Part shown: piece by piece, positions 1-64,000 of the stretch | Layout: each line of letters starts with the position of its first letter | Position numbering within the stretch: the first letter of the stretch is position 1 | From: Symploca sp. SIO1C2 | GTDB lineage: Bacteria > Cyanobacteriota > Cyanobacteriia > Cyanobacteriales > Coleofasciculaceae | Direction of reading: 5' to 3' | DNA length: 64,000 nt | Assembly: GCA_010672925.1 (NCBI GenBank) | Contig: JAAHFP010000001.1 | Coordinates: forward strand, 639,250-703,249 | Position numbers and translations under genes: made by a program | The notes under the pieces: generated by a model | Databases searched by the model: none | What the model was told of the DNA's origin: nothing | The model's input: only the letters and a program-made list of their open reading frames with translations

Positions 1-744
1 ATCGGTCTAATTATTGCTTACCAAGTAAGTGGACAAAAAATCCAGGCTTGGCGTGGCAACTGGCTAAGAGCCAAAAGTCTTATGAAGGTAAGTTGGCCTT
101 TAATATTTTCTAACTTAGCCATCATGGTTTATTTATATATCGATCAAATTATGCTAGGGCAGTTAGCAGATAATAAAGCGGTTGGTGTGTATGCAGCAGC
201 AGTGAGGTTATCCGAAACTTGGCCTTTTATGGCAACGGCAATTGTATCTTCAGCAGCTCCTTCTATTATTGCAGCGAAGAAAGTCAGTGAAACAGTTTAC
301 TATGAAAAAATCCAAAAACTTTGTAACTTTTTAGAAATAATAGTCTATGCTATAGCTATCCCTATGACTTTTTTATCAACATTTCTAGTAGTTTTAGTAT
401 TTGGTCAAGATTATGCTCCTGCTGGTGGAATATTATCGATTCATATCTGGTCATCTTTATTTGTTTTCTTGGGTTATGTCAAAAACATTTGGATAGCAAC
501 AGAGGAGTTAACTGGATTTGCTTTATCTGCGAGTATTATTGGTGCGACAATAAACATTTTACTTAATATCTGGCTTATACCTAAATATCAAGGAATAGGA
601 GCAGCGATCGCAACAGTTATTTCCTATGGGTGTGCTGATTATATGATGTGTTTTATCTATCCTCCAGCTCGTAAATTTGGTTGGGTAATGACTAAAGCTA
701 TGAGCTTAAATGGAATTACTAAGGCTTTGAGGTATAAAAATTAA
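1..744 (+). CDS. Polysaccharide flippase (Wzx/MATE-like), 5' truncated
   Basis: This is the C-terminal part of a membrane flippase that would move lipid-linked glycan units across the inner membrane. The frame is open from base 1, so the gene starts before the window. The first internal ATG is at 82. What remains is about 247 residues with several hydrophobic segments (LIFSNLAIMVYLYIDQIML near the start, then helices around LEIIVYAIAIPMTFLSTFL and SIIGATINILLNIWLI). The pattern of a polar DQIMLG loop followed by paired helices is typical of polysaccharide-biosynthesis flippases. It opens a + strand run of glycosyltransferase and polymerase genes, which supports the role. The substrate cannot be read from the sequence. 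Confidence 0.8.
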   Translation: MGLIIAYQVSGQKIQAWRGNWLRAKSLMKVSWPLIFSNLAIMVYLYIDQIMLGQLADNKAVGVYAAAVRLSETWPFMATAIVSSAAPSIIAAKKVSETVYYEKIQKLCNFLEIIVYAIAIPMTFLSTFLVVLVFGQDYAPAGGILSIHIWSSLFVFLGYVKNIWIATEELTGFALSASIIGATINILLNIWLIPKYQGIGAAIATVISYGCADYMMCFIYPPARKFGWVMTKAMSLNGITKALRYKN

Positions 745-823
745 TTCTAGTAAAGTAGAAGTAAAAATAATAGCTATAGCTCAGAAAAACAACTAATTAT
801 TCAAGGAAGTTGAGGTACAAGTT

Positions 824-1732
824 TTGTCTAATAATCCTCTGGTAAGCATTTTAATCAACAACTACAATTATGGTCGCTTTCTTTCTGAAGCTATTGATAG
901 TGCTTTGAAACAAAGTTACTCTAATATAGAAGTGATTGTGGTTGATGATGGCTCCAGCGATAATTCCCAAGAAGTAATCAAAAGTTATGGGGAGCGAATT
1001 ATCCCAATACTTAAGCAAAATGGCGGACAGGCTTCTGCCTTTAACGCAGGATTTTCTGCTAGTCGAGGAGAAATTATCTGTTTTTTGGACTCTGATGATC
1101 TTTGGAAAACTGACAAAGTAGCAGAAGTAGTTAAAACTTTTGTTGAGCATCCAGACATTGAGTGGTGTTTTCATTCCTTAGAATTTTTTAGTACGACTAC
1201 TCAAAAAATATCTCAGAAAGCTGCTAAAGGAACATCTGGCAAATATGATTTGAGTGATCAACTTCAACGAGGAAAACTCAGAAATAAAATTCCGGAATTT
1301 AATTTGGCTACTTCAGGAATGTGCTTTAATCGTTCCCTCTTAGGTCAAATTCTTCCTATGCCAGAAGTTATTAGAATAACTAGCGATGATTACATTAAGT
1401 ATATTGCTTTAGGCGTGAGTCCAGGTTTTATCTTATTAGAAGATTTAGCTCTCCAGAGAATTCATGATAACAATGCCTATACCTTCAGAAACGATAAGCA
1501 GCAACTAAAAGCCAAAATACACACTTTAACAGCTTATTGGATGAAGATTAATTTTCCATCATTATCTAAATTTACCAATAATCTATTGGCAACAGGAATG
1601 AAAATTTATTGGAACAGCGGAGGTATTGAAGCAGAAGGTAATAAACTTATTAAAAGTTATCTATCATCAGCAACATTATTGGAAAAATTTAAGATTTATA
1701 CGAGGGTTTTTTACTACTACCTTAGGCCATGA
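824..1732 (+). CDS. Family 2 glycosyltransferase
   Basis: Protein of 302 residues with an N-terminal GT-A fold: the opening strand VSILINNYNYGRFL, the nucleotide-sugar motif VVDDGSSDNS near residue 40, and the metal-binding CFLDSDDLW near residue 85. It should transfer a sugar from a nucleotide donor to the growing repeat unit on the cytoplasmic side of the membrane. The start is a TTG at 824, which places the first strand at the normal distance from the N-terminus. The stop codon overlaps the ATG of the next gene by 4 bases (ATGA), so the two are translationally coupled. Donor and acceptor are unknown. Confidence 0.88.
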   Translation: MSNNPLVSILINNYNYGRFLSEAIDSALKQSYSNIEVIVVDDGSSDNSQEVIKSYGERIIPILKQNGGQASAFNAGFSASRGEIICFLDSDDLWKTDKVAEVVKTFVEHPDIEWCFHSLEFFSTTTQKISQKAAKGTSGKYDLSDQLQRGKLRNKIPEFNLATSGMCFNRSLLGQILPMPEVIRITSDDYIKYIALGVSPGFILLEDLALQRIHDNNAYTFRNDKQQLKAKIHTLTAYWMKINFPSLSKFTNNLLATGMKIYWNSGGIEAEGNKLIKSYLSSATLLEKFKIYTRVFYYYLRP

Positions 1733-3033
1733 ACTTAGAGTTAAACCCACTATTAAAGTTTTTAGAAAAGAGAGCCACAATTTTTGCTCTGCTCTTTTTA
1801 TCAGAACTTTTACGCTTCGATAGCTTATACAGTGACCCAGATCCCAGAGCCGATGTTGTTGCGGTAGGTAATCCTTTAAATCCTGTGATGTCGCTGTTAC
1901 AGCACAGTATTTATGCAGCTACACTTCTTCTTATACTTGCTCGTTGGAAAAGTGTTATTCGTGCTGGTTTAAGAGACCAACTCATTTGGCTCTTAGCAGG
2001 AATTGCTTTGATGTCATTTCTCTGGTCTGATTTCCCAGATTGGTCAATCAAAAAAGGCATTACCATAATTCAGACAACTTACTTTGGACTGTACCTGGCT
2101 TCACGCTACAACTTCAAACAACAGTTACAGATGTTAGCTTGGGCTATAGGCATTATGGCTATAGTTTCTCTACTGTTTACCTTAGCCTTTCCTGGTGCAG
2201 CCATTGAAGCGGGAGCCAATGCAGGAGCTTGGCGAGGGCCTTTTGTGCAGAAGAATGTCCTGGCTCGGATTATGGTTCTTGGTGCAATTGTATTCTTACT
2301 GCTTGCTCTCGATAGTCGTAGAAACCGTTACTGGCTGTGGGGTGGCTTTGCTCTCTGCGTTCTTATGATCCTGTTAACGGGTTCCAAAACGGCTCTCTTG
2401 CTGTTTTTATTTGTAGTGATTCTTTTGCCTCTTTACAACGCTTTGCGATGGAGGGATACGATAGTTGTTCCGTTAGTCATTACTTTACTCTTAGTCGCTG
2501 GGAGTATTGCTATCTTGATTATGGGTAACTGGGAAAACATACTGCTTGGTTTGGGACGAGATCCAACTTTGAGTGGTCGTACTGATCTTTGGGAATTGGC
2601 AATTGAATTGATCTCCAAACGCCCTTGGTTAGGTTATGGGTATCAAGGGTTCTGGCAAAACGGAGGAGTCGCTGAAATTATTTGGAAAGCAGAAGGATAT
2701 AAACCACCTCATGCTCATAACGGTTTCGTCAACATAACCCTTGATTTAGGTCTAGTAGGTTTGTTCCTTTTTTTATTGATTATTGCCGTAACCTATATGC
2801 GAGCCATAGCTTGGCTACGTTTGGGTAAAACAACTATAGAACTCTGGCCGATCTTTTATGTCACCTTCTTTTTTATGTACAACCACAGTGAAAATACCAT
2901 AATTGCTCACAATTCCATCTTTTGGGCTTTGCTCGCAGCTGTTGCTTTTTCTATGAAGCGGCTTCGACCAGTGCAACCAAGTAAACCGATTAAAGAACAA
3001 AAACAGCCAAAATTAGTTAAACATACTTTTTGA
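1729..3033 (+). CDS. O-antigen ligase/polymerase-like membrane protein (Wzy/WaaL family)
   Basis: Protein of 434 residues with about ten to twelve hydrophobic segments. It carries the O-antigen ligase family signature in the second half: GRTDLWELAIELISKRPWLG, then a periplasmic HAHNGF motif and another pair of helices. Members of this family polymerise lipid-linked repeat units or ligate glycan on the outer face of the inner membrane. It overlaps the upstream glycosyltransferase by 4 bases and follows a flippase, which is the usual Wzx/Wzy arrangement. Polymerase seems more likely than ligase because of that context, but the sequence alone does not decide it. Confidence 0.82.
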   Translation: MNLELNPLLKFLEKRATIFALLFLSELLRFDSLYSDPDPRADVVAVGNPLNPVMSLLQHSIYAATLLLILARWKSVIRAGLRDQLIWLLAGIALMSFLWSDFPDWSIKKGITIIQTTYFGLYLASRYNFKQQLQMLAWAIGIMAIVSLLFTLAFPGAAIEAGANAGAWRGPFVQKNVLARIMVLGAIVFLLLALDSRRNRYWLWGGFALCVLMILLTGSKTALLLFLFVVILLPLYNALRWRDTIVVPLVITLLLVAGSIAILIMGNWENILLGLGRDPTLSGRTDLWELAIELISKRPWLGYGYQGFWQNGGVAEIIWKAEGYKPPHAHNGFVNITLDLGLVGLFLFLLIIAVTYMRAIAWLRLGKTTIELWPIFYVTFFFMYNHSENTIIAHNSIFWALLAAVAFSMKRLRPVQPSKPIKEQKQPKLVKHTF

Positions 3034-3115
3034 GTCACTTTGTACTCATACCTTCCCATTTTATAGCCCAAAATTTATTGGCCATTTGAAGTTCAAGGCG
3101 AAAATTATCAATCGA

Positions 3116-4222
3116 ATGAATAACTTAGCAATTTTTTTAATGGATCTTGACGGCGGTGGGGCAGAAAGAGTTATGATTAATTTAGCTCAGGGTTTTGCTG
3201 AACAAGGACTAAATGTAGATCTAGTTTTAGTGAAAGCAGAAGGTCCTTATTTATCGCAACTTCCCCCCAACGTGCGAGTGATCAAACTGGGAAGTTCTCG
3301 ACTAATTTTTAGCATTCCTGCCTTAGCAAGTTACCTCAAGCAAGAGCAACCAACCGTATTAATTTCTGCTTTAGAAGATACAAATATAGTAGCTCTTTCT
3401 GCCAAAAAGTTAGCGGGTGTATCAACTCAAGTGATTGTTACTGTACACAATCATCTTTCTCGTGAAGCGACCAATGCCACTTCCCTCAAGCGGCGATTTA
3501 CCCCCCAACTAGTTAAGTTTTTTTACCCTTGGGCTGATACAATTGTTGCCGTATCTCAGGGTGTAGCTCATAATTTGTTAGAGTTAGGTTTACCTGCCAA
3601 AAAACTCAAAGCAATCTACAATCCGATTGTCACTCCAGAGTTAAGTAAAAAGCTTCAAGAAGCTGCTGAGCATCCTTGGTTTTTACCTAATCAACCTCCA
3701 GTAATTTTAGGAGTAGGACGCCTAGAAAAACAGAAGGATTTTCCCACTTTGATCCATGCTTTCGCTCAAGTCAGGCAGCACTATCAAGTTCGATTAATGA
3801 TTTTGGGTGAAGGAAATGAACGTTCTCATCTAGAATCTTTGGTGCAGAAACTGAGATTGACAGAAGATGTCGTTTTTGCTGGCTTTGTTGCTAACCCCTA
3901 TACCTATATGGCAAAAGCTACTGTACTAGTTCTCTCATCGGCGTGGGAAGGCTTTGGCAACGTTTTAGTAGAAGCCATGGCAGCAGGAACTCCAGTGGTA
4001 TCTACTAATTGTGAAAGTGGACCAGCTGAGATTTTAGCCAATGGGCAGTACGGGAAATTAGTTTCGGTAGGGGATAGTGAGGGTATGTCAGAAGCAATTA
4101 TGGCAACTCTTAAAGATATTCAAGATGGAGAATTTCTCAAACAAAGAGCTAATGATTTCTCTCTCCAAAATGCTCTTACAGAATATAGGAAGTTGTTTCT
4201 CCCTGAGAAATGTATTGCTTAA
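3116..4222 (+). CDS. Family 4 (group 1) glycosyltransferase
   Basis: GT-B-fold retaining glycosyltransferase of about 368 residues. The N-terminal acceptor domain starts with the glycine-rich loop LDGGGAERV, and the C-terminal donor domain has VILGVGRLEKQKDFPTLI and the E-x7-E motif in EGFGNVLVEAMAAGTPVV. I chose the ATG at 3116 because it puts the first beta strand at the N-terminus; a TTG at 3086 in the same frame would add ten residues. It lies 82 bases after the polymerase gene and belongs to the same exopolysaccharide locus. The sugar specificity is not visible. Confidence 0.87.
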   Translation: MNNLAIFLMDLDGGGAERVMINLAQGFAEQGLNVDLVLVKAEGPYLSQLPPNVRVIKLGSSRLIFSIPALASYLKQEQPTVLISALEDTNIVALSAKKLAGVSTQVIVTVHNHLSREATNATSLKRRFTPQLVKFFYPWADTIVAVSQGVAHNLLELGLPAKKLKAIYNPIVTPELSKKLQEAAEHPWFLPNQPPVILGVGRLEKQKDFPTLIHAFAQVRQHYQVRLMILGEGNERSHLESLVQKLRLTEDVVFAGFVANPYTYMAKATVLVLSSAWEGFGNVLVEAMAAGTPVVSTNCESGPAEILANGQYGKLVSVGDSEGMSEAIMATLKDIQDGEFLKQRANDFSLQNALTEYRKLFLPEKCIA

Positions 4223-4284
4223 TATTTAATAATTTTTCCAATAGATTTTTTCGGCTTATGTTTACCTAGAAAATAAACAAGACA

Positions 4285-5376
4285 ATGAAATTTAAAATAT
4301 TTTCCGATCAACAATATCTGCTCAAAAGTGATGCAGTGAACCCCAATCCGATGCTGCTTCCTTTCTGGTCTAATTTTTCCGAAACCGGAGATTATCCCTG
4401 GATGAATAGGCACGAGGGCTACATGGAGATAGGTCATACTCTGTTTGATATGGTTCCTTTAGAGGAAGCTGATTTTGCAGTGATGCCTGACGACTGGAGA
4501 ACAGTAGTGGGAGAGTTGTGGTACTCTAAAGTTAATCAACAAGCAAAAGAGTTATATCTTCAATTTGCTAAAAAGGCAGAAGAAGCGGAAAAGCCACTCA
4601 TTGTCTTTTTTGGTTGTGATCGTTCCGATGACAAAGTACCTGACCTTAAAAATGCCTTTATTTTTCGTCACTCTGGCTATCGTTCCCAAAAGAAACCACG
4701 GAATTTTATTTGGCCTTCTTTTTGCGAAGACTTTGTTAAACATTACTTTGAAAATCAGCTTCCCATTAGACAAAAAAAGGACAAGCCTATTATCGGTTTT
4801 TGCGGTCTAACCAAACAAGATTCATGGAAATTTCAATTCAAACGAATTGCCTATTACTTATATATTCTTCCTCACTGGCAAAATAGAACAAAATGTCCAC
4901 CATTTCAGGGGCATATTTTACGCAATAAAGTTCTCGAAAGTTTAAAAAGCAGTGACTTAGTTGAAACAAATTTTGTTACTGAAAATAAGATGGTTTTTTT
5001 GGGGCAAAAAAGCTCAGAGAAAAGAAAAAAATCACGAGATGAATATATAGAAAATATGAGAAGCAGTGATTATATAGTCTGCTGTCGTGGGACTGCTAAT
5101 TTTTCAAATCGTATTTTTGAAACTCTTTGTTGCGGTCGCATACCAATTTTAATCGATACAGACCGTAGTCTACCCTATGACTTTGTTGTTGATTGGAAAA
5201 AATACTGTGTTTGGATAGATGAAAAAGAAATCCCAAACATTGGACAAAAAGTAGCTGAGTTTCATCAAAATATTTCTCCCAAAGAGTTTGTAGATTTACA
5301 ATTTGAGTGCCGAAAATTTTGGCAAGAATGGCTATCTGCTGAGGGATTTTTTTCCAAGTTTTATTTGCACTTTTGA
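4285..5376 (+). CDS. Exostosin-like (GT47-type) glycosyltransferase
   Basis: Protein of 363 residues that resembles bacterial exostosin-family proteins. The best-preserved part is the C-terminal donor-binding region, with IVCCRGTANFSNRIFETL, then CCGRIPILIDTDRSLPYDF. Exostosin-type enzymes are inverting glycosyltransferases. The surrounding genes suggest it adds a sugar to the exopolysaccharide unit. There are no membrane segments, so it is probably cytoplasmic or peripheral. No strong ribosome binding site is visible before the ATG. The assignment rests on the C-terminal motif and context. Confidence 0.65.
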   Translation: MKFKIFSDQQYLLKSDAVNPNPMLLPFWSNFSETGDYPWMNRHEGYMEIGHTLFDMVPLEEADFAVMPDDWRTVVGELWYSKVNQQAKELYLQFAKKAEEAEKPLIVFFGCDRSDDKVPDLKNAFIFRHSGYRSQKKPRNFIWPSFCEDFVKHYFENQLPIRQKKDKPIIGFCGLTKQDSWKFQFKRIAYYLYILPHWQNRTKCPPFQGHILRNKVLESLKSSDLVETNFVTENKMVFLGQKSSEKRKKSRDEYIENMRSSDYIVCCRGTANFSNRIFETLCCGRIPILIDTDRSLPYDFVVDWKKYCVWIDEKEIPNIGQKVAEFHQNISPKEFVDLQFECRKFWQEWLSAEGFFSKFYLHF

Positions 5377-5431
5377 TCTATTTTTCATTTTGCATAAACT
5401 CTATAAACACCTTTACTTAAGAATAAAGAAA

Positions 5432-6088
5432 ATGAATCAAGCACCAAGTAATCATGACTTCTTATCTCAAACAAATCTAACCTCCACCTCTAATTATAAA
5501 TTTGGAAAAATGTTAGATGATTTTAAAGCAGATATTAAGCGATATGAATTGTTGGGAATTAATCCTTGGTTTATTATCTTGATAACAAGACAAGGACTAT
5601 GGATTATGAATCATTATAGATTTAGCCGTTGGGTTCACCACCAAATTCATTTTCCTGTGATTCGACAGGTTTTGAAAATATTGTGTATTATCTGGCAAAA
5701 GCTAATTGAAATCATTACGGGCTGCGAATTTCCAAATAGAGCGGAGATTGGAAAAGGGTTGTATATGCCCCATCCTGTTGGTATTACTATTCATACAGAT
5801 GCAAAACTTGGTGAAAACTGTAACTTAGGCCAACATGTTACTATCGGAGTCGGTGGAAGAGGAGAAAATAGAGGGATTCCTAAACTTGGAGATCGAGTTT
5901 TTGTAGGTCCAGGAGCTTGTATATTCGGATCTATCACTATCGGTAATGACGTCGCTATTGGCGCAAATGCTGTTGTTACTAAAGATTTACCAGATAATGC
6001 TGTAGCAGTAGGTATTCCAGCTAAAATAATTAACTACAAAGGTTCTCAACATTTAATTGATTATCCTGGTAAAGATTCTTCAAATTAA
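5432..6088 (+). CDS. Serine O-acetyltransferase-like hexapeptide-repeat acetyltransferase
   Basis: Protein of 218 residues from the ATG at 5432. The open frame reaches back to 5303, but that part overlaps the upstream gene and has no good start. An N-terminal helical half is followed by a left-handed beta-helix made of hexapeptide repeats (IGKGLYMPHPVGITIHTDAK, later VFVGPGACIFGSITIGNDVA, ending in AVVTKDLPDNAVAVGIPAK). The MPHP motif supplies the catalytic histidine of serine-acetyltransferase-like enzymes. In a glycan locus these proteins usually O-acetylate a sugar rather than serine. I infer sugar acetylation from position, but cysteine biosynthesis (CysE) cannot be excluded. Confidence 0.8.
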   Translation: MNQAPSNHDFLSQTNLTSTSNYKFGKMLDDFKADIKRYELLGINPWFIILITRQGLWIMNHYRFSRWVHHQIHFPVIRQVLKILCIIWQKLIEIITGCEFPNRAEIGKGLYMPHPVGITIHTDAKLGENCNLGQHVTIGVGGRGENRGIPKLGDRVFVGPGACIFGSITIGNDVAIGANAVVTKDLPDNAVAVGIPAKIINYKGSQHLIDYPGKDSSN

Positions 6089-6225
6089 GTTTTTTAACTA
6101 AGTAATGTTTGGCTTTTTAATATTCAAATATTTTATTTTTGCTATTAAAAGCAGTAACAACACATTTATTTTGGTGCTTTAAGTTGCATATAGTACTAAT
6201 TTACTATATTGAGTAAGGAGAAAAA

Positions 6226-7311
6226 ATGAATATTAGTATTGGTATCGTTGCCTACAATGAGTCAGCTTCTATTAGCAAAATGTTGCATTCTCTATTTCAG
6301 CAGAGTCTATTTAGCAAACCTGACTCTAACACAGTGATTGAGATTGTAGTGTTACCCAATGGCTGCACCGATGACACGGCAATTGTTGCTGAAAACACAC
6401 TAAAGGAGTTGGTAAAACCTTCCCTTCATAGCAATCTCCAATGGCGGGTGTGTGAGATTGAACAAGCAGGAAAGTCTAATGCTTGGAATGTATATGTCCA
6501 TCAGTTATCCAATCCCACAGCAAACTACCTTTTTCTGATGGACTCTGACATTCAACTTCTCGATACCAATACTCAAACTCTTCACTCTATGCTTCATATA
6601 TTAGAAACTATGCCTGAAGCTTGCGTAGCGGTAGATAAACCAATCAAAGACGTAACTATTAAAGAAAATAAGAATTTGATGGAACTGCTTTCTTCTTCTG
6701 TGTCAGGGTTGTCTGGAAGTAAGGCAGTTGAAGGTGGTGCAGCTTGGATTTGTGGTCAACTTTACTGTGCTAGAGCAGAGGTATTACGCAAAATCTGGTT
6801 ACCTACTAAGTTACCCACTCAAGATGCTTTTCTTTACACCATGATTGTTACAGATGGATTAAAGTCAACCGAAGAGCCTAATCGAGTGATTCTTGCTCCA
6901 TCAGCATCACACGTTTTTGAAGCTTATACCAGCATTAATCGTCTACTACGCCATGAAAAGTGGTTGATCCGTGGCAGCACGATCAACGAGTTGATTTATA
7001 GCGATATTCTAGCCAACGATAATCAACAGCAAGACGCTGGTTCATTGATTAAGCACAGAAATGAACAAGACCCACTATGGTTGAATAAACTCGTCCAGAG
7101 CACAATTCAAGAAAAGGGCTGGTGGCTAATCCCTCCGTTTATACTAATTCGTCGCTTCAAAAGCCTCTTGCAAAAACCTTTACACAAGGCAATTCTTTTA
7201 CTACCACTAGCTATGACCGCTTTTATTGTAGACCTACTACTCTCCTTCCAGGCTAACCTCGAACTTCACCAAGGGGTAGGAATTGGTTATTGGGGTAAAC
7301 AAACTAAGTAG
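6226..7311 (+). CDS. Family 2 glycosyltransferase with C-terminal membrane anchor
   Basis: Protein of 361 residues. The GT-A domain begins at the first residues (ISIGIVAYNESASISKML) and has the DxD-type motif LFLMDSDIQ near residue 105. The C-terminal 60 residues contain hydrophobic stretches (WWLIPPFILI and AILLLPLAMTAFIVDLLLS) that would hold it at the membrane. A good Shine-Dalgarno AAGGAG sits 6 bases before the ATG, after a 137-base gap, so this may start a second translation block in the locus. It probably works on the same glycan as its neighbours. Donor unknown. Confidence 0.82.
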   Translation: MNISIGIVAYNESASISKMLHSLFQQSLFSKPDSNTVIEIVVLPNGCTDDTAIVAENTLKELVKPSLHSNLQWRVCEIEQAGKSNAWNVYVHQLSNPTANYLFLMDSDIQLLDTNTQTLHSMLHILETMPEACVAVDKPIKDVTIKENKNLMELLSSSVSGLSGSKAVEGGAAWICGQLYCARAEVLRKIWLPTKLPTQDAFLYTMIVTDGLKSTEEPNRVILAPSASHVFEAYTSINRLLRHEKWLIRGSTINELIYSDILANDNQQQDAGSLIKHRNEQDPLWLNKLVQSTIQEKGWWLIPPFILIRRFKSLLQKPLHKAILLLPLAMTAFIVDLLLSFQANLELHQGVGIGYWGKQTK

Positions 7312-7381
7312 GTTAGGACTATTGTGTCATCAGAGGAATTGTAGAACTCAAAAGCTCACCCGCCCAAACCTCATTAAAAAA

Positions 7382-9658
7382 ATGAGATGTACTCAATATC
7401 TAACTAAAGCAAAATGGACTTACCTGGCAATAGGCATTATCACGTTTTGTTTTGCTATTTGTGCCAAAAGTCTATTCACAGTAACAGCTGATACCGCTCT
7501 ATCTGCTCTACCGACGGATAGAACTAAATTCACAGCATCAACTGGTGAACTCTACGAATGGAGCGATGTAAAAATTGGGGCAGGTGGCTTTGTCACAGGA
7601 ATAGTCATTCATCCTCAAACTGCCGACATTGTTTATGCTCGCACTGATGCAGGTGGCTTGTTTGCTTGGAATCCAGCTAACATGAGTTGGAAGCAGCTGC
7701 TACGAGGGGATAATCTACCTGAGAAGGTATCTTATAACATCGAAAGTGTAGCGATCGCACCTAGCGATCCCGACATTGTTTACATTGCTACAGGAGCCTA
7801 CACGAAGCAAGGAAATCAGTTGAATCCTGGCACTTTACTCAAATCGAGCGATCGCGGCAATACTTGGCAAATCCTTAACCTCAAGCTCCCAATGGGAGGA
7901 AATGAACCCTGGCGTTGGACAGGAGAACGTCTGGCAGTAGATCCGAATAATAGCAATGTTGTGTATTTTGGCTCTCGTTTGAATGGATTGTGGAGAAGTT
8001 TAGACGGTGGACAGCAGTGGAGTCAGATAGACAGCTCAATAGTTCCCGTGGGGGAATCCCATTCAGAAACTGACAAACTAGCCGGAGTAACTTATGTTGT
8101 CTTTGACCCCTCATCCGGTACTGTTGATGGCAAAACCAAGGTGATTTACACCGGTGTATCAGGAAAAGGTATTTATCGCACTACAGATGCAGGTACTACC
8201 TGGCAACTGTTAACTAAGGGTCCGGAGAGTAACTTAGTTCCTCAACAAGGTGTAGTCAATACTAAAGGAGAACTGATCACCACCTTCTACAAAGAAGAAA
8301 AAGACCCCAGTGGTGCTGTTTGGAAGTTCAATCAAGCAGGTTGGCAAGATATTACTCCAGAACCAGGCAAAAACTACTCTCCTGTAGCTGTTGACCCTAA
8401 CAAACCAGACACCATTTTTGTTGTCACTTATCCCATGAGTCCCACAAGCATCTATCGCTCAGATGATGGAGGTAAAAATTGGGTCACTTTAAACAATACC
8501 TTGGATAAACTCTCATGGTGGCCTGACTGGAGTTTTTGGACTATTTCTGGAGGTATTGCTATCTCTCCCTTCCATCCCGGAGAAGTGTGGTTGACCAATG
8601 GTATTGGTGTCTGGAAGACAGAAGATGGTTACAGTAATCAAGTTAAATGGTCAGCAACCGTTAATGGTATTGAGGAAACCGTCACTTTTGATGCCATCAG
8701 TACTCCTAAGGGAGCCAATTTAATTACTGCCATCGCTGATTTTGATGGTTTCAGGCATGAGTCCTTAGATACTTTCCCTCTCCGTAGTCATGGTGGAGGC
8801 TTCAGTACCACAACTAGCCTTGCTTACAGTAGTGGCGACCCTAATTTTCTAGTTTCAGTAGGAGCCAGCCATCATGATCTGCAAGCCATGAGAGCTGGAT
8901 TTTCTAGGGACAATGGGAAAACTTGGCAGAATTTTACCTCAATAGAGAAAGGAACCCACCCTAAAGATTTAGTCTTTGGCAATATTGCTGTATCCGCTAC
9001 AGACAGTCAAAATATCGTCTGGCAACCTACCAATAGCAAACCTCCCTATTTCACCAAGGATGGGGGAACTAGCTGGAAGAAAGTTAATTTCTTTGAACAA
9101 AATAATCTTAGTTCTAATATCCATACTCACTTATGGAATAGACAACAGGCTTTAGCTGCGGATTCAACTAAGGAAGGTACATTTTACCTTTACCACTACG
9201 AAAAAGGTTTACTGCTACGCACCGATAATGGGGGCGAAACCTGGCAAATTGTGAATCAAACACTGCCCAAAGGTGTATGGGATGGGGTGAATGTTAAAAG
9301 TGTACCTGCTAGGGCGGGTGAAGTTTGGCTCAGCTTCAAAGAACAAGGATTATACCGTTCCAGCAACTTTGGCCAGGACTTTATCAAACTACCGATGGTA
9401 GAAGAAGCTCAAGCCCTAGGATTTGGTAAATCTGCGGTTAATAGTAGTGATTCAACTGTCTTTATTCAAGGTAAAGTGAACGGTAATTCCGGAGTTTTTC
9501 GCTCTACTGATTTAGGTAAAAATTGGGTGCAAATTGCTGAATATCCCAAAGGGTATTTTGGAAAAGTACGTGTTGTATCCGGAGATATGAATGTATTTGG
9601 AAGGGTTTTTGTTGGAACAGGTGGAAATGGTTTTATTTATGGGCAAATAAATAATTAA
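7382..9658 (+). CDS. GH74-like exported beta-propeller glycosidase (xyloglucanase family)
   Basis: Protein of about 758 residues from the ATG at 7382. It has a membrane-spanning signal sequence (residues 13-36) and then a protein resembling glycoside hydrolase family 74. Near the start is GGFVTGIVIHPQTADIVYAR followed by TDAGG, with a candidate catalytic Asp at about residue 89. The second candidate acid lies in AIADFDGF at about residue 453. The GGN and GERLAVDPNNSNVVYFGSR motifs are also GH74-like. At least eight Asp-box motifs (SSDRGNTW, SLDGGQQW, TTDAGTTW, TDNGGETW and others) mark two seven-bladed propellers. Known members cut beta-1,4-glucan backbones such as xyloglucan. Here, inside an exopolysaccharide locus, trimming of the cell's own polymer is a plausible inference. 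Confidence 0.75.
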   Translation: MRCTQYLTKAKWTYLAIGIITFCFAICAKSLFTVTADTALSALPTDRTKFTASTGELYEWSDVKIGAGGFVTGIVIHPQTADIVYARTDAGGLFAWNPANMSWKQLLRGDNLPEKVSYNIESVAIAPSDPDIVYIATGAYTKQGNQLNPGTLLKSSDRGNTWQILNLKLPMGGNEPWRWTGERLAVDPNNSNVVYFGSRLNGLWRSLDGGQQWSQIDSSIVPVGESHSETDKLAGVTYVVFDPSSGTVDGKTKVIYTGVSGKGIYRTTDAGTTWQLLTKGPESNLVPQQGVVNTKGELITTFYKEEKDPSGAVWKFNQAGWQDITPEPGKNYSPVAVDPNKPDTIFVVTYPMSPTSIYRSDDGGKNWVTLNNTLDKLSWWPDWSFWTISGGIAISPFHPGEVWLTNGIGVWKTEDGYSNQVKWSATVNGIEETVTFDAISTPKGANLITAIADFDGFRHESLDTFPLRSHGGGFSTTTSLAYSSGDPNFLVSVGASHHDLQAMRAGFSRDNGKTWQNFTSIEKGTHPKDLVFGNIAVSATDSQNIVWQPTNSKPPYFTKDGGTSWKKVNFFEQNNLSSNIHTHLWNRQQALAADSTKEGTFYLYHYEKGLLLRTDNGGETWQIVNQTLPKGVWDGVNVKSVPARAGEVWLSFKEQGLYRSSNFGQDFIKLPMVEEAQALGFGKSAVNSSDSTVFIQGKVNGNSGVFRSTDLGKNWVQIAEYPKGYFGKVRVVSGDMNVFGRVFVGTGGNGFIYGQINN

Positions 9659-9718
9659 TCTTGACGTTTTTAAAACCAAAAAGCTACACTAAAACTGTCA
9701 TTTATAGGATTAAAAGCT

Positions 9719-10432
9719 ATGGAAATTATCAGAAAATATGTGGCAAAAAGATTCAGGTGGCTCGCTTACATGAAAAGGTATGCAGTAGCTTTATCTGACA
9801 GCTCTTATCCTACTAAAATAACTTATTCTCAGCACAAAGAAGATTGCGAAATTGCAACAATGTTAAATGATTTTGACTTAACTACAGGTATATATATTGA
9901 TGTAGGTGCTAACCAGCCATCTTATATTTCCAATACTTATCTTTTCTATAGAAAAGGATTGAATGGTATACTCATAGAGCCAGATGAATCTAATTTTTCA
10001 TTGTTACAAAAATTTCGGCCTAGAGATATTTCTATCAGGGCATTAGTTGGTTCATTATCTAAAGTATGTCAATTTAATTACTCAATTTTTTCTGTATTGA
10101 ATTCAGTGAAGTCAATACCAGAATCTACTTTACTTAGACAAGAATACATTCCCCAAGTAACCTTAGATGAGGTGGTTGATTGTATTAATCCGAAGTGGAT
10201 CTATCTGTTGAATACAGATACCGAAGGACATGATTTAGAAGTTTTACGTGGCGCAAATGAAACTTTGCAACGAACTCTTTTGGTGTGTACTGAGTATCAT
10301 GGAGATCAAGAGAGATTGGAGTTGGAAAAATACATGAGCGACAACTTATTTGCTCCAGTTTTTTCCAACGATTTGAATATTATTTTTCGCAATACGAAGC
10401 CTTTTGACTCATACAAGACAAATAAAGTCTAA
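9719..10432 (+). CDS. FkbM-family methyltransferase
   Basis: Protein of 237 residues with the FkbM methyltransferase fold. The SAM-binding start is YIDVGANQPSYISNTYLFY near residue 60. It continues with GILIEPDESNFSLL and the closing LNTDTEGHDLEVLRGANETL. Such enzymes O-methylate sugars or small molecules, and in glycan loci they usually methylate a hydroxyl of the repeat unit. It is the last + strand gene of the exopolysaccharide locus and faces the convergent iminopeptidase gene. The substrate is inferred from context only. Confidence 0.85.
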   Translation: MEIIRKYVAKRFRWLAYMKRYAVALSDSSYPTKITYSQHKEDCEIATMLNDFDLTTGIYIDVGANQPSYISNTYLFYRKGLNGILIEPDESNFSLLQKFRPRDISIRALVGSLSKVCQFNYSIFSVLNSVKSIPESTLLRQEYIPQVTLDEVVDCINPKWIYLLNTDTEGHDLEVLRGANETLQRTLLVCTEYHGDQERLELEKYMSDNLFAPVFSNDLNIIFRNTKPFDSYKTNKV

Positions 10433-10464
10433 TTTAAATGGGTGCGTCTCTCTTGAAATCAGAT

Positions 10465-11412
10465 TTACAAACTAGCAAACTTATCTGTTGCTTCAATCAA
10501 AGCACTGCGAATCCCTGGTTCTGACATTGAATGTCCAGCATCGGGGATAACAACTAACTCTGCTTCTGGCCAAGCACGATGCAACTCCCAAGCTGATACC
10601 ATAGGACAAACGACATCGTAACGTCCCTGAACAATCACACCAGGAAGATGACGAATACGGCCAATATTTTGTAATAGTTGGTCTTCTTGGTCAAAAAAGC
10701 CTTTGTTGATAAAATAATGGCATTCAATTCTGGCAAAAGCCGCAGCAAAGTGGTTATCACCAAACCTCTCCATCAAGTTATGATCTTGGAGGAGTTTACT
10801 AGTACTTGCCTCCCAAACAGACCAAGCACGAGCAGCTTCCAGGCGAATTTCGGTATTAGGACTAGTCAAACGCTGGTAGTAAGCTTTAATTAAATCATGG
10901 CGTTCCTCTGGGGGAATCGGCTGGAGATATGCTTCCCAAGCATCAGGAAAGATATTACTGGTTCCTTCTTGATAAAACCAACGGATTTCCTTTTGCCTCA
11001 GCATAAAAATTCCCCGCAGGATGAGTCCCCGGCAGCATTCAGGATGAGTTTGGCTGTAGGCTAAGGATAGAGTAGAACCCCAACTACCACCAAAGACAAA
11101 CCACTGGTCAATACCCAAATGCGATCGCAATTTTTCGATATCACTAACTAAGTCCCAGGTGGTATTATCTTCAAGTTCCGCATGGGGAGTGCTCTTGCCA
11201 CAACCCCGTTGATCCAACATTACGATTCGCCATGCTTCCGGGTTGAAGTAGCGGCGATAGGATGGTTGACTGCCACCTCCAGGTCCCCCATGGAGCACCA
11301 CTACTGGCTGTCCTTGAGGATTACCAGATTCTTCAAAGTAAATAGTGTGAAGGTCAGAAACCTTTAGGTTTCCTTGGTTGTAGGGCTCAATGGGGGGGTA
11401 GAGTTCTCGCAT
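10465..11412 (-). CDS. pip: Prolyl iminopeptidase
   Basis: Alpha/beta hydrolase of 315 residues, the usual length for bacterial proline iminopeptidases. It removes N-terminal proline from peptides in the cytoplasm. The oxyanion-hole motif HGGPGGG is at 41-47. The nucleophile elbow GGSWGS has Ser110. The catalytic Asp is in VQGRYDVVCP and the His in DAGHSMSEPG near the C-terminus. The N-terminus (LYPPIEPYNQGNLKVSDLHT) also fits the family. It is transcribed alone, convergent with the FkbM gene and divergent from pstS. Confidence 0.93.
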   Translation of the reverse strand: MRELYPPIEPYNQGNLKVSDLHTIYFEESGNPQGQPVVVLHGGPGGGSQPSYRRYFNPEAWRIVMLDQRGCGKSTPHAELEDNTTWDLVSDIEKLRSHLGIDQWFVFGGSWGSTLSLAYSQTHPECCRGLILRGIFMLRQKEIRWFYQEGTSNIFPDAWEAYLQPIPPEERHDLIKAYYQRLTSPNTEIRLEAARAWSVWEASTSKLLQDHNLMERFGDNHFAAAFARIECHYFINKGFFDQEDQLLQNIGRIRHLPGVIVQGRYDVVCPMVSAWELHRAWPEAELVVIPDAGHSMSEPGIRSALIEATDKFASL

Positions 11413-11518
11413 AGTTCTGGCTTAGCATCATATTTTATGATCTGCTAAGGTTGGTGATTTGTCTAGATTCAACCGTCCTACCTTGCTAGGAGAGCATATT
11501 TTCAAGCATAATCAGGTT

Positions 11519-11538
11519 TGTTAACCTTTTCTTTACGG
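11519..11538 (+). promoter_or_regulatory. Candidate PHO box upstream of pstS
   Basis: Two 8-base units, GTTAACCT and CTTTACGG, start 11 bases apart, 57-75 bases before the pstS ATG. A second looser pair (CTAACAAA, TTAACTTT), also 11 bases apart, follows at 11551. Cyanobacterial PHO boxes bound by SphR/PhoB-type regulators are tandem 8-base repeats resembling CTTAACCT with 3-base spacers. The match is partial. The position before a phosphate-uptake operon is the main support. Confidence 0.45.
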
Positions 11539-11594
11539 TTAAGCAGTATCCTAACAAAAGTTTAACTTTGGTAAGTAAGGACACTGAAAAAGCA

Positions 11595-12686
11595 ATGCTT
11601 TTAGGCATCAGGTTAATCAATTCGGCTCGCTTAGGGATTTCAATAATCTCAGCGGTGGTTCTGGCACTTGGTTTGGCTGCTTGCGGTGGAGATTCTCCGA
11701 GTACATCTGGAGAAGCAACCGATGGTGAGCAAGCGGCAGCAGGTTCTGACTTGTCTGGTGCAATAGCTATCGATGGTTCGAGTACAGTGTTTCCCATCAC
11801 GGAAGCAATGGCGGAAGAATTTCAAAAAGCTAATCCTGACGTAAAAATTACAGTAGGTGTATCTGGTACAGGGGGTGGCTTCAAAAAATTCTGCGCTGGT
11901 GAAACGGATATTTCTGATGCATCTCGCCCCATTAAAGAATCAGAAATCAAACTTTGCGAGGAAGCAGGAATTGAGTACGTTGAACTTCCGATTGCCTATG
12001 ATGCTATCTCCGTAGTAGCACACCCGGACAACGATTTTGCTGCATGTCTGACGGTAGAAGAACTTAATAAGATTTGGGAACCTGATTCAAAAATTGATAA
12101 CTGGAATCAAGTTCGTGATGATTTCCCAGATCAAAAGCTGAGTCTCTACGGTCCTGGTACAGATTCTGGTACATTTGACTACTTCACCGATGCGATTAAT
12201 GGTGATGAAGGTGCCAGCCGGAGTGACTTTACTGCTAGTGAAGATGACAACGTCATTGTTAACGGTGTTTCTCAAGATGAAGGAGCAATGGGCTACTTTG
12301 GCTTAGCCTATTATGAGGAAAATCAGGGCAAGCTGAAGGCGGTTGAAGTTGACGACGAAGATGACAGCAATGGTGAAGGTTGTGTTGCCCCCAGTACAGA
12401 AACTGTAGATGATACCACCTACCAACCCTTGGCACGTCCTATCTTTATCTACGTTAGGAAAGAAGCGATCGCTCGTCCGGAAGTTAAGGAGTTTGTTGAT
12501 TTTTACTTAGCAACAGATAGTAAGGAACTAGTTTCTGAGGTGGGTTATATTCCGATGGCGGAAGAAATTTACACCGCAGTACAAACTCGTTTTGAAGATG
12601 AGCAAACTGGTAGTGTATTTGGTGGTAAATCTACAGTAGGTGTTAAATTAAAAGAGGTTCTGGCAAAAGAAGAGAAAGCAGAATAA
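11595..12686 (+). CDS. pstS: Phosphate ABC transporter substrate-binding lipoprotein PstS (SphX-like)
   Basis: Periplasmic phosphate-binding protein of 363 residues from the ATG at 11595. A hydrophobic signal sequence ([13 protein letters not shown]) ends in a lipobox cysteine, so it should be lipid-anchored. The phosphate-binding signatures are [38 protein letters not shown], and [15 protein letters not shown]. The acidic linker after the cysteine and the extra cysteines (FCAG, KLCEE) resemble cyanobacterial SphX/PstS proteins. A TTG 27 bases upstream in frame is less likely as start because it would lengthen the signal n-region without need. It leads the pst operon and is probably induced by phosphate starvation. 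Confidence 0.93.
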
Positions 12687-12753
12687 GGCTAAAGTTTATT
12701 CATTATATTCTGCTCCTCACTTACGCCTAATAGCTATACAGATAAGGGCTGAA

Positions 12754-12782
12754 TTAGGCTAGCAAGAGAGAAGCTAGCCTAA
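12754..12782 (+). promoter_or_regulatory. Intercistronic hairpin between pstS and pstC
   Basis: TTAGGCTAGC and GCTAGCCTAA form a perfect 10-bp stem with a 9-base loop, 68 bases after the pstS stop and 30 bases before pstC. There is no run of T after it, so it is not a standard terminator. Stem-loops after binding-protein genes often stabilise the upstream mRNA, so that binding protein is made in excess over permease. I infer that role here. Confidence 0.5.
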
Positions 12783-12811
12783 GAATTATCTTTAACCTAA
12801 AATTACTTCTC

Positions 12812-13756
12812 ATGAGAAACAGTTCCTCACCCTTTGAACGGGCAGATAAGAGCCTAATGTGGCAGCCAAACCGTGCCCTAAATAAATTGGTGCAGCTAGG
12901 GGTAGTAGGTATCTTTGCACTGTTTGCGCTTGTCTCTGTTTTCACCACCTTTGGTATAGTTTTAACACTGGTGGTTGATGCTTTCGGTTTATTTCAGGAC
13001 ATTTCCCTCTGGCGATTTCTGACAGATACTGAATGGACACCCCTATTTATCAACCCTCAATTCGGGATTTTTGTTCTTATTAGTGCAACTTTGATGACAT
13101 CTGCGATCGCGATGTTTGTTGCCTTACCTTTGGGGTTGCTAGCGGCGATTTGCCTAAGCGAGTATGCACCTAGAAATTTGCGTCGTTGGCTCAAACCTGC
13201 ATTGGAAATCCTAGCGGGGATACCTTCAGTTGTCTATGGCTATTTTGCACTGTTTTTTGTGACACCAATTCTTCGCTCTTTTATTCCCTGGATGGAACCA
13301 TTCAATTCTTTAAGCGCTGGTTTGGTAATGGGTATTGCCATTCTACCAACAGTCGCTTCCCTGAGCGAAGACGCGATTTATGCTGTCCCTAACAGCCTCC
13401 GACAAGGAGCTTACGCCCTAGGAGCAACCAAACGTGAAGTGATTGTCGGAGTTGTTCTACCGGCAGCTTTATCAGGGATTGTATCTTCCTTTGTCCTTTC
13501 CGTTGCCCGTGCTGTTGGTGAAACCATGATTGTCACCATTGCGGCTGGACAAAATCCTACCCTTACTCTTAATCCATTCGTGCCAGTGGCGACGATGACA
13601 GCCTTTATTGTGCAAGTGAGTTTGGGGGATGCTCCAGCGGGTTCCCTGGCATTTAAAACCATTTATGCCGTTGGCTTAACCTTGTTTTTAATTACCTTAG
13701 CTTTAAATGTTTTTAGCTTCTGGTTTGTCCGTCGCTTTCAACAAAAATACGAATGA
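12812..13756 (+). CDS. pstC: Phosphate ABC transporter permease PstC
   Basis: Inner-membrane permease of 314 residues with six predicted helices. The first is VVGIFALFALVSVFTTFGIV. The ABC-permease EAA-like loop reads NSLRQGAYALGATKREVI, and it precedes VVLPAALSGIVSSFVLSVAR AVGET in the C-terminal half. Helices 2 onward (ALPLGLLAAICLSEYAP and LEILAGIPSVVYGYFALFFV) match PstC. Its last 4 bases overlap the start of pstA, so the two permease subunits are translationally coupled. Together they form the phosphate channel. Confidence 0.94.
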   Translation: MRNSSSPFERADKSLMWQPNRALNKLVQLGVVGIFALFALVSVFTTFGIVLTLVVDAFGLFQDISLWRFLTDTEWTPLFINPQFGIFVLISATLMTSAIAMFVALPLGLLAAICLSEYAPRNLRRWLKPALEILAGIPSVVYGYFALFFVTPILRSFIPWMEPFNSLSAGLVMGIAILPTVASLSEDAIYAVPNSLRQGAYALGATKREVIVGVVLPAALSGIVSSFVLSVARAVGETMIVTIAAGQNPTLTLNPFVPVATMTAFIVQVSLGDAPAGSLAFKTIYAVGLTLFLITLALNVFSFWFVRRFQQKYE

Positions 13757-14670
13757 CCACTCAAAATTCTTCTCGAGGTTCTCAACAAAGTCCCACAAGG
13801 GGACCGCAAAACTTTAATTTAGCACTGGAGCAGCGCTATCGATGGGACCGGGTTTTTGAAATCGCTAGTTGGGCAGCAGTTACGATGGGGATTGTTATCC
13901 TCGTTGTTTTACTTATCGATGTTGTAATCGACGGCTTTCCGCGCCTAGACTGGACATTGCTCAGTCAATACCCCTCTCGCAAACCACAGGAAGCTGGTCT
14001 TTTGTCTGCTTGGGTAGGTACTATTTATATAATGGTGCTGACGGCGATAATTACCTTTCCCCTAGGAGTTGGTACTGGTATCTACCTAGAGGAATTCGCT
14101 GCTAATACTTGGTATGCCAAAGTAATTGAAATTAACATTAACAACCTAGCAGCAGTACCTTCCATCATTTATGGCTTGCTGGGGGTCGCTGTATTTGCAC
14201 GGGTACTGGAGCCAATAACCGGGGGTCGCAGTATTCTAACAGGTGCCTTAACCTTGAGTTTGCTGATTCTCCCCATTGTGATTGTAGCGACGCGAGAGTC
14301 ACTAAGAGCTGTTCCTAATAGCTTGCGCCAAGCTGGTTTTGCTTTGGGGGCAACCCGTTGGCAAGTAATTTGGGAACAGATTCTGCCGTTAGCTTTCCCT
14401 GGGATACTAACCGGAACTATCCTTGCTCTCTCCCGTGCTATTGGTGAAACTGCCCCTTTGATTACCATTGGTGCTTTAACCTTTATTGCTTTCTTGCCAG
14501 AAGGCTTGGACTCCCCCTTTACTGTCCTACCTATTCAAATCTTCAATTGGATTTCCCGTCCTCAAGAAGAATTTCACACTGCTGCTGCTGCTGGCATTAT
14601 CGTGCTGATGGCGGTGTTGTTATCGATGAATGCAACAGCAATTTGGCTACGTAATAGATTCCAGAAGTAA
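13753..14670 (+). CDS. pstA: Phosphate ABC transporter permease PstA
   Basis: Second permease subunit, 305 residues. It has an N-terminal hydrophilic extension of about 30 residues and then six helices starting at IASWAAVTMGIVILVVLLID. Family signatures are GVGTGIYLEEFA, NNLAAVPSIIYGLLG, and the EAA loop PNSLRQAGFALGATRWQVIW followed by RAIGETAPLITIGAL. It starts inside the pstC stop (ATGA). It should pair with PstC in the membrane and be driven by PstB. Confidence 0.94.
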   Translation: MTTQNSSRGSQQSPTRGPQNFNLALEQRYRWDRVFEIASWAAVTMGIVILVVLLIDVVIDGFPRLDWTLLSQYPSRKPQEAGLLSAWVGTIYIMVLTAIITFPLGVGTGIYLEEFAANTWYAKVIEININNLAAVPSIIYGLLGVAVFARVLEPITGGRSILTGALTLSLLILPIVIVATRESLRAVPNSLRQAGFALGATRWQVIWEQILPLAFPGILTGTILALSRAIGETAPLITIGALTFIAFLPEGLDSPFTVLPIQIFNWISRPQEEFHTAAAAGIIVLMAVLLSMNATAIWLRNRFQK

Positions 14671-14671
14671 T

Positions 14672-14816
14672 AGGTGGTAGGTAGTAGGTTTTTCTAGCTA
14701 TCAATAGTATATTTTGAGGACATTTATTTTTCCTTATTGCTGCTGGTAGTCAACTTACCTCTAACACCTAGCACCTAACACCTAACACCTAACACCTAAC
14801 ACCTAATACCTAGTAC
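14672..14816. repeat. Heptamer short tandem repeats (CACCTAA family) between pstA and pstB
   Basis: Degenerate AGGTGGT/AGGTAGT units at 14674-14690 are followed by a longer array of CACCTAA heptamers at about 14758-14815 (roughly eight units). The same unit recurs in many gaps of this window on either strand. It splits pstB from the rest of the operon by 181 bases without an obvious terminator. Confidence 0.85.
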
Positions 14817-14851
14817 TTAATTTTCCCATTAACCCATACAACTTAAATCTC

Positions 14852-15658
14852 ATGATTTCTCATTTTTCTAACGCAGTTGCCACTGAGGCAGTGTTTCAGA
14901 TTGAAAATGTCTCAGTTTTCTACGACTCCTTTGAGGCAGTTAGCAACGTTTATCTAGATATTCCTGAAAATAAAATTACTGCCTTTATTGGACCTTCTGG
15001 TTGTGGTAAGAGTACCTTGCTAAGATGCTTGAATCGACTCAACGATTTGGTTCCAGGAGCAAAGGTTGCAGGCAGAATTACTTACAAGGGAGAGGATCTT
15101 TACCGCAAAGGCGTTGATCCAGTAGAAGTACGTCGTCGCATAGGCATGGTTTTCCAAAAGCCTAATCCCTTTCCCAAATCAATTTACGACAATATTGCCT
15201 TTGGTGCGCGGATTAATGGCTATCGGGGTAATATGAATGATTTGGTAGAACGTTCCCTCAGGCAAGCGGCGTTATGGGATGAAGTCAAAGACAAACTCAA
15301 ACAAAGTGGCTTGTCTTTATCTGGTGGACAACAGCAGCGTTTGTGTATTGCTCGTGCGGTGGCAATTGAGCCGGAAGCTATCCTGATGGATGAACCTTGT
15401 TCTGCCCTCGATCCCATCTCGACTCTCAAGGTTGAAGAATTACTCAACCAACTCAAAGAAAATTACACGATTGTGATCGTTACCCATAACATGCAACAAG
15501 CTACCAGGGTAGCTGATATGACTGCCTTTTTCAATGCTAAAGCCACGGAGAAGGGAGGGAAAAAGGGTTACTTGGTAGAGTACGATTTAACCGAAAATAT
15601 CTTCCAAAATCCTCAACAGGAAGCGACTAAGAATTATGTAAGTGGACGCTTTGGCTAG
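14852..15658 (+). CDS. pstB: Phosphate ABC transporter ATPase PstB
   Basis: ATP-binding subunit of 268 residues that powers phosphate import. It has Walker [10 protein letters not shown] (about 48-56), Q-loop [11 protein letters not shown], the ABC signature [14 protein letters not shown], Walker [16 protein letters not shown] and the switch histidine [24 protein letters not shown] and CSALDPIST are PstB hallmarks. A 14-residue N-terminal stretch before the first strand is typical of cyanobacterial PstB. It lies downstream of pstA, separated by repeat DNA, so co-transcription is likely but not certain. Confidence 0.95.
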
Positions 15659-15719
15659 AGTTGATTGCTTGATCAGGGAATGGGGAATAGGGAATAGGAG
15701 CGTCAAATTTGTATGTACT

Positions 15720-15850
15720 GGTGTGGTACACCTAAAATGATGGAATATACGTAGGTTGGGTCGAGGCAACGAGACCCAACATCAGAGAGGCTTTGTTGGG
15801 TTTCACAATCGTTCAACCCAACCTACAATTTTAGGTGTGTCGTGCTATTA
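15720..15850. repeat. MITE-like inverted-repeat element (ACACCTAAAAT ends, AGGTTGGGT core)
   Basis: ACACCTAAAAT near the left end is mirrored by ATTTTAGGTGT at the right end. Inside, GTAGGTTGGGT at about 15752 is mirrored by ACCCAACCTAC at about 15817, with a GACCCAAC/GTTGGGTTTC pair between. The nested palindromes could fold into one long hairpin. A related shorter copy lies at 32083-32150. No coding capacity is visible. Confidence 0.6.
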
Positions 15851-16512
15851 CTGAGGAATTGCGACACAATGCCATCTGTCCCCCTTGCTGTATGTAGTTT
15901 TCAAGGTACGATGGTGCTAATGAATAAAAATATAGCATTTCAGCAAAAGCACTAAAGAATTTTTTCGGCAACAGACCTCAAACTACTGTATAGAAAGCAA
16001 TTCAGTCAATTTTTTGCACCCACTCAAAAAAACACCTACCCTTTAGCGCTTATTTATATGAGGACAAGGAAGACAAGGAGGACAAGGGGGCACTCTTGAG
16101 AAAATTCTGTTGGGTTTCACTTCTCCTATGACCAACGCTACGCGATCGCAACCCCCAACAAATTTTAGCCTTGCCACCCCGTAACTGTAAGACCTGTGGA
16201 ACAAGCATCCTGCCTGTCATTATTCCATAGTCACCCTGCCTGTTGTACCTAACCATACTTTATATGCGCACAACTACCCCATTGTGTAAAATAGTAGCAC
16301 AAAATTATGAGATATTGCTATTGATAAGATAATTTACGTTGAATGTAAGGTTATCGTTTGGGCGGGTTTTGTATTAAGGTTGTCGCGGTATCGGTTAATG
16401 GTGACCCTAAACCCGCCCCTACAAATTTACGGCATTTTCTTCTAAAATCCCCACTGGTTTGGTCATAGTCTCAACTCCAGTAAGTGAAGCTGGGAGAGAG
16501 AAACCTAGAGAT
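15851..16512. other. Non-coding gap with dispersed-repeat fragments
   Basis: No convincing gene here. A short open frame at 16050-16256 has low-complexity ends and no recognisable family. At about 16353-16421, GGGCGGGTTTT is mirrored by AAACCCGCCC followed by CTACAAATTT, a dispersed-repeat form that recurs with a different stem at 21548-21577. At 16105-16165 a GTTGGGTTTC...AACCCCCAAC pair resembles the core of the element at 15720. The rest shows nothing I can name. Confidence 0.5.
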
Positions 16513-17652
16513 TCAGATTAGAGATTTTTCATAAATTCGATAAGTCTTATAAATCTTTCCCCCTGCTGCTTCAATAAGCTTGCGGGAAGATAAATTATCT
16601 TCAAACACCCAAGATAATTCGGCTCGTTTATAAGGCTTTCCCTTTTTAATTCCCCCCTGCATTCCCAAATAAATTAAAGCTAGAGGAATCATTTTCCGAC
16701 GATACTCTGGCAGAGAACACATCGCAATTACCCTTGCTTGGTTAATCTGACGACGATACCAGAGAAATTTTAAAATTCCTAACCAGTTTAGTTGACCGCC
16801 AACCTGTTTTAGAGGGATGTTGTAGTCTGGTAGTGCCATCCAAAAACCTACCATTTGACCTTGGTCTTCAGCAACGGGAAAGAGGTCTGGATCAACTAAA
16901 CTCTTTAAGGATTTAGCTTCTTCCAGAAATTCTTCCTGACTGCGCGGGGTAGAACTCCAGTTATCAACAAAAGCACGATTAAACAAGTCATAGAGACTTT
17001 TGACATCTTGCTCAAACCCTTCCCCTTTAGTCCTCAAAGGACGGAAAGTGATGCCAGATTGACAGGCAATCCGGTAGGATTTCTCGAATTTGGCCGCTAA
17101 CGAGTGATCTAAAGGGAAATCGTAAGCATAGCCATCCTTCGCTTTTGCCCAACCATCCTGCTCCATAAATTCTGGATAATAAGATGGATTGTAAGGCATC
17201 ATTACCGTTGGTGCTGAGTCAAAGCCATCGACTAAAAAGAAACAATTGTTGTGGGTTGAAAAGTCAATTGGTCCGCGTACCCTAATCATTTCTCGCTCTT
17301 GCAACCATTGGCAAGCTCTATTGAAGAGGGACTGGGCAATAGTAAAATCTGGAATGCATTCAAAAAAACCAAATAGACCAATATTTTTGCCTTCCCGTTC
17401 AATCAACCTTTGATTAATCGCAGCAACAATGCGCCCCACAGCCTGCGGCTTGTTTCCTTCTTGGCTAACAGCAATAAACTGCTGCATTGTCCCATAATCA
17501 AAAAAGGGATTACTGGTAGCAAACTGTTTGGCAACATCACTACGCAAAGGAGATACCCAGAGAGGATCATCAGCATATACCAGTTTTGGTACATCCAGAA
17601 ACATTTCCCTGTCCTTTGAGGTAGTTACAGCCCGAATTTCAATATTGGTCAT
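16513..17652 (-). CDS. GNAT-fold N-acyltransferase (possible bacterial ceramide-synthase-like)
   Basis: Protein of 379 residues of a two-domain GNAT family. The N-terminal half carries KLVYADDPLWVSPLR, FFDYG, AVGRIVAAINQR, IGLFGFFEC and RVRGPIDFSTHNNCF. The centre has VDGFDSAPTVMMPYNPSYYP. The C-terminal GNAT half ends in AELSWVFEDNLSSRKLIEAA. This layout resembles, from memory, the GNAT-type acyltransferases that include the Caulobacter ceramide synthase; I could not check this by search. It is the third gene after a Rieske oxygenase and an alpha-oxoamine synthase on the same strand, which would fit N-acylation of a long-chain amine. The ATG lies in the last unit of a TCATTGG heptamer array (read from the + strand), with no separate Shine-Dalgarno, so the true start could be further in. 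Confidence 0.7.
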   Translation of the reverse strand: MTNIEIRAVTTSKDREMFLDVPKLVYADDPLWVSPLRSDVAKQFATSNPFFDYGTMQQFIAVSQEGNKPQAVGRIVAAINQRLIEREGKNIGLFGFFECIPDFTIAQSLFNRACQWLQEREMIRVRGPIDFSTHNNCFFLVDGFDSAPTVMMPYNPSYYPEFMEQDGWAKAKDGYAYDFPLDHSLAAKFEKSYRIACQSGITFRPLRTKGEGFEQDVKSLYDLFNRAFVDNWSSTPRSQEEFLEEAKSLKSLVDPDLFPVAEDQGQMVGFWMALPDYNIPLKQVGGQLNWLGILKFLWYRRQINQARVIAMCSLPEYRRKMIPLALIYLGMQGGIKKGKPYKRAELSWVFEDNLSSRKLIEAAGGKIYKTYRIYEKSLI

Positions 17653-17729
17653 TGGTTATTAGTCATTAGTCATTGGTCATTGGTCATTGGTCATTGGTCA
17701 TTGGTCATTGGTCATTGGTCATTGGTCAA
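17650..17729. repeat. Heptamer array (TCATTGG)n at the GNAT gene start
   Basis: About ten units of TCATTGG or close variants run from the GNAT start codon to 17728. On the - strand each unit reads CCAATGA, so every unit offers an ATG. The last one is the annotated start. Confidence 0.9.
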
Positions 17730-17736
17730 GGTTCAC

Positions 17737-17792
17737 AAATAACAAACGACAAATAACAAACAACAAACAACAAACAACAAACAACAAATGAC
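17737..17792. repeat. Heptamer array (CAACAAA)n
   Basis: Seven to eight AACAAAC/CAACAAA units sit directly after the oxoamine synthase stop on the - strand. It is a second heptamer family next to the TCATTGG array and fills most of the 142-base gap between the two genes. Confidence 0.88.
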
Positions 17793-17794
17793 AA

Positions 17795-19075
17795 TTAAGC
17801 ACTAATCATTGGTTTATACAATAAGTCCCTTGTTGCTACCATCGCCGCCACTAACTGCTCGATGTCTTCTTGGGTATGTAGAGCATTTACGGTAATTCTC
17901 AGGCGTGGTTTGGCAATAAACCAGATGGGAGAGACCCAAACCCCGTGTTTGTCCAGCAGATGTCTACCAAAAACCTTAGGATTAATGTCTGATGGTAAAA
18001 TAACAGGCACTACATTAGTTTCACCAATAGCAACAAAATCTTTTTCTGCTAAACGTGATCGCAAGTAGCGAGCATTTTCTTGCAGTTTGGTAACCATTTC
18101 TGGACGATGGCGAACTTGACGAATACTCTCCAAGGCAGCCGCAGTAAGGGGGGGAGCCAAGGAAATTGTGCCGATAGATGTAGGAGAAACATTTAATAAA
18201 GGGATTAGTTCAGCTACATGAGAGCTAATTGCTGCACCAGCAGAGGCCGCAAATTTGGAGAAGGTAGTCATAATCAGGGGAACAATACCCTGTTCAATTG
18301 CTTGCTGAGGCAGAAGACCAAAATGTTCGTAGATGCCTCTACCAGTAGCACCAATCGCGCCACTAGCATGAGCCTCATCCATTAGCAACACACTACCTGG
18401 GTAATTTTGCAGCACATTCAGCATGTCTGGCAAGGGAGCAATATCACCGTCCATAGAGAATACCGCATCAGACACTACCATAATGCGGTCATCTGGACGA
18501 GCATACCGGTGGAGTTTACGGGACAAATCCTCCACGTCACAGTGGCGGTAAGCTTTAATGCGAACGCGGGGACTATGACCAAAAACTTTACCAGAACGGG
18601 TGTCAGCGTTGACTACAGCGGAAACAATACAACCGTGGTTTAGGACATCTGTAAGAATTAATGTCTCTTTGGTATGCTTAAAACCGGGCACAGGAATTGC
18701 TAGGTGACAAAAGGCATCCATTAACCCCTGCATGGCCATCCACGCATTAATAAACAGTTGGGTATGGGGTAGGTGCTTAAACTCAGAAATCTCATTTTCT
18801 AGCTGACGGTGTAGCTCAATACGACCGCTTAAGACTGAGCAAGAGCTATTGGAAGTACCATACTGGAGGATGGCATCAATTGCTGCTTGCTTAACCGCTT
18901 CTTCCTGGACTAGACCTAAGACATCATTACTACAGAAGTTCAGCACCTTCTGACGTTTACCTGTGGCAGTTGATTCAATCTCGGCTATATTGCCCTGTTT
19001 CTGATGACATATATATTCGTCGGGATCTAGCCCACTTTCGTACCAGCGTTGAACGTAATCTTTAACTACTTGCAC
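17795..19075 (-). CDS. Alpha-oxoamine synthase (serine palmitoyltransferase / KBL / AONS family)
   Basis: PLP-dependent enzyme of 426 residues that condenses an acyl-thioester with an amino acid and releases CO2. Seen features: substrate-side GTSNSSCSVLSGRIELHRQL, the PLP-stacking histidine in DVLNHGCIVSAV, SDAVFSMDGDIAPLP, the cofactor aspartate LLMDEAHASGAIGATGRGI, and the Schiff-base lysine in TTFSKFAASAGA. The TFSK form of the lysine motif is closer to serine palmitoyltransferases than to the TLGK of biotin-pathway AONS. It sits between a Rieske oxygenase and a GNAT acyltransferase on one strand with 129- and 142-base gaps. No biotin genes are near. I infer a lipid role, but BioF or another oxoamine synthase is possible. 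Confidence 0.82.
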   Translation of the reverse strand: MQVVKDYVQRWYESGLDPDEYICHQKQGNIAEIESTATGKRQKVLNFCSNDVLGLVQEEAVKQAAIDAILQYGTSNSSCSVLSGRIELHRQLENEISEFKHLPHTQLFINAWMAMQGLMDAFCHLAIPVPGFKHTKETLILTDVLNHGCIVSAVVNADTRSGKVFGHSPRVRIKAYRHCDVEDLSRKLHRYARPDDRIMVVSDAVFSMDGDIAPLPDMLNVLQNYPGSVLLMDEAHASGAIGATGRGIYEHFGLLPQQAIEQGIVPLIMTTFSKFAASAGAAISSHVAELIPLLNVSPTSIGTISLAPPLTAAALESIRQVRHRPEMVTKLQENARYLRSRLAEKDFVAIGETNVVPVILPSDINPKVFGRHLLDKHGVWVSPIWFIAKPRLRITVNALHTQEDIEQLVAAMVATRDLLYKPMISA

Positions 19076-19204
19076 AAATTTACCCCTCTCTCCTTACTCC
19101 TAGATAGATGTTAGTTAACTCTGGTACTGAGGCAATATGGATTTTTCTCCAAGGGAACAGAAAGTTAAATAATTGCTCTCCAGTCCCGTTTACTATGGTG
19201 TTCA

Positions 19205-20338
19205 TCAGATAAGTGAGTTATCTTTGACTAGCTCAGTTTGGTCAGTTGCAATCGCTGACGAGTCTGGGTGTCCATTGTTTCCCGGCTGGTTTGATTGTTG
19301 CACATATTTTTGAAATTGCTTAACAATCACCCGTTGGAGGGCAATAATTGCTGGGTTAATTTCCACATACCGCCGCTGGGGATTAGCAAGATAGGTACAC
19401 TGCTCACTCTCAATCATTTCTGTATCTTGGTCAAGAAATTTCTTCAAAAACCAGTTCCAGATTACCTTAGTTAACAGTGGTCTAAAAATGCTTAGGAACC
19501 ATTGTGGTAGGCGAATTTTGAGAAAGAGTAGGGAAAAAGAGCGCGTACAGGAGAGTCCCACCGGTAACCTCATCAGGTACAAAGAGGAAACTCCTTCGAG
19601 AGAACTGTGATAATGAGGGTAACGATATTGGATGGAAACAGTTTTGGTGGTTACCTGATTACCTTGTTCACTCAGTCCCAAAAATTTCGTCAGCAAACCT
19701 CGATAGGAAACCTGGTAGTCAGCACAAACTTCCCCTTCCCTTTCCCGTAAACTCATCAGGACTGGATCAAACCAACCTTGTAATTCTTTGTGCAGAAACC
19801 CGTGGAATACATCCATAGTGTTTTCATTGCAGATAGAGAAGTGAGCCTGAAAATGACCAGGTATGGGCACCATCAACCAGTCAGGATCTGTAAATTCTGG
19901 AACATCCGGAGGATAGCAGTTTTCTGCCAAGCTAGGATTTCCAGGGAAGATCCAGATGATATTATATTTTTCCTGAATCGGATAGCTACGGGCTTGAGCA
20001 CAGGGAAGTTTTTGTTGGGGGGGTAAGTAGGGAATATCAACCAATTGGCCATCTCCGTTCAAGGCCCAACCGTGATAAGGACATACTAAGTTAGTACCTT
20101 GGACTTCACCTTTGTGCAAAGCTACTCCTTTGTGGGGACAGGCATCCTCTAAGGCGTGGAGGTTATTTGCCTCATCCCGGTAAATAGCAAGCGCTTGTTG
20201 CCAAATCACTATGGGCATGATTTCCCTTGGTTTAAGCTCATTTGCCCAAGCAACGGGATACCAATAATTCGGGTTAATCCCAACTTCTCGGACAGCATTC
20301 CAAACAGTATGACTGGTTAGGGTTGTCGCCAATTCCAT
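19205..20338 (-). CDS. Rieske non-heme iron oxygenase (PaO-type)
   Basis: Protein of 377 residues. The N-terminal Rieske domain holds the 2Fe-2S ligands in CPHKG and CPYHGW (about residues 67-90). The catalytic domain has the mononuclear iron motif ENTMDVFHGFLHKEL, with the paired histidines spaced as in this class. A hydrophobic C-terminal stretch (LFLKIRLPQWFLSIFRPLL) and the length resemble pheophorbide a oxygenase-type proteins of cyanobacteria and chloroplasts, which are membrane-associated. It is the first gene of a same-strand trio with the oxoamine synthase and the GNAT acyltransferase. It may hydroxylate or desaturate a product of theirs. The substrate is unknown. Confidence 0.85.
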   Translation of the reverse strand: MELATTLTSHTVWNAVREVGINPNYWYPVAWANELKPREIMPIVIWQQALAIYRDEANNLHALEDACPHKGVALHKGEVQGTNLVCPYHGWALNGDGQLVDIPYLPPQQKLPCAQARSYPIQEKYNIIWIFPGNPSLAENCYPPDVPEFTDPDWLMVPIPGHFQAHFSICNENTMDVFHGFLHKELQGWFDPVLMSLREREGEVCADYQVSYRGLLTKFLGLSEQGNQVTTKTVSIQYRYPHYHSSLEGVSSLYLMRLPVGLSCTRSFSLLFLKIRLPQWFLSIFRPLLTKVIWNWFLKKFLDQDTEMIESEQCTYLANPQRRYVEINPAIIALQRVIVKQFQKYVQQSNQPGNNGHPDSSAIATDQTELVKDNSLI

Positions 20339-20499
20339 GAAATTTGCCTCTGTTGCGGTGTGTATCTGAAAATATTTAGCCTTTACGCTCTGTTAAGTCA
20401 ATATTTATATCTTGATTCTTGTGGAACTCGCATCAATGTCAGTAAAGTATAGTACTTTGCTTTCGGTAGACAGACCCAAGTGATCGCTCTCTTTCATTC

Positions 20500-20790
20500 C
20501 TCCTCAGATTCCAGCGACACTGCCTCTAACTCCGCTTTCAACTGCTAAATTGTCGGTAGGCTTCCTTGCAAATTTTCCGGGAAAGCATCCTGTAACTGAT
20601 AAGTTAAAACACCAATCCGTATAGCTCAAACTATCTCAATCCAGTGAATTTCTTCTGATGATTCCAAAACTAAATCGTGAGGATTTTTCAGAACAAAACC
20701 GCTATCTTCTTTACTCCGAACAAGCTATAGGAAGACGTTCTTGATAAGCTTTGATTGCTAGAATATAGTCATGGTTGAACAATTCTGTCT
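20500..20790 (-). pseudogene. Decayed remnant of a small conserved protein gene
   Basis: Read on the - strand, one frame gives NHDYILAIKAYQERLPIACSE. After a frame change it reads KNPHDLVLESSEEIHWIEI, stop, IRIGVLTYQLQDAFPENLQG, stop, QLKAELEAVSLESEEE, stop. The segments look like normal protein sequence in order but are broken by at least one frameshift and two stops. I do not recognise the parent family. Confidence 0.4.
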
Positions 20791-20838
20791 GGATTTTATG
20801 CAGTTTATAGAGCAGTTTTGAGCAAACCGTGAAATCCC

Positions 20839-20892
20839 TGTAGAGACCCGCCTGCCGAAGGATGCCCGTAGGATTTTTGGCGCGTCTCTACA
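20839..20892. repeat. Dispersed inverted repeat (TGTAGAGAC / GTCTCTACA)
   Basis: TGTAGAGAC at 20839-20847 and GTCTCTACA at 20884-20892 form a 9-bp perfect stem, extended by GCC/GGC further in. Similar hairpins are common between cyanobacterial genes. A short AGGTGTT heptamer stretch follows at 20931-20953. Confidence 0.6.
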
Positions 20893-21094
20893 ATGTGGGC
20901 ATAGCGGGTATATCGATACCGGATTTGGTATTAGGTGTTAGGTGTTAGGTTAGCAGCCAATTTCAAATGTTTAAGAAAGACAAATAATAAATAACTTGCC
21001 CACCAAAGGACTGCCTTCAATTTTGCGCTCTATTAGTTCAATTGTACTATATAATAAAAGTCAACTTCACCTTAGTAAGTTCTGGAGGTTGAAC

Positions 21095-21484
21095 ATGAGT
21101 AACGTTTCTCAACAACACGGCACATTCAGTTGGTGTGAGTTGATGACAACAGATACAGAAGCAGCAAAAAGTTTCTATACACAACTGTTGGGCTGGAAAC
21201 TCCAAGATATACATATGGAAGGGACAACCTACACTACTATCTCAGCCGAGGAGCACGAAATTGGTGGCATGATGTCGGTATCTGCACCCGCAGTGCAAGG
21301 CAATCCACCTCCCCATTGGGGTGTGTATGTCACAGTGGATGATGTGGATGCATCGGTTAAGAAAGCGGAAGAATTAGGAGCAAGCATCCTGGTGTCGCCG
21401 GTAGATATTCAAGACGTAGGGCGCTTCTCTGTTATACAAGACCCCCAAGGTGCTGTGCTGTCGCTCATCACTTATACCAACTAA
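21095..21484 (+). CDS. VOC-superfamily (glyoxalase/bleomycin-resistance-like) protein
   Basis: Small protein of 129 residues with two beta-alpha-beta-beta-beta modules. The first runs through HGTFSWCELMTTDTEAAKSF. The second runs through PPHWGVYVTVDDVDASVKKA and ends FSVIQDPQGAVLSLI. Metal-site candidates are the Glu of WCEL and the His of PHWGVYV. I use the ATG at 21095, which has TGGAGG 8 bases upstream; the frame is open back to 20996. The catalytic activity cannot be told from the fold. It converges with thiC. Confidence 0.82.
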   Translation: MSNVSQQHGTFSWCELMTTDTEAAKSFYTQLLGWKLQDIHMEGTTYTTISAEEHEIGGMMSVSAPAVQGNPPPHWGVYVTVDDVDASVKKAEELGASILVSPVDIQDVGRFSVIQDPQGAVLSLITYTN

Positions 21485-21547
21485 TTGTGTAGCGATGAAT
21501 CACATTATGGCTTAAATTAAGGATTTTTCTTGAATTGGTGTTGTTTG

Positions 21548-23042
<1,495 letters not shown>

Positions 23043-23167
23043 TTGGTCAGATTATTTTATCGCCACGAATAAAATAGCAACGAATTACTTTAGGAAATTT
23101 TTACTTTTTTGTTGTTGGTTGTTTGTTGTTTGGGAATGTCTCCCCTTTATCTCTTGCCCCCATCCCC

Positions 23168-24865
23168 CTAAGATGCCATTGACTCGAAAACTGGACAGTA
23201 ACCTTCTGGTGTCACCTTAAAACCATACAGAGGAGATGCTTGATTCCAGCAGCGCTGCCCTCTTTGGTGGCGACAGGTACCGCAGCAGTCAATGTTCATC
23301 GGGATCCTACTATTACTACTTTCCTTGAGAAGCTCTCTTTGTGATAACCCTCGCAACACTAACTCTCTTCCTTGCCAGCGGGCTTCTACTAAACCAGTAT
23401 CAGCAAAATCTTGCCACCGGGGGTCAGCAATGATGGTTTCTGGGAGAGTGATATTAACCAATGTATCAAGTTCCGTCAGCTCCCCTTCATAGTTAGTTGC
23501 CGGTGGTGCTGCTGGCTGTACAAATATTTCACCAATCGGCAGCTCTACTAATGTGCCTGTAGCTGGACAATGTAGATGATAGCGATTTTGCAACTCCTCT
23601 AAACCGGTTAAATCAGCTAGATAGGTGGGAGAGCCGTGGAAAAAAATAACATGCTGAGGACGGAGATTGTGAATTAACTGAGTGGTTCCTAAATAATCAC
23701 TATGTTGCGCAAGGGAGTAGGTTTGAACTGCATGGTGCTCAACGTTTTCTGGGCACCTGGAATATCTAGGCTGTTCCGGTAATAGTACCAGCTGAGAACC
23801 CCAATCGGGATGGAAGTAGGTGCTCAAATCAGCAGTTTCATCAGTAATAACAATACAGGGAGATTGACCAATGGTGCGGCGGTTTTCTTCATCCAATCGC
23901 CGTACACGAGGACGCACCCGCTCATCCCAAAATAGGGGTTGATGTCGAGCAAAGTTTTGTACTGAAGTAGGTAAGTGAGGTAATAGTTCTATGTAGATGT
24001 CACAAGCTACAGCAACAGTACCATCTACCCAAATATCTAAGTTACGACCAGTGAATTGGTGATGAGAGCGCAGGAGCATAAGGATTTCCTGCCCTAAACC
24101 CAGGGTAGGTACTGGTAGCAAAACTGACTTATTGGATGCGATCGCTTGCTCTATGATCTCTACCAACTGATTTTCTTGTTGCCGTCGATGAGGATGTCGA
24201 GCAGTACCATAACTACCTTCGACAATCACAATATCTGGATGTGTGCCTCTAAGAGGTTCAATAGACAACCCCTCTACCAACCGCGAGTTAGAAAGGAAGA
24301 AGTCTCCAGTATAAAGTAGTCGATAAGTTCGACGGGGAGCTGTGTAACAGAGTAAGATGGCCGCAGCTCCCGGCAAGTGACCTGCGGGAAATAATTCGAC
24401 AGTCAGTCCATCCCTAATTTCTATTGGTGAGTACCAAGGTAGAGCTTGACAGAATTCGGGAAGCGTTGAGGCTTTTTTCCCTTCTACCACCACCGCTTCT
24501 GAAGCACTATGACCCTGAATTGGTGAATCAGTCATCCTTTCATTAGGCAAGGACAACCAGTTCAGTGGTAATAGGGTTGCTGTTTCTTCACTAGCATAGA
24601 CTGGCAAATTGGGAAAAGCTTGGTGAAGAGCTAAAAGACCCTGAGCATGATCATTATGGGCATGACTACACAAGACTAAATCTGCTGGTGGATACTCTTC
24701 CGCCTGTAGAGGCGTAATATCCGCTAATCCACAATCAAGGAGAATACGGTGTGGACCCATCTGCACCAGGAAACAAACTCCTTCTGCACCCTGACCAACA
24801 CCATATGGAAAGCAAGTTAATTTGTCATCTTCGGTAAAAGATGTCAGGGAGCGTTGATTGCTCAT
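23168..24865 (-). CDS. MBL-fold beta-CASP RNase-like protein with C-terminal cysteine cluster
   Basis: Protein of 565 residues. The metallo-beta-lactamase metal motif HAHNDH has ligands H68, H70, D72 and H73. Further motifs are FPAGHLPGAAAILL, YTGDFFLSNSRLVEG and VEGSYGTARHPHR, followed by a beta-CASP region and the C-terminal HSDYLGTTQLI and VIFFHGSP. The last 45 residues add a cysteine-rich tail (CCGTCRHQRGQRCWN, then YCPVF) that looks like a small metal site. It is probably a cytoplasmic RNA-processing or RNA-decay nuclease. The cysteine tail is an added feature beyond the core family. Confidence 0.85.
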   Translation of the reverse strand: MSNQRSLTSFTEDDKLTCFPYGVGQGAEGVCFLVQMGPHRILLDCGLADITPLQAEEYPPADLVLCSHAHNDHAQGLLALHQAFPNLPVYASEETATLLPLNWLSLPNERMTDSPIQGHSASEAVVVEGKKASTLPEFCQALPWYSPIEIRDGLTVELFPAGHLPGAAAILLCYTAPRRTYRLLYTGDFFLSNSRLVEGLSIEPLRGTHPDIVIVEGSYGTARHPHRRQQENQLVEIIEQAIASNKSVLLPVPTLGLGQEILMLLRSHHQFTGRNLDIWVDGTVAVACDIYIELLPHLPTSVQNFARHQPLFWDERVRPRVRRLDEENRRTIGQSPCIVITDETADLSTYFHPDWGSQLVLLPEQPRYSRCPENVEHHAVQTYSLAQHSDYLGTTQLIHNLRPQHVIFFHGSPTYLADLTGLEELQNRYHLHCPATGTLVELPIGEIFVQPAAPPATNYEGELTELDTLVNITLPETIIADPRWQDFADTGLVEARWQGRELVLRGLSQRELLKESSNSRIPMNIDCCGTCRHQRGQRCWNQASPLYGFKVTPEGYCPVFESMAS

Positions 24866-24925
24866 TGTAATTCGCGTGAGACCACAGGCTTAGAGCTTTT
24901 TATTTAACCTGCCCCACAACAAACG

Positions 24926-25048
24926 TTAGTGGGCAGAACCATTACCGTGGTAATCGTCGGAATCATAAAATCCGTTCTTAGTACCAAAGAATAGGGATAA
25001 TAGGGTGAAAGCAACTGTTAGTCCCACTAAAATTAGTTTTACATCCAT
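24926..25048 (-). CDS. 40-residue single-helix membrane protein (possible NdhP-like)
   Basis: Short gene with a strong Shine-Dalgarno AAAGGAGGTTA about 8 bases before the ATG at 25048. The protein has one helix (VKLILVGLTVAFTLLSLFFG) and a conserved-looking polar tail with NGFYDSDDYHGNGSAH. Size, topology and the tail recall the small cyanobacterial NDH-1 subunit NdhP, but this is from memory and unconfirmed. A longer frame back to 25117 overlaps the GTPase gene and lacks a ribosome site. It lies 62 bases after the GTPase stop and may be co-transcribed. Confidence 0.7.
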   Translation of the reverse strand: MDVKLILVGLTVAFTLLSLFFGTKNGFYDSDDYHGNGSAH

Positions 25049-25110
25049 ATTTCTAATAACCTCCTTTTTAGCCACTTTAGCAGGGAATTTGCTCAATAAT
25101 AAAGGGGTTT

Positions 25111-26667
25111 TTACCAATCTTGTTGATGAGGAGAATTGTTGGGCTCCAATTCTGTCTCTGAGTTATCCGTCAGCGGCTTTACCACTCGTGCGATCGCATC
25201 CTGGACAAAAGCCTTGATAAACTCATCCCGGCGATTCAATTGGAACTGCTTTTGTACTACTTCTGTCATGCCACCATCACCCCAATCTTGATTATGGCGA
25301 AAGTATTCAATAAAGCTTTTGCCAGCAATTCTGGTGAGATAGGCGGCGGTAACACCTTGAATTGCTTTGCCCACTAAATAGGTAGCGACATTGAGTTGGA
25401 GAGCAGCGGAAAGCAGTTGAATGGCTCCTTTGACAATGCCCAAACTTGCCAGGGTTTTCCCTAGGGACAAAGCTAACTCCCTACCTCTCTCCATATTTAG
25501 TTCACAGCCATAGATTCTGCCAATTTCCACCACCATTTGGGCATTGACTGCCGCAGTTGCCAGTAAATCTACTACTGGTAAAGGAGTTACTGCAATCACC
25601 CCTGCTCCAATCCACTGGAAGCGTTCCACTACCTTTTCGGCTTGCCGTCGGCGTTGGTTGTCGATGATTTTTCTGGCTTCTTCTCCTAAACGCTGAGATT
25701 GCAGTAAAATATTATCGGCAACTAAATCTTCTCCTTCAGAGCGTAAAACCGCAGCAAGCCGTCGGATTAAAGGCATAATATCCGGCTCCGGTTCAAAGAT
25801 TTCACCATCTTCGAGCTCCACTGACTCAGGATGGGCTGCGATCGACACCACATCTGAGGCAGCAATAAATCCTCTTACTCGCTGCCGCAATCGTGCGACA
25901 ATCTTCTCCTCATCTGCTTCTGAATAGAGGTCGATTTTATTCAGAATGAGGAGCGATCGCTTGCCAATTTCCGCTAAACGCTGTAAAGGAATATATTCCG
26001 ACTGCCGCAGATCATTATCCACCACAAACAACAGCAAATCCGCTTCCGTTGCCAACTCTCGCGCCATTTGTTCCCGCTGTGTACCAGCAATACCGGCTTC
26101 TAAAATACCCGGTGTATCGGTAATAAGAATTTCGCGATTCAATCCCTTCAACTTCAGGCTGTAAGTTTCCCCCACTTCCGTTGTCCCCATGGGGGCTCCT
26201 ACTTCCCCCACCATTTGTCCTAGCAGAGCATTAATCAGGGAGGTTTTACCCGCTGAACCTGTACCAAAGACTACTACTAATAGTTCACCACGAGCTAAGA
26301 TAGACTCAATCTCTCGCGATCGCGTCAGTAAAGCTTGCCTTGCTACTTCATCCTGAATTTGGGTTACCTGCTGCCTAACAGCTTTGAGGGTTTCTGAAGC
26401 TGCCTCTGCCTTTACTTCTGGGACTCTTGGTGGTAGACGCCGACGCTGTCCTTTCTGAGTGGGTCCTAACAAGCCTGTATAGTAGACAAAGGCAAAGATT
26501 AGTAACCCCAGCAAGGCAATCAGCAACAACAAGAGTAAATTAGCTAAGAGAGGGGCTGTCCAGGAAATTTGAATATACAGCCGGTAAAGAGAATTGATCA
26601 GCCATAGCATTAGCCCCAGAATTAAGCTCAGACCAATAATCAGCGTCAACAGGCGTGGGAGAGGCAT
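25111..26667 (-). CDS. Membrane-associated Era-like GTPase with DUF697-type C-terminus
   Basis: Protein of 518 residues. Two N-terminal helices (about 5-27 and 40-63) anchor it. A cytoplasmic G domain follows, with P-loop GTGSAGKTS (about 135-143), a switch Thr in GAPMGTTEVGET, DTPG (G3) and NKID (G4). The C-terminal third has small hydrophobic helices (VIAVTPLPVVDLLATAAVNA) typical of YcjF/DUF697-type proteins. The function of such GTPases in cyanobacteria is not well defined; membrane or envelope homeostasis is a guess. A GAATGGA heptamer array directly abuts its start codon, leaving no visible ribosome binding site. MLWLINSLYR at residue 20 is a possible alternative start. Confidence 0.85.
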   Translation of the reverse strand: MPLPRLLTLIIGLSLILGLMLWLINSLYRLYIQISWTAPLLANLLLLLLIALLGLLIFAFVYYTGLLGPTQKGQRRRLPPRVPEVKAEAASETLKAVRQQVTQIQDEVARQALLTRSREIESILARGELLVVVFGTGSAGKTSLINALLGQMVGEVGAPMGTTEVGETYSLKLKGLNREILITDTPGILEAGIAGTQREQMARELATEADLLLFVVDNDLRQSEYIPLQRLAEIGKRSLLILNKIDLYSEADEEKIVARLRQRVRGFIAASDVVSIAAHPESVELEDGEIFEPEPDIMPLIRRLAAVLRSEGEDLVADNILLQSQRLGEEARKIIDNQRRRQAEKVVERFQWIGAGVIAVTPLPVVDLLATAAVNAQMVVEIGRIYGCELNMERGRELALSLGKTLASLGIVKGAIQLLSAALQLNVATYLVGKAIQGVTAAYLTRIAGKSFIEYFRHNQDWGDGGMTEVVQKQFQLNRRDEFIKAFVQDAIARVVKPLTDNSETELEPNNSPHQQDW

Positions 26668-26709
26668 GGGGAATGGAGAATGGAGAATGGAGAATGGAGA
26701 ATGGAGAAT
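26668..26709. repeat. Heptamer array (GAATGGA)n at the GTPase start
   Basis: Five units of GAATGGA immediately upstream of the GTPase ATG (- strand), where a Shine-Dalgarno would be expected. Confidence 0.88.
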
Positions 26710-26837
26710 TGAAAATATCTCCCCAAACTTCTCTAGCTCACTACAATTAGTTGATGTTGGTTAGGGAGCTTCAATACTAGCCTACACTCTTTAATGTTGA
26801 GGTAAAGTCTGTAGTTAGGGAAAACTCAGAAAAAATC

Positions 26838-27356
26838 ATGAGCTTGTTCAATACAATTCTTAGTGCCATTGATAATCCTAACCAAACTGCTAGTCCCGGT
26901 CAGTTAGTGGGAATTATCAATACTGTGCAACAGTTAGGTAGCACCTACCAATCCAATCCAGAAGCAGTGCAAACCGCTACTGCTATTGTTGGTAAACATG
27001 TTCGTTCTGCACTCCAGCACAAACGAGATACGGAAGGGGAGCAGCAAGCACAGAATCTTGTCCATCAATACAGCGGCATTAACCCTAGCAATCAAGCAGT
27101 GCAGATGCTCTTCAATAGCCCCCAGATACAGCAAATCGTGCAAGAGATAGCCAGCAGAACTCCTATTCCAGGTGGAGCGATTCAGGCGATGTTACCTGCT
27201 CTAGTTCCCCTAGTGCTGAATCTCTTGGAAACTGGTACTGATCCCCAAAATCCCCAAAACTCCAACTCGGTCCTCAGTAGCTTTTTAGATGCTGATGGAG
27301 ATGGAGATGTAGATATATCTGATGCTATGAAGTTAGCAGGGCGCTATATGAGTTGA
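26838..27356 (+). CDS. DUF937-like protein with C-terminal EF-hand/dockerin-type calcium loop
   Basis: Protein of 172 residues with mostly helical sequence. Its first two thirds (SLFNTILSAIDNPNQTA, then GQLVGIINTVQQLG and ALVPLVLNLLETG) resemble DUF937-type proteins. The end holds one calcium-binding loop DADGDGDVDISD, with aspartates at positions 1, 3, 5, 7, 9 and 12, as in EF-hands and dockerin repeats. There is no signal peptide. The function is unknown. An IS200/IS605-like terminal sequence begins directly at the stop codon. Confidence 0.68.
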   Translation: MSLFNTILSAIDNPNQTASPGQLVGIINTVQQLGSTYQSNPEAVQTATAIVGKHVRSALQHKRDTEGEQQAQNLVHQYSGINPSNQAVQMLFNSPQIQQIVQEIASRTPIPGGAIQAMLPALVPLVLNLLETGTDPQNPQNSNSVLSSFLDADGDGDVDISDAMKLAGRYMS

Positions 27357-27445
27357 CACTCCCCGGCCTTGCACGTGCGAGGATTCTCCGCTCAACGACC
27401 CGAATTGCTACTCCTGGCCGGAACCAAGAACAGTAGAGGTCAGAT
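27354..27445. mobile_element. Possible IS200/IS605-type terminal remnant
   Basis: Right after the DUF937-like stop codon, the sequence GACACTCCCCGGCCTTGCAC is followed by GTGCGAGGATTCTCCGCTCA. It contains the near-palindrome CCTTGCACGTGCGAGG. Similar CTCCCCG...GGATTCT strings mark ends of IS200/IS605 elements in cyanobacteria. No transposase frame is left. This is a pattern-based guess. Confidence 0.35.
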
Positions 27446-27451
27446 TTGGTA

Positions 27452-27483
27452 TAACACCTAATACCTACCACCTACCACCTAAT
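27452..27483. repeat. Heptamer array (CACCTAA family)
   Basis: Four to five units of ACACCTA/CTACCAC type sit directly after the HPt gene stop (- strand) and fill the convergent gap between the DUF937-like and HPt genes. Confidence 0.8.
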
Positions 27484-28443
27484 CTACTGAGTACGAGCCG
27501 CTTGAGCGAGCAACTTAATCAGTTGCCTGAGTTGCTTGTGCTCAAAGGCTTGAACAATTGTCTTAGCAGCAGCTTTGGGCTCCACCGTCAAAGTAATTTG
27601 CTTGAGTCCCTTTCCAGCAACATTAGTCGCAGCAGGTGATGTTTTGCTGATGAGCTGCTGTAAAGTAGGACTTGGAGTAAGTACACAACTTTGGTTTTGT
27701 TGCAGTTGATCGCTGGCTTGCTTGAGTTCCTTAATTACCACCGGTGCTAGGGTTTGATAGGAATTTTGGGGATTTGCGATCGCTTTATTCGAGATTTTGA
27801 CTAACTCTTGCCAAGTTGTGTTTCCTGCATCCAGCCCAAATAACTCCTTACAGTGCTTCTGTAATCCTTGACGAGTTTGTGAGGTTTCTTGTTGTTTAAA
27901 CAGCTGTAGCATCTGCTTAAGGTAGCTTTTTACCTGGGGAGCAAAATGAGGCGGAAGTTGTGGTTGAGCTTGCTGTGGAGTGAGTGAGGGAGTCGATGCT
28001 GTGGTTGACGATTCACCAGAGCCACTCATTAACTGGCTGAGGTAATTCTCTAACTCCACAAAGCAAGGTTCTGCTGCTTGCACTGTTTTCTCGGCTTCCT
28101 CTGGCTGAAGACCGAACGGACTTTGTAGCTTATCTAGTAAATCTTTGAGAGCATCATAACCTCTTAAGAACAAAGTTTCTAGTTTTTGGTCAACACTGAT
28201 GTCATTCTCTTTAAGGACTTTAAAAGAATCCTCTAACTTGTGGGCTGTTTTTTGAAGACTGACAAAGCCAAGCATTGCTGCACCTCCCTTAACAGAATGA
28301 GCAGCGCGAAACATTTCATTTACTCTCTCTGGATCTGTAACTACTGAGCGCAGGTCTAATAGACCTTGCTCAATGGTATCGAGGTGTTCTTTCGCTTCTT
28401 CAATGAAGTAGCCGATAATCTTTTGGTGATTCCCCGCATCCAC
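27484..28443 (-). CDS. Histidine phosphotransfer (HPt) domain protein
   Basis: Protein of 319 residues. The N-terminal HPt four-helix domain spans about residues 5-120 and has the phosphorylated histidine at His49 in FRAAHSVKGGAAMLGF. A Ser/Thr/Pro/Gln-rich linker follows (SSTTASTPSLTPQQAQPQLP). The second half is helical and unassigned, with TLTVEPKAAAKTIVQAFEHK near the end. It lacks kinase and CheW-like domains, so it is a stand-alone phosphorelay element rather than a CheA. A response regulator gene lies about 2 kb upstream on the same strand and is a possible partner. Confidence 0.8.
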   Translation of the reverse strand: MDAGNHQKIIGYFIEEAKEHLDTIEQGLLDLRSVVTDPERVNEMFRAAHSVKGGAAMLGFVSLQKTAHKLEDSFKVLKENDISVDQKLETLFLRGYDALKDLLDKLQSPFGLQPEEAEKTVQAAEPCFVELENYLSQLMSGSGESSTTASTPSLTPQQAQPQLPPHFAPQVKSYLKQMLQLFKQQETSQTRQGLQKHCKELFGLDAGNTTWQELVKISNKAIANPQNSYQTLAPVVIKELKQASDQLQQNQSCVLTPSPTLQQLISKTSPAATNVAGKGLKQITLTVEPKAAAKTIVQAFEHKQLRQLIKLLAQAARTQ

Positions 28444-28791
28444 AGCACTTTTCCTTAATCAATCAAATTTTGTCTACTCAGCAACTTAAGAGTCTACACC
28501 AGTTGATGGTAGCTCTGATGGAAAATCTAGCATGGGCACTGCCAAATCTACTTTTTTAGGATACATGAATTAACTCATTCCTACCTTAAGAGAGAGCGGA
28601 AGGCCACCAATCGACTTTACCCGATGAGGGTTTTTTACTTACAGGTAACACTTGTCCTTAGTGACTTACTCCCCATCTTCGAGTCCCCGCGTCTGGAGGG
28701 TCTGGAGAGTCCGGAGTATCTGGAGTATCGGTACTAATCCCCTATGGAAATGCCGCAACAACTTACTCTGCCCTAGGGTGTAACTCCTACT
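28444..28791. other. Gap with degenerate nonamer repeats
   Basis: No gene is visible. At 28690-28731 there are four to five 9-base units of the form TCTGGAGNN (TCTGGAGGG, TCTGGAGAG, TCCGGAGTA, TCTGGAGTA). The rest holds nothing I can name, though it must include the promoter of the HPt gene next to 28443. Confidence 0.5.
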
Positions 28792-30216
28792 TTATGTTTT
28801 CACTGATACTGTTTTCTTTTTTCTTTTCATCTGAGAAAAAATTCGATAGGAATGGTTCTCTGGATTTAGCTCAATTTCTGGCGGTGCTTCTGACATCTCT
28901 ACTAAGTTGTATTGCACATCTTCAGCATATACACCAAGAGTTACTTGCAGAACTTCCAAAAAGTTAATTAACCACTGGCAATCTGATGCTGATTGGCTTT
29001 GATAATGTTCAATTAATTGGGCAATACGACATTCTAGGTTAGTGCGGCTTTGTGGGCAAAGCAATACTAGTTTGAGGAGTATAATTGCTAAAGTTAAATC
29101 TCTGCCTTGAGTCACTAAGTAAATAAATAAGGGGGAAGGATTGGCTTGATTAACCGTGATTAAGTACTCGATTAACCGATTACAGGTTCTCAGTAGCAGC
29201 TGATTGTCCCAAGGTTGAGTATGGTAGCTATCATAGAGATTGTCTAAGTATTGAATGAGTTGTTTTTTTGCTGTTTGGTCTAAATCTTGATCATTCAAGG
29301 AATAAAATAAATAGTTGAGTAGATTATGTTTAAAATCTTTGTAGCAAATATCCTGAGCTTGATTGATAAAAATTCGAGCCAAATTGGTGTAACTAAAGGA
29401 GCTACGTTTTTGTAAAATTTTCTTAATCAGAGACAAAACTTTCTTGCCGATAACTGTCGGGTTAGGTGAGTTGCCTGATTGCTGACCAGTTACACTCAAA
29501 CGAGCTGTATACATTGCCAGTTGAGACCTGAACTCTTTCTTAAGTGCAAGAGAGCGAGTTTTGGCAGTGGTTTTCTGCTTAAGAGATTTTTTCTGATCTA
29601 CTGATTGATAAACTAACAGGTAGGAGTTGTAGCGTTGACTCCAATTGCTTGATTGATGATCATTAATTTTCAAAGTCAATTGCAACAATTCTTGGTAATC
29701 CTGGCTTGCAATAAAATTTCTGCGCCATAACTGCAAAATTTTCATATTTCTAGGAGAGACTTCTTTATGGTCTAAATTAATTGCAATTAGTTGAACTAAC
29801 TCTTGGGTATACTGTTCTTTTCTAGCTGCATTCCAGTTATTTAGCAAAATATAGATAGACCGTTTAAAGGTATTTAAAAAAGTTTCTTCCGCACCAGAAA
29901 CTGCAATTTTAATTAATGCTTGTTGAAGTTGAGAGTCAACTACTTGAGTTGGTTCAATAAATAACTGCTTGAATTTTTGTAAAACTAGCTCAGGTGCTGC
30001 TTGTTTAACTTGCTGAATAAAAAATATACAGATAGTTTCTGATGCTTGTGCAAGGAGAATATCAGGCTTTAAATTGCTTGAATTTACGTATTTAACTGAA
30101 ATTTCATCATAAGATAAAATTGACTGACTCTGTTTTAGAAATGGTATTGAACAGTTCTCAGTGGTAAGTCCAGGCAAAAAGTCGAGAGATTCCATAAAGC
30201 TACCAAAAACTATCAT
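28792..30216 (-). CDS. Conserved hypothetical helical protein, unrecognised
   Basis: Protein of 474 residues, or 467 if the second ATG (MESLDFLPG) is used. I do not recognise a family. It is almost wholly alpha-helical in character, with many Gln, Leu and Ile, no signal peptide and no membrane segment. A basic patch lies in the middle (KSLKQKTTAKTRSLALKKEF) and at the C-terminus (MKRKKKTVSVKT). The regular helices, for example NRLIEYLITVNQANPSPLFI, could be a helical-repeat scaffold. It sits between the HPt gene and the response regulator gene on the same strand, so a role in that signalling group is possible. Confidence 0.6.
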   Translation of the reverse strand: MIVFGSFMESLDFLPGLTTENCSIPFLKQSQSILSYDEISVKYVNSSNLKPDILLAQASETICIFFIQQVKQAAPELVLQKFKQLFIEPTQVVDSQLQQALIKIAVSGAEETFLNTFKRSIYILLNNWNAARKEQYTQELVQLIAINLDHKEVSPRNMKILQLWRRNFIASQDYQELLQLTLKINDHQSSNWSQRYNSYLLVYQSVDQKKSLKQKTTAKTRSLALKKEFRSQLAMYTARLSVTGQQSGNSPNPTVIGKKVLSLIKKILQKRSSFSYTNLARIFINQAQDICYKDFKHNLLNYLFYSLNDQDLDQTAKKQLIQYLDNLYDSYHTQPWDNQLLLRTCNRLIEYLITVNQANPSPLFIYLVTQGRDLTLAIILLKLVLLCPQSRTNLECRIAQLIEHYQSQSASDCQWLINFLEVLQVTLGVYAEDVQYNLVEMSEAPPEIELNPENHSYRIFSQMKRKKKTVSVKT

Positions 30217-30401
30217 ATCTTTAGTATCGTAGATTTTTTTTCCACGTTGGGTGATGGAAAACCCTTTCAGAAGATGATAGTTTTCTCTGTTTCTAGGTGA
30301 GCTATATTACCAACAAGCTTCTTCTAAGATCACAGGAAGTAGTGGGAAGTTTCTTTATTTTCTCAACACTCTACACCCCACACCCCACAATCTATACCCC
30401 G

Positions 30402-31043
30402 TCAGGCTATTCTGTTATCCATCGCCCAACGTGCTAACTCAGTGCGGTTATGCAGTCGGGTTTTGCTTAACATATTAGATACGTGAGTTTCAATTGTCCT
30501 CTGGCTAACTTTTAAATTCTTGGCGATTTCCCGATTAGCCATACCCTGTGCCAGTAAATGGATTACTTTCAACTCTGCTCGAGTTAATTCAATAGTTGTA
30601 TGAATTTTGCGGATAGGTTCGGGTTCTGGTCTTCCACGCTCAATAAAACGTTCAGTTTGTTTGAGGGAAGATTCCACCACCGCTACTAGTTCTTCTGGCT
30701 CAAATGGCTTCACCATATAGACATTTGCACCTGTATTTAGTCCCTTAATACGTTCTTGAGTTTGACCCTTTGCCGAAAGAACTAGTACGGGAATCCAGTT
30801 AATGCGAGGGTTTTGTCTAATCTGCTCTACTACGGTATAACCATCCATCTCAGGCATCATAATGTCACAAATGATCAGATCAGGGATATTGTCCTCTAAC
30901 AAAGAGAGCGCTTCTAAACCGTTAGTAGCAGTTATTACTGTATAACCTTGAAACTCTAAATAGTCTTGAACTAGTAAAATCAGGTTAGGATCATCATCTA
31001 CTAAAAGTAGTTGCTTGGTATCGCTAAAGATATTCTCTGGCAC
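30402..31043 (-). CDS. NarL/LuxR-type response regulator (Ycf29-like)
   Basis: Two-domain transcription regulator of 213 residues. The receiver domain begins LLLVDDDPNLILLVQDYLEF, has the phosphoacceptor Asp in LIICDIMMPEMDGY and the Lys of MVKPFEPEEL. The C-terminal LuxR-type helix-turn-helix is LTRAELKVIHLLAQG followed by REIAKNLKVSQRTIETHVS. This resembles Ycf29 of red-algal plastids and cyanobacteria. I chose the GTG at 31043 because AGGAGGGG lies 8 bases before it and the product begins just ahead of the receiver; an ATG frame extends to 31121 but adds an unrelated 26-residue leader. The target genes are unknown. Confidence 0.83.
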   Translation of the reverse strand: MPENIFSDTKQLLLVDDDPNLILLVQDYLEFQGYTVITATNGLEALSLLEDNIPDLIICDIMMPEMDGYTVVEQIRQNPRINWIPVLVLSAKGQTQERIKGLNTGANVYMVKPFEPEELVAVVESSLKQTERFIERGRPEPEPIRKIHTTIELTRAELKVIHLLAQGMANREIAKNLKVSQRTIETHVSNMLSKTRLHNRTELARWAMDNRIA

Positions 31044-31378
31044 TCTGTTGCCCCTCCTATGAAAGTTTTTACACTTGACTTGCTCCCAGTTCTTAAATAA
31101 TAACTTACCCATTATCTGCAAGTCCCTATTACCTATACCTACAATTTATTTTGCAATCAGGTATTATCTGTTACAAATAGGGTTTTTCCCATATTTATGG
31201 TGATAATTTTTACTAATCTAAATACCGAAGAATACTTAGTTTGTGCCTTGATTCAGAAAAATCATGCATAATCAAGATAATTTATACAATATATCCTATT
31301 GGGAAAATGATATGTACTGAAACGTAAATTGTAACTTATGATATTGTTTCCACCATTAACTAGGGCAGCGCGGCAGAA

Positions 31379-31476
31379 ATATAGCAGTCGCCAGGGCGGT
31401 TAAGAGATTCTCAGGTAAGGTAAGTTAACAAGGGGCTGCCATCCCCTTGTCCTAATCACCTTGGCGGTTGCTATAA
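31379..31476. mobile_element. MITE-like element, copy 1 (ATAGCAGTCGCCAGGGCGG ends)
   Basis: About 98 bp with inverted ends: ATAGCAGTCGCCAGGGCGGT on the left, and CACCTTGGCGGTTGCTATA on the right. The centre is the palindrome AAGGGGCTGCCATCCCCTT. The same element in reverse orientation is at 37471-37579, which establishes it as a mobile repeat rather than a chance hairpin. It has no coding capacity. Confidence 0.75.
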
Positions 31477-31613
31477 TCCACCAGTTTGAGCTCGATAGAA
31501 TCCTTACTATGCCTGAAAGTTGACTGTTGCCAGATGAGCTGCTTTCTACTTTCAAGTCAGACTCCCATGAGCTTTCACCTCACAACAAAAAATGAAAATC
31601 CCTCTCTTCACCG

Positions 31614-31866
31614 AAAGCGGCGGGAAGCCCATTCCTTAAGGGATGGAAGGGATAGCTGCCCGCCGCTTTGCTGCTACGCACCATGCTACGCAAAGGTTGT
31701 TTGTTCTTTGTTTTTTGTTTTTTGACAAACAACTAACAACCAACAACAAATAACACGTTAGCGTAGCGGGGCGAAGCCCAGTGCAATCCCCCGTGCTGTC
31801 TTCCGGGGGATGAGTTAAGTCTGGTGTGTCCCCGTATGCCCGTGTCCTCGCTTCCAGTGCGTCCAT
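31614..31866. mobile_element. IS200/IS605-like remnant with terminal hairpins and TnpB tail
   Basis: AAAGCGGCGGG (31614-31624) and CCCGCCGCTTT (31659-31669) make a perfect 11-bp stem that encloses a second hairpin, CCATTCCTTAAGGGATGG. At 31786-31811, ATCCCCCG and CGGGGGAT make an 8-bp stem. A - strand frame ending the element (EARTRAYGDTPDLTHPPEDS) looks like the C-terminal tail seen in some cyanobacterial TnpB proteins. The middle is replaced by a TTTGTTGTT-type repeat. This is a decayed element and no intact gene remains. Confidence 0.45.
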
Positions 31867-31869
31867 TTT

Positions 31870-32082
31870 CAGATTAGGAAGCAGGAGGCAGTAGGAAAGA
31901 AAGCTTGTGTAGTAATATTCTTAATCTTTTTTTTGGCAGGTTATTTTCGCTGTGCTGTATTAGAATACTAATTCAGTAAAATTACTTAGTATTTTTGTTC
32001 TATTAAATGAAATGCAGAATTTATCCTATGGGTTATAATAGTTATCAATCAAAGATTTAAGCCAAAAATCTATTCCCTCATT
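31870..32082. other. AT-rich gap without visible genes
   Basis: AT-rich sequence between the IS200/IS605-like remnant and the ACACCTAAAAT repeat. I see no gene, hairpin or tandem repeat in it. Confidence 0.4.
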
Positions 32083-32150
32083 TTAGGTGTGTTACCTCAG
32101 TAGTGGCACAGCTAAAATGGGAGAGTAGACATAGGTTGGGTTTGTCACAC
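32083..32150. repeat. ACACCTAAAAT-family repeat fragment
   Basis: ATTTTAGGTGTG and GCACAGCTAAAAT face each other. They are followed by ATAGGTTGGGTTTG, the core of the longer element at 15720-15850. The element runs up to the hypB stop codon, so the repeat and the 3' end of that gene touch. Confidence 0.55.
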
Positions 32151-32843
32151 CACGACATCCTGTCTCCCTTTTGCTTTGCTAATTTGAGTTCGCAGCCAAT
32201 CAAACCATTGTTCCAATCCTTCACCAGTTTTGGCAGATAAGGGAATAATCGTAACCTGGGGATTCATTTGACGCACGTTAGATTCAAGGCGCTGTATATC
32301 AATATCTAAGTAAGGTGCTAAGTCAGTTTTGGTAATCAATAAGCAGTCTGCTTCTTGAAACATAATTGGATACTTTAAAGGTTTATCTTCTCCTTCCGTA
32401 ATACTAAGTAGGGCAACTTTGGCGTGTTCTCCTACTTCAAACTCTGCCGGACAAACCAAATTACCAACATTTTCTACAAACACTAAATCAAAGTCTAATG
32501 GGTTGTATGCCTGGGCGAAAGTATGCATACCTCCCGACACCATTTGGGAATCTAGGTGACAGGAACGCCCAGTATTAATAGCAATGACTGGGACACCATA
32601 TTGCCGTAGACGTTCCGCATCTAATTCCGTTGTCATATCTCCCTCAATCACTGCCATTTTTAGCTCCTGATTAAGGGTGGAAAGGGTACGTTCTAATAAA
32701 ACTGTTTTCCCTGCACCGGGACTACTCATTAAGTTCAGACAAGTAATTTCCCAGTCATCAAAATGGGCACGATTATGATCTGCTCCTGTTTGATTGGCAT
32801 GGAGTAAGTTAATTTCTAAAGCGGCATTAAAGGTTTGGTGCAT
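32145..32843 (-). CDS. ghaB: HypB-family nickel-insertion GTPase (GhaB-like, guanidine hydrolase accessory)
   Basis: GTPase of 232 residues with P-loop [13 protein letters not shown] (about 39-51), the HypB metal motif [26 protein letters not shown] with another metal cysteine, and the G4 motif ITKTDL. HypB proteins deliver nickel with HypA to a client enzyme. The N-terminus lacks a long histidine stretch. No hydrogenase or other hyp gene is near. The client in this locus is the ureohydrolase gene just upstream, matching the arrangement Sll1077-Sll1078-Sll1079 in Synechocystis, where the HypA/HypB homologues (GhaA/GhaB) load nickel into guanidine hydrolase. General hydrogenase maturation is the alternative. 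Confidence 0.85.
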
Positions 32844-32917
32844 ATTTATTTGTTGTTGGTTGTTGGTTATTTGTTATTGGTTCTTGAAAACTACATAAAT
32901 TATTGATAACGCTTATT

Positions 32918-33295
32918 TTAATTGATCAAATTTGGTTCTATTTCTGCTTGAGAATATTCAATGCGCTCAATTTTCAGTTCTCGTCCTGAACGAATATCCT
33001 CCATCGGCGCTTGACAGGTAGGACAGGCGTAGTTCAATCCGATGTTTGGTTTATATTGTTCTTGACAAGAATGACAAAAAGCAATCAAAGGTATCTCGCG
33101 AATTGCTAATTTGACTCCATCTAAAAAACTGTTGCGAGTTTGTGCGGTAAATGCGAACTGTAAACTTGCTGGTTCTACACAAGTGAATTGCCCAACAATC
33201 AAATGTATTGTTTCTATCTGTGGCTGCCGAGGTTGAGACTCATACCAGTCCTTGACTGTCAGTATAAGGGCTTTGGTCATATCAGTTTCGTGCAT
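32918..33295 (-). CDS. ghaA: HypA-family nickel chaperone (GhaA-like)
   Basis: Protein of 125 residues. The N-terminal MHE motif (His2) is the HypA nickel site. A zinc site is formed by two CxxC pairs, C74/C77 in FCHSC and C91/C94 in ACPTC. HypA hands nickel to its partner HypB and the client apoenzyme. The gene is 74 bases upstream of the hypB-family gene on the same strand. A terminator separates the pair from the ureohydrolase gene, so the two chaperone genes probably have their own promoter in 33296-33417. Confidence 0.88.
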   Translation of the reverse strand: MHETDMTKALILTVKDWYESQPRQPQIETIHLIVGQFTCVEPASLQFAFTAQTRNSFLDGVKLAIREIPLIAFCHSCQEQYKPNIGLNYACPTCQAPMEDIRSGRELKIERIEYSQAEIEPNLIN

Positions 33296-33420
33296 CTTGC
33301 ATTACCATTTGACTGATTTTTTTCATAATTTTTAAGTCTTGATCAAGCTCATTACCTCGATTTTCGTACATGAAAAACATGAGAGGTTGAGTATTTAAGA
33401 CTATTTTCCTTGAGAAGCTT

Positions 33421-33481
33421 AAAAAAAAAACTCTCCTCCAGTGGTAACCATACCGTAAATTGGTATACCAGGAGAGAGATT
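33421..33481 (-). terminator. Rho-independent terminator after gdmH
   Basis: Read on the - strand, CTCTCTCCTGGTATACC pairs with GGTATGGTTACCACTGGAGG followed by AGAG, with small bulges. A run of ten T (ten A on + at 33421-33430) follows at once. It lies about 190 bases past the gdmH stop and before hypA, in the right orientation to end gdmH transcription. Confidence 0.75.
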
Positions 33482-33666
33482 TTATAATCTATAAGTGATA
33501 ATTTGTGCTAGCCCAACTTATGAACCATAGGAGAAACGCTATAAGTAAGTAGGTGGAGATAAACCTAGCTATGTTATAAAACGTAAATACGCCTCAAACC
33601 CTTACAAATGACCAATTACAAAAGACGACCTTCACCAGTTAACTTTGATATTGCTGATCTACTTAG

Positions 33667-34860
33667 TCACTCCCATTTAACCAATTCTGGCTGTGACTCG
33701 GCATGAATATAAGCCGGTTGCGCTGAACGTGGTAATTGTCCAGAAATGACCAAATGAGCCATCGTATCACAAATGACGCGAGTTGCCATTAAAGCGGTGA
33801 TATCACTAATGTCATAAGGGGGAGAAACTTCTACTACTTCCAAACCGCAAACTGGGGTATTTTGTACGATTTTCTTCAACAAGTAGAGAGCTTCACGGGG
33901 AAGTAAACCTCCAGGTTCTGGCCATCCTGTACCAGGGACAAAACCTGCATCAATGCAATCGATATCAAAGCTAATCCACACACAGTCTGTGCCATCAGTT
34001 GCTCGCTCAATGGCAAAGTCTGCAGCAGCATCTAGCCCCATTTCTGTAATGTCGGTTACAGTCAGGATATTCGTAGCCCGTTCTCGGCAGACTTTTACCC
34101 CTTGACGGGGTACTTGCCAGCCTCCAATACCGAGTTGTACTAAGTTTTTTGCTGGAGCATTTTTGAGATTAGTGGCGTGAAACCAAGGGCAAGTATGCAT
34201 CCGTTCATCGAGATCGGTTTCTTGAGTATCCACATGGCGATCGAAGTGAATAATACCAACTTTTTGCTCACCTAGGTGACGACAAATGCCTCTAATAGTA
34301 GGAAAACCAATGGAGTGATCACCCCCTAAAATAATGGGAAATGCTCCTGAACTAAAAACGTGCGCCACACCTTTGGAAATTTGATCGAAGGACTTTTCGT
34401 TATTGGCGGGAATAGTAAAAATATCCCCTACATCACACAGGGTAATTTGCTCCCGTAAGTCAACACCGAGTTCAAAGTTGTAGGGAGTGTAAAGAGCGCT
34501 AATGCGCCGAATACCTTGGGGACCAAATCTTGTACCAGGACGATAGGTGGTTCCTGAATCATGGGGCACACCAATGATGGCGACATCGTAGTTCCCAACT
34601 TGGCGCACATCTTCTATATAAGGTGCTTTGAGGAAGGTATTAATCCCGGCATAGTGAGGCAGTTCCCCCCGTGAAAAAGTGGGAATTGTGCGATCGCGAA
34701 TACTTTCTGCTGCCTCTAAACCATATTTTAAACCTTGGTCAACTTCTTGCTGCCAGCCAGTTAAGGGAAGCTGTCTTTCTCGGTCCAAAGCCCATTGAGC
34801 TTCACTGGAATTTCCATCATTGCTAGCGTTGGGGGGGTGAAAGGGTAACTGTTCACTCAT
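33667..34860 (-). CDS. gdmH: Nickel-dependent guanidine hydrolase (GdmH, ureohydrolase family)
   Basis: Ureohydrolase of 397 residues. Metal ligands are H182 (GGDHS), D207, H209 and D211 (HFDRHVDT), D299 and D301 (SFDID). Agmatinases and arginases usually have DAHxD at the middle site; DRHVDT, the long N-terminal arm and WPEPGGLLPREALYL match Sll1077-type proteins, which were shown to hydrolyse guanidine to urea and ammonia with nickel (Funck et al. 2022, from memory). The HypA/HypB pair directly downstream gives strong support, since arginase-family manganese enzymes do not need nickel chaperones. Many databases would label it agmatinase (SpeB). I see no guanidine riboswitch in its leader. 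Confidence 0.87.
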   Translation of the reverse strand: MSEQLPFHPPNASNDGNSSEAQWALDRERQLPLTGWQQEVDQGLKYGLEAAESIRDRTIPTFSRGELPHYAGINTFLKAPYIEDVRQVGNYDVAIIGVPHDSGTTYRPGTRFGPQGIRRISALYTPYNFELGVDLREQITLCDVGDIFTIPANNEKSFDQISKGVAHVFSSGAFPIILGGDHSIGFPTIRGICRHLGEQKVGIIHFDRHVDTQETDLDERMHTCPWFHATNLKNAPAKNLVQLGIGGWQVPRQGVKVCRERATNILTVTDITEMGLDAAADFAIERATDGTDCVWISFDIDCIDAGFVPGTGWPEPGGLLPREALYLLKKIVQNTPVCGLEVVEVSPPYDISDITALMATRVICDTMAHLVISGQLPRSAQPAYIHAESQPELVKWE

Positions 34861-35045
34861 TAAATTGTTCCTACTACACTTGGGGATGGAGTACCAATAT
34901 TTTTGAAGCTTTAATGTATCTAAAGCTACAAAATATATCGAGTATAGTCGTTAGTCATTGGTCATTGAGACTCAATCTGAGGTGGGCAAAGTTTTGGGTG
35001 GGATTCCTTGAGCTTTGTATCCAATAATTATAAGTTCTCTCTTGT
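34861..35045. other. Leader and promoter region of gdmH
   Basis: AT-rich leader upstream of gdmH on the - strand. It includes a short ATTGGTC stretch at 34955-34968 of the TCATTGG family. I looked for guanidine-I riboswitch strings on both strands and found none. Confidence 0.45.
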
Positions 35046-35360
35046 CCCTTAGCTCCCCCAACTCCCCCAGCTTTCCCCAACTCCCCCATCTTCTCCAGCT
35101 CCCTCAGCTCCCTCAGCTCCCCCATCTTCCCCTGCTCCCTCAGCTCCCTCAGCTCCCCCATCTTCTCCAGCTCCCCCAGCTCCCTCAGCTCCCCCAGCTT
35201 TCCCCAGCTCCCTCAGCTCCCTCAGCTCCCCCAGCTTTCCCCAGCTCCCTCAACTCCCTTAGCTCCCCCAGCTTTCCCCAGCTCCCTCAGCTCCCTCAGC
35301 TCCCCCAGCTCCCTCAGCTCCCCCAACTCCCCCAGCTTCCCCAGCTTCCTCAACTCCCCA
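35046..35360. repeat. Long nonamer array (CAGCTCCCT / CAGCTCCCC)n, polypyrimidine-biased
   Basis: About 315 bp made of 9-base units of CAGCTCCCT, CAGCTCCCC, CAACTCCCC and CAGCTTTCC. Because the unit is a multiple of three, several frames stay open on both strands and give false genes of low complexity. The + strand is C/T rich, and the - strand has many GGGGGAG runs. It lies between divergent gdmH and ilvB. Shorter arrays of the same family are at 43861-43930, 44731-44754, 45641-45676 and 53370-53402. Confidence 0.92.
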
Positions 35361-35498
35361 TTGAAGCTCGATCTGCTGGTTTGACTCCCCAAAAGGTGTG
35401 TAAAAATAACATAAAGAAATGTTAAACAAAAGTTGAGTCCCCGATAACTAAAGACAAGACTTAAAATAACACCATCGTTATCATTTGAGGCTAATTCG

Positions 35499-37376
35499 GT
35501 GCAGTCCCCAACTATCTCCAATACCAGCACAATATCCCCAGCAACAGCGCTACCCAAAACTACCACCCGCCAAACCGGTGCTTTTGCTCTTATTGACTCT
35601 CTGAGACGTCATGGTGTCGAGCATATCTTCGGCTATCCTGGTGGAGCAATTCTGCCAATTTACGACGAACTGTATAAGTGGGAAGCTAGAGACGAAATAC
35701 AGCACATCCTAGTTCGACATGAGCAGGGAGCCGCCCATGCAGCAGACGGTTATGCCCGTGCCACTGGCAAAGTAGGTGTCTGTTTCGCCACTTCCGGTCC
35801 TGGAGCAACTAACTTAGTTACGGGTATTGCCACTGCTCACATGGATTCGATTCCTATGGTAGTAGTTACAGGTCAGGTAACCCGTGCAGCAATTGGCTCT
35901 GATGCCTTTCAGGAAACTGATATCTATGGCATTACCCTGCCAGTTGTCAAGCATTCTTACGTAGTGCGCGACCCCAAGGATATGGCGCGGATTGTTGCAG
36001 AAGCCTTTGATCTTGCTATTACAGGACGTCCTGGACCTGTGCTGATTGATATTCCTAAGGATGTCGGTTTAGAGGAATTTGACTATACACCAGTAGAACC
36101 TAGTACGGTTAAGTTACGGGGCTATCGTCCCACCATGAAAGGCAATCCTCGCCAAATCAACCAGGCACTCAATCTCATACGCTGGGCTAAACGACCTCTG
36201 CTATATGTAGGAGGTGGTACGATCGTTTCTAGTGCCCACGTCGAATTACAAAAATTAGCAGAAATCTTCCAAATCCCAGTCACCACAACCCTAATGGGTA
36301 AAGGTTCATTTGACGAATCCCATCCTTTATCTGTAGGGATGTTAGGGATGCATGGTACTGCTTATGCCAACTTTGCCGTAAGTGAGTGTGACTTGCTGAT
36401 TGCTGTAGGTACTCGTTTTGATGACCGGGTAACAGGCAAACTAGATCAATTTGCCTGCCATGCTCAAGTGATTCATATTGATATTGATCCGGCAGAGGTA
36501 GGGAAAAATCGAGAACCTCAAGTGCCAATTGTCGGTGATGTGCGGTTGGTGCTTAATAGCTTATTAAACCGCCATCAAGAATTGGGTATCTCACCGGAAC
36601 CGGAGCAAACTAAAGAGTGGTTGTTACGTATTAAACGTTGGCGTTTGGAATACCCCTTACAGGTACCTCAATATCCTGATAGTATCTCCCCTCAAGAAGT
36701 AATTGTGGAGTTAAGCCGTCAAGCACCCAATGCTTTCTACACAACAGATGTGGGTCAACATCAAATGTGGGCAGCACAATTCCTGAAAAATGGACCACGC
36801 CAGTGGATTACCAGTGGTGGTTTAGGAACCATGGGATATGGTTTACCCGCAGCCATGGGTGTGAAAGTAGCACTGCCAGACGAACAAGTAATCTGTATTG
36901 CTGGAGATGCCAGTATTCAGATGAATATTCAAGAATTGGGTACTTTGGCACAGTATGGCATCAATGTGAAAACCGTAATTATTAACAACGGTTGGCAAGG
37001 GATGGTGCGCCAGTGGCAACAGGCTTTCTTTGGAGAGCGCTACTCTTCATCGAATATGGAAGTTGGGATGCCTGACTTTGTAAAATTAGCTGAGGCTTAT
37101 GGGGTTAAAGGTATGCTCGTCAGCAGTCGGGATGAACTGCAAGAGGCCATCGCTCAAATCCTGGCTTATGATGGTCCGGTATTCGCAGATATCAGAGTTA
37201 CTAAGGACGAAAACTGCTATCCCATGGTTGCTCCTGGTAAGAGTAATGCTCAGATGCTCGGTTTACCAGAACGCAAGCAGCCAGAACCAACTGTAGAATC
37301 AATCGTGTGCAGTAACTGTGGTGCTCAAAATCTCCCCCATAACAACTTCTGTCCTGAATGTGGCACAAAGCTGTAG
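35499..37376 (+). CDS. ilvB: Acetolactate synthase large subunit with C-terminal zinc ribbon
   Basis: Catalytic subunit of 625 residues for the first common step of valine, leucine and isoleucine synthesis. Seen: [15 protein letters not shown], the catalytic Glu in [35 protein letters not shown], the FAD-side [15 protein letters not shown] and the thiamine-diphosphate motif [15 protein letters not shown] with [12 protein letters not shown]. The GTG at 35499 gives an N-terminal Ser/Thr/Pro-rich leader of about 25 residues. The last 22 residues form a CxxC...CxxC zinc ribbon (C604, C607, C618, C621), which is absent from ordinary enzymes of this family. The small subunit gene is not adjacent. 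Confidence 0.95.
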
Positions 37377-37470
37377 TTGGAAATTCGCGATCGCTCGTGG
37401 TCTGATGGGAAAAAGGGGTCGCTAGTGTGGAAGCTATACTATACTGCGCTTTCAACTATTATTTGGCAAA

Positions 37471-37579
37471 ATATAGCAACCGTCAAGGCGATTAGGACAA
37501 AGACAAGGGGCTGCCATCCCCTTGTTAACTAACTTGCCTTACTTGAGAAATGTCTTAACCGCCCTGGCGACTGCTATAA
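37471..37579. mobile_element. MITE-like element, copy 2 (inverted relative to 31379)
   Basis: The reverse complement reads TATAGCAGTCGCCAGGGCGG, TTAAGACATTTCTCAAGTAA, and so on to GACGGTTGCTATAT, matching copy 1 over nearly its whole length with small insertions. The central CAAGGGGCTGCCATCCCCTTG palindrome is kept. Confidence 0.75.
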
Positions 37580-37650
37580 ATGCAAGGAAATTGAATCTTT
37601 TGGCTCAATTTCCTTGCACCGCAAGTAGAAAATTCCTTACCACCTAACAC

Positions 37651-37866
37651 CCATTGGTGACAAGTTAAGGTAAAGATGTCGTTGTCAAGGGAGCAGAGGA
37701 GCAGAGGAGCGGAGGAGCGGAGGCGCAGAGGAGCAGAGGAGCGGAGGAAGAAGAATACAATTTTCCTTAACCCTTGGGTCTTTCCACATATGGGTTGTTT
37801 TTAGAACCACTACGCTATATATGGGAGTGGACAAAATGCACGACCTTTTAACTTGTCATCATTGCC
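37651..37866. mobile_element. MITE with CATTGGTGACAAGTTAA ends, copy A, carrying GAGCAGAGG array
   Basis: The left end CCATTGGTGACAAGTTAA is mirrored by TTAACTTGTCATCATTG at the right. The interior shares TTGTCAAGGGAG, TACAATTTTCC, ATATATGGGAGTGGACAAAA and TGCACGACC with the inverted copy at 43750-43969. Between these lies an array of about seven GAGCAGAGG/GAGCGGAGG nonamers (37689-37750). CACCTAA heptamers flank both ends. Confidence 0.75.
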
Positions 37867-37914
37867 TAACACCTAACACCTAACACCTACCACCTAACAC
37901 CTACCACCTATTCT
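37866..37914. repeat. Heptamer array (CACCTAA)n at the 3' end of the CNB/MGS gene
   Basis: Six units of CTAACAC/CTACCAC type run between MITE copy A and the stop codon of the - strand gene. Confidence 0.88.
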
Positions 37915-38760
37915 TCAGCAAACCTTAACTGCTTCAGGGATATTAAGATAAAGTGATTTCGATTGGCACTCAGCCAAATAGTGCACAATTGTTTGAGCTG
38001 TAGCTATATTAGTTGCCAATGGCACTGGATACAAATCAGATAATCTTGAGAGTGCTTCCAATTCTGGTTGATCTGTTGATGCAAGAGGTTCTCTCAAATA
38101 GATAATGCCTTGGATGTTTCCTGACAAGATTAATGAACCAATTCCTTGATCTCCTGCCATTAATGGCTTAGCTTGAATGGTTTTACTGACAGTTACCTCC
38201 GTTTGTCGCTCCAAAATTTCCCCAGTTGCAGCAGTTGTAGCAGTTGCATGGATGGAGAAAAAATCTTGGTGTTCTAAGACAAAATCTACTAATTCTGCTG
38301 TTCTTTGCTCACTGGCTAGCAGAGCTATATACTTTTTTGTGTCTCTATGCTTGTCTTTAAGTAATCTTTGTACCGCAGATTCAGTGAGTGCACTAATCAA
38401 CTTTACTCCAATATTACATTGGTGACAATTGAGTTCCTCGATATCATCAAAGGTAATAATAGCAATTTCCCCCTGACTCGCCGCTACTACGTCCACCGTC
38501 CTGGGACTTGACTTAATCAAGGCTATCTCTCCCAGGAGGTCTCCTTGAGTCATAGTAGCAATTACTTGCCCATTATCAATAATCTTGATTTCACCGCTGA
38601 TGATGATACCTAAATAAGTCCCTACTTCGCCCTTGCGCATCATCACCTGTCCTGCAAAAAATTTGTGACAAGAAAAATATTCGCTGATTATTTGCAGCTC
38701 TTCGGTATAAAAGTTCCTTAATAAATCCAGCTCCAAAAGTAAATTTTTGGTCATAGTCAT
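37915..38760 (-). CDS. Cyclic-nucleotide-binding domain fused to methylglyoxal-synthase-like domain
   Basis: Protein of 281 residues. Residues about 10-115 are a CNB/CAP-type domain (FFAGQVMMRKGEVGTYLGI, then GDLLGEIALIKSSPRTVDV, with the phosphate-binding GEIAL..SPRT). Residues about 142-265 follow methylglyoxal synthase: KKYIALLASEQRTAELVDFV, LMAGDQGIGSLILSGNIQGI, REPLASTDQPELEALSRLSD, and VPLATNIATAQTIV. Compared with E. coli MgsA, Asp71 is kept (D204), but His19/Asp20 become Ser/Glu, Asp91 becomes Glu224, His98 becomes Asp230 and Asp101 becomes Glu233. The enzyme site is therefore altered, and the domain may sense a phosphorylated ligand or have changed chemistry. There is no DNA-binding domain. 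It appears monocistronic. Confidence 0.8.
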   Translation of the reverse strand: MTMTKNLLLELDLLRNFYTEELQIISEYFSCHKFFAGQVMMRKGEVGTYLGIIISGEIKIIDNGQVIATMTQGDLLGEIALIKSSPRTVDVVAASQGEIAIITFDDIEELNCHQCNIGVKLISALTESAVQRLLKDKHRDTKKYIALLASEQRTAELVDFVLEHQDFFSIHATATTAATGEILERQTEVTVSKTIQAKPLMAGDQGIGSLILSGNIQGIIYLREPLASTDQPELEALSRLSDLYPVPLATNIATAQTIVHYLAECQSKSLYLNIPEAVKVC

Positions 38761-38817
38761 TACACTATTTTCTCATTCTTATAAAGTTTTAGCATCTATA
38801 TCAAAACAACGGCAATA

Positions 38818-38852
38818 TAGGTGTTAGGTGGTAGGTGGTAGGTGTTAGGTGT
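38818..38852. repeat. Heptamer array (AGGTGTT/AGGTGGT)n
   Basis: Five units, the reverse complement of the CACCTAA family, lie directly before a MITE-like element. Confidence 0.88.
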
Positions 38853-38853
38853 T

Positions 38854-38960
38854 ATACCAAATCCGGATAGTTCCCTATACAAGTTGTTCTTCAAGGGAAA
38901 TTTAGCTACTCCAGATTAACTTAATAAAAGTATAGTTATTCAACCGGATTTAATATTAAG
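38854..38960. mobile_element. MITE-like element with ATACCAAATCCGG ends
   Basis: ATACCAAATCCGGATAGTT at the left is mirrored by CAACCGGATTTAATATTAAG at the right, about 105 bp apart. Partial copies of the same end sequence occur at 20914-20933 (ACCGGATTTGGTAT) and 43686-43702 (CAACTGGATTAGGTAT). Confidence 0.55.
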
Positions 38961-39060
38961 TATCAAATGTTAGGTGATTTTTTACTTTCAAGATTAAAAA
39001 TCAAGAATGATATTTTTTCTCTATTCTTTTAAAATAAATAAGCTCTGAGTAACAATTATT

Positions 39061-40482
39061 ATGCCTTCCGATAAGTTTATTCGCCAGTTGCGCCAAGAAG
39101 CAGAACAATGGCAAAACGAGGGATTAATAACTACTTCTGTGTATGAACAATTAGCCCAACGGTATCGCTTTAGTAACATTGAGACTGCTGCTCGTAAGCG
39201 ATTTGTCCTCATTTTAATTGGGTTGGGCTTTTTGCTGCTGGGCTTAGCCGTAATTACCTTTATCGCAGCCAACTGGCCTACTTGGTCACGGGAGTTGAAA
39301 GGAACTTTGCTTTTTGCTTGGTTCGTGGGTGTCAATACTGCTGGCTTCTATCTCTGGCGAAACCCAAAACAAAGATGGCAAAGGCGTGTAGGACAAGGAT
39401 TATTACTCCTAGGAGCATTGATTTTAGGAGCTAATATGGTGGTAATGTCTCAACTATTTCACCAGAGTATAATGCTTTATCAGTTGCTGCTTTGGTGGGG
39501 ATTGGGGGTCTTAGCTATGGCTTATAGTCTAAGGTTTACTTGGTTAGGAATACTAGCAATCCTCTTGATTGGGAGTGGTTATGAGCAATCCCTGTCAGAA
39601 TTTAATTCCATCGGAGAATTTTTTTGGCTGCAACTGCTGGTTCAGTATATGCCAGTTTTGGCAGGTTTGATGTTTATCCCCTTGGCTTACTGGTGTCGTT
39701 CCTCATGGCTGTTTCGGCTAGGTGCGATCGCGGTAGTTTATTCCCTAGAAACGAGTCTGATACAATTAGACATCGTAAATTCTCCAGCTTGGATTGCCGC
39801 GATCGCTTGTGCCCTGCCTCCTGCACTTTTATGGGCTTATAGTGATTCCCTTTGGGCAAAGCATCTACTGGTCAAATCTTTTAATAGGCTAGCTCGCACT
39901 CTTGCTGTTTGCTTCCTCAGCCTCTTGTTTTATATCTTATCTTTTCACTGGGTATGGAAAACATCTCCAATAACCACAGGGGAAGAAATCTCTCCAGTAC
40001 CGGGGTTTGTTTTGATCAATCTTTTGGTACTAAGTTCCTTAACTATCTGGGGATGGCTGCGACTATTTTTTCAACTCAGGGAGGGTTGGAGGAAAAGAAA
40101 ACAAAAGGAGGAAGCTTCGGTTAATGTGTCCCCAGTTGGAGGATTACTAACCAACAGCATTGTGGGAATCATGATTATTACCAGTACCTTAGTTCCCTAC
40201 TGGCATTTAAGCATTAGCAGTCTATCCATCGCCGGGGTATGGTTCTTTAACTTGCTCTTCCTCCTGCTTACCATTGGTTTAGTTCGTGAGGGATTGTTAC
40301 AGGGGCAACGACGCCTATTCTGGAGTGGGATGATGCTCCTATCTTTACAAATTTTCAGCCGGATGTTGGAGTACAATACCGATTTACTGCTCAAATCCTT
40401 AGTCTTGTTTCTGTGTGGAGGTAGTGTTGTTGCTGCTGGGTTGTGGTTTGAACGTTACATTCAAGGTTCTGAGATCATGTAA
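39061..40482 (+). CDS. DUF2157-type polytopic membrane protein
   Basis: Protein of 473 residues. The N-terminal 40 residues (FIRQLRQEAEQWQNEGLITT, followed by YEQLAQRYRF) are the soluble DUF2157 lead-in. About twelve hydrophobic helices follow, starting LILIGLGFLLLGLAVITFIA. The region VQYMPVLAGLMFIPLAYWCR and the final helices fit family members. The biochemical role is unknown. The next gene, a GDYXXLXY protein, is a frequent partner of DUF2157 proteins, and the two probably form a unit. Confidence 0.82.
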   Translation: MPSDKFIRQLRQEAEQWQNEGLITTSVYEQLAQRYRFSNIETAARKRFVLILIGLGFLLLGLAVITFIAANWPTWSRELKGTLLFAWFVGVNTAGFYLWRNPKQRWQRRVGQGLLLLGALILGANMVVMSQLFHQSIMLYQLLLWWGLGVLAMAYSLRFTWLGILAILLIGSGYEQSLSEFNSIGEFFWLQLLVQYMPVLAGLMFIPLAYWCRSSWLFRLGAIAVVYSLETSLIQLDIVNSPAWIAAIACALPPALLWAYSDSLWAKHLLVKSFNRLARTLAVCFLSLLFYILSFHWVWKTSPITTGEEISPVPGFVLINLLVLSSLTIWGWLRLFFQLREGWRKRKQKEEASVNVSPVGGLLTNSIVGIMIITSTLVPYWHLSISSLSIAGVWFFNLLFLLLTIGLVREGLLQGQRRLFWSGMMLLSLQIFSRMLEYNTDLLLKSLVLFLCGGSVVAAGLWFERYIQGSEIM

Positions 40483-40524
40483 GTATAATTACCCATACTA
40501 AAAAAATCTCTGCATCCCCGCGTT

Positions 40525-40647
40525 ATATCAAGTTCGGATCAACAGTTATAGTTACCTTCGACCTTGCAACCTTCTTTCTTCCCTTGGATCCTCCTGCCTC
40601 CTGCTTTATTGACACCGAAGTGTAAGTTATTCAACCGAACTTGATAT
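40525..40647. mobile_element. MITE-like element with ATATCAAGTTCGG ends
   Basis: ATATCAAGTTCGG (40525-40537) and CCGAACTTGATAT (40635-40647) are perfect 13-bp inverted ends. The similarity extends weakly inward (AACAGTTATAG against AATAACTTACA). It is inserted between the DUF2157 gene and the GDYXXLXY gene. Confidence 0.65.
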
Positions 40648-40676
40648 CAGTCCTAACTATGGGTCTTTAATCTATA

Positions 40677-41342
40677 ATGAGTAATAATCCTCACTCTCCT
40701 TATCCCATCTCCCTATGGCGATTCTGGATACCTCTTTTGTTTCAAGCAGCACTAATTCTTGCTGTTCCAACTCGGGCAGTTTATACTCATCTGACCGGTA
40801 AAACAGTCATTCTTCAGGCAGTACCGGTAGATCCCAATGAACCATTGCGAGGTTATTCCCAAACTCTTAGGTACGACATATCTAATCAAGATACCTTACG
40901 GGAGCTTCCCGGTTGGCAAACATTACCGAAACAACCACCTAATGGTAATGAACTGCTCTTTATCAAGCCTGGTAGCAGTTTTTATCTAATTTTGGAAGAA
41001 CCAGCTCCTAACCCTACTATTAAACTACCACAACCATGGAAACCAGTAGCAGTTAGCCAGGAACAACCGTCCCAACTGCAAGCTAATCAGGTTGCTATCA
41101 AAGGTATTGCTTATGGTTTGCTTAACTATGGATTGGAGTCTTACTATATTCCTGAAGAGCAACGGCAGCAAATTAACACTGAACTCACCAAGGCTCAGCA
41201 AACTAACCTCAATCAGTCAGAATTTCTATCTCCTATTGTCATGGAAATTAAAGTGAATGCTCAGGGTAATGCAGTACCAGTAAGCCTCTGGACGCAGTTT
41301 GGGGAAGCTGAGCAGCAAGAAATTCATCGGTATCACTTCTAA
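40677..41342 (+). CDS. GDYXXLXY-domain membrane-anchored protein
   Basis: Protein of 221 residues. One N-terminal helix (FWIPLLFQAALILAVPTRAVY) precedes a periplasmic or lumenal domain with the family motif in the form PLRGYSQTLRYDIS and AIKGIAYGLLNYGLESYYIP. In other bacteria this family is encoded next to DUF2157 membrane proteins, as it is here. The function is not known. A 194-base gap with a MITE separates it from its partner, so the two may no longer share one tight operon. Confidence 0.8.
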   Translation: MSNNPHSPYPISLWRFWIPLLFQAALILAVPTRAVYTHLTGKTVILQAVPVDPNEPLRGYSQTLRYDISNQDTLRELPGWQTLPKQPPNGNELLFIKPGSSFYLILEEPAPNPTIKLPQPWKPVAVSQEQPSQLQANQVAIKGIAYGLLNYGLESYYIPEEQRQQINTELTKAQQTNLNQSEFLSPIVMEIKVNAQGNAVPVSLWTQFGEAEQQEIHRYHF

Positions 41343-42202
41343 TATCAAGTTTGTGTAATTCTTTTTAAAAAATAAGGCAACAGGCATTAGGGAAGAGAAT
41401 TGTTTCTTAAATATAAAATATCAAGCAATAAAGCCTTAATTCAGGTAATTTAGCCTTTTTAGTCAATTATTTTGATATACAAGAAGAAAAGAGAAAAATT
41501 TCGTATAACTGGTTACAAAGATCCTTATAATGCAAGTATTAAATATTTTTTATGCATTTCATGCAAAGTTAATCAATTAATGACTAGTATAAGCAGGCAG
41601 AAAGTGAGATAATCCGAAGGAAACAATAATGTTTGTACAGCAAGGTTTTTAACCCATTTTACTGGTGGTTTATTTACCCTGAGCTGCACTCGACAAAATT
41701 AACTTAAATAGTGTTATTATGTAAAATAAGTTATTGGTTCCTTACCAGTGAGACTCGAATATAGGTTAGTAGTGTGGCTATCTGGCTTGGTTGGTTGAGC
41801 CCCTATCAAACTTTCAACGTCTCTCAAAATTCATCTCTGCTAGAGTCCCCCCCCAAGATGGGATAAGGGAGTTTCCTAAAGTTGCACAAACCATAAAAGT
41901 GGGAGTGTCTTACTCCGTGAAATTACGGAGAACGAGCAAGATGCTTGCACTAGAAACTAATAAAAATGGGATACTCCTGTTGAAAAATCATGATTGGAGA
42001 TGTCTATTAACCTTTTCGCCTGAGATTAAATTTCCCTAAATTCCTTAGAAGGAAAATAATTTCCCTTAAATAAGCGTGAACTTATTTATAGGTGTAGGTA
42101 AGATATCAAAATGTAGTACTTGTTTTTTGTACTACAAATGAGCGGTTGATACACTTAGCTCATTCCAGTTTGTTTGACTGAAAACTGCTATAGGTAAGAA
42201 CA
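41343..42202. other. 860-bp gap, no recognised gene
   Basis: AT-rich sequence. A + strand frame at 41791-42039 has no recognisable family, uses unusual composition and lacks a ribosome site, so I do not call it. One small perfect hairpin, CTCCGT/ACGGAG, lies at about 41913-41930. No tandem repeat or MITE is obvious. It should include the promoter of the sensor kinase gene. Confidence 0.4.
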
Positions 42203-43633
42203 GTGGCGACTTACTTTAACATTGACAACATCATAACAGCTAGGGAAATTAATGCAGCAATCATTAACATTAGCGGACGCCAACGGATGTTGTCCCAAAA
42301 AGCTGCCTTATTTGCCTTAAAACTAGTTTGTACCAAAGACAGCTATCAGCAAGAGACGCTGCGCCAGGAAATGTTAGCGGCGATAGATTTAATGGAAAGG
42401 TCACACAATGGACTGATTCATGGAAATCCAGAGATGAACTTACCAGGCAAACCCTCAAAAACAGTCTGGAAAATCTATTTTGAAGCACCATATAATCTAT
42501 CTCAAAAAATCTGGAATTATATTACTCAAATTAGAGCTTTAGCTCAAGTAAAGAGCACAGAACTGGATTTAGAAAACCCCCACTTAAAATATATTCTCCA
42601 GGTGTCGGAAACGGAACTCCTGGAAGCACTGGATACTGTAGTTAGTCAGTATCAAAAAGAAAGCGAAGCCCTTCAGTTGCACATAGAGATTAAACAAGCT
42701 CAACTTTATCAACAAAGTTGTACTGCTACTGCCACAGCCCATGCCCATGCTAAGCAACTAGAGGAAACTGTCCATAATTTACAGCGCACTCAATCTCAGC
42801 TAATTCAGGCAGAAAAATTCTCTAGTATTGGCCAGATGGTAGCTGGTGTTGCTCATGAAATTAATAATCCTTTTAACTTTATTTACGGTAATCTGCAATG
42901 TACCAAAGATTATATTGAGGATTTATTTGGCTTAATAGATGCTTATCAAGAGCACTATCCTAACTCCCTACCGGCCATAAAAGCTAAGATTGACGATATT
43001 GAACTAGATTTTTTACAAGAAGACCTCCCCAAAATTATCGATTCGATGCAAATGGGGGCAAGTCGCATTCGTGAAATTATCTTGTCTTTGCGTAATTTCT
43101 CTCGTAGCGACCGGAGTTGCAAGCAATTGGTGGATCTTCATCAAGGGATAGATAGTACCTTGCTTATTTTGCGCAATCGTCTCAAAGCTTGCGCCGACCA
43201 CCCAGAAGTAGCAATTCTTAAAGACTATGGTAATCTACCCAAGATTGAGTGCTACCCTGGGCAACTCAATCAAGTATTTATGAATATTTTGAGTAATGGA
43301 ATTGATGCCTTAGAAGAAATACCTAACCATTCGGGTTATATTACTATCCGCACCAGTCTTAGTAGTAGTTGTTCTAGCGTCATTATCCAAATTGCTGATA
43401 ATGGACCAGGTATGAATTCAGAAATTCAAGAGAAATTATTTGAGCCATTTTTTACTACTAAACCCCATGGTAAAGGGACTGGACTGGGATTAGCCATCAG
43501 CCATAAAATTGTGGTAGATACTCATAGAGGTAGAATCTGGTGTGAGTCTTCTCCAGGAAAAGGTACGGAGTTTTGGATTGAGATTCCACTACAGCCTAGT
43601 GCAATAATGCAGGAGGCAGGGAGTAAGAATTAA
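42203..43633 (+). CDS. Sensor histidine kinase with NarX/PilJ-like N-terminal sensor
   Basis: Protein of 476 residues from the GTG at 42203. The first 140 residues form a helical sensor with the NarX/PilJ-type motif INISGRQRMLSQKAA and no membrane helix, so the sensor is cytoplasmic. A coiled coil of about 60 residues (around 165-205) leads to the dimerisation helix with the phosphorylated His218 in VAGVAHEINNPFNFIYGNL. The ATPase has the N box NQVFMNILSNGIDAL, G1 IADNGPGM, F box LFEPFFTTK and G2 GKGTGLGLAISHKIV. No response regulator gene is adjacent, so it is an orphan. Confidence 0.87.
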   Translation: MATYFNIDNIITAREINAAIINISGRQRMLSQKAALFALKLVCTKDSYQQETLRQEMLAAIDLMERSHNGLIHGNPEMNLPGKPSKTVWKIYFEAPYNLSQKIWNYITQIRALAQVKSTELDLENPHLKYILQVSETELLEALDTVVSQYQKESEALQLHIEIKQAQLYQQSCTATATAHAHAKQLEETVHNLQRTQSQLIQAEKFSSIGQMVAGVAHEINNPFNFIYGNLQCTKDYIEDLFGLIDAYQEHYPNSLPAIKAKIDDIELDFLQEDLPKIIDSMQMGASRIREIILSLRNFSRSDRSCKQLVDLHQGIDSTLLILRNRLKACADHPEVAILKDYGNLPKIECYPGQLNQVFMNILSNGIDALEEIPNHSGYITIRTSLSSSCSSVIIQIADNGPGMNSEIQEKLFEPFFTTKPHGKGTGLGLAISHKIVVDTHRGRIWCESSPGKGTEFWIEIPLQPSAIMQEAGSKN

Positions 43634-43661
43634 GAATTAAGAATTAAGAATTAAGAATTAA
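43621..43661. repeat. Heptamer array (TTAAGAA)n at the kinase 3' end
   Basis: Five units of TTAAGAA start at, and overlap, the kinase stop codon. Confidence 0.88.
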
Positions 43662-43702
43662 TGAGTACAAGGAATATCTTTTTTTTCAACTGGATTAGGT
43701 AT

Positions 43703-43749
43703 GACACCTGCCACCTACCACCTACCACCTAAGACCTAACACCTAAGAC
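43703..43749. repeat. Heptamer array (CACCTAA family) flanking MITE copy B
   Basis: Six to seven units of CTACCAC/CTAAGAC type sit directly before the left end of the MITE; the flank on the other side is the same family. Confidence 0.85.
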
Positions 43750-43969
43750 CCATTGGTGACAAGTTAAAGGGTCGCGCATTTTGTCAACTCCCATATATAG
43801 TGTTTGTGTACTAAAAAAACCTATATATGAAAAGACTAAGGGGTCAGAAAAATTGTATTTTTCTTCCTCAGCTTCCTCAGCTTCCTCAGCTTCCTCAGCT
43901 TCCTCAGCTTCCTCAGCTTCCTCAGCTCCCTTGACAACGACGATTTTGCCTTAACTTGTCACCAATGCC
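43750..43969. mobile_element. MITE with CATTGGTGACAAGTTAA ends, copy B, carrying CTTCCTCAG array
   Basis: CCATTGGTGACAAGTTAA at 43750 is mirrored by TTAACTTGTCACCAATG at 43951-43967, a 17-bp perfect inverted repeat. Conserved interior: GCGCATTTTGTCAACTCCCA, TATATAG, AAATTGTATTTTTCTTCCTC, and CTCCCTTGACAACGACGATT. The internal array is seven CTTCCTCAG nonamers (43864-43926). It is inverted relative to copy A. Its right-hand flank forms the end of the DevA-like gene. Confidence 0.8.
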
Positions 43970-44661
43970 TAAGACCTAACACCTAAACAAAGATGTCCAT
44001 CTTCTAAATTAACGATACGGTCAGCAATATCCAAAATTCGATGGTCATGAGTAACTAGCAAAATAGTACAACCTTGTTCCTTCGCTAGCCGTTGCATCAA
44101 CTCAACTACCTCTCTTCCTGATTTACTGTCGAGAGCAGCAGTTGGTTCATCAGCTAATACTAGCTGTGGATTACTCACCAAAGCACGCGCGATCGCAACT
44201 CGTTGTTTTTGTCCCCCGGAGAGGCTATCGGGGTAGTAGTCGATGCGATCGCTCAAACCGACAGCTGTTAATATGGCTGCTGATTTGGCCACTGCTTCTT
44301 GTTGAGAAAATTGAGGGTGGAGTTCGACCGACATCTGCACATTTTGACGGGCAGTGAGAGACTTAAGTAAGTTATGACCCTGGAAGATGTAGCCAATGTT
44401 ACGCCGTACTTCCACCATCTGGTTTTTTTTCGCTCCTAACAACTCCTGTCCCAAGATAACTAGACTACCTTCCTGAGGCGATCGCAATCCACCAATCAAG
44501 GTCAACAAGGTAGTTTTCCCTGAACCCGAAGGTCCTGTCATCAATACCACTTCTCCTGAGAGGAGTTCCAAGTTGATATCAAACAAGGTCTGTTTGCGCA
44601 ATGCACCTTTGCCGAAGTAATAGTTCAGGCTTTTAATCGAGACAACTGGCTGTTGAGACAT
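43969..44661 (-). CDS. DevA-family ABC exporter ATPase with repeat-derived C-terminus
   Basis: ATP-binding subunit of 230 residues: Walker A TGPSGSGKTTLLTLIGGL, Q loop YIFQGHNLLKSLTA, signature LSGGQKQRVAIARALVSN, Walker B LVLADEPTAALDSKSG and switch VTHDHRILDIADRI. Overall it matches DevA, which energises DevBC-type exporters with TolC (glycolipid export in heterocyst formers). No devB or devC lies next to it, so its permease is elsewhere. The last five residues (LGVRS) and the stop are encoded by the CACCTAA-family repeat flanking the MITE, so the natural C-terminus seems to have been replaced. Confidence 0.82.
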   Translation of the reverse strand: MSQQPVVSIKSLNYYFGKGALRKQTLFDINLELLSGEVVLMTGPSGSGKTTLLTLIGGLRSPQEGSLVILGQELLGAKKNQMVEVRRNIGYIFQGHNLLKSLTARQNVQMSVELHPQFSQQEAVAKSAAILTAVGLSDRIDYYPDSLSGGQKQRVAIARALVSNPQLVLADEPTAALDSKSGREVVELMQRLAKEQGCTILLVTHDHRILDIADRIVNLEDGHLCLGVRS

Positions 44662-44663
44662 CT

Positions 44664-44692
44664 TTTGGATTTTAGATTTTAGATTTTAGATT
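44664..44692. repeat. Heptamer array (ATTTTAG)n
   Basis: Four units of ATTTTAG immediately upstream (- strand) of the DevA-like start codon. The same unit recurs at 56046-56087 and, inverted, at 56794-56825. Confidence 0.88.
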
Positions 44693-44769
44693 CGACTAGC
44701 TTGATGGTTCTTTCGGCAAAATCTTTCTCCCTCAGCTTCCTCAGCTTAACTTACCGGAAATTATAGTGC

Positions 44770-44995
44770 CTGTCGTAGGGTGTGTTAGCGCAGCGGATGC
44801 TGCTGGCGAAATATTGCGTAATATATTTCAGCTGCTGAATGCCCCCTAAATCCCCCAATTCTGGGGGACTTTGAGTCCGGGCTCCCCCAGAATTGGGGGC
44901 TGGGGGGCTTCAATGACTTTCCTCTCGTAGCCGATGTTTCCAATTGTTAATTTCGCCACCAGCGTCGCGCAGCGTAACGCACCAAATTCTGGGTA
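44770..44995. mobile_element. Nested palindromic element (GGTGTGTTAGCGCAGCG outer, CCCCCAATTCTGGGGG inner)
   Basis: The outer ends GGGTGTGTTAGCGCAGCG (44779) and GCGCAGCGTAACGCACC (44968) are inverted. Inside, CCCCCTAAATCCCCCAATTC and TGGGGG face CCCCCAGAATTGGGGG with CTGGGGGGC (about 44842-44908). Two repeat families appear to be nested, one inserted into the other. Both look like common cyanobacterial dispersed palindromes. Confidence 0.6.
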
Positions 44996-45016
44996 CAATC
45001 ATTTTTCAAAATCGCC

Positions 45017-48000
45017 TTAGCTTACGGCTTTCCTCGATCGCAAAATCTGCACAAAGGTATCGCTAACGGTATGATCCTTGGTATCAGCGGCATATTGAAT
45101 CAATTGTTCCCGCAGTTCTTGAGCTGCCGTTAATGGTAGTAAAGTAGCTAGTAGGAAGTATACTCCCCGAAATCGTGGGTCATTCATATGGTCAATTAAC
45201 CGGTTTTCCACCTCCTCACTGTCACCGAGGAAGTTTTGTACCAGGAAAAAGTCCATAATCTTGTCGTGGCGGAAGTACCATTCTTTCTTACTCTTCCCTT
45301 CCCTATCTGTCCACTGACGGCTGACTGCCATTTTGTATTTCTCGTCTTCTAGAGAGAGTAACTCTTGGTAAAAATCCGCTGCGGGGAGAGCTTTTTGATC
45401 ATTGAGACGCATCTGGTAGACGGCTTGGGAGAATTTTTTCAAGGGGAATTCGTAGCGCCATTCTTTCAGGAATTCCTCCGCCATCTGATTGTATTGTTGT
45501 TCTTGCAGGTGAAATAAATCCGGGGTTTTGCCTTGGGAGAGCATTAGGGAGATCAGGGTTAAATCCATCGGGTTGGAGAGGATACGTTGTGCTGCCTCTA
45601 ACTCTTCCTTCGGTTGTTGGAGATTAAGGTAATTCTTCTCCCTCAGCTTCCTCAGCTTCCTCAGCTCCCCCAGCTTTATAATATCGGTGAGATAAGCGGT
45701 GCAGGCTTTTTCGTAATTCTCACCTTGGACTTTCGCATCCTGGGGAAATCTATCCTGACGGGAGATTAAAAATTCCTGGATTTGCTGGGGTTCGAGGGGT
45801 TGTAAGTAGTAGGTTTTTGCAGTTGAAGGGGGTGTCCATTCCAAGGGTTGGGTGGTCATAATGATATTACCCCGGAAATAGCGCTCCACAAAATGGGTGA
45901 TTTTGGCACGGGTATCAGCAGTAATTTCATTTAGTCCATCGATGCAGATATCGATCGCTCCACTATAGATCAGGTTTTTCAGGAATGCGGCATCTTGAGC
46001 TTGTCCATGCAGTTTAGCTTGAATTGCTTCAATTACCCCTTGGCTGCACTTTTGTGCAGGCAGGTAAACTATGATTTGTTGGGAGTTGGCGACAAGATGG
46101 CGTAGGAACATGGATTTACCCCAGCCAGAATCTCCTTCTAAAACAATTTGCCCTTGGATACTGGGGAGTGCTTCCGTAATCGGTTTGATATCTCCGGAAC
46201 CGGGAATTTTTACCTGAGATTGGGGGAAGTAGGCCAGGTGTTGGAATGTATCTAATCCCGCATCAGCTTGTAGGGAAGGTTTAAAGGGTTCAAACAGTTT
46301 GCGGCGCAGGTAGGGAATCCAGGTAAGGAGAAAGCCTACGTAACCGACACCGAGAATTTTCCGTACCCAAGGGTTCCAAAAGAAGATGGCTTGGACTTGG
46401 GGAAATTTGGGGTAGGCGAAGATTAGGGCTAGCCAAAAAGTAATATGGATCAGGATAGTGTTGCGGGCTTTGAGTAGCCATTGCCAAAATTCGAGTTTGT
46501 TGATGGCTGACTTTACTGTATCCGCTTGGTGGTATTCGGATTTTTTGAGGTTGTTGTAGTGAGTTTGCAGTAAGGTAATGTCTTGAGATTTCCAAGGGAC
46601 TCGGCTGGTAACCTTGGCTATTTGGTTAGCTAAGTCTATTTGTAATCGTTGTAGTCCTTGAGTTCCTATCCAGGCATCCCGAAAGACTTCCAGGGTTTTT
46701 TTTGCTTCTTTGTATTTGAGTTTGGATTGAGCGTCGATTGTTTCTTGGGAGGGATTGCCCATCCATTTGAGTAAGGTTTTTACTTCATCTGTACCGCCAC
46801 CTAGGAAATAGGTTAAAAATCGCCAAAATTCAAAGTCTGACTCCTTTGGCTCATAGATACGATCTAGGATGACAACAACCTCGTTTAGCTCTAGTCTTCT
46901 GATCTTACCCAAGGCTAATGCTGCTGCATGGCGACGAAGATATAAGTCCACCTGTTCATCCTTGAGGAAGTTGAGAATTTCTGGAATGTGGGACTTAGCT
47001 GCCTCCCCAAAGTTACCCAAGGCTAATGCTGCACTGCCACGAACAAATGAGTCCACCTGTTCATCCTTGAGGAAGTTGAGAATTTCTGGAATGTGGGACT
47101 TAGTTGCCTCTCCGAAGTTACTCAAGGCTTCTGCTGCACTGCCACGAACAGATGAGTTCACCTGTTCATCTTTGAGGATGTTGAGAATTTCTGGAATGTG
47201 GGACTTAGTTGCCTCTCCGAAGTTACCCAAGGCTTCTGCTGCACTGCGACGAACAAATGAGTCCACCTGTTCATCTTGGAGGATGTTGAGAATTTCTGGA
47301 ATGTGAGACTTAGCTGCCTCTCCGAAGTTACCCAAGACTACTGCTGCACTCTTACGAACAGATAAGTTCACCTGTTCATCTTGGAGAATGTTGAGGATTT
47401 CTAGAATGTGGGACTCAGCTGCCTCCCCCAAGTTGCTCAATGCATATGCTGCACTCTCACGAACAGATAAGTTCACCTGTTCATCTTGGAGGATGTTGAG
47501 GATTTCTGGAATAGAGGACTTAGCTGCTTCCCCGAAGTTACCCAAGGCTACTGCTGCACTCTCACGAACAGATAAGTTCACCTGTTCATCTTGGAGGATG
47601 TTGAGGATTTCTGGAATAGAGGACTTAGCTGCTTCCCCGAAGTTACCCAAGGCTACTGCTGCACCGCCACGAACCAATGAGTCCACCTGTTCATCTTTGA
47701 GGATGTTGAGGATTTCTGGAATAGAGGACTTAGCTGCTTCCCCGAAGTTACCCAAGGCTACTGCTGCACCGCCACGAACCAATGAGTCCACCTGTTCATC
47801 TTTGAGGATGTTGAGGATTTCTGGAATGTGGGACTCAGCTGCTTCCCCGAAGTTACCCAAGGCTTCTGCTGCAACGCCACGAATATTTGAGTCCACCTGT
47901 TCATCTTGGAGGAAATTGAGGATTTCTGGAATGTGGGACTTAGCTGCTTCCCCGAAGTTACCCAAGGCTTCTGCTGCACCGCCACGAATATTTGAGTCCA

Positions 48001-48502
48001 CCTGCTCATCTTTGAGGAAATTGAGGATTTCTGGAATGTGGGACTTAGCTGTCTCACCGAAGTTGCTCAATGCATATGCTGCACTGCTACGAATCCATGA
48101 GTCCACCTGTTCATCTTGGAGGATGTTGAGGATGTCTGGAATAGAGGACTTAGCAGCTTCCCCGAAGTTACCCAAGGTTAGTGCTGCTCTGCTACGAACA
48201 TCTGAGTCCACCTGTTCATCTTTGAGGATGCCTGCAACTTTTTTAGCAAGATCCTCCGGTTTTTTAACCACTGCTTTCAAGTCTTCCGGTTCGTATCGAG
48301 TTAATTGGTATAAAGCATCTCTCTTCACTTTGTCATACCCATCATCAAGGGCAGCAACAATACCGTCAATCAGCCAAGGTTGCGGTTTAGGCGTTTCTTG
48401 GGCGCTTACCCAAGGGAGGGAGAGGAGGAGGGTAAGGAAAAGAGTAAATGGGAATAGGAAAAAGGGGGAGCATTTGCGCAGCTTGCGGTGAGTTTTGGGC
48501 AT
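45017..48502 (-). CDS. Transmembrane HEAT-repeat STAND/NACHT-like NTPase
   Basis: Protein of about 1161 residues from the ATG at 48502; a TTG at 48541 would add 13 residues ahead of the signal peptide. Residues 1-35 are a Sec signal ending in SLPWVSAQE. Residues about 85-550 hold thirteen 35-residue HEAT-like repeats (core LGNFGEAAKSHIPEILNFL, then DEQVDS-VR-AAEA). A linker follows with two helices (ILIHITFWLALIFAY, about 680, and VGYVGFLLTWIPYL, about 720). The C-terminal P-loop module has Walker A LEGDSGWGKSMFLRHL (about 785-800) and Walker B IDICIDGLNEIT (about 850). The repeats would face the periplasm and the NTPase the cytoplasm. A nonamer array encodes GELRKLRKLRE inside the NTPase. 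The role is unknown; sensing or defence is an inference. Confidence 0.8.
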   Translation of the reverse strand: MPKTHRKLRKCSPFFLFPFTLFLTLLLSLPWVSAQETPKPQPWLIDGIVAALDDGYDKVKRDALYQLTRYEPEDLKAVVKKPEDLAKKVAGILKDEQVDSDVRSRAALTLGNFGEAAKSSIPDILNILQDEQVDSWIRSSAAYALSNFGETAKSHIPEILNFLKDEQVDSNIRGGAAEALGNFGEAAKSHIPEILNFLQDEQVDSNIRGVAAEALGNFGEAAESHIPEILNILKDEQVDSLVRGGAAVALGNFGEAAKSSIPEILNILKDEQVDSLVRGGAAVALGNFGEAAKSSIPEILNILQDEQVNLSVRESAAVALGNFGEAAKSSIPEILNILQDEQVNLSVRESAAYALSNLGEAAESHILEILNILQDEQVNLSVRKSAAVVLGNFGEAAKSHIPEILNILQDEQVDSFVRRSAAEALGNFGEATKSHIPEILNILKDEQVNSSVRGSAAEALSNFGEATKSHIPEILNFLKDEQVDSFVRGSAALALGNFGEAAKSHIPEILNFLKDEQVDLYLRRHAAALALGKIRRLELNEVVVILDRIYEPKESDFEFWRFLTYFLGGGTDEVKTLLKWMGNPSQETIDAQSKLKYKEAKKTLEVFRDAWIGTQGLQRLQIDLANQIAKVTSRVPWKSQDITLLQTHYNNLKKSEYHQADTVKSAINKLEFWQWLLKARNTILIHITFWLALIFAYPKFPQVQAIFFWNPWVRKILGVGYVGFLLTWIPYLRRKLFEPFKPSLQADAGLDTFQHLAYFPQSQVKIPGSGDIKPITEALPSIQGQIVLEGDSGWGKSMFLRHLVANSQQIIVYLPAQKCSQGVIEAIQAKLHGQAQDAAFLKNLIYSGAIDICIDGLNEITADTRAKITHFVERYFRGNIIMTTQPLEWTPPSTAKTYYLQPLEPQQIQEFLISRQDRFPQDAKVQGENYEKACTAYLTDIIKLGELRKLRKLREKNYLNLQQPKEELEAAQRILSNPMDLTLISLMLSQGKTPDLFHLQEQQYNQMAEEFLKEWRYEFPLKKFSQAVYQMRLNDQKALPAADFYQELLSLEDEKYKMAVSRQWTDREGKSKKEWYFRHDKIMDFFLVQNFLGDSEEVENRLIDHMNDPRFRGVYFLLATLLPLTAAQELREQLIQYAADTKDHTVSDTFVQILRSRKAVS
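45641..45676. repeat. In-frame nonamer array inside the STAND NTPase gene
   Basis: Four 9-base units (CCTCAGCTT three times with one variant, then CCCCAGCTT) encode a charged ELRKLRKLRE stretch in the NTPase part. The unit is the same as in intergenic arrays at 35046, 43864 and 53370. The frame is kept because the unit is a multiple of three. Confidence 0.85.
46880..48240. repeat. 105-bp coding tandem repeats (HEAT array)
   Basis: Thirteen tandem units of 105 bp encode the HEAT-like array. Some neighbours are nearly identical at DNA level, for example the units at about 47645-47750 and 47750-47855, which share a stretch of about 90 identical bases. Confidence 0.9.
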
Positions 48503-48679
48503 GGAGGCGAGGTAGAATTCGGCACTGGCTGAGAAGCCCAATTCAAAAAGTCGGGGTTCTGAGATCTCCAGATTTCAGGCTAACCTTCAAGACTTATCTA
48601 TTGTTATATCGGAGAATTAAAGGATACTGGAAATAACTACAAGGCTTTGGTGGAGGATTCCGGAAGAGTTTCCCAGACT

Positions 48680-48770
48680 ACTAACCCACCCCTAGCCCCT
48701 CCCAGGAGGGGAACCGGAGCTCAAATGCTCTCTTCGGCGGACTGGGTTAAACAAGATCTTTGCTCACTCT
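48680..48770. repeat. CCCCTCCCAGGAGGGG hairpin upstream of the STAND gene
   Basis: CCCCTCC and GGAGGGG pair around CA at about 48695-48710, after CCCACCCCTAG. It is a dispersed-repeat type hairpin in the gap between the toxin gene end and the STAND gene start. Confidence 0.45.
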
Positions 48771-49123
48771 CACCGCCATTGGTTCAACCAACGAGTTTGT
48801 TCTAACCAGTCTTCTGATTGAGTTTCTGACAGTAAACGATCCAGGGCTTTGATCAAGTCAGACAAATTCCAACTACTTTGAGCCGCTAGGATAATACCAT
48901 TATGCTGTGGATATTTAACAGCTAGAGCAGAAAAATCCTTGATGTTGAAAGTGAATATACACCTTCCCTGAGCAGTCGCTTTCAACAGCTGCATTTCATC
49001 ACTCGCATCTTCCGGCATCCATTCATTGGGTGTCCGGGTGACATCATAACCACGAGCCGTAAGAGCTGAATGTAGCGCTTTAATAGAAGTATCCGCATCC
49101 AGGTGAAGCCGAAGTTCAGACAT
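48770..49123 (-). CDS. DUF5615 PIN-like toxin
   Basis: Protein of 117 residues from the ATG at 49123; the frame extends to 49201 but that part overlaps the antitoxin gene. PIN-like fold: LHLDADTSIKALHSALTARG with the first acidic site, then CIFTFNIKDFSALAVKY and the central HNGIILAAQ strand. DUF5615 proteins are putative ribonuclease toxins paired with DUF433 antitoxins. Its ATG overlaps the stop region of the upstream DUF433 gene by 8 bases, so the pair is translationally coupled. Confidence 0.82.
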   Translation of the reverse strand: MSELRLHLDADTSIKALHSALTARGYDVTRTPNEWMPEDASDEMQLLKATAQGRCIFTFNIKDFSALAVKYPQHNGIILAAQSSWNLSDLIKALDRLLSETQSEDWLEQTRWLNQWR

Positions 49124-49526
49124 TAGCCGCTTCAATTGCCTCTTCTGTTGCGATCGCTCGATCAATCTGAGTTTGATACATTTTATAGAAACCCAACGCA
49201 TCCCTAAGCTGAGTTTCGGTTAATCCATACTCTTGGGCAAGTTGTTCCGGAGACATTCCCCATTTATTAGCCGCAATAGCAATCGTCTGTACTCTAATTC
49301 CAGTGCCACTAATAACTGCCACCGGTTGACCACTGGCTCCTTGACGATAGCTAATGTTGGGAAAAGTTGGATCATTTAGTTGATAACGAAGAGAAGCAAC
49401 TTTTTCCGCTACTGCCCATAGAATAAATTGGTCAAGGGGAACACCTTGGCTAGCTGCCCATTGCTCTGCTTCTTGCTGAAGTTGAAGCGGTAAGTTGACA
49501 GAGTATGACACTATACTGAAGTTCAA
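49116..49526 (-). CDS. DUF433 antitoxin with N-terminal ribbon-helix-helix-like segment
   Basis: Protein of 136 residues. Residues about 8-45 (YSVNLPLQLQQEAEQWAASQ, then GVPLDQFILWAVAEKVASL) look like a ribbon-helix-helix DNA-binding motif. Residues about 65-125 are the DUF433 winged-helix-like domain with VISGTGIRVQTIAIAANKWG, MSPEQLAQEYGLTETQLRDAL. It should neutralise the DUF5615 protein and repress its own operon. The order antitoxin-toxin with overlap is typical. Confidence 0.82.
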   Translation of the reverse strand: MNFSIVSYSVNLPLQLQQEAEQWAASQGVPLDQFILWAVAEKVASLRYQLNDPTFPNISYRQGASGQPVAVISGTGIRVQTIAIAANKWGMSPEQLAQEYGLTETQLRDALGFYKMYQTQIDRAIATEEAIEAANV

Positions 49527-49609
49527 ACTAACCTACTCTCTGATTTTAATACCTTTTGCATAATTAAGAATTGAGATAAAGTATTGCGATCGTTCGTCTT
49601 CTCCCAGAT

Positions 49610-50944
49610 ATGAGTGAAACTTCCATTCGTCCTGCTGTAATTACCAAGGTTCTGCCAGACTCCATTGCTGCTGAAGTGGGGTTTGAAGTAGGGGATGCGA
49701 TTGTGGCCATCAACGGCATCCCTCCCCGAGATCTTATCGACTATAAGTTTTTATGTGCTGACGAATGGCTGGATTTGGAAGTGCTGGATGCTGCCGGTAA
49801 GATGCACTCAGTGGAAATTGAGAAAGACTACGATGCTGAGTTGGGGTTAGAATTCGAGACAGCTTTATTTGATGGCTTGATTCAGTGCAATAACCGTTGT
49901 CCTTTTTGCTTTATCGATCAACAACCCCCCGGTAAGCGCCAGAGTCTCTACCTCAAAGATGACGACTACCGCCTCAGTTTTCTCTATGGTTCTTACTTAA
50001 CTCTGACTAATCTGAGTCGCAAAGAGTGGGAAAGAATCGAACAGATGCGCCTCTCCCCTCTATATGTTTCTGTACATGCTACGGAACCAGATATTCGCCA
50101 ACGCTTGCTGAAAAATCAGCGTGCAGGACAAATTATCGAACAGCTTCAGTGGCTTCAGGAGAGACGATTGCAAATTCATGCTCAAGTTGTCGTTTGTCCA
50201 GGTATCAATGATGGTATTCATTTGGAACGTACTCTGTTAGACTTGGCACAATTTCACTCTGGTGAAGTGCCGACGGTTGCCTCCATCGCAGTAGTGCCAG
50301 TGGGGTTAACTCGCTTTCGACCAACAGAAGATGAGTTGGTAGCAGTTAGTCAGAATAAGGCAGTAGAGGTAATTGAGCAAGTAAAGTCCCTTCAGGAAAA
50401 ATTTTCCTCTCAACAGAATTCTAACTGTGTTTGGTTAGCTGATGAGTGGTTTTTGATTGCTAGGCAGGAGTTACCGCCAGAATCCCATTACGAGGATTAT
50501 CCACAAATCGGCAATGGTGTTGGTTCAATTCGCTTGTTCCTCAAACAATTTCAAGAGGCTGCAACTCAGATGCTGCCTAGCCACTTGGAAATACCCCGAA
50601 CCTTTACTTGGGTAGTAGGGAATGCAGTAGAGGTAGCCTTTAAGCCTTTGGTGCAGCAACTCAATGCCGTGGAAGGACTAGTAGTGAATCTGGCGGCTAT
50701 ACGTAGTAATTACTGGGGGCAGGAAATAACTGTTACTGGCTTGTTAACCGGTCAAGATTTGCTCGATAATTTACAGCAGCGAGACTTAGGGGATGGCATT
50801 CTGTTACCTTCGGTGATGTTGAAGCATGGGGACACCAAGTTTTTAGATGATCTCAGTGTTGCAGATGTTGCTAGTCAATTAAAAACTACGATTTTCCCTG
50901 TCACTGGTATTGAAGAATTAATTGAAACTTGTCTTTTGGAATAG
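49610..50944 (+). CDS. TIGR03279-like PDZ/radical SAM (DUF512) protein
   Basis: Protein of 444 residues. An N-terminal PDZ-like domain (VLPDSIAAEVGFEVGDAIVA, followed by INGIPPRDLIDY) is followed by a CxxxCxxC iron-sulfur motif at C93, C97 and C100 (CNNRCPFCFIDQQP) and a TIM-barrel-like centre. The C-terminal DUF512 part ends DLSVADVASQLKTTIFPVTG. This is a cyanobacterium-typical predicted oxidoreductase of unknown reaction. It stands alone on the + strand, 83 bases from the divergent toxin-antitoxin operon. Confidence 0.88.
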   Translation: MSETSIRPAVITKVLPDSIAAEVGFEVGDAIVAINGIPPRDLIDYKFLCADEWLDLEVLDAAGKMHSVEIEKDYDAELGLEFETALFDGLIQCNNRCPFCFIDQQPPGKRQSLYLKDDDYRLSFLYGSYLTLTNLSRKEWERIEQMRLSPLYVSVHATEPDIRQRLLKNQRAGQIIEQLQWLQERRLQIHAQVVVCPGINDGIHLERTLLDLAQFHSGEVPTVASIAVVPVGLTRFRPTEDELVAVSQNKAVEVIEQVKSLQEKFSSQQNSNCVWLADEWFLIARQELPPESHYEDYPQIGNGVGSIRLFLKQFQEAATQMLPSHLEIPRTFTWVVGNAVEVAFKPLVQQLNAVEGLVVNLAAIRSNYWGQEITVTGLLTGQDLLDNLQQRDLGDGILLPSVMLKHGDTKFLDDLSVADVASQLKTTIFPVTGIEELIETCLLE

Positions 50945-50966
50945 GTGGTAGGTGGCAGGTGGTAGG
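50943..50966. repeat. Heptamer array (AGGTGGT/AGGTGGC)n at a gene 3' end
   Basis: Three to four units begin at the stop codon of the radical SAM gene and lead directly into a perfect inverted repeat. Confidence 0.8.
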
Positions 50967-51031
50967 GGCGTAGCATTGGCGCTAGTAGATTGCCCATAAA
51001 ATAAAAATGTTGTTCCGCCAATGCTACGCCC
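50966..51031. repeat. Perfect 16-bp inverted repeat GGGCGTAGCATTGGCG
   Basis: GGGCGTAGCATTGGCG at 50966-50981 and its exact complement at 51016-51031 enclose 34 AT-rich bases. It could be a small MITE or a cruciform-forming repeat. No T run follows on either side. Confidence 0.75.
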
Positions 51032-51159
51032 TTCCGGGATTTATGCCAAAAGTCTAATGAAAAAAAATTTTCACCACCAGGTGATGAAAGTTGGTTCTTC
51101 CCTGTTGCCTGTTGCCTGCCTTAGCTAAAATAAAAATAGTCAAATCACCTGCACCAACC

Positions 51160-52068
51160 ATGCATTCGAGACATATTCGCTTTGATTGGGCTATCAAAAA
51201 ACTGCTGCGCAATAAGGCTAATTATGTAGTCTTGGAAGGGTTTTTAAGCGAATTATTACATACTGATATCACCATCAAAACCCTTCTCGAAAGTGAAAGT
51301 AATCAACAGACGGAGAGTGATAAAGCCAACCGTGTAGATCTTCTTGCTGAAACTGGAAACTCGGAGTTAATTCTCGTCGAAGTACAAAATAACTCCCAAC
51401 TAGATTATTTTCATCGTATGCTCTACGGTGTATCTCAGCTAGTGACAGAATACCTAGAACAAGGGGAAGAGTATGGCAAAATCAGGAAAATTTACTCGGT
51501 GAATATCGTCTACTTTAACCTGGGTAAAGGGGATGACTACATATATCGCCTGCACCCAGAGTTCATTGGTATGAATAACGAGGATATCCTAAAACCTTCC
51601 CCAGCTCAAGAAAAAAAATTTAACATCACAAAAGTCGCAGATATCTTCCCAGAATACTACCTGCTAAAAGTAAAGAACTTTAAGGGGGTAGCGAAAAACA
51701 GCCTAGAAGAATGGATCTATTTTCTGAAAAACAGCGAGATTAAGGAGGAATTTGGAGCAAAAGGCATGGTAGAAGCCAAGGAAACCTTGCGAGTCAATAA
51801 TCTCTCAGACTCTGAAAGAGCGGCATACAACCGTTATATGGACAACAAAAGTTACGAAGCAAGTATCTTGAGTACCCAAGAGTTTGAAGCACAATGGCAA
51901 ATTGAACAGATTGAACAGGCTGAAATTAGAGGTAGACAAAGAGGTAGACAAGAAGGTATCCAAGAAAACACAATAGAGATTGCCCGATCCTGCAAACAAC
52001 AAGGCTTAGATGTGGAGACCATTATGGCAATCACCCAACTGTCTAGGGAAGATATCGAAGCTTTGTAA
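51160..52068 (+). CDS. PD-(D/E)XK nuclease-family (Rpn/transposase-like) protein
   Basis: Protein of 302 residues from the ATG at 51160. The N-terminus FDWAIKKLLRNKANYVVLEG and the core RVDLLAETGNSELILVEVQN carry the nuclease Asp and Glu-x-Gln of the Rpn/PDDEXK_2 family. The C-terminal third is a charged Gln/Arg/Glu coiled coil (RGRQRGRQEGIQENTIEIAR) ending QLSREDIEAL, which is usual for cyanobacterial members. These proteins occur in many copies in filamentous cyanobacteria, and their role (recombination or transposon-derived) is not settled. Confidence 0.82.
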   Translation: MHSRHIRFDWAIKKLLRNKANYVVLEGFLSELLHTDITIKTLLESESNQQTESDKANRVDLLAETGNSELILVEVQNNSQLDYFHRMLYGVSQLVTEYLEQGEEYGKIRKIYSVNIVYFNLGKGDDYIYRLHPEFIGMNNEDILKPSPAQEKKFNITKVADIFPEYYLLKVKNFKGVAKNSLEEWIYFLKNSEIKEEFGAKGMVEAKETLRVNNLSDSERAAYNRYMDNKSYEASILSTQEFEAQWQIEQIEQAEIRGRQRGRQEGIQENTIEIARSCKQQGLDVETIMAITQLSREDIEAL

Positions 52069-52189
52069 GTCTATACTTACTTTTCCAAAGCTCATAATTT
52101 GGGGTATTTTTACTGATGCTCTTACAACCGTAAGACAGCGATACTTTAAGAAATTACAGTTTAGCTTAAGGAAATTTGTGTTAGGACTT

Positions 52190-53362
52190 ATGTCCACAGA
52201 TTATTTCTATACCGAGCTACCTACTTTAGCAAGTTTTCTTGATATTACAGACTCCGACAAATTTCAGTCTGCCCCAAGGGACTGGTATATTGTGATTACT
52301 GATATTGTCGGTTCTACCCAAGCTATAGAATCAGGGCGTTACAAAGATGTCAATCTTTTAGGCGCTAGTTCGATTGTTGCGGTTTTAAATATAGCCGGAA
52401 ACCTAGAAATCCCCTTTATTTTCGGTGGTGATGGCGCTTCTCTTTTAATTCCTCCCTCTCTCTTTGCTAAAACCCGCTTGGCACTGTTAGCAACCAGTCA
52501 GTGGGCAAAAACTGAATTTAAGATGGATTTACGGATCGGAGCAGTCCCGGTTTCTGTGGTAACTGCGGCCAACTATAAACTAAAAGTAGCAAAAATCAAA
52601 ATTTCTGATGACTATTGCCAAGCTGCTTTTACGGGGAATGGTTTAAACTATGCCACCAAATTAGTCAAAGATGCAGCTACTGCTGAACTCTATACCGTGG
52701 GCAAGGAAGCGAGGGGTATCAAAGCAGACTTTTCTGGCTTAGAATGTCGGTGGCAGGATATTTGCAGCACTCATGGAGAAATGGTTAGCTTAATTGTGAG
52801 TGCCAATTCTAGTGATTGTGAAACTAATAATCAAACCTATCAAGAGTTAATTCGGGAAATTTATGCCATCTATGGTCAAGAAGATTGCTGGAATCCGGTC
52901 AACCAAAAACAACTCAAGCTGGCTTTTAGTTATAAATATTTAAAATCAGAAGTCCGCTTACGGGCTAAATCAGGTAAGCTTTGGCATAAGATATTATATT
53001 TTTGGCAAATACTTCTAGAGAATTGCTTAGGTTGGTTGTTGATGAGATACAAAGTTAAGCTAGCCGATAGTAACTGGGGAGCCTATAAAAATCATCTAAT
53101 TATGACAACCGATTACCAGAAGTTTGAAGATATGTTAAAAATGACCCTGGATGGCAATAGGCAACAAAGAGAACAATTAACTCGCTATTTAGAAGACAAT
53201 TACAGAAAAGGTAAATTAGTGTACGGTTTGCAGGTTTCCGAGCGAGCATTGATGACTTGCTTAGTATTTGAACGCCATGGGCAACAGGTACATTTTGTTG
53301 ATGGTGCAGATGGTGGTTATGCGGCAGCGGCGAAGGAGATGAAAAAGCGTCTTATACTTTAA
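52190..53362 (+). CDS. DUF3095 protein with class III nucleotide-cyclase-like core
   Basis: Protein of 390 residues from the ATG at 52190; the frame is open to 52010 but overlaps the previous gene. Residues about 30-170 resemble a class III cyclase fold: WYIVITDIVGSTQAIESGRY with a metal-type Asp, then IPFIFGGDGASLLIPPSLF with a GGDG turn and a second Asp. The C-terminal part has EDMLKMTLDGNRQQREQL, GLQVSERALMTCLVFER and VHFVDGADGGYAAAAKEM. This fits DUF3095, whose activity is not known. A diffusible cyclic nucleotide would be consistent with, but is not shown by, the CNB protein at 37.9 kb. Confidence 0.75.
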   Translation: MSTDYFYTELPTLASFLDITDSDKFQSAPRDWYIVITDIVGSTQAIESGRYKDVNLLGASSIVAVLNIAGNLEIPFIFGGDGASLLIPPSLFAKTRLALLATSQWAKTEFKMDLRIGAVPVSVVTAANYKLKVAKIKISDDYCQAAFTGNGLNYATKLVKDAATAELYTVGKEARGIKADFSGLECRWQDICSTHGEMVSLIVSANSSDCETNNQTYQELIREIYAIYGQEDCWNPVNQKQLKLAFSYKYLKSEVRLRAKSGKLWHKILYFWQILLENCLGWLLMRYKVKLADSNWGAYKNHLIMTTDYQKFEDMLKMTLDGNRQQREQLTRYLEDNYRKGKLVYGLQVSERALMTCLVFERHGQQVHFVDGADGGYAAAAKEMKKRLIL

Positions 53363-53365
53363 TTA

Positions 53366-53402
53366 ATCAGCTGAGGGAGCTGGGGAGGCTGAGGGAGCTG
53401 GG
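53366..53402. repeat. Nonamer array (GAGGGAGCT family)
   Basis: Four units of GAGGGAGCTG/GGGGAGGCTG type directly after the DUF3095 stop. It is the reverse complement of the CAGCTCCCT family at 35046. Confidence 0.8.
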
Positions 53403-53559
53403 GGAGAAGGATTTTGCTACGATAATTATACATTGTTAATATTGGCTGATAAATTCTTCAAAACTTGTTACTTTTTACTTGTTACTTTTTACTTACACAT
53501 ATCATTTCTATTTGACTTATTCAGCAAGCCTTATATAATTATCTTGCCCAGAGTCAAAA

Positions 53560-54525
53560 ATGCCGATGAATACCCAAACTAAACCTAATTGGGCTGGAGA
53601 AGGGTTACTTTCCCAATTGGTTAACTTACTAATCCAGACCAAGCCAATTTACAGCCTGATGAAGCAACAAGCAAGGCAAGTACTTATCAAGACGGCGGAG
53701 AAAAACGGTATTAGCTGGCGCAAGAATTGTGAAGTCCTGGAAAAGTCCAGCGCCAAGGAGCAACTAGAAGTAATTACTAATCCTGATATCGCTTACCCGG
53801 ATTACTATCAAGTACCTTTCCATGCTTACTCAGAAGGTAACTTGTGTTGGCAAGCGGCTTTTGAGGCTCCTAGTGCTACCTATTCTATGGGATTGCGGGT
53901 TTGGCCTCAAGAGGATTTGACTTGGGAGGTTGCCCAAAATCGTCTTAGGAGTAGTTTTCATCAACTTTTGGCACAATATATCCCTACAAAGGTGCAGGAT
54001 ATTTTAGATATCGGCTGTTCAGTAGGTATATCTACTTTAGCTCTACACCGTTTTTATCAACAGCAACAGGAGCATCCAATTCACACAGTTGGCCTTGATT
54101 TGTCTCCCTATATGCTAGCAGTGGCAAAAACTTTAGATGTTGATGGGGAGATATCAGAATGGTTGCACGCTCAAGGGGAAAATACGGGATTACCCAGTAA
54201 TTCTTTTGATTTAGTGACTTTGCAATTTGTTGTCCACGAATTGCCGAGTGCCGCGACTATGAAAGTTTTTACCGAGGTTCAGCGCTTACTGCGTCCCGGC
54301 GGTTATCTTGCTTTAGTCGATAATAATCCTCAATCTCCAGTGATTCAAAATCTACCACCAGTGCTGTTTACTTTGATGAAAAGTACTGAGCCTTGGAGTG
54401 ATGAGTATTATATGTTGAATCTAGAAGAGGCTTTGCAAGAAGTGGGTTTTGAACAACCAGTTACCATCCCTAGTGATCCTCGTCATCGGACAATTATTAG
54501 CAGAAAGAGAGAATTGAGAATTTAG
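53560..54525 (+). CDS. Class I SAM-dependent methyltransferase
   Basis: Protein of 321 residues. The methyltransferase core runs from about residue 130 to 260: ILDIGCSVGISTLALHRF, motif post-I VGLDLSPYMLAVAKT, motif II LPSNSFDLVTLQFVVHELPS and motif III LLRPGGYLALVDNNPQ. The N-terminal 120 residues are helical and unassigned, with YPDYYQVPFHAYSEGNLCW. The last motif and size resemble UbiE-like small-molecule methyltransferases. The substrate is unknown and no biosynthetic cluster surrounds it. Confidence 0.85.
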   Translation: MPMNTQTKPNWAGEGLLSQLVNLLIQTKPIYSLMKQQARQVLIKTAEKNGISWRKNCEVLEKSSAKEQLEVITNPDIAYPDYYQVPFHAYSEGNLCWQAAFEAPSATYSMGLRVWPQEDLTWEVAQNRLRSSFHQLLAQYIPTKVQDILDIGCSVGISTLALHRFYQQQQEHPIHTVGLDLSPYMLAVAKTLDVDGEISEWLHAQGENTGLPSNSFDLVTLQFVVHELPSAATMKVFTEVQRLLRPGGYLALVDNNPQSPVIQNLPPVLFTLMKSTEPWSDEYYMLNLEEALQEVGFEQPVTIPSDPRHRTIISRKRELRI

Positions 54526-54599
54526 AAGGTCAAAGAAAAGTCCGTACATTTGTATAAAATTGCTGGCTTCTTTTTGGACTGAAGTCCAACTACTGCTTA

Positions 54600-56018
54600 T
54601 TACTCATTACTTATATTCCCTGCCACAATAATCAAAGAACAAACAGTAATTATGGGTACAACTGGCAGAAAACCCAAAGTCCAAGTTGGGGGAATCAGTT
54701 TTAGTTGAAAACCGATAAGCATAGCTTCTCCCACGAGAATAGAAATTATACAGCTAAGGGGAGGAATATTTTTGCCATAGAGAGCGGCAATTACTGTGGG
54801 AAAGAGAATGGCTAAGCCGGTAAAGGATTGAGTAATAATAGCTAAAATAGTATCTGGTGGATTTAAGGCGATAATTAGTCCAATGCCTGCTAATATAATA
54901 ACCAAAACTCGACCAATAAATGTCTGCTCCTTGAGTGATGCCTGGGGACGCAAGTAGGATATATAGATATCTCTAGTAAGCATCGAACTCAGTGCGAGGA
55001 GTTGCGAATCTAAGGTTGACATAAATGCGGCTAAGGCTCCTACCATGACTAGAGAACCAACCCAAACAGGAGTATATTCTGCCAACATCATCGGCAAAAT
55101 TTGGTCTGTCTCCTTACCAACTAAATCCGGAAACTGAATATGTCCCCACATTCCTATAAGTACAGGACATATAAAGATGATCAGGGTTACCACAGGATAG
55201 AGTACGGCAGAAGCCTTGAGGGAATTAGATGTTTTGGGTAAATAAAACCGCATAAACATCTGGGGAAACATGGGTACACAGAGAAACCAAAGCAGCATAT
55301 AGCTAAACCACTTAGGTTTGGTAAAAAAGTTGTCTACACCCTCTCGCGCAAACAGTTCTGGTTTTAGTTGATGTACAGTTAGATTAGCTTGACTAATCCC
55401 TCCTAGATTATGGGCAACAGTCAAGAGGGCGACAATAATCAAAACAAACATCAAAATTCCTTGCAGCACATCAGTGAGTGCCACACTTTTCATGCCTCCC
55501 ATCAAGACATAAAAGACAATCACCAAGGTTAGAAGACTAGCCCCAGCAAAGTAAGGAATTTGTCCATTAGTCAAATTTTCTAGCAGATAGCCAGCACCGA
55601 TAGGCTGCAAAGCTAAATAGGGTAGAGTAAAAATAACCATAACCGCGAGGAAAATTAATTTCAGCGTCTGGCTACGGCAACAATATTCAATCAACTCTGA
55701 AGGGGTAATCAAGCCTTGTTCTTTACCCAAAATCCAAACTCTGTGACCAATCACATAGAATGATAAAGCAATTAAGCCACTACCCAGGGACATCATAGGA
55801 TAATAACTAATACCAATGCGATAACCTGCTCCAGCAAAGCCGAGAAAAAAGAAGGAACTGAAATTGGTGGCAATTAAGGTAAAAAATAGAACAATTGTTC
55901 CAATTTTGCGGTCGGCGAGGAAATAGTCATCCGGGGTATTTTTTTGTTGACGATAGCCAACGAGACCTAAACCGAGGCTGGATAATAAATAAATAGCAAT
56001 AATTAGGTAAGTAATCAT
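54600..56018 (-). CDS. Sodium/solute symporter (SSS family)
   Basis: Protein of 472 residues with about twelve to thirteen helices. SSS-family marks are the opening YLIIAIYLLSSLGLGLVGYR, then DDYFLADRKIGTIVLFFTLI and the conserved FAGAGYRIGISYYPMMSLGS. The later GALAAFMSTLDSQLLALSSM carries the Ser-Thr pair that usually binds sodium. It should import an organic solute with sodium. The small DUF3311-like protein encoded just upstream on the same strand is a common partner of such symporters. The substrate cannot be told. Confidence 0.88.
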   Translation of the reverse strand: MITYLIIAIYLLSSLGLGLVGYRQQKNTPDDYFLADRKIGTIVLFFTLIATNFSSFFFLGFAGAGYRIGISYYPMMSLGSGLIALSFYVIGHRVWILGKEQGLITPSELIEYCCRSQTLKLIFLAVMVIFTLPYLALQPIGAGYLLENLTNGQIPYFAGASLLTLVIVFYVLMGGMKSVALTDVLQGILMFVLIIVALLTVAHNLGGISQANLTVHQLKPELFAREGVDNFFTKPKWFSYMLLWFLCVPMFPQMFMRFYLPKTSNSLKASAVLYPVVTLIIFICPVLIGMWGHIQFPDLVGKETDQILPMMLAEYTPVWVGSLVMVGALAAFMSTLDSQLLALSSMLTRDIYISYLRPQASLKEQTFIGRVLVIILAGIGLIIALNPPDTILAIITQSFTGLAILFPTVIAALYGKNIPPLSCIISILVGEAMLIGFQLKLIPPTWTLGFLPVVPIITVCSLIIVAGNISNE

Positions 56019-56045
56019 CTGATGGTTTAAACGACTGACCAGAGA

Positions 56046-56140
56046 TATTTTAGATTTTAGATTTTAGATTTTAGATTTTAGATTTTAACTGTACAGCTGT
56101 CTTCCTACCTACCACCTGCCACCTACCACCTACCACCTGC
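56046..56140. repeat. Two heptamer arrays, (ATTTTAG)n and (CACCTAC)n
   Basis: Six ATTTTAG units (56046-56087) are followed after 18 bases by five CTACCAC/CTGCCAC units (56106-56140). They fill the 130-base gap between the symporter and its DUF3311-like partner. Confidence 0.88.
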
Positions 56141-56148
56141 TTCTTAAC

Positions 56149-56358
56149 CTACTTGGACAAGGTCTCCCAGAAGGTTAAAGAAAAGGCTAACAAAGCGATA
56201 ATCAGTACAAGTTGCAAGCCGAGTAAATAGAAAAGCCAAGTAGGAAGATACAACCAGGTAAAAGATACTTGTTGTTCCCAAGACCAAAAATCCAGGGAAA
56301 GGAAAAAGATGAGGGTAAAGCAGAAAAGCCAAAACCATGATGATTGAATAATTTTCAT
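56149..56358 (-). CDS. DUF3311-like two-helix membrane protein
   Basis: Protein of 69 residues with two helices, FWLFCFTLIFFLSLDFW and LFYLLGLQLVLIIALLAFSL, joined by a short loop with aromatic residues. It precedes the SSS symporter gene on the same strand. In many bacteria small proteins of this kind (DUF3311, YhdT-like) accompany symporters of this family, and this one may help its assembly or activity. Because it is short, context and hydrophobicity carry the call. Confidence 0.7.
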   Translation of the reverse strand: MKIIQSSWFWLFCFTLIFFLSLDFWSWEQQVSFTWLYLPTWLFYLLGLQLVLIIALLAFSLTFWETLSK

Positions 56359-56386
56359 CTAGGGGAGGGTGTCGGGGGTTCCTAAT

Positions 56387-56419
56387 AAAAAAGCTTCGCT
56401 AGGGAATATCCAAGCGAAG
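56387..56419 (-). terminator. Candidate Rho-independent terminator
   Basis: On the - strand, CTTCGCT and AGCGAAG form a 7-bp stem around GGATATTCCC-type loop bases, and CTTTTTTATT follows. It would end transcription arriving from the glycan locus to the right before the symporter operon. Confidence 0.6.
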
Positions 56420-56844
56420 TTCACCGTCAAATTAAACAGGGTTGTAAGGTTAATGTTAAATTATATTTAGGGTCTTTATCTTGGCTGACCCCATTTGAAC
56501 TAATATTAAGCATGTCATGAAATCCACACTAAGTATAATTACTTAAGTATTTCTTCATATTTAGATTGATTGCGATCGCTCAATATTGGTAAATTTTTGT
56601 TACAGAGATCTCGATAATAGGCATTAATGTGGTTTGTGCGATCGCAATAGGGGTAAAGAGTGATACGTGAATGTAGTTCAAGGGTTCTTACCGAATTGAC
56701 CGAAAAAAACAAGGATACAAGCCCCCGGATTTATCCGTGGAAAAAACAAAGATTTTATCATTATTCCAAGCCCCTGGCTTTAGATATGGGGTCAATCTAA
56801 AATCTAAAATCTAAAATCTAAAATTGATTGACCTGCTCCCAGTC
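56420..56844. other. Gap with IS200/IS605-like end fragments and heptamers
   Basis: No gene is visible. At 56721-56744, AAGCCCCCGGATTTATCCGT followed by GG, and at 56768-56790, AAGCCCCTGGCTTTAGATAT followed by GGGG, resemble the terminal hairpins of IS200/IS605-type elements in decayed form. ATCTAAA heptamers follow at 56794-56825, up to the methyltransferase stop. Confidence 0.45.
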
Positions 56845-57657
56845 TCAACAAGTTGATAGCTCATTTTTCCTCATAATTACGACAAACTCAATTCCATTCT
56901 TTTGGAGTAGTTCAATCTCAAACTTGAGTGATAATTGGTTTTTACAGTAGAGCAGCAATTCGACAAACTCCATCTGAGTCCAGACATGAAAATGAATGCT
57001 GTAATTGATATCCATCAGACGTTGAATGTAGGCAGCAACCTTGTCTTCAGGAACTTTATTCACTACCCTAGTCCACTCATCAAAGTGGGAGAATTTTGAA
57101 CCATCAGGGCCTTCGGTATAATCGCGAATCAGATGTTCCAGAGGTGTTAAAGGGCGATCGCAATCAAAAGTATATCGCTTATCTGGTACTGCCATATAGA
57201 GAATACCACCTGGCTTGAGTACTCTTAGATGATGCTCAATCGTGCCAATGGGGTTCTGGCAATGTTCAATCATGTGATTGGCAATCACAAAGTCAACTGA
57301 AGCATCAGCTATCGATGGTAGGGTTTCACCATCATCAATAATATTGATCTCTACTAATTCATACTCCCCTAATTCGGGATACTGCTTTCTGAGATCAGCA
57401 ACCGATAGACGATCAACATAATCTACCTGAGCATGAGGAGGAATCTCCAGGGGTGAATGCAGCGCACCAATTTCAATCCCCTTACCAGATAAATAATGCC
57501 AAGCGATTTGCCTACGTAATGCCTGTTCAGGTGAAATTGGTGTAGTAGACTCTACTTGAGTAGGTTCTACCTGAGTAGGCTTTAACTGAGCTGACTGCTC
57601 ATTTTGGGTAACTAGGTGTTTAACTTTTTTAGTAACTCTTTCTAAAATTGAAGTCAT
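56845..57657 (-). CDS. Class I SAM methyltransferase in glycan locus
   Basis: Protein of 270 residues. After an N-terminal stretch with a short repeat (PTQVEPTQVEST) comes the methyltransferase core: KGIEIGALHSPLEIP (motif I in the GIEIG form), DFVIANHMIEHCQNPIGTIE, and LRVLKPGGILYMAVPDKRYT. The FDCDRPLTPLEHLIRDYTEG region is typical of methyltransferases encoded in cyanobacterial glycan loci. It probably modifies a sugar or glycan end. It is the last gene of the - strand glycan run, 65 bases after the two-domain glycosyltransferase. Confidence 0.82.
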   Translation of the reverse strand: MTSILERVTKKVKHLVTQNEQSAQLKPTQVEPTQVESTTPISPEQALRRQIAWHYLSGKGIEIGALHSPLEIPPHAQVDYVDRLSVADLRKQYPELGEYELVEINIIDDGETLPSIADASVDFVIANHMIEHCQNPIGTIEHHLRVLKPGGILYMAVPDKRYTFDCDRPLTPLEHLIRDYTEGPDGSKFSHFDEWTRVVNKVPEDKVAAYIQRLMDINYSIHFHVWTQMEFVELLLYCKNQLSLKFEIELLQKNGIEFVVIMRKNELSTC

Positions 57658-57722
57658 AGTTGGGGAATAGGGAATAGGAAATGTACCTCACAGATGGGAG
57701 AATTGCTATATCCAAAGTTAAT

Positions 57723-59654
57723 CTATAACTCAAGACTAAAATCCTCAGTTTTACTACTTAAATTAAGACTGTAGCAGGGGTCATATTGAATGATTTTTTG
57801 CCATTTATCTTGCATATACTTAATTTCTTTACCAAATCGAATTTGTTTTTCCACGGTATCCTCATACCCTCGACTCTTGGACTCATAGTGATAGAGCACT
57901 ACATGGGGTAAGTAGATATTACGGTAGCCTTTTTCTACTATTTTAAAACAAAAGTCAACATCATTAAACGCAATGGTTAGTTCTTCTTCAAAACCACCAA
58001 CCTCTTCAAAGACGTTACGCCGACACATCAAACAAGCAGCGGTAACAGCTGAATAGTTATTGACAGTTTGCAGTTGACCAAAATAACCAGGAGAGTCGGA
58101 GGTATAATATTTATGACTATGACCAGCAACACCTCCAATGCCTGCTATTACCCCAGCATGTTGTATCGTCTTGTCAGGATACAGCAGCATTGCCCCCACT
58201 GCACCAATAGTCGGGCGTTGAGCTTGTTCCACCATTGCCTCTAGCCAATCGGGATTGACAACTTCTGTATCATTATTTAAAAACAGCAGGTACTCTCCCT
58301 GGCAATGTTCAACAGCATAGTTGTTGATTTTGGAAAAATTAAACGGAATATCTAGTAACTGGTAGCTAAATCTATCGGGTTCTTTACTTTGCCAGTTTTG
58401 GATTACCTGCTTAGCTTTGGCTTCAGTACTACCATTATCAATCAGCAATACCTCATAATTGGGGTATTTGGTTTTGGCAAAAATCGACTGCAAACAATTA
58501 TCAAGAATATTGCCCAAATTTTTGGTAGGGATAATGATACTGACTTTCTTGGATTCCTTAATCTCATACCTAACAATATGATGACCAAAAGGAAGAGGAA
58601 TGACTCTCGCTGATGATTCCCCGCGTCGTTGCAGTGCATCAGCTAGGGCTTTCTGTGCCGCATTCATGGCATAGCTTTTGCTGTCCAAACTGCTGGCAGT
58701 AGAAGCGGCATGACTCCGCCAGTGATATAAAATCTTGGGAATATGGAAAATGTTGTCAGTTTTTTCAGTGAGTCTCAATACCAAGTCATAGTCTTGAGAA
58801 CCTTCATAGCCAACCCTAAATCCTCCAATTTCCGTAATTAATGCACGGCGATAGGCTCCCAGGTGAGCAGTGTACATCCGAGATAAGAAGGAGTCTGGAC
58901 ACCAATCTGGCTTAAAAAATGGTTCCTTGAATTTACCATCATCTTGAATCTTATCTTCATCGGAGTAGATCATGTCAGCATGGGGATGCTTATTGAGGAG
59001 CAAGACAATTTCATACAAAGCATCCTGGCTTAACAAGTCGTCATGATCTAGTAGTGCGACAAACTCTCCTGTCGCCAACTCTAAAGCTGAATTAGAAGCC
59101 TGAGAAATATGACCGTTTTCTTCTCTCCAGAGTACTTTAATCCGTTGATCTTTCTGCCTGTACTCTTCTAAGATTAGTCTGACATCACTATTGGTAGAAC
59201 CATCATCGGCAATACATAACTCCCAGTAGGGATAAACCTGGGCCAAAACCGACTCAATCGCCTCCCGTAAGAAAGCTGCCGGTGGATTAAATACCGGCAT
59301 AATAACACTAATGACTGGCTGGTAACTAAATACTGCCACAGTCTGAGCCATCTGGTGCAAGTCAGCTTGCCTGGGATAATGATTGTTCAGCCATTGCTGA
59401 TAGTTGATGTCATCACTTTGGGATGTGTCTGGCAGAGGTTCAACTGGCGGTGCTTCCCCTTCCAGCTTTTGAGAGATTTTTTTGAATATCTTGGCTGTGG
59501 CATACCGAAGTCCTCGCGCTTTTACCACTGCCATCAGATGCTTGACTCTTGACAGCCAATAACTGTAGCGTAAGCTACCATTTGTCGCCAACCCAACGAC
59601 ACGCTTTAATCTCGATCTTACTGTTTGCAATTTACCGAACTTATTATTGGCCAT
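57723..59654 (-). CDS. Two-domain family 2 glycosyltransferase
   Basis: Protein of 643 residues with two GT-A domains in tandem. The first (about 110-330) has VISVIMPVFNPPAAFLREAI, CIADDGSTNSDV and ALLDHDDLLSQDALYEI. The second (about 365-600) has KVSIIIPTKNLGNILDNCLQ, LLIDNGSTEAKA, LFLNNDTEVVNPDWLEAM, and GGFEEELTIAFNDVDFCFKI. Such enzymes often add two sugars in turn, or polymerise, on the cytoplasmic side. It lies 237 bases downstream of the WbdD-like gene in the same direction and is a candidate for building the chain that WbdD-like terminates and Wzt exports. Confidence 0.88.
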   Translation of the reverse strand: MANNKFGKLQTVRSRLKRVVGLATNGSLRYSYWLSRVKHLMAVVKARGLRYATAKIFKKISQKLEGEAPPVEPLPDTSQSDDINYQQWLNNHYPRQADLHQMAQTVAVFSYQPVISVIMPVFNPPAAFLREAIESVLAQVYPYWELCIADDGSTNSDVRLILEEYRQKDQRIKVLWREENGHISQASNSALELATGEFVALLDHDDLLSQDALYEIVLLLNKHPHADMIYSDEDKIQDDGKFKEPFFKPDWCPDSFLSRMYTAHLGAYRRALITEIGGFRVGYEGSQDYDLVLRLTEKTDNIFHIPKILYHWRSHAASTASSLDSKSYAMNAAQKALADALQRRGESSARVIPLPFGHHIVRYEIKESKKVSIIIPTKNLGNILDNCLQSIFAKTKYPNYEVLLIDNGSTEAKAKQVIQNWQSKEPDRFSYQLLDIPFNFSKINNYAVEHCQGEYLLFLNNDTEVVNPDWLEAMVEQAQRPTIGAVGAMLLYPDKTIQHAGVIAGIGGVAGHSHKYYTSDSPGYFGQLQTVNNYSAVTAACLMCRRNVFEEVGGFEEELTIAFNDVDFCFKIVEKGYRNIYLPHVVLYHYESKSRGYEDTVEKQIRFGKEIKYMQDKWQKIIQYDPCYSLNLSSKTEDFSLEL

Positions 59655-59891
59655 AGCAATAATAACTGACTAGTACCACTGGGTGAAATTCAAAATTCAA
59701 AATTCAAAATTCAAAATTTGCTCACCATACTACGCAAACAAAATGCTTATAGAGTAAGGATTATACCGATTTAAAAAGTCAGATATCGCTAAGCACACTG
59801 CGCTTAGGACACTCGCAATCTGCAGCAAACCACCTGTATAACTTCTTCCTTCTGCCTCCTGCCTCCTGCCTTCTGCCTTCTGCTATATACA
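59655..59891. repeat. Gap with (ATTCAAA)n and CTGCCTC repeats
   Basis: Four ATTCAAA heptamers at 59686-59718 and a CTGCCTCCTGCCTCCTGCC stretch at 59850-59880. No gene is visible between them. Confidence 0.75.
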
Positions 59892-62000
59892 TCAATCATC
59901 GCCTTTTAACCCCAAACTCTGTTTCAGCCTAAACCATCCCTGGCGCAACTTCCAAAACTTACTACTCTCCATGCCCGTAATGGTCGCCTGATTCTGTTGT
60001 AGCTGAGATTGAGTTTGCTGTAGCTGGGATTGAGTTTGCTCCCAGTTTGCTTGAGTTTGCTGTAGCTGGGATTGAGTTTGCTCCCAGTTTGCTTGAGTTT
60101 GCTGTAGCTGGGATTGAGTTTGCTGTAGCTGGGATTGAGTTTGCTGTAGCTGGGATTGAGTTTGCTGTAGCTGGTGTAGCTGGGATTGAGCCTGGTGTAG
60201 CTGGGATTGAGTTTGCTCCCAGTTTGCCTGAGTTTGCTGTAACTCTTTTCTTGTGTTATACAGCTGAAACCACAAGCGATAGGGAGCTTTTGCTACCAGT
60301 AATGATTCGGTTTTAGAGTAAACGCCCCTCACATAATCATCAAAGCTGACGGTTTTGAGTAAAGGGTTGATTTGTTTTTGGAAAATCCACTCCCTTGCTA
60401 AAAAATCTCTGAATTCTTCAGGGGTGATATCCAAAGATATTAATTGGAAACAGAACAAGATGAATGATGGTAAAGACTTATCTGAAAGGGATTCATCTAA
60501 ATGCAAATCTATCCAAGGGTAGATTTTTTGATGAATATAAATCAGACACCGGAAGAGGACAAACTTAATCGGTAACTTTTCGGTAAAGCACCACTCTTGG
60601 TCTACATATTCGACCTTGCCACTAGTCGTAACAATCAGATTTCCTGGGCCACAGTCTACATAGATACCAGGAATTTCTGTGGCACTGCCAAGAGTACGGT
60701 TAGCTTCTTGTACCAGGAAATTGTACCAGGTTTCGAGAGGATATTTTAGACTAGCCTCTACGGTAGAAGTCTTATTTCTGATTGCCTTAACAAGCAACTC
60801 CATCACTGTGACACCGGCAAAAAATTTACTCTGAATTTTGGGATAATGCTTTAAGCCTGCCTCGGTTTCTGTTGCGGACGTAGTCACATCAGGGTATAGC
60901 GGTTCTTTGGTAACAATTAATTTTTGTTCACTGTTGCTGGTTAAAGTAACTTGAGACATGAATTTGTGCAATCGGTTCATTACCGAGAACTTCCAGACAA
61001 GGCAGTTGGAGTTGAGATACTGATTAATACTTGCTGGGGATTGACTAGCTAAGATTAAAAAAGAATTACTCATTTGGGGTAAAAAGCCATTGGCTTCGAT
61101 TTGCTTAGCCACCAATAGTTCCTGAAATAGCTCTAGTGGTTGATGAGAGTAATCCTGGGAATTATTATAACTAAGCCATTGGTAGAGAAAAGGCTCAATT
61201 TGACCTGGCTGCTTTTCTGGTAAAGTAAAGAGCACATCAGGCAATTTATAGTCGGGGAAGGGGTACAAAAAGTGAAAATAGTCTAAGTCAGTAGACTGAA
61301 GGAGAATCTCTAACTCTTTCTTGCCAAAAGTTCTTAGCGACTGACCAGTATTATAGCCTTCTATACCATCGAACAATACTCTTGTATGATCTTCACTACA
61401 TCCAGCAAAGTATTTGAGTCCGAGTTTATTTTCAATGGCTACAATCAAGATGCCATCAGCTGCTAAATTTTGCTTGGCGATCTCAATAGCTTTCTGATAA
61501 GGGTTAACTGCTTGAATAAAGGATTCGCTGTACTCCAACACTCCAATTAAAGTTACTACGTCGAACTTTTCGGAAAATGTAAGATCTTGAAACTGTCCAC
61601 AAACGATCTCAACATTAGCTAGATCCCGACATCTCAAAGCAGCGAGTTCTGCTCTCTTTCTACTACCCTCAACCGCTACTACCTTGGGTAGATTCTCCCC
61701 TAGGTATCTAGTAATAGCTCCACATCCTGCCCCCAACTCTAGTACATTTCGACAATGGTTTAATTGTAAAGGACGCAGCAGATTACTCCGTTTTGGACTA
61801 AGATGATATTCAGAAGGCCAATCCCGGATTGAGCTTGTCAATTCCAGGGAATGGCAACTGAGATCTGAGGCTTGTTTGAGGCAATGTTCTAGATAGGCTT
61901 CCGCTTCTCCTCCGTCTGAATATAGAAAGGCAGATTCCTCTTGACGCGGTAGCCAGATATTTGCTACAGAATCTTGATGAAAATCTTCTGGATATTGCAT
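59892..62000 (-). CDS. WbdD-like methyltransferase-kinase-coiled-coil protein (glycan chain terminator)
   Basis: Protein of 702 residues with three parts. Residues about 80-260 are a SAM methyltransferase (VLELGAGCGAITRYLGENL, VVAVEGSRKRAELAAL, FDVVTLIGVLEYS). Residues about 400-560 look like a kinase fold: YVDCGPGNLIV (about 446-456) has the D-x3-P-x-N catalytic-loop pattern and VEYVDQEW a DFG-like Asp. Residues about 584-675 are a Gln-rich heptad coiled coil (SQLQQTQ, ANWEQTQ units). It ends SSKFWKLRQGWFRLKQS, an amphipathic tail. E. coli O9a WbdD has the same order and nearly the same length; it caps the O-chain and its coil sets chain length. The coil is encoded by 21-bp tandem repeats, so its length may vary. 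Confidence 0.72.
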   Translation of the reverse strand: MQYPEDFHQDSVANIWLPRQEESAFLYSDGGEAEAYLEHCLKQASDLSCHSLELTSSIRDWPSEYHLSPKRSNLLRPLQLNHCRNVLELGAGCGAITRYLGENLPKVVAVEGSRKRAELAALRCRDLANVEIVCGQFQDLTFSEKFDVVTLIGVLEYSESFIQAVNPYQKAIEIAKQNLAADGILIVAIENKLGLKYFAGCSEDHTRVLFDGIEGYNTGQSLRTFGKKELEILLQSTDLDYFHFLYPFPDYKLPDVLFTLPEKQPGQIEPFLYQWLSYNNSQDYSHQPLELFQELLVAKQIEANGFLPQMSNSFLILASQSPASINQYLNSNCLVWKFSVMNRLHKFMSQVTLTSNSEQKLIVTKEPLYPDVTTSATETEAGLKHYPKIQSKFFAGVTVMELLVKAIRNKTSTVEASLKYPLETWYNFLVQEANRTLGSATEIPGIYVDCGPGNLIVTTSGKVEYVDQEWCFTEKLPIKFVLFRCLIYIHQKIYPWIDLHLDESLSDKSLPSFILFCFQLISLDITPEEFRDFLAREWIFQKQINPLLKTVSFDDYVRGVYSKTESLLVAKAPYRLWFQLYNTRKELQQTQANWEQTQSQLHQAQSQLHQLQQTQSQLQQTQSQLQQTQSQLQQTQANWEQTQSQLQQTQANWEQTQSQLQQTQSQLQQNQATITGMESSKFWKLRQGWFRLKQSLGLKGDD
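59990..60245. repeat. 21-bp coding repeats (coiled coil of the WbdD-like gene)
   Basis: About twelve 21-base units, of the type GAGTTTGCTGTAGCTGGGAT plus one base on the + strand, alternate with a variant containing TTTGCTCCCAG. Each unit encodes one heptad. Several neighbours are identical at the DNA level. Confidence 0.9.
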
Positions 62001-62018
62001 TAATTTATTCTAATAGTA

Positions 62019-63317
62019 TTAGTTATTAAGTAGATCAACATCAATTTTACTTTGTAGATTAACTACTCCCTGGCTCATATCAGTAGAATCTCTAGTGACC
62101 TTTAAATGAATTGCATCATATCTGCGATCCACTGGAATAATTTGACTGCCATTCAAGGAGATAAAACCAAAAGAAATGAAATAATCTCCTGGACAAACTA
62201 AGAGTTCCTGAGTAAAAGATATATTGAGCAAAGTACCAGGAGTCAATTCTGGCATGTCAATATTTTGATAATAGGTGTTGGTTATATATATATCTTCCCC
62301 TTTAGCATCTTTTAAGGTCATGGCGACTAGGGGCTTGGCAACCAAGTCTTGAACCAGGATAGTTAATTTAGCAACCATTTGTTCACAAGAGTTAAAAGTA
62401 AATGTTGCTTCTCCTCGACTATTCTCTATATGTATTGCTTGAATCTCCCCCTGACCATTACCATAGCGATATTCTCTGGGTTGGTACTGACAAGATAAAT
62501 TATGGGAGTTTGAAGAATTTTCCTCATTGTTAACTAACTTAAGCTCTTCCTCTAAGATTTGTTGGTCTTCTTCATCGGCAAATAAAAGCTTAGTATACTT
62601 ATTGATTACTGTATTGGGGACTGCTTCGAGGATTTTTTCACCTTGATTTAACAGGAGTGCCCGGTTACAATATCGCTTGATTAAATTACTATCGTGAGAG
62701 ACAAATAAAATAGTTATACCCTTCTCTTGGAGCTCTTTAAGCTTGAGAAAGCATTTTAATTGGAACTTGGCATCGCCTACGGAAAGAGCTTCATCAATGA
62801 TCAAAATGTCGGGATCGACGTTAATTGCGACAGCAAATGCTAGTCTAATGTACATCCCGCTGGAGTAGGTGGTGACGGGCTGATCTATAAAGTCGCCGAT
62901 ATTGGCAAAACTAGCGATTTGGTCAAATTTTTCTTCAATCTCCCTCTTGCTTAACCCCAGTAACCTGCCATTAAAAAATACATTTTGCCTGCCAGTGAAC
63001 TCTGGGTTAAACCCACTGCCGAGTTCTAGTAAGGCGGAGACTCTACCATTGACTACTACTTCTCCTGTTGTTGGAGTCAGGGTTCCTGCAATAATTTGCA
63101 GTAATGTACTTTTCCCAGAACCATTTTGACCTACAATGCCAACGGTTTGCCCTTTGCGGAGCTCCAGATTAATATCTCGCAGAGCCCAAAATAGCTCGGC
63201 CCTACTCTTGCCTGGTAGTAACATTTCCTTCAATCGCTCTATTGGGCGACTGTAACGCTTAAAACACTTAGAAATGTTTTTTAGAGAAATTGCAATTTCA
63301 CTCATCGAGTCACTCAA
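62019..63317 (-). CDS. wzt: Wzt: ABC-transporter ATPase for polysaccharide export with carbohydrate-binding C-domain
   Basis: Protein of 432 residues. Residues 1-250 are the ATPase: Walker A VGQNGSGKSTLLQIIAG, signature YSSGMYIRLAFAVAIN, Walker B ILIIDEALSVGDAKF and switch FVSHDSNLIKRYCNRA. Residues about 290-425 are the Wzt C-terminal beta-sandwich (EATFTFNSCEQMVAKLTIL, LLVCPGDYFISFGFISLNGS), which in the O9a system binds the capped end of the glycan before export. The permease Wzm is expected nearby but is not in the window. Its stop is 18 bases before the WbdD-like gene, so the two are co-transcribed. Confidence 0.92.
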   Translation of the reverse strand: MSDSMSEIAISLKNISKCFKRYSRPIERLKEMLLPGKSRAELFWALRDINLELRKGQTVGIVGQNGSGKSTLLQIIAGTLTPTTGEVVVNGRVSALLELGSGFNPEFTGRQNVFFNGRLLGLSKREIEEKFDQIASFANIGDFIDQPVTTYSSGMYIRLAFAVAINVDPDILIIDEALSVGDAKFQLKCFLKLKELQEKGITILFVSHDSNLIKRYCNRALLLNQGEKILEAVPNTVINKYTKLLFADEEDQQILEEELKLVNNEENSSNSHNLSCQYQPREYRYGNGQGEIQAIHIENSRGEATFTFNSCEQMVAKLTILVQDLVAKPLVAMTLKDAKGEDIYITNTYYQNIDMPELTPGTLLNISFTQELLVCPGDYFISFGFISLNGSQIIPVDRRYDAIHLKVTRDSTDMSQGVVNLQSKIDVDLLNN

Positions 63318-63457
63318 AAACTCACACCTTGGTTAGTAGAAGGATACACAGAAGTAGGAGGTAGGAGACAGCAAGCTGAGAGGACAGAGCAACATTGCTT
63401 AATAGTATCTGCTTTTTCGTCTATTGTTAACTATTTACTTATTTTACCCAAACTGTA

Positions 63458-63622
63458 CTAGCTACAGATCGGGGTATTAGGATCTTTTTCCGTAGAAATT
63501 TCGAGCCGATTGCCATAGTCCTCAACGCGAACGTGACCAGAGAAGCCATGAACCAAAACAGGTGTATTATGCTCTTGGAACCAATTGCGAATTCTGGAGG
63601 AGCACAAGACCTCAAACCTGAC
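63458..63622 (-). pseudogene. Gene fragment with protein-like sequence, family unrecognised
   Basis: A - strand frame of 54 codons reads RIRNWFQEHNTPVLVHGFSG, then HVRVEDYGNRLEIS TEKDPN and stops. It looks like the C-terminus of a real protein but is preceded at once by a stop codon, with no start or ribosome site. It overlaps another open frame (63439-63636) that has less protein-like composition. I cannot name the parent gene. Confidence 0.35.
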
Positions 63623-63675
63623 CTACCACGGAACACCTATCTCAACAGAGAATGAGGAGGAATTGCTCCCAAACC

Positions 63676-64000
63676 CTATTTAGATTCGGTGTCGTCTAGG
63701 AAAGCAAAACTTTGAGCGCTTGATACATTGTAAATCTCTACATCTTGCCCGCGTCTCAGCATTCGTTTACCCAGGTGGGGAAAGTCTACAATCTCAACAT
63801 CCAGATTCTCTCCACCCATGAGATAAACCAACTCCTCGTCATAAGGGTTGCGTAGATGGTGTGCAACTGATGGTGTGGGAAAACCCATAAAGTCTCCTGG
63901 GGCGACTTCCAACTCTTCACCATCAATCTCGGCTATCCCCCTACCGGAAATAATGTAAATCCATTCTTCTTCTCGATAGTGAGAATGGTAAATAAATGAT
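63676..64000 (-). CDS. Cupin-domain protein, truncated by the window edge
   Basis: The frame is open from base 64000 down to the stop at 63676, giving about 108 residues of the C-terminal part. The cupin motifs are HSHYREEEWIYIISGRGIAE (first metal motif) and VAPGDFMGFPTPSVAHHLRN (second). The later MGGENLDVEIVDFPHLGKRM suggests a single-domain cupin_2 protein. The apparent ATG at 63912 lies inside the domain and is not the start. It is upstream of wzt on the same strand and might act in sugar metabolism, but that is position only. Confidence 0.75.
   Translation of the reverse strand, partial: SFIYHSHYREEEWIYIISGRGIAEIDGEELEVAPGDFMGFPTPSVAHHLRNPYDEELVYLMGGENLDVEIVDFPHLGKRMLRRGQDVEIYNVSSAQSFAFLDDTESK

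What the first reader, a model, noticed from the sequence alone, without database searches (positions are those of the whole stretch)
45017..48502. Membrane-spanning STAND NTPase with a periplasmic HEAT-repeat array
A signal peptide, thirteen HEAT-like repeats, two membrane helices and a P-loop NTPase (GDSGWGKS, IDICIDGLNEIT) lie in one chain. This layout puts the repeat sensor outside the cytoplasm and the switch NTPase inside. Known bacterial STAND defence proteins usually carry sensors in the cytoplasm. A toxin-antitoxin pair and a PD-(D/E)XK gene lie within 3.5 kb. It could be an envelope sensor, for example for phage adsorption or surface contact.
Basis: partly seen in the sequence, partly recalled or inferred. 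Interest (0 to 1): 0.75.

Follow-up and report, generated by a model that had tools for sequence, protein, structure and literature searches.

The report
Membrane-spanning NLR-like receptor, variable outer sensor
A cyanobacterium carries a membrane protein that joins an apparently exported repeat domain, whose likely binding-face residues change very fast, to a switch folded like animal immune receptors, so it looks like a surface recognition receptor of unknown target.

Summary
In detail: one intact 1161-residue gene encodes a signal peptide, 13 HEAT units of 35 residues, a membrane region and a STAND NTPase. (1) The NTPase half models as a NACHT module, closest to solved NLRC4, NLRP3 and NOD2 (best Z 18.5 over 379 residues). 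(2) Repeat residues 7, 10, 11 and 14, matching four of the six variable positions of engineered alphaRep binders, are hypervariable while the rest is homogenised. In 41 arrays pN/pS is 1.74 there, about 0.6 elsewhere. Nostocales orthologues at one locus with 93-99% identical NTPase parts share few or no variable-residue sets. One correction: a signal peptide plus two true membrane helices would put the NTPase outside; the evidence favours one crossing, unproven. Relatives are mostly cyanobacterial, with rare ones on rhizobial plasmids and elsewhere; the rhizobial loci add a signal-peptide partner gene. The defence-neighbourhood argument is not supported: neighbours are not conserved, and DUF433 and PDDEXK_2 genes are abundant in this genome. 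Best reading: a transmembrane NACHT receptor with a fast-diversifying extracytoplasmic recognition array; ligand and output unknown.

The parts
45017..48502 (-). whole gene, 1161 aa, ATG start, intact
48401..48502 (-). signal peptide, residues 1-34 (VSA|Q)
   Evidence: similar starts in 49 of 55 assessable homologues
48221..48400 (-). N-terminal cap, residues 35-94 (contains WLIDGIVAALDD)
   Evidence: conserved WQxxGIxAAL-like motif in homologues; helical in the model
46856..48220 (-). array of 13 HEAT units of 35 aa, residues 95-549; unit positions 7, 10, 11, 14 hypervariable
   Evidence: pLDDT mostly 80-95 over the array
46460..46855 (-). conserved helical linker, residues 550-681, leading into the membrane helix
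   Evidence: A2 alignment and model
46403..46459 (-). membrane helix 1, residues 682-700, C-terminal end of one long predicted helix (660-699)
46283..46402 (-). second hydrophobic stretch and basic tail, residues 701-740 (contains QAIFFWNPWVRKILGVGYVGFLLTWIPYLRRKLFEPF); probably interfacial or re-entrant
   Evidence: strongly conserved in A2 and A5; less favourable than stretch 1 in 72 of 72 rows; model confidence low here
45020..46282 (-). NACHT-type STAND NTPase with helical and winged-helix parts, residues 741-1161
46112..46135 (-). Walker A GDSGWGKS, residues 790-797
45920..45955 (-). Walker B region IDICIDGLNEIT, residues 850-861

Best explanation
The gene encodes a transmembrane NACHT (NLR-like) receptor. 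The signal peptide exports an alpha-solenoid of near-identical HEAT units to the periplasm or thylakoid lumen. One face of the solenoid, set by unit positions 7, 10, 11 and 14 (and partly 6), binds an external macromolecule whose identity changes or is contested, which drives fast diversification by repeat duplication, homogenisation and substitution. Binding is passed through one long helix across the inner membrane to the cytoplasmic NACHT module, which would exchange ADP for ATP and oligomerise. The strongly conserved membrane-surface segment is the most likely output element in this minimal form (membrane damage or clustering), while other family members add C-terminal modules. Shown by computation: domains, NACHT-like fold of the model, hypervariable positions, fast array turnover. 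Inferred: orientation, ligand binding, switch behaviour, output.
For: Signal-peptide-like starts in 49 of 55 assessable homologues, in two diverged N-terminal types. Stretch 2 is less favourable than stretch 1 in 72 of 72 rows, and the deeper model breaks it into short helices. NACHT: Foldseek's first eight matches are NLRC4, NLRP3 and NOD2, E 9.4e-6 to 8.2e-5; VIA Z 18.5, rmsd 4.8, 379 residues, the first 33 rows are entries titled with an NLR. Hypervariability: window pN 0.51 at the four positions against 0.08 at the others not fixed by the search pattern; 41 arrays, 333 units, pN/pS 1.74 (95% 1.43-2.15) against 0.60. The positions fit alphaRep variable positions 19, 22, 23, 26. Same-locus orthologues with 97-99% NTPase identity share no variable quadruplet in 8 of 10 pairs.
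Against: The Pfam NACHT model scores 15.6 bits, below its 26.7 cut-off. Foldseek TM-scores over the whole model are only 0.28-0.41 for the NLR rows. Stretch 2 is a continuous helix in the shallower full-length model, at pLDDT under 50, and Wimley-White sums favour both stretches, so a second span is not excluded. Charge bias is mild: K+R is 3.5 in 32 residues before stretch 1, 3.0 in 20 between, 3.7 in 20 after. Pooled pairwise pN/pS is not a formal selection test; in 7 of 41 arrays HV pN does not exceed HV pS. One overlapping register (4, 7, 8, 11) has a higher ratio, 2.87, through low pS though lower pN. Cytoplasmic-type NACHT-HEAT proteins of the same genome vary at the same positions, mostly more weakly, so variability is not specific to exported arrays. 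Many homologue arrays come from draft assemblies, in which 105-base repeats can be collapsed. No effector domain, partner conserved in cyanobacteria, or defence neighbourhood was found.
Confidence: 0.6

Rival explanations
1. It is specifically an anti-phage sensor: the outer array detects phage adsorption or a phage particle and the NTPase triggers abortive infection.
For: STAND/NACHT ATPases are described as antiviral sensors (PMC10907252, passages); fast turnover at the likely binding face fits an arms race.
Against: No PADLOC family matches more than 2 of 141 neighbour ORFs. PADLOC hits of the protein itself are two HEAT cross-matches and one at E 0.41. No copy in 50,697 phage records. A contest with competitors, toxins or kin fits equally well.
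Confidence: 0.3
2. It is a self/non-self or kin recognition receptor of filamentous bacteria, acting in cell-cell contact like fungal HET NLRs.
For: Repeat homogenisation plus hypervariable interaction positions is the pattern described for fungal NLR repeats (PMC4986451, passages). 78 of the best 80 relatives (of 166) are cyanobacteria by record title, most of filamentous genera (recalled).
Against: No cell-contact phenotype known. The survey is biased to close relatives of the query. Rhizobial relatives are not filamentous (recalled) and show few HEAT anchors, no homogenised array.
Confidence: 0.25
3. It is an ordinary envelope or photosynthesis-related sensor or scaffold, and the variable positions only reflect relaxed constraint on a solvent-exposed helix face.
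For: HEAT/PBS-lyase repeats are common in cyanobacteria (CpcE and NblB models cross-match). The same face varies in cytoplasmic NACHT-HEAT proteins.
Against: Relaxed constraint alone should not give pN/pS above 1 (1.74, 95% 1.43-2.15). NTPase parts stay 97-99% identical while variable sets are replaced.
Confidence: 0.15
4. Topology differs: both hydrophobic stretches span (NTPase extracytoplasmic), or the N-terminus is not exported and the whole protein is a cytoplasmic, hairpin-anchored STAND.
For: Two conserved hydrophobic stretches; Wimley-White sums are favourable for both; the charge bias across stretch 1 is mild.
Against: Conserved Walker motifs imply access to ATP. Signal-peptide-like starts across two N-terminal types. 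Stretch 2 less favourable in 72 of 72 rows, and it contains D and H in rhizobial relatives. Five homologues carry a second STAND-like NTPase after the NACHT (by eye; one scanned).
Confidence: 0.12

Closest known systems
Animal NLR NACHT modules (NLRC4, NLRP3, NOD2)
   Same: NACHT core fold of the model over about 350-380 residues; Walker A and DGLNE-type Walker B
   Different: Sensor repeats lie N-terminal, apparently exported, and are HEAT, not LRR; membrane anchor; no CARD/PYD match; 10-14% sequence identity in the first 33 rows
Bacterial NACHT/Avs antiviral STANDs
   Same: STAND NTPase joined to a sensor
   Different: Those usually have an N-terminal effector and a C-terminal sensor (PMC10907252, passages); here the sensor is N-terminal and exported, and no effector domain is recognised
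DGR-diversified NACHT antigen sensors of Thiohalocapsa (PMC10907252, passages)
   Same: Variable sensor joined to NACHT in multicellular bacteria; one target is predicted there to be periplasmic, the nearest precedent found
   Different: C-type lectin domain mutated by a diversity-generating retroelement; no template-like copy of the repeats was found in this genome
Fungal NLRs with high internal repeat conservation (PMC4986451, passages)
   Same: Homogenised repeats, repeat number change, a few positively selected positions per repeat on the interaction face
   Different: Intracellular, WD/ANK/TPR-class repeats after the NOD, eukaryotic
alphaRep artificial HEAT binders (PMC3754942, passages; most PDB sequence matches)
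   Same: Variable positions around VRxxAAxAL: four of their six (19, 22, 23, 26) fit ours, position 18 fits our moderately variable 6
   Different: Engineered, 31-residue units (recalled), no membrane or NTPase part; their position 30 (our 18) is not especially variable here
Cytoplasmic-type NACHT-HEAT proteins of the same genome
   Same: HEAT arrays that vary more at the same positions (11 of 11)
   Different: HEAT array after the NACHT, no exported N-terminal array

Membership tests
STAND / NACHT NTPases | Walker A P-loop | tested here: met
   GDSGWGKS; G, S, G, G, K invariant in A2
STAND / NACHT NTPases | Walker B with DG[LF][ND]E signature (motif recalled) | tested here: met
   ICIDGLNE; D-G-L-N-E invariant in A2
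STAND / NACHT NTPases | NBD plus helical and winged-helix fold | tested here: met
   on a predicted model: VIA Z 18.5 to NLRC4, 379 residues, rmsd 4.8, unrelated rows begin near Z 10.4; Foldseek E 9.4e-6 to 8.2e-5 but TM-scores 0.28-0.41
STAND / NACHT NTPases | Pfam NACHT gathering score (a detection threshold, not a structural feature) | tested here: not met
   15.6 bits against 26.7; the profile from 18 homologues reaches NLRC4 in the PDB at E 2.4e-4
STAND / NACHT NTPases | NTP-dependent switch and oligomerisation | not testable with these tools
   needs biochemistry
Avs / antiviral STAND defence systems | N-terminal effector and C-terminal sensor | tested here: not met
   order inverted; no effector domain recognised
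Avs / antiviral STAND defence systems | defence-island association | tested here: not met
   no PADLOC family in more than 2 of 141 neighbour ORFs from 37 of 80 loci
Transmembrane receptors | exported N-terminal sensor | tested here: met
   signal-peptide-like start in 49 of 55 assessable homologues; a simple hydrophobicity and charge rule, no trained predictor
Transmembrane receptors | odd number of spans between sensor and cytoplasmic output | tested here: inconclusive
   stretch 2 less favourable in 72 of 72 rows; both favourable on the Wimley-White scale; models disagree at low confidence
High-internal-conservation variable repeats | homogenised repeats with few hypervariable positions on one helix face | tested here: met
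High-internal-conservation variable repeats | formal, recombination-aware positive selection | not tested
   only pooled pairwise pN/pS with bootstrap over arrays
DGR targets | template repeat and reverse transcriptase | tested here: inconclusive
   no second copy resembling the repeats except two 74% matches inside other NACHT frames; a reverse transcriptase was not searched for

The most novel reading that the evidence does not exclude
A bacterial surface NLR: an antibody-like, rapidly re-edited HEAT array outside the cell coupled through one membrane helix to an NLR-type NACHT switch inside, used for non-self recognition at the cell envelope of multicellular bacteria.
Probability: 0.4. Interest if true: 0.92.

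Novelty: new variant of a known kind. Interest (0 to 1): 0.8.

Why it matters
NLRs are described as intracellular receptors. A family that keeps the NACHT switch but moves a fast-diversifying sensor across the membrane would be a bacterial counterpart of surface immune receptors. It would also supply natural, already diversified alphaRep-like binders, and make it directly testable what filamentous cyanobacteria distinguish at their surface.

Tried and rejected
Defence-island support: neighbours clustered and scanned with PADLOC and Pfam. PADLOC matches were scattered (23 families, at most 2 of 141 ORFs). Pfam found PIN in 3 and PemK in 2 of 141. No random-gene control was run, so enrichment was not formally tested. 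PADLOC matches of the protein itself (HEAT_CxxC_PDDEXK, RT_UG20) and many Pfam matches (Vitellogenin_N, Exo70_C, importin and others) lie in the HEAT array and are taken as cross-matches. A diversity-generating retroelement was considered because variable codons 7 and 11 change at bases 1 and 2 and much less at base 3; no template-like copy was found, and a reverse transcriptase was not searched for. Pfam gave nothing above cut-off for the C-terminal tails tested or the rhizobial partner; the nearest was nSTAND1 at 26.1 bits (cut-off 27.1) in L168. The full-length model is poor in the membrane and NTPase parts; the fold statement rests on the deeper model. Array length by regular expression worked for only 25 of 91 proteins and is not used.

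Literature: 10 searches. None listed a paper that by title or abstract start treats an exported HEAT array fused to NACHT; that is limited to this library and these terms. Passages only were seen of PMC7159879, PMC10907252, PMC3754942, PMC4986451 and PMC1592074; all other papers only as search listings.

Rows dropped: 50 of 91 genes gave fewer than four units spaced at 35 residues, or held N, and were left out; 31 of 91 were left out. 25 of 80 loci were not assessable for a signal peptide. Some rows count a gene twice (window, L174, L175; L153/L154 give identical numbers; L194/L196 look like duplicate contigs). The hydrophobicity scales were typed from recall. Whole-genome searches scored only part of their candidates (150 of 276; at most 4 per genome).

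Odds: after rechecking the charge counts I lowered the estimate for 'sensor outside, NTPase inside' from 0.8 to 0.75.
Full report
What is there. The minus-strand frame 45017-48502 is intact and encodes 1161 residues. It reads as signal peptide (1-34), cap, 13 HEAT units of 35 residues (95-549), helical linker, a membrane region (about 682-740) and an NTPase (741-1161). HEAT is supported by Pfam HEAT_2 at E 1.6e-62, and the DNA repeat has period 105, 12.6 copies and 89% matches. Pfam's NACHT model reaches only 15.6 bits against a cut-off of 26.7.

The NTPase models as a NACHT module. A 66-row alignment of residues 520-1161 (A2) gave a model with mean pLDDT 82.4 and pTM 0.63. Foldseek's first eight PDB matches are NLRC4, NLRP3 and NOD2 entries (E 9.4e-6 to 8.2e-5, TM-score by query length 0.28-0.41). 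VIA-align gave Z 18.5 to NLRC4 (379 residues, rmsd 4.8); its first 33 rows are entries titled with an NLR, and the first clearly unrelated row has Z 10.4. A profile of 18 homologues independently finds NLRC4 among PDB sequences at E 2.4e-4. The P-loop residues and DGLNE are invariant in A2.

Topology. With an N-terminal signal peptide, two full spans would put the NTPase back outside. Stretch 1 is the C-terminal end of one long predicted helix (660-699). Stretch 2 (QAIFFWNPWVRKILGVGYVGFLLTWIPYLRRK) is less favourable for insertion in 72 of 72 rows on a biological scale typed from recall, and is broken into short helices in the deeper model at pLDDT 66-69. Against this, the Wimley-White sums favour both stretches, the shallower full-length model shows a continuous helix there at pLDDT under 50, and charge bias is mild: K+R is 3.5 in the 32 residues before stretch 1, 3.0 in 20 between, 3.7 in 20 after. 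One crossing plus an interfacial element is the best reading, but it is not proven. Export rests on a signal-peptide-like start in 49 of 55 assessable homologues by a simple rule. The six misses comprise two near-threshold starts (L170, L174) and four frames without the N-terminus; 25 of 80 loci were not assessable.

Hypervariable sensor. In the window the 12 units compared differ by 1 to 23 of 105 bases between neighbours, and amino-acid changes concentrate at unit positions 7, 10, 11 and 14. There pN is 0.51, against 0.08 at the other positions not fixed by the search pattern. In 41 arrays with 333 units (of 91 genes examined), pN/pS is 1.74 at these positions (95% 1.43-2.15 by bootstrap over arrays) and 0.60 elsewhere. 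With pattern-fixed positions removed it is 0.59 elsewhere, and 8 of 27,405 four-position sets have higher pN. HV pN exceeds HV pS in 34 of 41 arrays; for the other free positions pN exceeds pS in 2 of 41. One overlapping register (4, 7, 8, 11) has a higher ratio, 2.87, because pS is low, though its pN is lower. With looser unit spacing, HV pN exceeds framework pN in 58 of 60 arrays. The positions surround VRxxAAxAL and fit variable positions 19, 22, 23 and 26 of alphaRep binders, whose six are 18, 19, 22, 23, 26 and 30 (PMC3754942, passages). The correspondence is my reading of the alignments. In the full-length model these positions fall in the first helix of each unit as numbered here (for example 135-146); that this is the concave, binding side is recalled from HEAT structures.

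Turnover. Ten Nostocales loci that share flanking-gene families fall into two groups of five. In one, NTPase identity is 97-99% and 8 of 10 pairs share no four-residue variable set; in the other it is 93-97% and 7 of 10 pairs share none; the most shared is 2. Recognised units range from 4 to 13. Caution: draft assemblies can miscount repeats, but that does not readily explain different residues. Homogenised repeats with a few selected interaction positions are described for fungal NLRs (PMC4986451, passages).

Comparison within the genome. Of 53 NACHT-model matches (150 of 276 candidates scored; the window gene is not among them), none has four or more HEAT anchors before the NACHT; 11 have at least four anchors, all after the NACHT. 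In 11 of 11 the same four positions vary more than the framework, mostly more weakly than in the window. So the variable HEAT array is shared with cytoplasmic-type NACHT proteins; the exported, N-terminal placement is what differs. Several other NACHT proteins of the genome have N-terminal multi-helix membrane parts.

Family. Counting any part of the C-terminal query, 14 of 20 family genomes match, own included; with the NTPase profile 10 of 20. In a phylum sample it is 19 of 386, own included and some matches partial. A genome-collection scan found 166 relatives, best 80 kept: 78 cyanobacterial by title and two Competibacteraceae MAGs. In Pseudomonadota 2 of 398 genomes match, one of them the centre itself. 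Four of 72,556 plasmid records match (one Calothrix, three rhizobial), none of 50,697 phage records, and one IMG/VR contig. The rhizobial proteins keep the membrane motif and NACHT at 37-38% identity in A5, have an N-terminal region with few HEAT anchors, and a C-terminal tail; a signal-peptide start is visible in two of the three. A conserved gene of 166-168 residues follows directly in the three rhizobial loci and, by tblastn, in one unnamed Pseudomonadota genome (4 of 4 loci). It starts with a signal peptide in the three rhizobial loci, which is independent support for an extracytoplasmic sensor. Other variants: a second STAND-like NTPase at the C-terminus (L157, L160, L166, L168, L172 by eye; only L168 was scanned, nSTAND1 26.1 bits); another C-terminal tail (L077, L084, L085, L087, L088); and sensor-only genes ending before the membrane helix (L094, L095 twice, L096).

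Context. No other ORF family recurs in more than 18 of 80 loci. PADLOC matches are scattered, at most 2 of 141 neighbour ORFs from 37 of 80 loci, although single strong ones exist. DUF433 (51 matches) and PDDEXK_2 (20 matches) are abundant in this genome.

Mechanism and confidence. Domain content and NACHT-type NTPase: high. Variable recognition face: about 0.75. Sensor outside and NTPase inside: about 0.75. Ligand-gated switch: inferred from the NLR class. Output: unknown; the strongly conserved membrane-surface segment is the best candidate in the minimal form. Anti-phage, anti-competitor or kin-recognition roles cannot be separated with sequence alone.

Noticed in passing
window 45641-45676: Four copies of a 9-base unit (CCTCAGCTT) encode an LRKLRKLRE-like insertion inside the NACHT part that the homologues aligned in A1 lack; it lies in the low-confidence stretch of the model.
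   Followed up: partly
L238 7788-8288, L239 7707-8213, L241 7788-8288, L247 about 5521-6003: A gene of 166-168 residues with no Pfam family sits directly downstream of the four homologues of rhizobial type (three rhizobial plasmids, one unnamed Pseudomonadota genome); signal peptide visible in the first three; a likely periplasmic partner.
   Followed up: partly
L094 2542-4890, L095 11744-14275 and 14596-16536, L096 2507-4522, L092 2882-4780: HEAT arrays with the same linker that stop just before the membrane helix, and one (L092) ending in a single membrane helix; possible free-standing variable sensors. The L095 pair is followed by two small genes resembling, by eye, the window's DUF433/DUF5615 pair.
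   Followed up: partly
L157, L160, L166, L168, L172 C-termini: A second STAND-like NTPase fused after the NACHT (L168: nSTAND1 26.1 bits, cut-off 27.1), with a further P-loop gene family downstream in the same five loci.
   Followed up: partly
L080-L083, L090, L091, L177 N-termini: A different signal-peptide and solenoid type fused to the same membrane motif and NACHT, suggesting sensor exchange at the membrane boundary.
   Followed up: no
whole genome G000: 53 NACHT matches (some on contigs that look like duplicates, such as C43/C234 and C41/C48), 51 DUF433 and 20 PDDEXK_2 matches; a large NACHT set.
   Followed up: partly
L245 7917-8957: A gene with an HEAAHVWQHQHG metallopeptidase-like motif (resembling DUF4157, recalled) lies next to the family member on an IMG/VR contig that is not obviously viral.
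   Followed up: no
L099 7828-8115, L102 7367-7678: ORFs made of short tandem repeats (MNLKASL..., AEYQRFI...) upstream of several Nostoc copies, probably minisatellites.
   Followed up: no
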